Shown here piece by piece: positions 1-15,260 of a stretch of 15,260 bases of DNA (position 1 is the stretch's first letter; the number at the start of each line of letters is the position of its first letter). Under the pieces are notes generated by a model. It saw nothing but the letters and a program-made list of their open reading frames with translations, was not told the origin of the DNA and did not search any database. The DNA is taken from positions 1-15,260 of the forward strand of contig DBXZ01000018.1 in the NCBI GenBank assembly GCA_002309795.1. The letters run 5' to 3'. Position numbers and translations under genes: made by a program. The stretch comes from Bacteroidales bacterium UBA1199. Its GTDB lineage: Bacteria; Bacteroidota; Bacteroidia; Bacteroidales; UBA932.

Positions 1-560
1 GCGTAGTCGGTGGTGCCGCCGCCGGGAAGCGCGCCGTTGGAGATGATGCCCGGGAATCGGACGCTGCGGGTATCTACGCCGAAACGGGTGAAGTAGTAGT
101 CGCTGAGCAACTCGCCGGAAACCTTGCAGACACCGTAGATGGTGTTCGGACGCATGATGGTGTCCTGCGGAGTCATATCGTGCGGCGTGCTGGTTCCGAA
201 GGCGCCGATCGAACTCGGGGTGAAGACCGAGCAGCCGAACTCCTTGGCGATGTTCAGGGAGTTGAGCAGGGCGCCCATGTTGATGTTCCAGGCAATCTGC
301 GGCATCTTTTCACCCGTAGCGCTGAGCAGGGCCACGAGATTGAAGATGGCGTCGACCTTGTGTTTCTTGACAGCTTCTGCGAAAGCCTGCGCGTCGGTGG
401 CGTCCAGTTTCTCCGCCACACCGAAGCCGCGCATCTTTTCTACCTGCTCGTCTTTGAGGTCTGCGCTGATTACATTATCTTTACCGTACAATTTCTGGAG
501 ATGGGGGACCAGCTCGGTACCGATCTGTCCGCCTGCTCCAACGACCAAAATTCTTTTCAT
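1..560 (-). CDS. tdh: SDR-type L-threonine 3-dehydrogenase (NAD-dependent epimerase/dehydratase family), 3' end cut by window
   Basis: The reverse strand reads from an ATG at 560 to the window edge without a stop, giving 186 complete codons of what is normally a protein of about 320 residues. The start MKRILVVGAGGQIG is a Rossmann NAD-binding strand with GxxGxxG at residues 8-14. The SDR active site is visible as SS at 116-117 and YGVCK (Tyr142, Lys146). The stretches NLVALLSATGEK (74-85) and PGGGTTDYA (179-187) match the short-chain threonine dehydrogenases I know from Flavobacterium-type bacteria. These oxidise L-threonine to 2-amino-3-ketobutyrate with NAD+ in the cytosol, usually paired with a CoA ligase that yields glycine and acetyl-CoA; that partner is not in the window. 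The gene is divergent from queG with 12 bp between start codons. A related sugar epimerase is the alternative, but the motif match favours threonine dehydrogenase. Confidence 0.85.
   Translation of the reverse strand, partial: MKRILVVGAGGQIGTELVPHLQKLYGKDNVISADLKDEQVEKMRGFGVAEKLDATDAQAFAEAVKKHKVDAIFNLVALLSATGEKMPQIAWNINMGALLNSLNIAKEFGCSVFTPSSIGAFGTSTPHDMTPQDTIMRPNTIYGVCKVSGELLSDYYFTRFGVDTRSVRFPGIISNGALPGGGTTDY
453..483 (+). promoter_or_regulatory. Candidate Bacteroidota promoter for queG, inside the divergent dehydrogenase gene
   Basis: TTTG at 453-456 and TATCTTTA at 476-483 are separated by exactly 19 bp. This fits the group's TTTG-N19-TAnnTTTG form except for the last base. It would give a leader of roughly 80 nt before the queG start at 573. 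The element lies inside the oppositely oriented coding region, so chance is possible. Confidence 0.4.
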
Positions 561-572
561 ATTCGTCTAAAA

Positions 573-1487
573 ATGAACAATACGCTGATAGATATCCGGG
601 AGATCGGCCACCGCTTCGGGTTCGTCGATTCCGGCGCCACAAAGATAGCAAGTCTGGGCGATTATTGTTCGTTTTTTGAGAAATATCTCGCCGACGGATG
701 CCAGGCCGGGATGAGCTACCTGGAGCGGAATCTGGACAAACGCGAAGATCCCGCCAAACTGGTTCCCGGCGCACAGTCGGTACTCTGCTTTCTGGCTCCC
801 TATGGAGCAGGTAGCGAAGCTCCGGACGGAAGCCGCATCTGCGGGTTCGCCCAGGGCGAAGACTATCACAAGGTCATCAAAGACCGGCTCCACGGCGTGA
901 TGGCCTGCCTCGCCGACGAGGCGGCGGCGCGGGGGCTGCCCGCTTTCAGCGGGCGTCCGTTCACGGACAGCGCGCCCCTGGCGGAGCGCGCCTGGGCCGT
1001 CCGCGCCGGCCTGGGATTTATCGGACGCAACTGTTTCCTGATTTCCCCGGAGTACGGCCTGCGGACCCTGATCGGGGCGATTGTCTGCAATATCCCCGAC
1101 GAGGCTTTCGTCCCCCATCCACCGTTGAAAGCAACCTCCTGCGGGGGATGCGGCCGCTGCACGCAGGCATGCCCCACCGGCGCCCTGCAACCATACCGGC
1201 TGGATGCCCGCAAGTGCATCTCCTACCATACCGTGGAATCGCACGACGACCTTCCGGAGGACCTGGACCGCGGGGGAAGCCTCTTCGGCTGCGACCGTTG
1301 CCTGGAGGCGTGTCCCTGGAACAGGGAGGTCCCGGCCTGGCCGGAGTTCCGCTCCCACCACGGACAGCTGGAATCGATGACCCGCGAAGACTGGAAGCAG
1401 TTGGACGAGAAGAGTTTCGACAAATCGTTCGGCTCCTCTTCCCTCACCCGCGCCGGACTCGAAAAAATCAAGAACAATGCCCGTTAA
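573..1487 (+). CDS. queG: Epoxyqueuosine reductase QueG
   Basis: This 304-residue cytosolic iron-sulfur and cobalamin enzyme reduces epoxyqueuosine to queuosine in tRNA, the last step of queuosine synthesis. The likely catalytic acid is Asp132 in FTDSAPLAERAWA, followed by GLGFIGRN (147-153), a strong family signature. Two [4Fe-4S] motifs follow: CGGCGRCTQACP (Cys190, 193, 196, 200) and CDRCLEACPWN (Cys240, 243, 247). Cys215 in RKCISYHTVE is the expected extra ligand. The length fits the short QueG form without C-terminal HEAT repeats. I chose ATG 573, although the frame stays open upstream, because residues 12-50 already align with the family's N-terminus and the upstream stretch is only antisense to the dehydrogenase. 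Its last 11 bp overlap the next gene, so the two are probably co-translated. Confidence 0.95.
   Translation: MNNTLIDIREIGHRFGFVDSGATKIASLGDYCSFFEKYLADGCQAGMSYLERNLDKREDPAKLVPGAQSVLCFLAPYGAGSEAPDGSRICGFAQGEDYHKVIKDRLHGVMACLADEAAARGLPAFSGRPFTDSAPLAERAWAVRAGLGFIGRNCFLISPEYGLRTLIGAIVCNIPDEAFVPHPPLKATSCGGCGRCTQACPTGALQPYRLDARKCISYHTVESHDDLPEDLDRGGSLFGCDRCLEACPWNREVPAWPEFRSHHGQLESMTREDWKQLDEKSFDKSFGSSSLTRAGLEKIKNNAR
640..647 (-). promoter_or_regulatory. Candidate -7 box for the threonine dehydrogenase gene, inside queG
   Basis: CAAAGATA on the plus strand reads TATCTTTG on the minus strand, a perfect TAnnTTTG box about 80 bp upstream of the dehydrogenase start. I see no good TTTG at the expected -33 distance, so this is weak. 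It overlaps queG codons 23-25. Confidence 0.3.
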
Positions 1488-2214
1488 AGACGCCAGAATC
1501 CTGATGAGGGGTTCCTGCTTCTCCACGGAGGTGGGCCGGCGCCTTCGGGAGGAGGGCTACGACGTGGTGCTCAACCCCTTCGGCATCCTTTTCAATCCGG
1601 CGTCGATCGCCCGTTCGCTGGAGCGGCTCGAAAGCCGTCAGCCTTTCACGGAAGCGGACGTGATTTCCCGCGAGGGACAGTTCTGTTCGTTCCACCACCA
1701 CGGCAGTTTCCGCCGGGAGACGCCGGAGGCCTTCCTGCTGAACGCCAACGCCGCCCTGCAGGCCGGAGCCGACGCTTTTGACGCGGCTGACACCGTGGTC
1801 CTGACGCTGGGTACGGCCTGGGTATTCCGCCACCTGGCGCGGAATATCATCGTGTCTAACTGCCACAAAGTTCCCGCCCGGGAGTTCTCCCGCGAACGGC
1901 TGAGTGTCGATGAAACCGTCGCGCTGCTCGCCCCCGTCGTGGAACGCCATCCGGAGAAACGGTGGATTCTGACGGTGAGCCCCGTCCGGCACCTGGCCGA
2001 CGGGCCGCACGGCAACCAGGTGAGCAAAGCCACGCTGGTGCTGGCCGCCGAAGAGCTCTGCGAACGGTTCCCACAGGTCTGCTATTTTCCCTCCTACGAG
2101 ATCATGGTGGAGGAACTGCGGGAATCGCGCTGGTACGCCGCAAACGGCACCCATCCTTCGCCTGAAGCCGTAGATTTAATCGCAGAGCGCTTCAGGCAAA
2201 GCCTTGGCATTTAA
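1477..2214 (+). CDS. GSCFA-domain protein, putative SGNH-like hydrolase
   Basis: The 245-residue protein carries the signature that names the family, GSCFS at 12-16, near the N-terminus. Other family blocks are LGTAWVF (111-117), SNCHK (127-131), TVSPVRHLADG (166-176) with NQVSKA (180-185), and YFPSYEI (203-209). Near the C-terminus NGTHPS (223-228) may supply the histidine of an SGNH-type active site, with Ser13 as nucleophile; that assignment is inferred from fold similarity. No signal peptide or membrane segment is visible, so it is probably cytosolic. The substrate of the family is unknown to me. The start overlaps the end of queG by 11 bp, which points to translational coupling, but I know of no functional link to queuosine synthesis. 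Confidence 0.88.
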   Translation: MPVKDARILMRGSCFSTEVGRRLREEGYDVVLNPFGILFNPASIARSLERLESRQPFTEADVISREGQFCSFHHHGSFRRETPEAFLLNANAALQAGADAFDAADTVVLTLGTAWVFRHLARNIIVSNCHKVPAREFSRERLSVDETVALLAPVVERHPEKRWILTVSPVRHLADGPHGNQVSKATLVLAAEELCERFPQVCYFPSYEIMVEELRESRWYAANGTHPSPEAVDLIAERFRQSLGI

Positions 2215-2234
2215 CTTCCTTTTAAGCGCCAAGG
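2202..2234 (+). repeat. Inverted repeat across the GSCFA stop codon
   Basis: CCTTGGC at 2202-2208 and GCCAAGG at 2228-2234 are perfect complements around a 19-nt loop that contains the stop codon (2212-2214). No T-run follows directly. It could shield or stabilise the 3' end of the queG-GSCFA message, or be chance. Confidence 0.35.
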
Positions 2235-2261
2235 TATTCAGTAGATGAGATGACAGCCTGT

Positions 2262-2282
2262 CCTACCCTACCAGGGGGTAGG
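2262..2282 (+). terminator. Possible hairpin terminator after the queG-GSCFA unit
   Basis: CCTACCC (2262-2268) pairs with GGGTAGG (2276-2282) around a 7-nt loop. It is followed by TCTTTGTGTT, which is only moderately T-rich. It lies between the GSCFA gene and the next promoter, where a terminator would be expected. Confidence 0.4.
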
Positions 2283-2317
2283 TCTTTGTGTTATCGCCTC
2301 TTTTACTGCAAGGTTTC

Positions 2318-2346
2318 TTGAAATTTGCCGGATTTGTTTAAATTTG
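2318..2346 (+). promoter_or_regulatory. Candidate promoter of the TPR regulator gene
   Basis: TAAATTTG at 2339-2346 fits the -7 box TAnnTTTG. A weaker TTG at 2318-2320 lies 18 bp upstream. The box begins 32 bp before the ATG. The bases after it (GCAAAGACCA) resemble those after the matching box of the next gene (GCAACAACCA). Confidence 0.5.
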
Positions 2347-2370
2347 CAAAGACCATTAAGAATTACCGTC

Positions 2371-4020
2371 ATGCGTAAGCTATTTCTCCTGATCGGGTTG
2401 TTTGCTCTGGCGGCTGTTTCCGGCTGCGAGAGCCGTAGGACTGTTGCCCGGCTTGATGACATCCAGTCTTTCCTGCAGGACCGGCCCGACAGCGCATTGA
2501 CGGCCTTGCGCTCCATTCCCGAATCGGAATTGTCGTCGAAACGACTCCGCGCAAGATATTCGCTGCTGAATGCGATGGCGCTTCACAAGTGCTATATTGA
2601 CACCGCTGATCTTTCCGTAATCGCGCCGGCCGACCGCTACTACGCCCGCCACGGTTCGGCCTGGGACAAGATGAAGACGCTCCACCAGAAAGGTATCATT
2701 CAAATGAACGGCGGCGACTATCAGTCTGCCGTCATCTCGCTGACCGCTGCGGCAACCTATATTGATCAAGCCGGGGACTGGTTCAATGGCGGCTTGATCT
2801 GCATCTCCCTCTGTCAGTTATACAATAAACTGCACGACAATAACGAGGAACTTTCATGGGCAATCCGGGCAGAGAACTATTACCAGAAAGTCGATAAGCC
2901 TATTTATTATCAGGATTCCAGAATCAAACATGCGATTGCCCTTAACAACCTCGGGCGTTATCAGGAAGCTGTAGATATTTACCACAGTTTACTCGATGAT
3001 GAAGAATTGGATGAAGCCAACAGACTGTCTGCAATGGCTCATCTGGCTCATACTCAGATCTATCGTCAGTACATGAATCCGCGCGAGGCAGATTCTCTCT
3101 TCACCCTCGTTATTCAAAAAACCGGCCGGCTTCCTCATCGTCAGAACTGGGGCGCTTATGCTTATGCAAGCGATTTGGTCGGCAAGAGAGAACGGGCAGA
3201 CAGAATATATGCCCAGCTGGATACAAATAACAAAGACATTTTTGGTTGGTACTCCAGATCTCTTTATGAGAGAGGTGAGTATCAAAACGCTTTTGATCAT
3301 TTATCTCTTTCTATCGCCAGTCAGACACAGATACTCAATGTGGCTCTGACACAAGCGGCTCACAAGGCCCAACGAGATCATTCGGAATCCCTTCGCAGGG
3401 AAACCGAACGGAAAGTATTCCTTCTTCGAATTCTCTATTTGATGGGGATCGCTTTAATCCTGCTGGCCGGACTTGTTATCTACCTCGTCTTTCGGCGCCG
3501 GTATGAGCGTTCCCGGCAGGATAACGAGTTGCTGGCCGAAGCATCAGAAACGCTTCTTCGGCAGATAGAAAGCTCCGAATCCGAGAAAGATCGTCAATTA
3601 GCAGCTATCCGTAAAGAGTACATTCGTATGAATCAGTCGAGTTTCAAGGAGGTCGGCCGTGTGTACGAATCGCTTGTAAGTGCTTCCCGGCGCGGAGATT
3701 CGCAGCGGGCAATTCTCTCGCAGGTCAAGAGACTCACGGAAGAGATAGCAAACGATGACAGTAGCGAATCGCACATTGAAAAGATGATAGACGCTTCGTT
3801 GGGCGGTTTGATGCATCAGTTCAGGGCGGATTATCCGCATCTTAATGAGCGGGATTATAGAATGATGTCTTTCATTATTGCCGGTTTTGAGATGTCAACC
3901 CTGGCCATTTTCTTTGGCAAGTCGTCAATCTCGGTTCCCTATACCCGCAAGTATCGCCTGAAGAAGAAGGTAGAATCGGCTTCTCCCGAGATAAGTGAGC
4001 GATATCTGCCTTATTTCTAA
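2371..4020 (+). CDS. TPR-type membrane sensor-regulator with lipobox, single transmembrane helix and C-terminal HTH
   Basis: The 549-residue protein starts at ATG 2371; an in-frame TTG at 2344 overlaps the promoter box, so I rejected it. Residues 1-19 look like a lipoprotein signal with lipobox VSGC (Cys19). Residues 25-345 are helical, with TPR-like pairs such as GDYQSAVISLTAAATYI and GRYQEAVDIYHSLL. A clear transmembrane helix spans about 350-374, followed by basic RRRYERSR and a probable coiled coil (about 378-415). Residues 491-533 resemble the LuxR-like DNA-binding end of Bacteroidota TPR regulators (LNERDYRMMSFIIAGF, then TRKYRLKKK). Inferred role: a periplasmic TPR domain senses envelope state and the cytoplasmic HTH acts on nearby genes. 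The HTH is divergent, so DNA binding is not certain. GC falls from about 60% in the first 400 bp to about 40% further on. Confidence 0.82.
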   Translation: MRKLFLLIGLFALAAVSGCESRRTVARLDDIQSFLQDRPDSALTALRSIPESELSSKRLRARYSLLNAMALHKCYIDTADLSVIAPADRYYARHGSAWDKMKTLHQKGIIQMNGGDYQSAVISLTAAATYIDQAGDWFNGGLICISLCQLYNKLHDNNEELSWAIRAENYYQKVDKPIYYQDSRIKHAIALNNLGRYQEAVDIYHSLLDDEELDEANRLSAMAHLAHTQIYRQYMNPREADSLFTLVIQKTGRLPHRQNWGAYAYASDLVGKRERADRIYAQLDTNNKDIFGWYSRSLYERGEYQNAFDHLSLSIASQTQILNVALTQAAHKAQRDHSESLRRETERKVFLLRILYLMGIALILLAGLVIYLVFRRRYERSRQDNELLAEASETLLRQIESSESEKDRQLAAIRKEYIRMNQSSFKEVGRVYESLVSASRRGDSQRAILSQVKRLTEEIANDDSSESHIEKMIDASLGGLMHQFRADYPHLNERDYRMMSFIIAGFEMSTLAIFFGKSSISVPYTRKYRLKKKVESASPEISERYLPYF

Positions 4021-4031
4021 CATTCCTTGCA

Positions 4032-4062
4032 GCCCGGTGATAAATAAATAATCACCGAGGGC
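4032..4062 (+). repeat. Hairpin in the 4021-4182 intergenic region
   Basis: CGGTGAT (4035-4041) pairs with ATCACCG (4051-4057) around the loop AAATAAATA. GCC (4032-4034) and GGC (4060-4062) can extend the stem past a small bulge. No T-run follows, so it is a weak terminator or an mRNA 3'-end structure. The rest of the gap holds a CTTTTTTAAAAAG palindrome near 4122-4134 and the promoter box at 4151. Confidence 0.4.
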
Positions 4063-4150
4063 GCAAAATCTTATATGCAAACCTCTGTATGGCCGATTTT
4101 CATCAGTCGACCGGTGATGCGCTTTTTTAAAAAGGTATAAGGGAATAAGG

Positions 4151-4158
4151 TATATTTG
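4151..4158 (+). promoter_or_regulatory. Candidate -7 box upstream of the first beta-barrel gene
   Basis: TATATTTG fits TAnnTTTG exactly and begins 32 bp before the ATG at 4183, the same distance as in the regulator gene. The -33 region is only a T-run (4123-4128) at wider spacing. No comparable box lies in the 27 bp before the next gene, so 4183-5529 is probably one transcript. Confidence 0.5.
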
Positions 4159-4182
4159 CAACAACCAATGTGACACACCCAT

Positions 4183-4872
4183 ATGCTGAAAAGTATTATA
4201 AGATCAAGCCTGCTCTGGCTTCTGCTTTTTCTTCCTGTCCATGCTGGAGCTCAGGTTGATTACAGTATTCGTACAGGGATTAACATGTCTAATCAAATCC
4301 CTCATTCGGGCGGGCTGACAGGTATTCAAGTCGGCATTAACATTGCCTTGGAGGGTGAGCATTTCTTTAATCCGTACTTTGGGGCGGGATTCGGGTTATC
4401 CTTAAATGAAAAAGGAGAAAACTGGATAGATGTTAATCTCGCAACAAATCTTCAAGGAATCAAGCGCACCCAGTTGTATTATGCTGAATTACCGCTAATG
4501 GCTCTGGTAAAATATGCATTTGAAGTTGGTCGCAACAAAATCGCCTTTATCGGAAAGGCGGGATTCTACTTTTCTGATTTAATACAGGGCAATGCGGTTC
4601 TGGTGTTTACGGATTCATCTAACAAGACGGTAGATATCTCTGGCCAAGGTTTGTATGAAGATTCCAGTGGGAAACTGCGCATCTCTCCCAGAGTGTCGCC
4701 TTTAGATATGGGGTATACCCTCGGCGCCGAAATCCGTTTTAATCAATTCGGTCTTGGCTTTCGCTACCAATATGGATTAACTTCTATCGGATATGACGAG
4801 TATTATGGGCCCAGACGGTTTAATCAGACCTATGGCGTTGATCTCCGTTATATATTTTCTTGGGGTAATTAA
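4183..4872 (+). CDS. Outer-membrane beta-barrel protein (PorT-like / OMP_b-brl type)
   Basis: The 229-residue protein has a Sec signal peptide (basic start, hydrophobic core at 9-19, probable cleavage after AGA at 21-23). The mature part alternates polar and hydrophobic residues and is rich in Gly, Tyr and Phe, as expected of outer-membrane beta-strands: YFGAGFGLSLNEKG, YYAELPLMALVKYAF, KIAFIGKAGFYFSD, YTLGAEIRFNQFGLGFRY. The turn region YYAELPLM followed by a short strand is typical of the PorT-like barrel family common in Bacteroidota, usually of 8-10 strands. No enzyme motif is visible; the ligand or partner is unknown. It heads the envelope block after the TPR regulator, with its own promoter box, and lies 27 bp before a lipoprotein gene. 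A barrel is well supported; its role is not. Confidence 0.78.
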   Translation: MLKSIIRSSLLWLLLFLPVHAGAQVDYSIRTGINMSNQIPHSGGLTGIQVGINIALEGEHFFNPYFGAGFGLSLNEKGENWIDVNLATNLQGIKRTQLYYAELPLMALVKYAFEVGRNKIAFIGKAGFYFSDLIQGNAVLVFTDSSNKTVDISGQGLYEDSSGKLRISPRVSPLDMGYTLGAEIRFNQFGLGFRYQYGLTSIGYDEYYGPRRFNQTYGVDLRYIFSWGN

Positions 4873-4899
4873 TTGAACAGTTTCCAGTAGGGGGATACT

Positions 4900-5529
4900 A
4901 TGACTTTCACTAAAATCAAACGCATGATCGGCGCCATGGCTGTTTCTGTCGTGGCTCTTCTTCTGACCTCCTGTCAAGAGCCTTTAGGAAGGGGAGTGAC
5001 AACGGTGTTTGAACATCGTGACTGCCAGTCCGTATTATTGTTGCAGCCTGAACAGGATGGGGATGGACGGGCTTTCTTGAGAATACTGACAGATGGTATA
5101 CTCCAAGAATCCAATAAAGAGATAGAATCCCAGATTCTTGAATATAATCATCGAAAAGCTTCCGATACAGGTTCAGCGATGGATTTGATTGTCTATCACA
5201 CGAACGTTTGCACATCCTTGCAAATCGAGGCATCTCTTCCAGTTTTCGGACAAGAAGCCGGTGAGGATCTTTCCGGATTCTTTTTACTTGACAAAAACGG
5301 GCCGGGCTATATCATAAAGTCTAATAAAGAACTGGTGGGCAGCATCCTTGGATACTCATTGGCGCATGGGGAAATAACGTTATCCGAATGGCTTTCCCTA
5401 TCACCATTGATGCTTCATGAGTTGTATTTAAAGTCGAAGCAGCCCGCTGTCCTCCCTCCCGGCATTGTTTTCACGGTCAAGGTGACGCTGGATGGCGAGA
5501 AAGAATTGGAAGCGACGGCTACGTTCTAG
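4900..5529 (+). CDS. Putative lipoprotein of unknown family
   Basis: The 209-residue protein has a lipoprotein signal: basic KIKR, a hydrophobic stretch, and lipobox LTSC with Cys25. The residue after the cysteine is Gln, so a periplasmic or surface location cannot be read with confidence. An AGGGGG stretch about 6 bp before ATG 4900 can serve as ribosome binding site, unusual here, and supports this start. The mature part shows mixed alpha/beta character. A distinctive central segment (about 124-150, with GFFLLDKNGPGYII and LVGSILGY) is followed by the helix-like EWLSLSPLMLHELYLKSK, and the C-terminus is beta-like. I recognise no catalytic motif and assign no family. It follows the barrel gene by 27 bp, so it may act with that barrel at the outer membrane. 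Confidence 0.72.
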   Translation: MTFTKIKRMIGAMAVSVVALLLTSCQEPLGRGVTTVFEHRDCQSVLLLQPEQDGDGRAFLRILTDGILQESNKEIESQILEYNHRKASDTGSAMDLIVYHTNVCTSLQIEASLPVFGQEAGEDLSGFFLLDKNGPGYIIKSNKELVGSILGYSLAHGEITLSEWLSLSPLMLHELYLKSKQPAVLPPGIVFTVKVTLDGEKELEATATF

Positions 5530-5534
5530 TGCCC

Positions 5535-5565
5535 TTTGATTTAATTGATAGTTTCATTATATTTG
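5535..5565 (+). promoter_or_regulatory. Consensus Bacteroidota promoter before the second lipoprotein gene
   Basis: TTTG (5535-5538), exactly 19 bp, then TATATTTG (5558-5565) is a full match to TTTG-N19-TAnnTTTG. The expected transcript start is near 5572, leaving a leader of about 50 nt. It would drive the lipoprotein at 5626 and the barrel at 6414 apart from the upstream genes. Confidence 0.7.
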
Positions 5566-5625
5566 TTTATCCGGTCAGCCCTGGTCATAAGACATATTAT
5601 AACAACTAATTAATACACAAGATTA

Positions 5626-6387
5626 ATGAATTGTTTACGATTGTTCTGCATTGTTGCCGCAGCCAGTTTGTTTCTTTCTTCGTGTATCCGACCTGATGAA
5701 AAACCGAAAGTAGAAACGGTCGAGGTCGATTATAATTTCGTTGTGAGGCTCGATTATATGTACGTTTACAGAGGAATTGCTCCGAGTCATAATACAGGAG
5801 AGGATACCAGTTATTTGTTTATTCCCCAGCGCTGCAAGTTTACCAGCGAGCAGGTGCTTGACGGGACACAGCAGCGGCTCATCAATCAATGGACGAAAGA
5901 GGCAAATTCATTCTACGGTGCTGATTTAAGGTATAAGGGTACTCAATACTATGTGGCTGTGCAAATGCTGACAGAGAGCTATAGCAAAGTCCTAATCGGT
6001 GCTTATGACTGGCGAGCAAGAAGCCTTGATGTGATCGCCTTGACGGACTGGGATGCGGAGCATCCTGCGGGTTCCTCCGTCAAAGACAAATTCTGTCTGA
6101 TGTATAGACAGAGTGACAGGTTGATCACTGTGCCGCTGACGTCTTTCAAATACTCAGATCTGTTGTTTTCTGACAATATGCCCGTATCTTCTCATTTATG
6201 GCCGGTCCAACCCTCCTGCAATGGAGGCCTGGTCCTCCGTCTGATCAATCCTCTCGATCGGAGTCATTATGAAACGACAGCGCTGGAAGTTCGTATGCAA
6301 ACTGATTTCGGAACACAATATTGTGCAAGAGCCTCGGACACGGAATTGCAGGCAGGATTGAATAATCTCGACCGATTTGAGTTTTAA
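5626..6387 (+). CDS. Putative lipoprotein of unknown function
   Basis: The 253-residue protein has a lipoprotein signal with lipobox LSSC (Cys20), followed by an acidic and basic linker (RPDEKPKVETVEVD). The mature part looks beta-rich with many aromatic residues (NFVVRLDYMYVYRG, YYVAVQMLTESYSKVLIGAYDW). Four more cysteines lie in the mature part, which could form disulfides in the periplasm. The layout of signal, short linker and beta-rich body slightly recalls fimbrial assembly lipoproteins of the FimB/Mfa2 kind, but their usual cysteine-proline start is missing and I do not make that call. It has its own consensus promoter and is followed after 26 bp by a small barrel gene, so the pair is probably co-transcribed. 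It is AT-rich (38% GC in the line at 5881). Confidence 0.7.
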   Translation: MNCLRLFCIVAAASLFLSSCIRPDEKPKVETVEVDYNFVVRLDYMYVYRGIAPSHNTGEDTSYLFIPQRCKFTSEQVLDGTQQRLINQWTKEANSFYGADLRYKGTQYYVAVQMLTESYSKVLIGAYDWRARSLDVIALTDWDAEHPAGSSVKDKFCLMYRQSDRLITVPLTSFKYSDLLFSDNMPVSSHLWPVQPSCNGGLVLRLINPLDRSHYETTALEVRMQTDFGTQYCARASDTELQAGLNNLDRFEF

Positions 6388-6413
6388 TCATATAATCAAA
6401 TTGTTTCGTAGTT

Positions 6414-6941
6414 ATGAAAAAGATTCTTTGTTTCTTGTTTGTAGTCGTTCTCTTTTCAGCATTCGGAGTTCAGCGGGCGAATGCTGAAGGTCATCTCCAG
6501 CAGAGTGTTCAATTGACTCACTTTGGCGCTTATTGGAAACCTCACCTTTCGGTCGATTACTCCATAGGCTGGCGGTTTAATCCGTACTTCTACGCAGGTG
6601 TTGCCACCGGTGCGCACCTTTTGCATGAATATGATTATGACTCGAGCACAGGAAGTAAGACTGATTACGGTTGGCCGCTGGCACTTCCGTTGTTTGCGGA
6701 TGTCGTAGGCTATCTGCCGGTCCCGAATAAGAACAGCGCCTTTTATCTGGGTGCAGAGCTCGGCGGCATGTACGTTTTCAGCCAGACGCAGAAACCCAAC
6801 CCCCTGTGGCTTCTCAATGCCAAAACGGGCTTTGATATCGCCATCAACGACCGGATGGGTATCACGGTGGGTATCAAACTGGTAACGACGGGACGGGTCG
6901 ATTACTCCGGTCTGGCGCTCACGACCGGTTTCCGCTTCTAA
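6414..6941 (+). CDS. Small outer-membrane beta-barrel protein
   Basis: The 175-residue protein begins with a clear Sec signal peptide (MKKILCFLFVVVLFSAFG, probable cleavage after ANA at 22-24). The mature part of about 150 residues shows amphipathic strands: QLTHFGAYWKPHLSVDYSIGW, YFYAGVATGAHLL, SAFYLGAELGGMYVF, RMGITVGIKLV. It ends in LALTTGFRF, whose final Phe fits the C-terminal beta-signal read by the BAM machinery. The size fits a barrel of about eight strands. Function is unknown; it may be structural or bind a partner lipoprotein. It is the last gene of the envelope block, 26 bp after the lipoprotein gene, and ends just before a strong terminator. GC rises from about 45% in its first half to 53-58% in its second. 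Confidence 0.76.
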   Translation: MKKILCFLFVVVLFSAFGVQRANAEGHLQQSVQLTHFGAYWKPHLSVDYSIGWRFNPYFYAGVATGAHLLHEYDYDSSTGSKTDYGWPLALPLFADVVGYLPVPNKNSAFYLGAELGGMYVFSQTQKPNPLWLLNAKTGFDIAINDRMGITVGIKLVTTGRVDYSGLALTTGFRF

Positions 6942-6944
6942 TAT

Positions 6945-6980
6945 AAAAACGAGTCAGCCAGAACGGCTGACTCGTTTTTT
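6945..6980. terminator. Bidirectional rho-independent terminator
   Basis: CGAGTCAGCC (6950-6959) pairs perfectly with GGCTGACTCG (6965-6974) around the loop AGAAC. The stem is flanked by an A-run (6945-6949) and a T-run (6975-6980). It sits between convergent genes, 3 bp after the barrel stop codon and 22 bp from the rocD stop, so it can end both transcripts. Confidence 0.95.
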
Positions 6981-7002
6981 ATAAACGGAAGGAGTCGGCT
7001 GC

Positions 7003-8229
7003 CTACAGGCTCTCGAAGACCTCTTTGATGATGCCGATACCTTCGCGGAGCTCGGCCTCGGTGATGACCAACGGCGGAGCGAAGCGGATGATGTGGCGGT
7101 GGGTCGGTTTAGCGAGCAGACCCTTTTCAGCCATCTTCAGGCAGATATCCCAAGCCTCAATGCCGTCCTGCGGTTCGGTAATGACTGCGTTGAGCAGACC
7201 TTTACCGCGGACAGACTTGATAAAGCGGGAGTTGATCTTCATCACCTCGGTGCGGAAGATTTCGCCCAGGCGGGCTGCATTTTCCGTGAGGTGTTCGTCG
7301 CGGATGACCTCGAGGGCTGCGACTGCGACCTTGGCTGCCAGCGGGAAGCCGCCGAAGGTGGAGCCGTGCTCACCCGGCAGGATGGTCAGCATGATCTCGT
7401 CGTCTGCGAGGACTGCGGAGACGGGAAGCACACCGCCCGAGAGGGCTTTGCCAATCGTGATCATATCCGGGCGTACGCCTTCGTGATCGCATGCGAACAT
7501 CTTACCCGTACGGCCGATACCGGTCTGGACCTCGTCAGCTACGAAGAGCACATTGTGCTTGTGGCAGAGGTCGTAGCACTTCTTGATGTACCCGTTGCTC
7601 GGTACGTAGACGCCAGCTTCGCCCTGGATAGGCTCTACGAGCATTGCGCAGATCTTGTCGCCCTTTTCGTCGAGAACCTTGGCCAAAGCCTCGGTGTCGT
7701 CGTAGGGAATCTGGATAAAGCCCGGAGTGAACGGACCGTACTGGCCGTAGCTCTCCGGATCGGAAGACATGGTGACGATGGTGATGGTGCGGCCGTGGAA
7801 GTTGCCGTTGCAGACCACGATCAGCGCCTCGTTCTCCGGAATACCTTTGACCTTGTAGCCCCAGCGGCGAGCCAGCTTGAGGGCGGTCTCGACAGCCTCT
7901 GCGCCCGAGTTCATCGGGAGGAGCTTGTCATAGCCGAAGAATTCCGTAGCGAATTTCTCGTACGGACCCAGGCAGTCGTTGTAGAATGCGCGGGAGGTGA
8001 GGCAGAGTTCCTGTGCCTGATCGCAAAGCGCCTTCACGATCTTCGGGTGGCAGTGACCCTGGTTGACTGCGGAATAAGCGGAAAGGAAATCGAAGTAGCG
8101 TTTTCCGTCTACGTCCCAGACGAAGGGGCCTTTACCCTTGGCGAGAACGACCGGCAGGGGATGGTAGTTGTGTGCACCGTATCGGTCTTCCAGATCGATA
8201 AACTTTTGAGCGTTGGGTGTGATATTCAT
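7003..8229 (-). CDS. rocD: Ornithine--oxo-acid aminotransferase
   Basis: The 408-residue cytosolic PLP enzyme transfers the delta-amino group of ornithine to 2-oxoglutarate, giving glutamate semialdehyde and glutamate, and so links arginine, ornithine and proline metabolism. Class-III aminotransferase landmarks are in place: NSGAEAVE (107-114) and FHGRT (144-148) for cofactor phosphate and ring contacts, EPIQGEAGV (199-207), DEVQTG (232-237), the PLP lysine Lys261 in TIGKALSGG, and HGSTFGG (288-294). The early DRYGAHNYHPLPVVL and SAYSAVNQGH stretches are specific to ornithine aminotransferase rather than acetylornithine or GABA enzymes. Length is normal. It has its own promoter that overlaps the end of hydE, so it need not be transcribed with hydEF, and it ends at the shared terminator. 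Confidence 0.95.
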   Translation of the reverse strand: MNITPNAQKFIDLEDRYGAHNYHPLPVVLAKGKGPFVWDVDGKRYFDFLSAYSAVNQGHCHPKIVKALCDQAQELCLTSRAFYNDCLGPYEKFATEFFGYDKLLPMNSGAEAVETALKLARRWGYKVKGIPENEALIVVCNGNFHGRTITIVTMSSDPESYGQYGPFTPGFIQIPYDDTEALAKVLDEKGDKICAMLVEPIQGEAGVYVPSNGYIKKCYDLCHKHNVLFVADEVQTGIGRTGKMFACDHEGVRPDMITIGKALSGGVLPVSAVLADDEIMLTILPGEHGSTFGGFPLAAKVAVAALEVIRDEHLTENAARLGEIFRTEVMKINSRFIKSVRGKGLLNAVITEPQDGIEAWDICLKMAEKGLLAKPTHRHIIRFAPPLVITEAELREGIGIIKEVFESL

Positions 8230-8261
8230 AGTAGAAATGGTTGTTTTATAAAAAAGTTTGC

Positions 8262-8292
8262 CAAAAGTACGTATTTCCGTTGAGATTACAAA
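8262..8292 (-). promoter_or_regulatory. rocD: Consensus promoter of rocD
   Basis: On the minus strand TTTG (8292-8289), exactly 19 bp, then TACTTTTG (8269-8262) matches TTTG-N19-TAnnTTTG. The transcript would start near 8255, about 25 nt before the rocD ATG. The -33 element begins one base past the hydE stop codon (8286-8288), inside the hydE coding region. Confidence 0.72.
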
Positions 8293-9365
8293 CCGGTTTG
8301 TGGAGTTTTACCCAGAAAATGTCTGGAATCGCCCCAGCGGCCGTAGCCTACCGTAATGCGCCCGTTCTCGAGGCTCTCGCCAAGCATCAGCGTCTTGACC
8401 AGCAGTGTTTTGCGGTCGTATAGATTGTATTTGGCCATCTCCTCTTCCGGGGTGATGTTGGGCATGATCACGTTGGCGCCGGCAAGTACGCCTTTTTCGC
8501 GTCCCCGCGGATCGAGCACCTCCAGTGCGGTGGCGGCTGCAATGTTGATGTCGGGCATCAGCAGGCGCAGCAGCGCTATCATCTTGAGTCCGAGCGCGAA
8601 ACGTTCCTTCTCGGACGGGAAAGGGGCGCCGGCGAGGGTCAGCGGCGTATCGGGGTGCGGATTGTACGGGCCCATCCCGATCATCGGCGCGTCGAACCGC
8701 TTGTAGAAGAGCAGGTCGTCGGCCAGATCGGCCGCCGTCTGGAAGGGGAGTCCGATCATCGCGCCCGTGCCGGCCTGGTAGCCGATCGCCTTCAGGTCGC
8801 AGAGCGCCTCCATCCGCCGCTCGTAGCTGTGCAGCGCGTCGTGCGGATGAATCTTGTAGTAAAGGTCGGGATTGGTGGATTCGATCCGCAGCAGGTAGCG
8901 GTGCGCTCCGGCCGCGAACCACTCTTCGTAGACTTCGCGCGGCTGTTCGCCCAGCGAGAGGGTGATGCCCAGCGGACGCCCGCCCTCCGATGCGGTGGGC
9001 AGTGCCTTGATGGCTTTGAGCAGCCGGGTGATCTTACTCACAAAGGCCGCGTCGGTGCGCTCGCCGCCCTGAATCACCACCGATCCGTAGCGGCGTCCGG
9101 CGGCCAGTGCAGCCACGCGCAGCACCTCCTCGTCGGAGAGTTCGTAGCGCTGGCAGGCAAGGTCGTGCCGGATGCCGCAGTAGAGGCAGTTCTTGGTGCA
9201 GATGTTCGATATTTCAATCAGCCCGCGCAGATAGACGTCGGTCCCGATATGGGCCACTTTCACCCGGTAGGCCTCCTGCAGCAGCGCCTCGTTGAACGCA
9301 GGGTCGGTGCATTCAAGGGCGGCAATCAGCCCTTCGCGGTCCAGGGAGAGGTCGTCGAGCGTCAT
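8286..9365 (-). CDS. hydE: [FeFe]-hydrogenase H-cluster radical SAM maturase HydE
   Basis: The 359-residue radical SAM enzyme takes part in building the diiron subcluster of [FeFe]-hydrogenase, with HydG and HydF. The SAM cluster motif CTKNCLYCG (Cys56, 60, 63) follows RGLIEISNI, the typical HydE lead-in. Other family blocks are VVIQGGE, a SLGEQ segment, YLLRIESTNPDLYYKIHP (where a radical SAM barrel binds substrate), and TGAMIGLPFQTAADLADDLLF. The C-terminus (ALEVLDPRGREKGVLAGANVIMPN) also fits. The start at 9365 lies 3 bp after the hydF stop, so hydF and hydE form one transcript with hydF first. A biotin-synthase-like or PylB-like paralogue is the alternative, but the hydF neighbour makes HydE nearly certain. 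Confidence 0.94.
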   Translation of the reverse strand: MTLDDLSLDREGLIAALECTDPAFNEALLQEAYRVKVAHIGTDVYLRGLIEISNICTKNCLYCGIRHDLACQRYELSDEEVLRVAALAAGRRYGSVVIQGGERTDAAFVSKITRLLKAIKALPTASEGGRPLGITLSLGEQPREVYEEWFAAGAHRYLLRIESTNPDLYYKIHPHDALHSYERRMEALCDLKAIGYQAGTGAMIGLPFQTAADLADDLLFYKRFDAPMIGMGPYNPHPDTPLTLAGAPFPSEKERFALGLKMIALLRLLMPDINIAAATALEVLDPRGREKGVLAGANVIMPNITPEEEMAKYNLYDRKTLLVKTLMLGESLENGRITVGYGRWGDSRHFLGKTPQTGL

Positions 9366-9368
9366 CGG

Positions 9369-10562
9369 TTATGGAAGCAGGGGCTTCAGGGCCCGCTGGT
9401 AAATGCCTGTGAGATAGGAGATGGCCATGCCGTAGTTGACCACGGGAACCCCGGCTTCGATCACTGCTTTCACGCGGTTCTGCAACTGGCGCGCGGTGAC
9501 CATGCAGCCGCCGCACTGGATGGCCAGCGCGTAACGCGACAGGTCGCCCGGATCGTCCAGCCCGCTCACCATTTCGAATTCCAACTGTTTGCCGGTGTAT
9601 TTGCGGATCAGGGCCGGCAGTTTCACGCGGCCTATGTCTTCGCAGTTGGCGTGGTGGGTGCACGATTCCAGCATCAGGATGCGGTCGCCGTCTTTCAGGC
9701 GGTCCAGCGTCCCGATTCCGGCACGGTAGGCGTCAAAGCTGCCCATGCTCCGGGCCAGCAGCATGCTGAAAGAGGTGAGGGGAATGCCCTCCGGCACGAT
9801 GGCCGCCACGCGGGCGAATACCTGGCTGTCGGTGACCACCAGGGCTACGCGGCTGCCGTTCTCTTTCAGGTAACCGTCCAATTCCTCCGGCTGCAGCACC
9901 GTGGCGACTCCGCCGCCGTCCAGGATGGCGCGGATGGCGTTCACCTGCGGCAGGATCAGCCGGCCCTGCGGCGCTTCGCTGTCGATGGGACAGACCAGCA
10001 CGATCTGCCCTCCCTTGCGCACCAGCCCTTCGAACATCGGGCGCTCGATCACTTCGGCGCCGGAGAGGGCTTCGCGGATGGCGGCGGTGAGCCGGTCGCG
10101 GTCTTCCGCTCCGGCCGTGCAGGCATACGCCACGGGTTCGGTCTTGTATTCGGCGTTCAGCCGCTTGCGAAGGTCGTCCTTCAGCGGTTCCAGGTCGCTC
10201 TTGTTGTGTACGAGTACCAGCGGGACGTTCAGTTTCTGAAGCAGTTCCGCCACGCGTGCTGCCCCTTCCGGAAAACGGTTCCCGGCAAAGACCAGGATGC
10301 CCAGGTCTACCTGGCGTGCGGCCGCCAGGCTCTTGGCCACCCGTTCGCGGCCCAGCGCGCCTCCGTCGTCGTCCAGTCCGGCGGTGTCGATCACCGTGCA
10401 GACGCCGATTCCAGGCAGCTCGATCCGCTTGCGGACCGGGTCGGTCGTAGTGCCGGCCACATCGGACACGATGGCCACCTGCTGGCCGGTCAACGAATTG
10501 ATCAGCGAACTTTTACCTACGTTCCGGTCTCCGAAGATCCCGATGACTTTGGGCTGCGACAT
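9369..10562 (-). CDS. hydF: [FeFe]-hydrogenase H-cluster maturation GTPase HydF
   Basis: The 397-residue scaffold protein carries the diiron precursor and hands it to apo-hydrogenase. The N-terminal GTPase domain is complete: P-loop GDRNVGKSS (11-19), GTT (37-39), DTAG (59-62) and NKSD (120-123). A dimerisation region follows (about 175-275), then the cluster domain with CTH (Cys301, His303) and CGGC (Cys350, Cys353). The family motif is CxH-x(44-53)-HCxxC; here the spacing fits, but the second histidine is Gln349 (codon CAG), a one-base change from His. This position is known to vary or be exchangeable in some HydF proteins, so activity is still likely. It is first in the hydF-hydE unit, with a promoter box near 10595. 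HydG and the hydrogenase itself are not in the window. Confidence 0.95.
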   Translation of the reverse strand: MSQPKVIGIFGDRNVGKSSLINSLTGQQVAIVSDVAGTTTDPVRKRIELPGIGVCTVIDTAGLDDDGGALGRERVAKSLAAARQVDLGILVFAGNRFPEGAARVAELLQKLNVPLVLVHNKSDLEPLKDDLRKRLNAEYKTEPVAYACTAGAEDRDRLTAAIREALSGAEVIERPMFEGLVRKGGQIVLVCPIDSEAPQGRLILPQVNAIRAILDGGGVATVLQPEELDGYLKENGSRVALVVTDSQVFARVAAIVPEGIPLTSFSMLLARSMGSFDAYRAGIGTLDRLKDGDRILMLESCTHHANCEDIGRVKLPALIRKYTGKQLEFEMVSGLDDPGDLSRYALAIQCGGCMVTARQLQNRVKAVIEAGVPVVNYGMAISYLTGIYQRALKPLLP

Positions 10563-10594
10563 CTCTCCTGTGCGATTTTTTGAGGTTCAATCGT

Positions 10595-10624
10595 CAAAGA
10601 TAACAAATTTCTCGCGTATCTTTG
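10595..10624. promoter_or_regulatory. Back-to-back -7 boxes forming an inverted repeat between hydF and the esterase gene
   Basis: CAAAGATA (10595-10602) and TATCTTTG (10617-10624) are perfect complements 14 bp apart. Each reads as TATCTTTG, a consensus -7 box, facing outward: left for hydF (ATG at 10562) and right for the esterase (ATG at 10648). Neither has a clear TTTG at the -33 distance; each -33 position falls in or beside the other box. Confidence 0.55.
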
Positions 10625-10647
10625 TGGACAAGAAAGGAACAAATCGT

Positions 10648-11505
10648 ATGAAGAAGTTACTCGTCTCTCTTGTCTCGCTGTTTCTCTGTTTCACCTCTTC
10701 CGCGGCCGGCCGTTTGGTGGCCGACTCGCTGGAGAGCCGGATCCTGGGCACAACCGTCAAATGCAACGTCTATCTGCCGGAGGGTTTCGACAAATCCGCG
10801 GATTACTATCCGGTCATCTACCTGCTTCACGGCCTGACCGACACCTGGGAAGGCTGGCAGCAGCGGGGCCACATGAAAGGCGTGGCGGACGAACTGATGG
10901 CTTCGGGCGAATCTGCCCGCGCCGTCATCATCATGCCCAATGCGGGCCATCCCAACCCCGTTGAGGTCTGGAACGGCTATTTCAACATGCCGGGATGGAA
11001 CTACGAAGACTTCTTCTTCCAGGAGTTGATACCGACGCTTGAAGCCCGCTACCGTTGCGGCGGCTCCAAAGGGCAGCGCGCCGTCATGGGCCTCTCGATG
11101 GGCGGCGGCGGCAGCGTGGTCTACAGCCAGCGCCATCCCGACTGCTTCTCGAGCTGCTATTCGATGAGCGGCTGGCTGGACAACAAGTTCGCAGAGGTCG
11201 GGAATGCCGACGGCAAGCAGGATAAGTTCACGATTCTCTGTGCCGCCGTCCGCGACCATTCCGCGCTGGATTTCATGGACAATGCTTCGCAGGAAACCGT
11301 CGACGCCCTGAAGACCGTGGCCTGGTTCATAGACTGCGGCGACGACGACTTCCTCCTGAAACTCTCCGTAGATTTTTATTATAAGATGAGAGCACGCGGC
11401 GTGAAGGCCGAATTCCGCGTCCGCAACGGCGCCCATACCTGGGAATACTGGCACCAGGCGCTCCGCCTGGCCCTTCCCTTCGCCTCCCGGAACTTTTCCC
11501 GCTAG
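10648..11505 (+). CDS. Secreted alpha/beta-hydrolase, esterase D / acetyl-xylan or feruloyl esterase type
   Basis: The 285-residue protein starts at ATG 10648, with AAGGA about 9 bp upstream; the frame's upstream extension runs antisense to hydF and was dropped. A Sec signal peptide covers about residues 1-20 (MKKLLVSLVSLFLCFTSSAA). The mature part is a putative-esterase fold: NVYLPEGF and PVIYLLHGLTDTW (oxyanion region), the nucleophile elbow GLSMGG with Ser150, an acid in DCGDDDFL (Asp232 to 234), and the catalytic His263 in NGAHTWEYW. This family includes carbohydrate esterases that remove acetyl or feruloyl groups from plant polysaccharides, S-formylglutathione hydrolases and mycolyltransferases. 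The signal peptide argues for an extracytoplasmic ester substrate, perhaps glycan-linked, but no polysaccharide-utilisation genes lie nearby. Its stop codon overlaps that of the convergent thiamine pyrophosphokinase gene. Confidence 0.9.
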   Translation: MKKLLVSLVSLFLCFTSSAAGRLVADSLESRILGTTVKCNVYLPEGFDKSADYYPVIYLLHGLTDTWEGWQQRGHMKGVADELMASGESARAVIIMPNAGHPNPVEVWNGYFNMPGWNYEDFFFQELIPTLEARYRCGGSKGQRAVMGLSMGGGGSVVYSQRHPDCFSSCYSMSGWLDNKFAEVGNADGKQDKFTILCAAVRDHSALDFMDNASQETVDALKTVAWFIDCGDDDFLLKLSVDFYYKMRARGVKAEFRVRNGAHTWEYWHQALRLALPFASRNFSR

Positions 11506-12140
11506 TCGGCCCAGTAGATCAGGACGGGAGCGGGGTGTGAAAGCGTGAGGGTGAAACGGTCGGCAGAAGCCACGTTGAGGGTGGCTTTCCAGAGCGAATC
11601 GAAGACCACGTCGTCGGTGGGATAGACCAGCCCGTCGGCGTGGACTTTCAAGGTGGCGTCAAAGCTAAAAATCGAAATCTCCTGACCGGGCCGGGCGGGC
11701 AGGGTGGCCGTATCCGGAATCACCTCGAAGTGTCCGTAATCGGACCACATCTCCACGCGGCAGCCGGTACCGGCCAGGGCTGCTGCATAATCCGCCAGCA
11801 GCGAGATATTTCCCAGCGTATGGTCTTCGCGCCGCCCGGTGGCACCCAGAATGACAATCCGTTGCGGGCAGTAGGTCAGCGCCCGGCGGAACGCCTTGGT
11901 CTGGTCGTTGCACTCCTGGTCGCGGTCGTGGAACAGCCGCGCAGCATAACGCTCCCGGAAACCGGCGTCCAGCGAATCCAGGTCGCCTACGATCTCATCC
12001 GGCTCAAACCCGTGCGCCACCGCCGCAGCCGCCGCCCCGTCGCAGCAGAGCAGCACATCCGCCTCCCGCAACATCTGCAGGCAGCGCCCGGAAGCGGGGA
12101 AATCCCCCTGGGCCAGAATGACCACGGTTTTCGGATTCAT
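11502..12140 (-). CDS. thiN: Thiamine pyrophosphokinase
   Basis: The 212-residue cytosolic enzyme transfers pyrophosphate from ATP to thiamine, giving thiamine diphosphate. Family blocks are clear: an N-terminal CDGAAAA stretch (33-39), VGDLDSL (51-57), DQECNDQTKA (74-83) and the nucleotide-site motif GATGRREDHTLGNI (99-112). The C-terminal half is beta-rich (HFEVIPDTATLPARPGQEISIFSF), as in the thiamine-binding domain. Length is normal. The start lies 12 bp after the stop of the LptG-Fmt gene, so it is probably last in an alaS-lptG/fmt-thiN operon. No transporter gene and no TPP riboswitch is apparent. Its TAG stop and that of the convergent esterase share the palindrome CTAG (11502-11505), so no intergenic terminator exists here. 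Confidence 0.93.
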   Translation of the reverse strand: MNPKTVVILAQGDFPASGRCLQMLREADVLLCCDGAAAAAVAHGFEPDEIVGDLDSLDAGFRERYAARLFHDRDQECNDQTKAFRRALTYCPQRIVILGATGRREDHTLGNISLLADYAAALAGTGCRVEMWSDYGHFEVIPDTATLPARPGQEISIFSFDATLKVHADGLVYPTDDVVFDSLWKATLNVASADRFTLTLSHPAPVLIYWAD

Positions 12141-12152
12141 GAGACTTATCTA

Positions 12153-14690
12153 TTAAACGAACTTACTGCCTTCGCCCTCGCGGAAGCCCAGCAGGAAACT
12201 GGCGATATCCATCCGCTTGCGTCCGGCCGCCTGCAGTTCCAAGATCCGGATCGCATCGCGTCCGCAACGCACCTGCAGCCAGGATTTTCCATCGGTAGTA
12301 ATAGCACCAGGACCCGTAAGGCTGAGCGACGCTTGCGTAGCGAGGATTTTTTCATCCGAGCGCAGCAAGACGTCCGAAGCCGGAGGGTCCGAGCAGAGCG
12401 AGACACCGGAGGCCGAAGGGTCCGATTCTGCAGTCGCTGTGTCTCGAACGACATACGCCTCATAGATCTTCACCGGAACCTCCTCGCCCGAAGCCGTTAC
12501 CAGCGTAGCGGCAGCGGCGGGATAGGGACTCAGGCCCCGGATCAGGTTATTGACCTCGCGGGCATTGCGGCTCCAGTCAATGTGCGCGAGCTCCCGCGTC
12601 AGTTTCGGAGCCGGACGCAGCTTGACGTGTTCCACATCCTGCGCCTGCGGCCTGGTCCGGTGGTCGCGGATCTCCTCCGCGGTCTGGACCACGAGCTCCG
12701 AGCCCATCTCCATCAACGTATCGTGCAGCGATCCGGCATTGTCGTAATCCTCAATCAGATAACTCTTCTGCTTGAGAATCCGCCCGGTATCGATCTGCTC
12801 GTCGATCATAAAGGTCGTGACGCCCGTCTGCCGTTCCCCGTTGATCAGCGCCCAGTTGATGGGGGCGGCGCCGCGGTACTGCGGCAGCAGGGATGCGTGC
12901 AGGTTGAAGGTGCCCAGACGCGGCATGGCCCAGACTTCGCGCGGCAGCATCCGGAAGGCCACCACCACAAAGAGGTTGGCCTTGTACGAAGCCAGCTGGG
13001 CGAGGAACTCCGGATCGCGCAACTTCTCCGGCTGCAGCACCGGAATGCCGTGTTCCACCGCGTAGCGCTTGACGGCGCTCTCGTTCACCTTGAGTCCGCG
13101 GCCGCTCGGCTTGTCGGGCACGGTCACCACCGCACGCACGTCGAATCCGGCCTTGAGCAGCGCATCAAGCGGGCCGCAGGCGAACTCCGGCGTACCCATA
13201 TAGACGATCCGGATGCGGCCGAAATCCTTGCGTAAGAGGTTGCGGACCTTGAAATAGCCGCGTTTTATCCACTTGCCCAGATTCTTGAAGAAGACCTTGT
13301 AGCTGTCGAAGTTGACCAGCGAAGAGTCCTTGGTGGAACGGTAGGTCAGGTAGATGCCGATCGGCAGCAGGATGGCCGTGGAGATGAAGGTTCCTTCGAA
13401 CGGGGTGATGGTTCCCTCGCGGGCCAGCTTCTTGCCGGTGATATCGATAATGTAGTAAATCAGGAAGAAGAAGATCGAGATGATTACCGGCGTACCGAAT
13501 CCGCCCTTGCGGATAATCGCGCCCAGCGGTCCCCCGATAAAGAAGAAGATGAAGCAGGCAATGCTGAGCGTGAACTTGCGGTACCATTCGATATCCGTGC
13601 GCCGCAGCGGATCTACATAGTGGTAGTCTTCGCGCGCGCAGTTCTCGATCTGGTCGATCATGACCGGCAGGTTGCTGGCGGCATTGCGCAGGGCCGTTCT
13701 GCGCGTATCCAGGGGCAGGTTGTCCAGCAGCGTATCGGTCGCGAGGTTGCCCCGCTGCTTTTCCGCACGCCAGGTGGAATCCAGCTGGTAATTGAAATCG
13801 AGCGACGAGGTGCGGATCAGGCGCTGCCGCTGGAAAATGCGCAGCGAATCGTATTTGTGGGAGATGGAATCGCGGTCGTGGCTGAGTGCCCGGAGCCCTT
13901 TGGCCATCACCTCGTCGCCGAAACGGTCGTCGTCGGAACGGGTGAAGGTATAGTTGTCCAGGCAGATGATCAGCTCCTGTTCATTGAACTTCAGCCGGTT
14001 CAGATCCAGCGTCGTGTCACGGTAACTCATCCGGTTGGTCTCCTGGTAGGAGCAGCCGTCGTAGAGGTGGAACACCAGGTTCTGCTTGTCGGGCGAGATG
14101 GCCATCCGGCCCGAGTCGGCCAGCGTGATGCAGGTGTTGCCGTTGCGGGCGGTGTGGTCGTAGATGATGAGTTTGTGCATCATCTTGGTCCGGTCGTCGC
14201 GGCTCTCAATCCGGAGAATGTAGCCGTCAATGCCGTCGTAGAAGGTGCCGGTCGGTATCTTGATCTCCTCTTTGGTCTTGCGGATGTCGTCGCGCAGCGT
14301 GTAGATCTTGCTGTAGGAGACCGGAATCAGGTTGTTGGCCGCGAAGAACGCACCGATACTGATAATCACGGAGACCCAGATCAGCGGCTTGAGGATGCGC
14401 GGCAGCGAGATGCCGGCCGCCTTCATGGCCAGCAGCTCGTTCTTTTCGCCCATACCGCCCAGGGTCATGATGGAGGCGAGCAGCGTGGCCAGCGGCAAGG
14501 CCATGGGAATCAGCGTGCAGGCCGCCCAGCCCAGGAATTCCAGAATCACGCCCAAACCGAGTCCCTTCCCCACCAGTTCGTCGATATAGACCCAGAGGAA
14601 CTGCAGTGCCAGGGTGAATATGACGAGAAAGAAGGTGACGAAGAACGGTCCTATGAAGGACTTGATCAGGAACCGGTCGAGCTTCTTCAT
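12153..14690 (-). CDS. Fusion of LptF/LptG-family LPS export permease with methionyl-tRNA formyltransferase
   Basis: One uninterrupted frame encodes 845 residues. Residues 1 to about 490 are a YjgP/YjgQ-family permease: three transmembrane helices at about 12-36, 48-76 and 98-122, a periplasmic beta-domain to about 370, and three more helices at about 372-394, 400-418 and 432-450. LptF and LptG form the inner-membrane part of the LptB2FG LPS extractor. Residues from about 491 are Fmt, which formylates Met-tRNA: RIVYMGTPEFA, NLHASLLPQYRGAAP (Asn596, His598), IDTG (Asp634) and the C-terminal tRNA-binding domain (SRNAREVNNLIRGLSPYP; ILELQAAGRKRM). No ATG, GTG or TTG lies in frame at the junction except Met498, which would remove the first Fmt strand. 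Both LptG termini are cytosolic, so the topology is workable. An in-frame tandem repeat sits at 756-789. Flanking gaps are 18 bp (alaS) and 12 bp (thiN). Confidence 0.9.
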   Translation of the reverse strand: MKKLDRFLIKSFIGPFFVTFFLVIFTLALQFLWVYIDELVGKGLGLGVILEFLGWAACTLIPMALPLATLLASIMTLGGMGEKNELLAMKAAGISLPRILKPLIWVSVIISIGAFFAANNLIPVSYSKIYTLRDDIRKTKEEIKIPTGTFYDGIDGYILRIESRDDRTKMMHKLIIYDHTARNGNTCITLADSGRMAISPDKQNLVFHLYDGCSYQETNRMSYRDTTLDLNRLKFNEQELIICLDNYTFTRSDDDRFGDEVMAKGLRALSHDRDSISHKYDSLRIFQRQRLIRTSSLDFNYQLDSTWRAEKQRGNLATDTLLDNLPLDTRRTALRNAASNLPVMIDQIENCAREDYHYVDPLRRTDIEWYRKFTLSIACFIFFFIGGPLGAIIRKGGFGTPVIISIFFFLIYYIIDITGKKLAREGTITPFEGTFISTAILLPIGIYLTYRSTKDSSLVNFDSYKVFFKNLGKWIKRGYFKVRNLLRKDFGRIRIVYMGTPEFACGPLDALLKAGFDVRAVVTVPDKPSGRGLKVNESAVKRYAVEHGIPVLQPEKLRDPEFLAQLASYKANLFVVVAFRMLPREVWAMPRLGTFNLHASLLPQYRGAAPINWALINGERQTGVTTFMIDEQIDTGRILKQKSYLIEDYDNAGSLHDTLMEMGSELVVQTAEEIRDHRTRPQAQDVEHVKLRPAPKLTRELAHIDWSRNAREVNNLIRGLSPYPAAAATLVTASGEEVPVKIYEAYVVRDTATAESDPSASGVSLCSDPPASDVLLRSDEKILATQASLSLTGPGAITTDGKSWLQVRCGRDAIRILELQAAGRKRMDIASFLLGFREGEGSKFV
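12324..12425 (-). repeat. In-frame 33-bp tandem repeats inside the Fmt C-terminal domain
   Basis: On the minus strand, units at 12425-12393 and 12392-12360 (33 bp each, 25 of 33 positions equal by my count) are followed by a diverged 36-bp unit at 12359-12324. All start with TCGGA. The encoded units are SDPSASGVSLC, SDPPASDVLLR and SDEKILATQASL (residues 756-789). They interrupt the Fmt C-terminal domain between IYEAYVV and GPGAI, where related proteins have only a short turn. Confidence 0.8.
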
Positions 14691-14708
14691 GCGTGCGTTG
14701 CGAGCGTG

Positions 14709-15260
14709 CTATCTTGTGGCGAGTTCTATCAGTTTGCGTTCAGCTTCGGCCAGTGCGTCGGGGTTCTTGCCGCCGGCGGTTGCCAGGAACTTCTGGCCGC
14801 CGCCACCGCCCTGGATAAGCTTGGCGGCTTCGCGGACGTCGGCAGCGGCATCGGCACCGGCTGCCACCAGGTCGTCGGTGTACATCAGCGTCAGGCAGGC
14901 CTTGCCGTCCGGGGTGCGGAAGGCGGCTGCGAATACGGTGGCCGTCGATTCGTTGTGGAGCATGAAGGCCATGTTGCGGATATCGTCGGAGCTGTAGGTG
15001 CCCTGCGGCAGGATCACCACCTTGCGGCCGTTCATCTCGCGCGCTTCGCCCGTCAGTTTGTCTTTCAGTTCGGCGAGCTTCTTGCGCTCGACCTCCGCGA
15101 TGGTGATGCGCATCGATTCGTTCTCCGCAATCATCTTTTCGATGGCCGGAACCACGTTCGGCACGTTGTTGAAGAGCGCGCGGACCGCTGCATAGGCGTC
15201 GGCGTCGGCCTCGGCCAGTTCGCAGGCCTTCGCGCCGGTCACGGCCTCGATACGGCGCAC
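14709..15260 (-). CDS. alaS: Alanyl-tRNA synthetase, C-terminal part (5' end outside window)
   Basis: This is the last 183 codons of a gene that is normally about 870-880 codons long in Bacteroidota. The frame is open at the window edge. The first visible residues, RRIEAVTG, close the editing domain of alanyl-tRNA synthetase, and are not a true start. A helical coiled-coil linker follows (about 45-75, ENESMRITIAEVERKKLAELK). The C-terminal DHHA1-type domain ends in IQGGGGGQKFLATAGGKNPDAL, the glycine-rich signature that contacts the tRNA elbow and links the aminoacylation and editing sites. The enzyme charges tRNA-Ala with alanine in the cytosol and clears mischarged Ser or Gly. The stop lies 18 bp before the LptG-Fmt start on the same strand, suggesting co-transcription. 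Confidence 0.95.
   Translation of the reverse strand: MRRIEAVTGAKACELAEADADAYAAVRALFNNVPNVVPAIEKMIAENESMRITIAEVERKKLAELKDKLTGEAREMNGRKVVILPQGTYSSDDIRNMAFMLHNESTATVFAAAFRTPDGKACLTLMYTDDLVAAGADAAADVREAAKLIQGGGGGQKFLATAGGKNPDALAEAERKLIELATR

What the first reader, a model, noticed from the sequence alone, without database searches (positions are those of the whole stretch)
12153..14690. Inner-membrane LPS export permease fused in frame to methionyl-tRNA formyltransferase
Seen: one frame without a stop covers a full six-helix LptF/LptG-type permease and a full Fmt. Around the junction (residues 478-497, near 13200-13259) no ATG, GTG or TTG offers a separate Fmt start; Met498 would remove the first beta-strand. 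Known: LptG termini face the cytosol, so Fmt would be placed at the membrane in the right compartment. Inference: either translation initiation is tied to the membrane or LPS machinery, or the protein is cut after synthesis, or the fusion is neutral gene joining. I do not know of a described LptG-Fmt fusion.
Basis: partly seen in the sequence, partly recalled or inferred. Interest (0 to 1): 0.8.

Follow-up and report, generated by a model that had tools for sequence, protein, structure and literature searches.

The report
LptF permease fused to Fmt enzyme
In one family of Bacteroidales bacteria, the membrane protein LptF, which helps export lipopolysaccharide, and the enzyme Fmt, which prepares the initiator tRNA for protein synthesis, are often one long protein; the joining seems to have happened more than once and to have lasted, which ties together two important and seemingly unrelated jobs.

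Summary
Window 12153-14690 (-) is one 845-aa frame with a complete LptF/LptG permease and a complete methionyl-tRNA formyltransferase. It is no assembly slip: at least 79 of 199 genomes sampled from one Bacteroidales family have the same frame by the listing, and in 76 of 76 fused genomes tested it holds the only Fmt over cut-off. One correction: the permease half is LptF-type; a separate LptG-like gene exists. Unfused relatives have lptF and fmt abutting or overlapping behind alaS. Trees need three or four changes and reject one fused clade. Neighbouring, equally tight joints are never fused (0 of 115, 0 of 95). The linker is under purifying selection (dN/dS 0.24). ATG starts for a free Fmt are nearly gone in the window's clade (1 of 43) but not in another (13 of 21). 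Most likely it is a bifunctional protein holding Fmt at the inner membrane on LptF's tail; whether the chain stays whole is untested. No description was found in the papers held.

The parts
12153..14690 (-). fused lptF-fmt gene, 845 aa, one open frame
13338..14675 (-). LptF/LptG permease domain, residues 6-451, LptF-type; coupling-helix Glu85 and Gly93
   Evidence: pattern from PMC5082905 (passages)
13215..13337 (-). tail and linker, residues 452-492, basic; predicted helix about 461-485
12684..13211 (-). Formyl_trans_N, residues 494-669, with Asn596, His598, Asp634 and Arg531
12183..12605 (-). Formyl_trans_C, residues 696-836, with an insertion of roughly 35 aa
14709..15260 (-). C-terminal part of alaS (DHHA1 domain; alanyl-tRNA synthetase by recall), cut by the window end; ends 18 nt upstream of lptF-fmt
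11502..12140 (-). thiN, thiamine diphosphokinase, starts 12 nt downstream of fmt

Best explanation
It is a genuine bifunctional protein, LptF-Fmt. The N-terminal half is the LptF-type membrane subunit of the LPS exporter LptB2FG, pairing with a separately encoded LptG. The C-terminal half is the cell's only methionyl-tRNA formyltransferase. It arose when lptF and fmt, neighbours behind alaS, lost the stop between them and then the fmt start codon. The chain stays whole, LptF's basic tail runs on into the first strand of Fmt, and Fmt works tethered to the inner membrane, one copy per LptF. Shown by sequence: one frame, intact key residues, sole Fmt in relatives, conservation, more than one change of state on the tree. 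Inferred: that the chain is not cut, that both halves are active at once, that the tail faces the cytosol (recalled), and that tethering is more than tolerated.
For: Three complete domains in one frame. The 120 listed homologues all have the three domains. 84 of 130 picked loci fused, 79 after dropping 5 duplicates. One Fmt over cut-off, the fused frame, in 10 of 10 and 66 of 66 fused genomes. Two LptF/LptG-family proteins, one fused and one free, in 10 of 10. A separate full-length LptG-like match in 61 of 66, fragments in 2, none in 3. Peptide deformylase in 10 of 10. Fmt Asn, His and Asp in 76 of 77 aligned fused rows (1 gap each), loop Arg in 77 of 77, LptF Glu85 and Gly93 in 77 of 77. Linker dN/dS 0.24, bootstrap 0.16-0.35, over 23 independent pairs. 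ATG 3-15 codons before the Fmt motif in 1 of 43 window-clade rows against 42 of 46 unfused. lptF|fmt joined in 79 of 125 loci, alaS|lptF in 0 of 115, fmt|thiN in 0 of 95, with similar tight gaps. One fused clade rejected, p-AU 4.5e-74. Precedent: a def-fmt fusion of Exiguobacterium complements an E. coli mutant (PMC12690207, section 7).
Against: No expression, protein size or activity data. The window's own genome is not held, so 'only Fmt' and 'separate LptG' are shown for relatives only. No free permease match passes the LptG equivalog cut-off (0 of 66), and the fused half misses the LptF cut-off. In the 21-row fused clade an in-frame ATG 3-15 codons before the motif remains in 13 rows, and any start codon within 20 codons remains in 55 of 82 fused loci overall, so a separate Fmt may be started inside the gene in some of them. 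The model's pTM is 0.48, so how the halves sit together is unknown. Linker dN/dS is higher than that of the domains.
Confidence: 0.75

Rival explanations
1. Neutral gene joining: the tight lptF-fmt spacing made stop loss easy, the fused protein is merely tolerated, and tethering has no benefit. (This can be true together with the best explanation of what the protein is.)
For: Unfused relatives have lptF and fmt 60 nt apart or less, measured to the Fmt match, or overlapping, in 42 of 46 loci. A basic tail is already present in unfused LptF. Linker dN/dS (0.24) is higher than in the domains (0.10-0.15).
Against: Equally tight neighbouring joints are joined in 0 of 115 and 0 of 95 loci. Three or four changes of state in one family, against 1 of 395 in the phylum sample, the centre genome itself. 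All 43 rows of the window's clade remain fused. But the tolerance of the other joints to fusion is unknown, and related rows are not independent.
Confidence: 0.35
2. The fused chain is cut after synthesis in the tail and releases soluble Fmt.
For: The tail and linker span about 40 residues in the window, with model confidence under 50 at residues 455-459.
Against: Fmt's first strand starts about 9 residues after the predicted linker helix ends, with a short helical turn between, and the linker sequence differs between clades; I saw no shared site but made no search for protease sites.
Confidence: 0.12
3. A free Fmt is also made by internal translation initiation within the fused gene.
For: In-frame ATG 3-15 codons before the Fmt motif in 13 of 21 rows of one other fused clade and in 4 of 12 rows of another.
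Against: Window: no start codon in 30 codons. Window clade: ATG in 1 of 43, any start codon in 11 of 43 at -3 to -15; the GTG codons seen there mostly code for valines in or near the first strand.
Confidence: 0.08
4. An assembly or sequencing error removed a stop codon.
For: Read data for the window are not available.
Against: The same frame in many separate genomes and contigs, with linker codons evolving under protein constraint.
Confidence: 0.01

Closest known systems
def-fmt fusion of Exiguobacterium (PMC12690207, section 7 read)
   Same: A complete Fmt fused in frame to another complete protein; reported functional in E. coli.
   Different: The partner is peptide deformylase, an enzyme of the same pathway; here it is a membrane LPS-export subunit.
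Methionyl-tRNA formyltransferase (TIGR00460; PDB 1fmt, 2fmt)
   Same: Over the family cut-off, key residues aligned, same fold.
   Different: No free N-terminus; attached to a membrane protein; an insertion in the C-terminal domain of the window copy.
LptF of LptB2FG (PDB 6mit_F and others)
   Same: Best solved permease match by sequence and the only permease chains among the 50 fold matches listed; coupling-helix Glu and Gly present.
   Different: Extra helices between the periplasmic strands and the fourth long membrane helix in the model, Fmt at the C-terminus, and a score below the LptF equivalog cut-off.
ArnA (PDB 1z7e)
   Same: A related formyltransferase domain in a two-enzyme protein.
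   Different: ArnA's domain formylates a sugar nucleotide and its partner is a soluble dehydrogenase (recalled).

Membership tests
Methionyl-tRNA formyltransferase (Fmt) | NCBIfam fmt equivalog score over cut-off | tested here: met
   239.7 against 201.5 bits
Methionyl-tRNA formyltransferase (Fmt) | N- and C-terminal domains both present | tested here: met
   PF00551 and PF02911 over cut-off
Methionyl-tRNA formyltransferase (Fmt) | Catalytic Asn, His, Asp and tRNA-loop Arg (roles recalled) | tested here: met
   Aligned to 1fmt N108, H110, D146, R42; kept in 76, 76, 76 and 77 of 77 fused rows, the misses being one gap
Methionyl-tRNA formyltransferase (Fmt) | Formylates initiator Met-tRNA | not testable with these tools
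   needs an assay
LptF/LptG permease family (PF03739) | Pfam family score over cut-off along the whole profile | tested here: met
   233.1 against 27.9 bits, profile 1-353 of 353
LptF/LptG permease family (PF03739) | Coupling-helix pattern with conserved Glu and Gly between helices 2 and 3 | tested here: met
   Glu85 and Gly93 in 77 of 77; pattern from PMC5082905 passages
LptF equivalog (TIGR04407) | Score over the curated cut-off | tested here: not met
   144.9 against 230 bits. Called LptF-type by best match only, not filed as a TIGR04407 member
LptG equivalog (TIGR04408), as in the finding's title | Score over the curated cut-off, or better match to LptG than to LptF | tested here: not met
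   97.9 against 240 bits; PDB LptF 43.7 against 26.9 bits for the best G chains (that those chains are LptG is recalled from the chain letter)
def-fmt type Fmt fusion | Partner is peptide deformylase | tested here: not met
   Partner is PF03739; deformylase lies at other places in the 10 genomes tested

The most novel reading that the evidence does not exclude
Repeated, selected tethering of the translation-initiation enzyme Fmt to the LPS exporter, so that initiator-tRNA formylation is set by, or reports on, the number and place of exporters: a physical link between envelope building and protein synthesis that evolved several times in one family.
Probability: 0.12. Interest if true: 0.85.

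Novelty: new variant of a known kind. Interest (0 to 1): 0.55.

Why it matters
Fmt is normally thought of as a free soluble enzyme (recalled). A group in which the only Fmt is the tail of a membrane transporter subunit makes it directly testable whether initiator-tRNA formylation needs a freely diffusing enzyme, and whether LptB2FG tolerates or uses a large cytoplasmic appendage. One family in which separate, in-phase and fused states all exist today also gives a natural series for studying how operon neighbours become one protein. Database names follow one half or the other: 'methionyl-tRNA formyltransferase' in NCBI entries, 'lipopolysaccharide export system permease protein' in some JGI ones, so half of the protein goes unnamed.

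Tried and rejected
Assembly error: rejected for the family. LptG identity: rejected in favour of LptF-type. A spare free Fmt: none over cut-off in 76 of 76 fused genomes; weaker formyltransferase matches of 33-65 bits are present in many of them and were not identified further. One origin of the fusion: a single fused clade is rejected by the AU test, but the number of changes is three or four, and one gain with several losses was not formally excluded. Fusion outside the family: 4 of 393 in the order sample, all four also drawn in the family sample, and 1 of 395 in the phylum sample, the centre genome itself; those match lists are capped at the weak end, and other phyla were not searched for the fusion. 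G026 in the order sample has the two genes in phase with stops between. Docking of the halves: pTM 0.48, not interpreted. Papers: searches gave none; two gave one paper each (seen in the listing only, each term once, off topic by title); others gave general papers, of which passages of PMC5082905 and PMC5548808, and passages plus section 7 of PMC12690207, were read.

My own slips: the alignment for the structure job left out Met1, so A1 and the model are numbered one lower; a first residue check used those numbers and was repeated corrected; the first amphipathicity count used too short a stretch and scored only 4 fused rows, and was redone on 79.

Full report
Observation. The - strand frame 14690 to 12153 encodes 845 aa. 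It holds a complete LptF/LptG permease (residues 6-451), a tail and linker (452-492), and both domains of methionyl-tRNA formyltransferase (494-669, 696-836). Fmt passes the curated fmt cut-off. In the 30 codons before Met498 there is no ATG, GTG or TTG in frame.

Which permease. The fused half matches LptF chains best among solved structures (6mit_F 43.7 bits; the best G chains 26.9 bits; that these are LptG is recalled from the chain letter) and LptF best in NCBIfam (144.9 against 97.9 bits for LptG), though under both equivalog cut-offs. The free 365-366-aa permease of fused relatives matches LptG best: 47.1 against 31.9 bits for the one protein compared with solved structures, and 185-194 against 117-122 bits for the three compared with NCBIfam, again under the cut-offs. 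Among the 50 fold matches listed for the model, the permease chains are LptF (6mit_F rank 46, 6mjp_F rank 50), after formyltransferases. So I call the fusion LptF-type, with LptG separate. Ten of 10 fused genomes have two LptF/LptG-family proteins, one fused and one free. With the LptG model, 61 of 66 further fused genomes show a separate full-length match, 2 a fragment, 3 none apart from the fused gene; none of the 66 passes the LptG cut-off.

How common. The 120 listed homologues (of 3981 found) all carry the three Pfam domains. The script found the Fmt motif beyond residue 300 in 116 of them; the other 4 are pieces of 474-514 aa. Of the 12 loci found in the genome collection 10 are fused and two match only over the permease half; all are metagenome-assembled genomes titled Bacteroidales, Bacteroidia or Candidatus Cacconaster. 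In samples: at least 79 of 199 genomes of the family have one frame running from LptF into Fmt. I counted this by hand from the listing; four of the 79 are matches over part of the protein (G465, G575, G499, G570), and six of the 79 were not fetched (G505, G563, G585, G547, G575, G499). In the order sample it is 4 of 393, all four also drawn in the family sample. In the phylum sample it is 1 of 395, the centre genome itself. The lists are capped at the weak end. The tool does not name the family; Bacteroidales is from record titles and the taxonomy entry of Cacconaster.

Only copy. In fused genomes there is one Fmt over cut-off and it is the fused frame: 10 of 10 and 66 of 66. Weaker matches of 33-65 bits occur beside it in many of them and were not identified. 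Peptide deformylase is present in 10 of 10, so the formylation cycle is probably in use. The aligned catalytic Asn, His and Asp are kept in 76 of 77 fused rows each (one gap), the loop Arg in 77 of 77, and the coupling-helix Glu and Gly of LptF in 77 of 77 (2 of 79 fused rows were dropped for N letters). The roles of the Fmt residues are recalled; the coupling-helix pattern is from passages of PMC5082905.

Origin. Of 162 sequences examined, window included, 84 were fused, 46 separate and 32 held only one of the two genes. These were picked from search lists, so the numbers are not rates. Of the 46 separate ones, 42 have a gap of 60 nt or less as measured to the Fmt match, or an overlap, and 35 have fmt in another frame. 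Gene order, from short flanks for most loci: alaS lies upstream in 83 of 84 fused and 37 of 46 separate loci; all of alaS, lptF, fmt and thiN in that order in 64 fused (window and duplicates included) and 33 separate. Against a fully conserved row: among the ten long fused loci L001-L010, alaS is found in 10 but thiN in only 3, and the window's two nearest relatives, L001 and L002, show none; one fused locus has thiN on the other strand. A tree of 125 rows (79 fused, 46 separate) needs four changes of state, three of them forced by well-supported branches. Holding the fused rows together is rejected (p-AU 4.5e-74). A tree of 55 rows with a mixture model, thinned to under 72% identity and without two long-branch rows, needs three. 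Of the 19 separate rows nested inside the 97-row set that holds 78 of the fused ones, 14 have fmt out of phase, which a simple re-broken fusion would not give, so separate gains are the simpler reading; losses are not formally excluded.

Is the joining special. The neighbouring joints are as tight (median gap 10 nt for alaS|lptF and for fmt|thiN; 8 nt for unfused lptF|fmt) yet were joined in 0 of 115 and 0 of 95 loci, against 79 of 125 for lptF|fmt (rows without a readable neighbour, 10 and 30, left out). This argues against joining by opportunity alone, with two limits: rows are related, and the other proteins may not tolerate fusion. The last 20 linker codons have dN/dS 0.24 (bootstrap 0.16-0.35) over 23 independent pairs, against 0.13 for LptF, 0.10 for Fmt-N and 0.15 for Fmt-C. 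So the linker is read as protein and constrained, less than the domains are.

Start codons. ATG 3-15 codons before the Fmt motif: 1 of 43 rows in the window's clade, 4 of 12 in the 14-row clade, 13 of 21 in the 21-row clade, 0 of 1 in the lone L126, and 42 of 46 in separate genes. Counting GTG and TTG too: 11 of 43, 7 of 12, 19 of 21, 0 of 1 and 46 of 46 (two fused rows without the motif are not counted). Counting every position within 20 codons: 55 of 82 fused loci, duplicates included, and 46 of 46 separate. So an ATG start for an independent Fmt is all but gone in the window's clade, while internal starts are not excluded in the 21-row clade.

Structure. The AlphaFold model (71 sequences, mean pLDDT 78.7, pTM 0.48) has long helices that fit six membrane spans, a helix at about 461-485 in the linker and the Fmt fold after it. 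Unfused LptF already has a basic tail (net charge of its last 30 residues +4.4 on average, 46 rows; +6.1 for 30 linker residues in 79 fused rows), so the fusion seems to extend an existing tail. The place of Fmt relative to LptF is not determined.

Mechanism. Best supported: one chain, LptF in the exporter with LptG and LptB, and Fmt active on its cytoplasmic side. Shown: frame, conservation, sole copy in relatives, intact residues, recurrence. Inferred: no cleavage, simultaneous activity, cytosolic tail (recalled), benefit. A def-fmt fusion in Exiguobacterium complements E. coli (PMC12690207, section 7), so Fmt tolerates at least one other fusion partner.

Novelty. Searches turned up no paper describing this fusion in the library held; most subscription papers and all bioRxiv preprints are missing from it. 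The protein is in databases under one half's name or the other. I rate it a new variant of a known kind: known domains in a recurrent, lasting combination for which I found no description.

Noticed in passing
12355-12425 (-): A 33-nt tandem repeat of 2.2 copies sits in an insertion of roughly 35 aa in the Fmt C-terminal domain, in a stretch of very low model confidence; the close homologue P0001 has a longer stretch there too, partly alike, and P0002, P0009 and P0033 are shorter there.
   Followed up: partly
8286-10562 (-): A radical-SAM protein with a weak BATS match (HydE-like, by recall) next to a HydF-type GTPase, suggesting maturation of an [FeFe]-hydrogenase (function recalled).
   Followed up: no
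about 2300-6900: A stretch of lower G+C (about 0.41-0.54 against roughly 0.6 around it) with several frames of unknown function and a beta-barrel domain at 4183-4872; may be a later arrival.
   Followed up: no
579-2214 (+): A QueG-type epoxyqueuosine reductase and a GSCFA-family protein with overlapping frames.
   Followed up: no
related genomes, e.g. G549:C46, G509:C16, G137:C3: In these the separate LptG-like gene lies 2-3 kb from the fused lptF-fmt; how general this is was not counted.
   Followed up: no
L086, L108, L120, L121, L122, L123, L124, L156: Unfused relatives in which lptF and fmt are in the same frame with only a stop and a few codons between: possible intermediates toward fusion.
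   Followed up: partly
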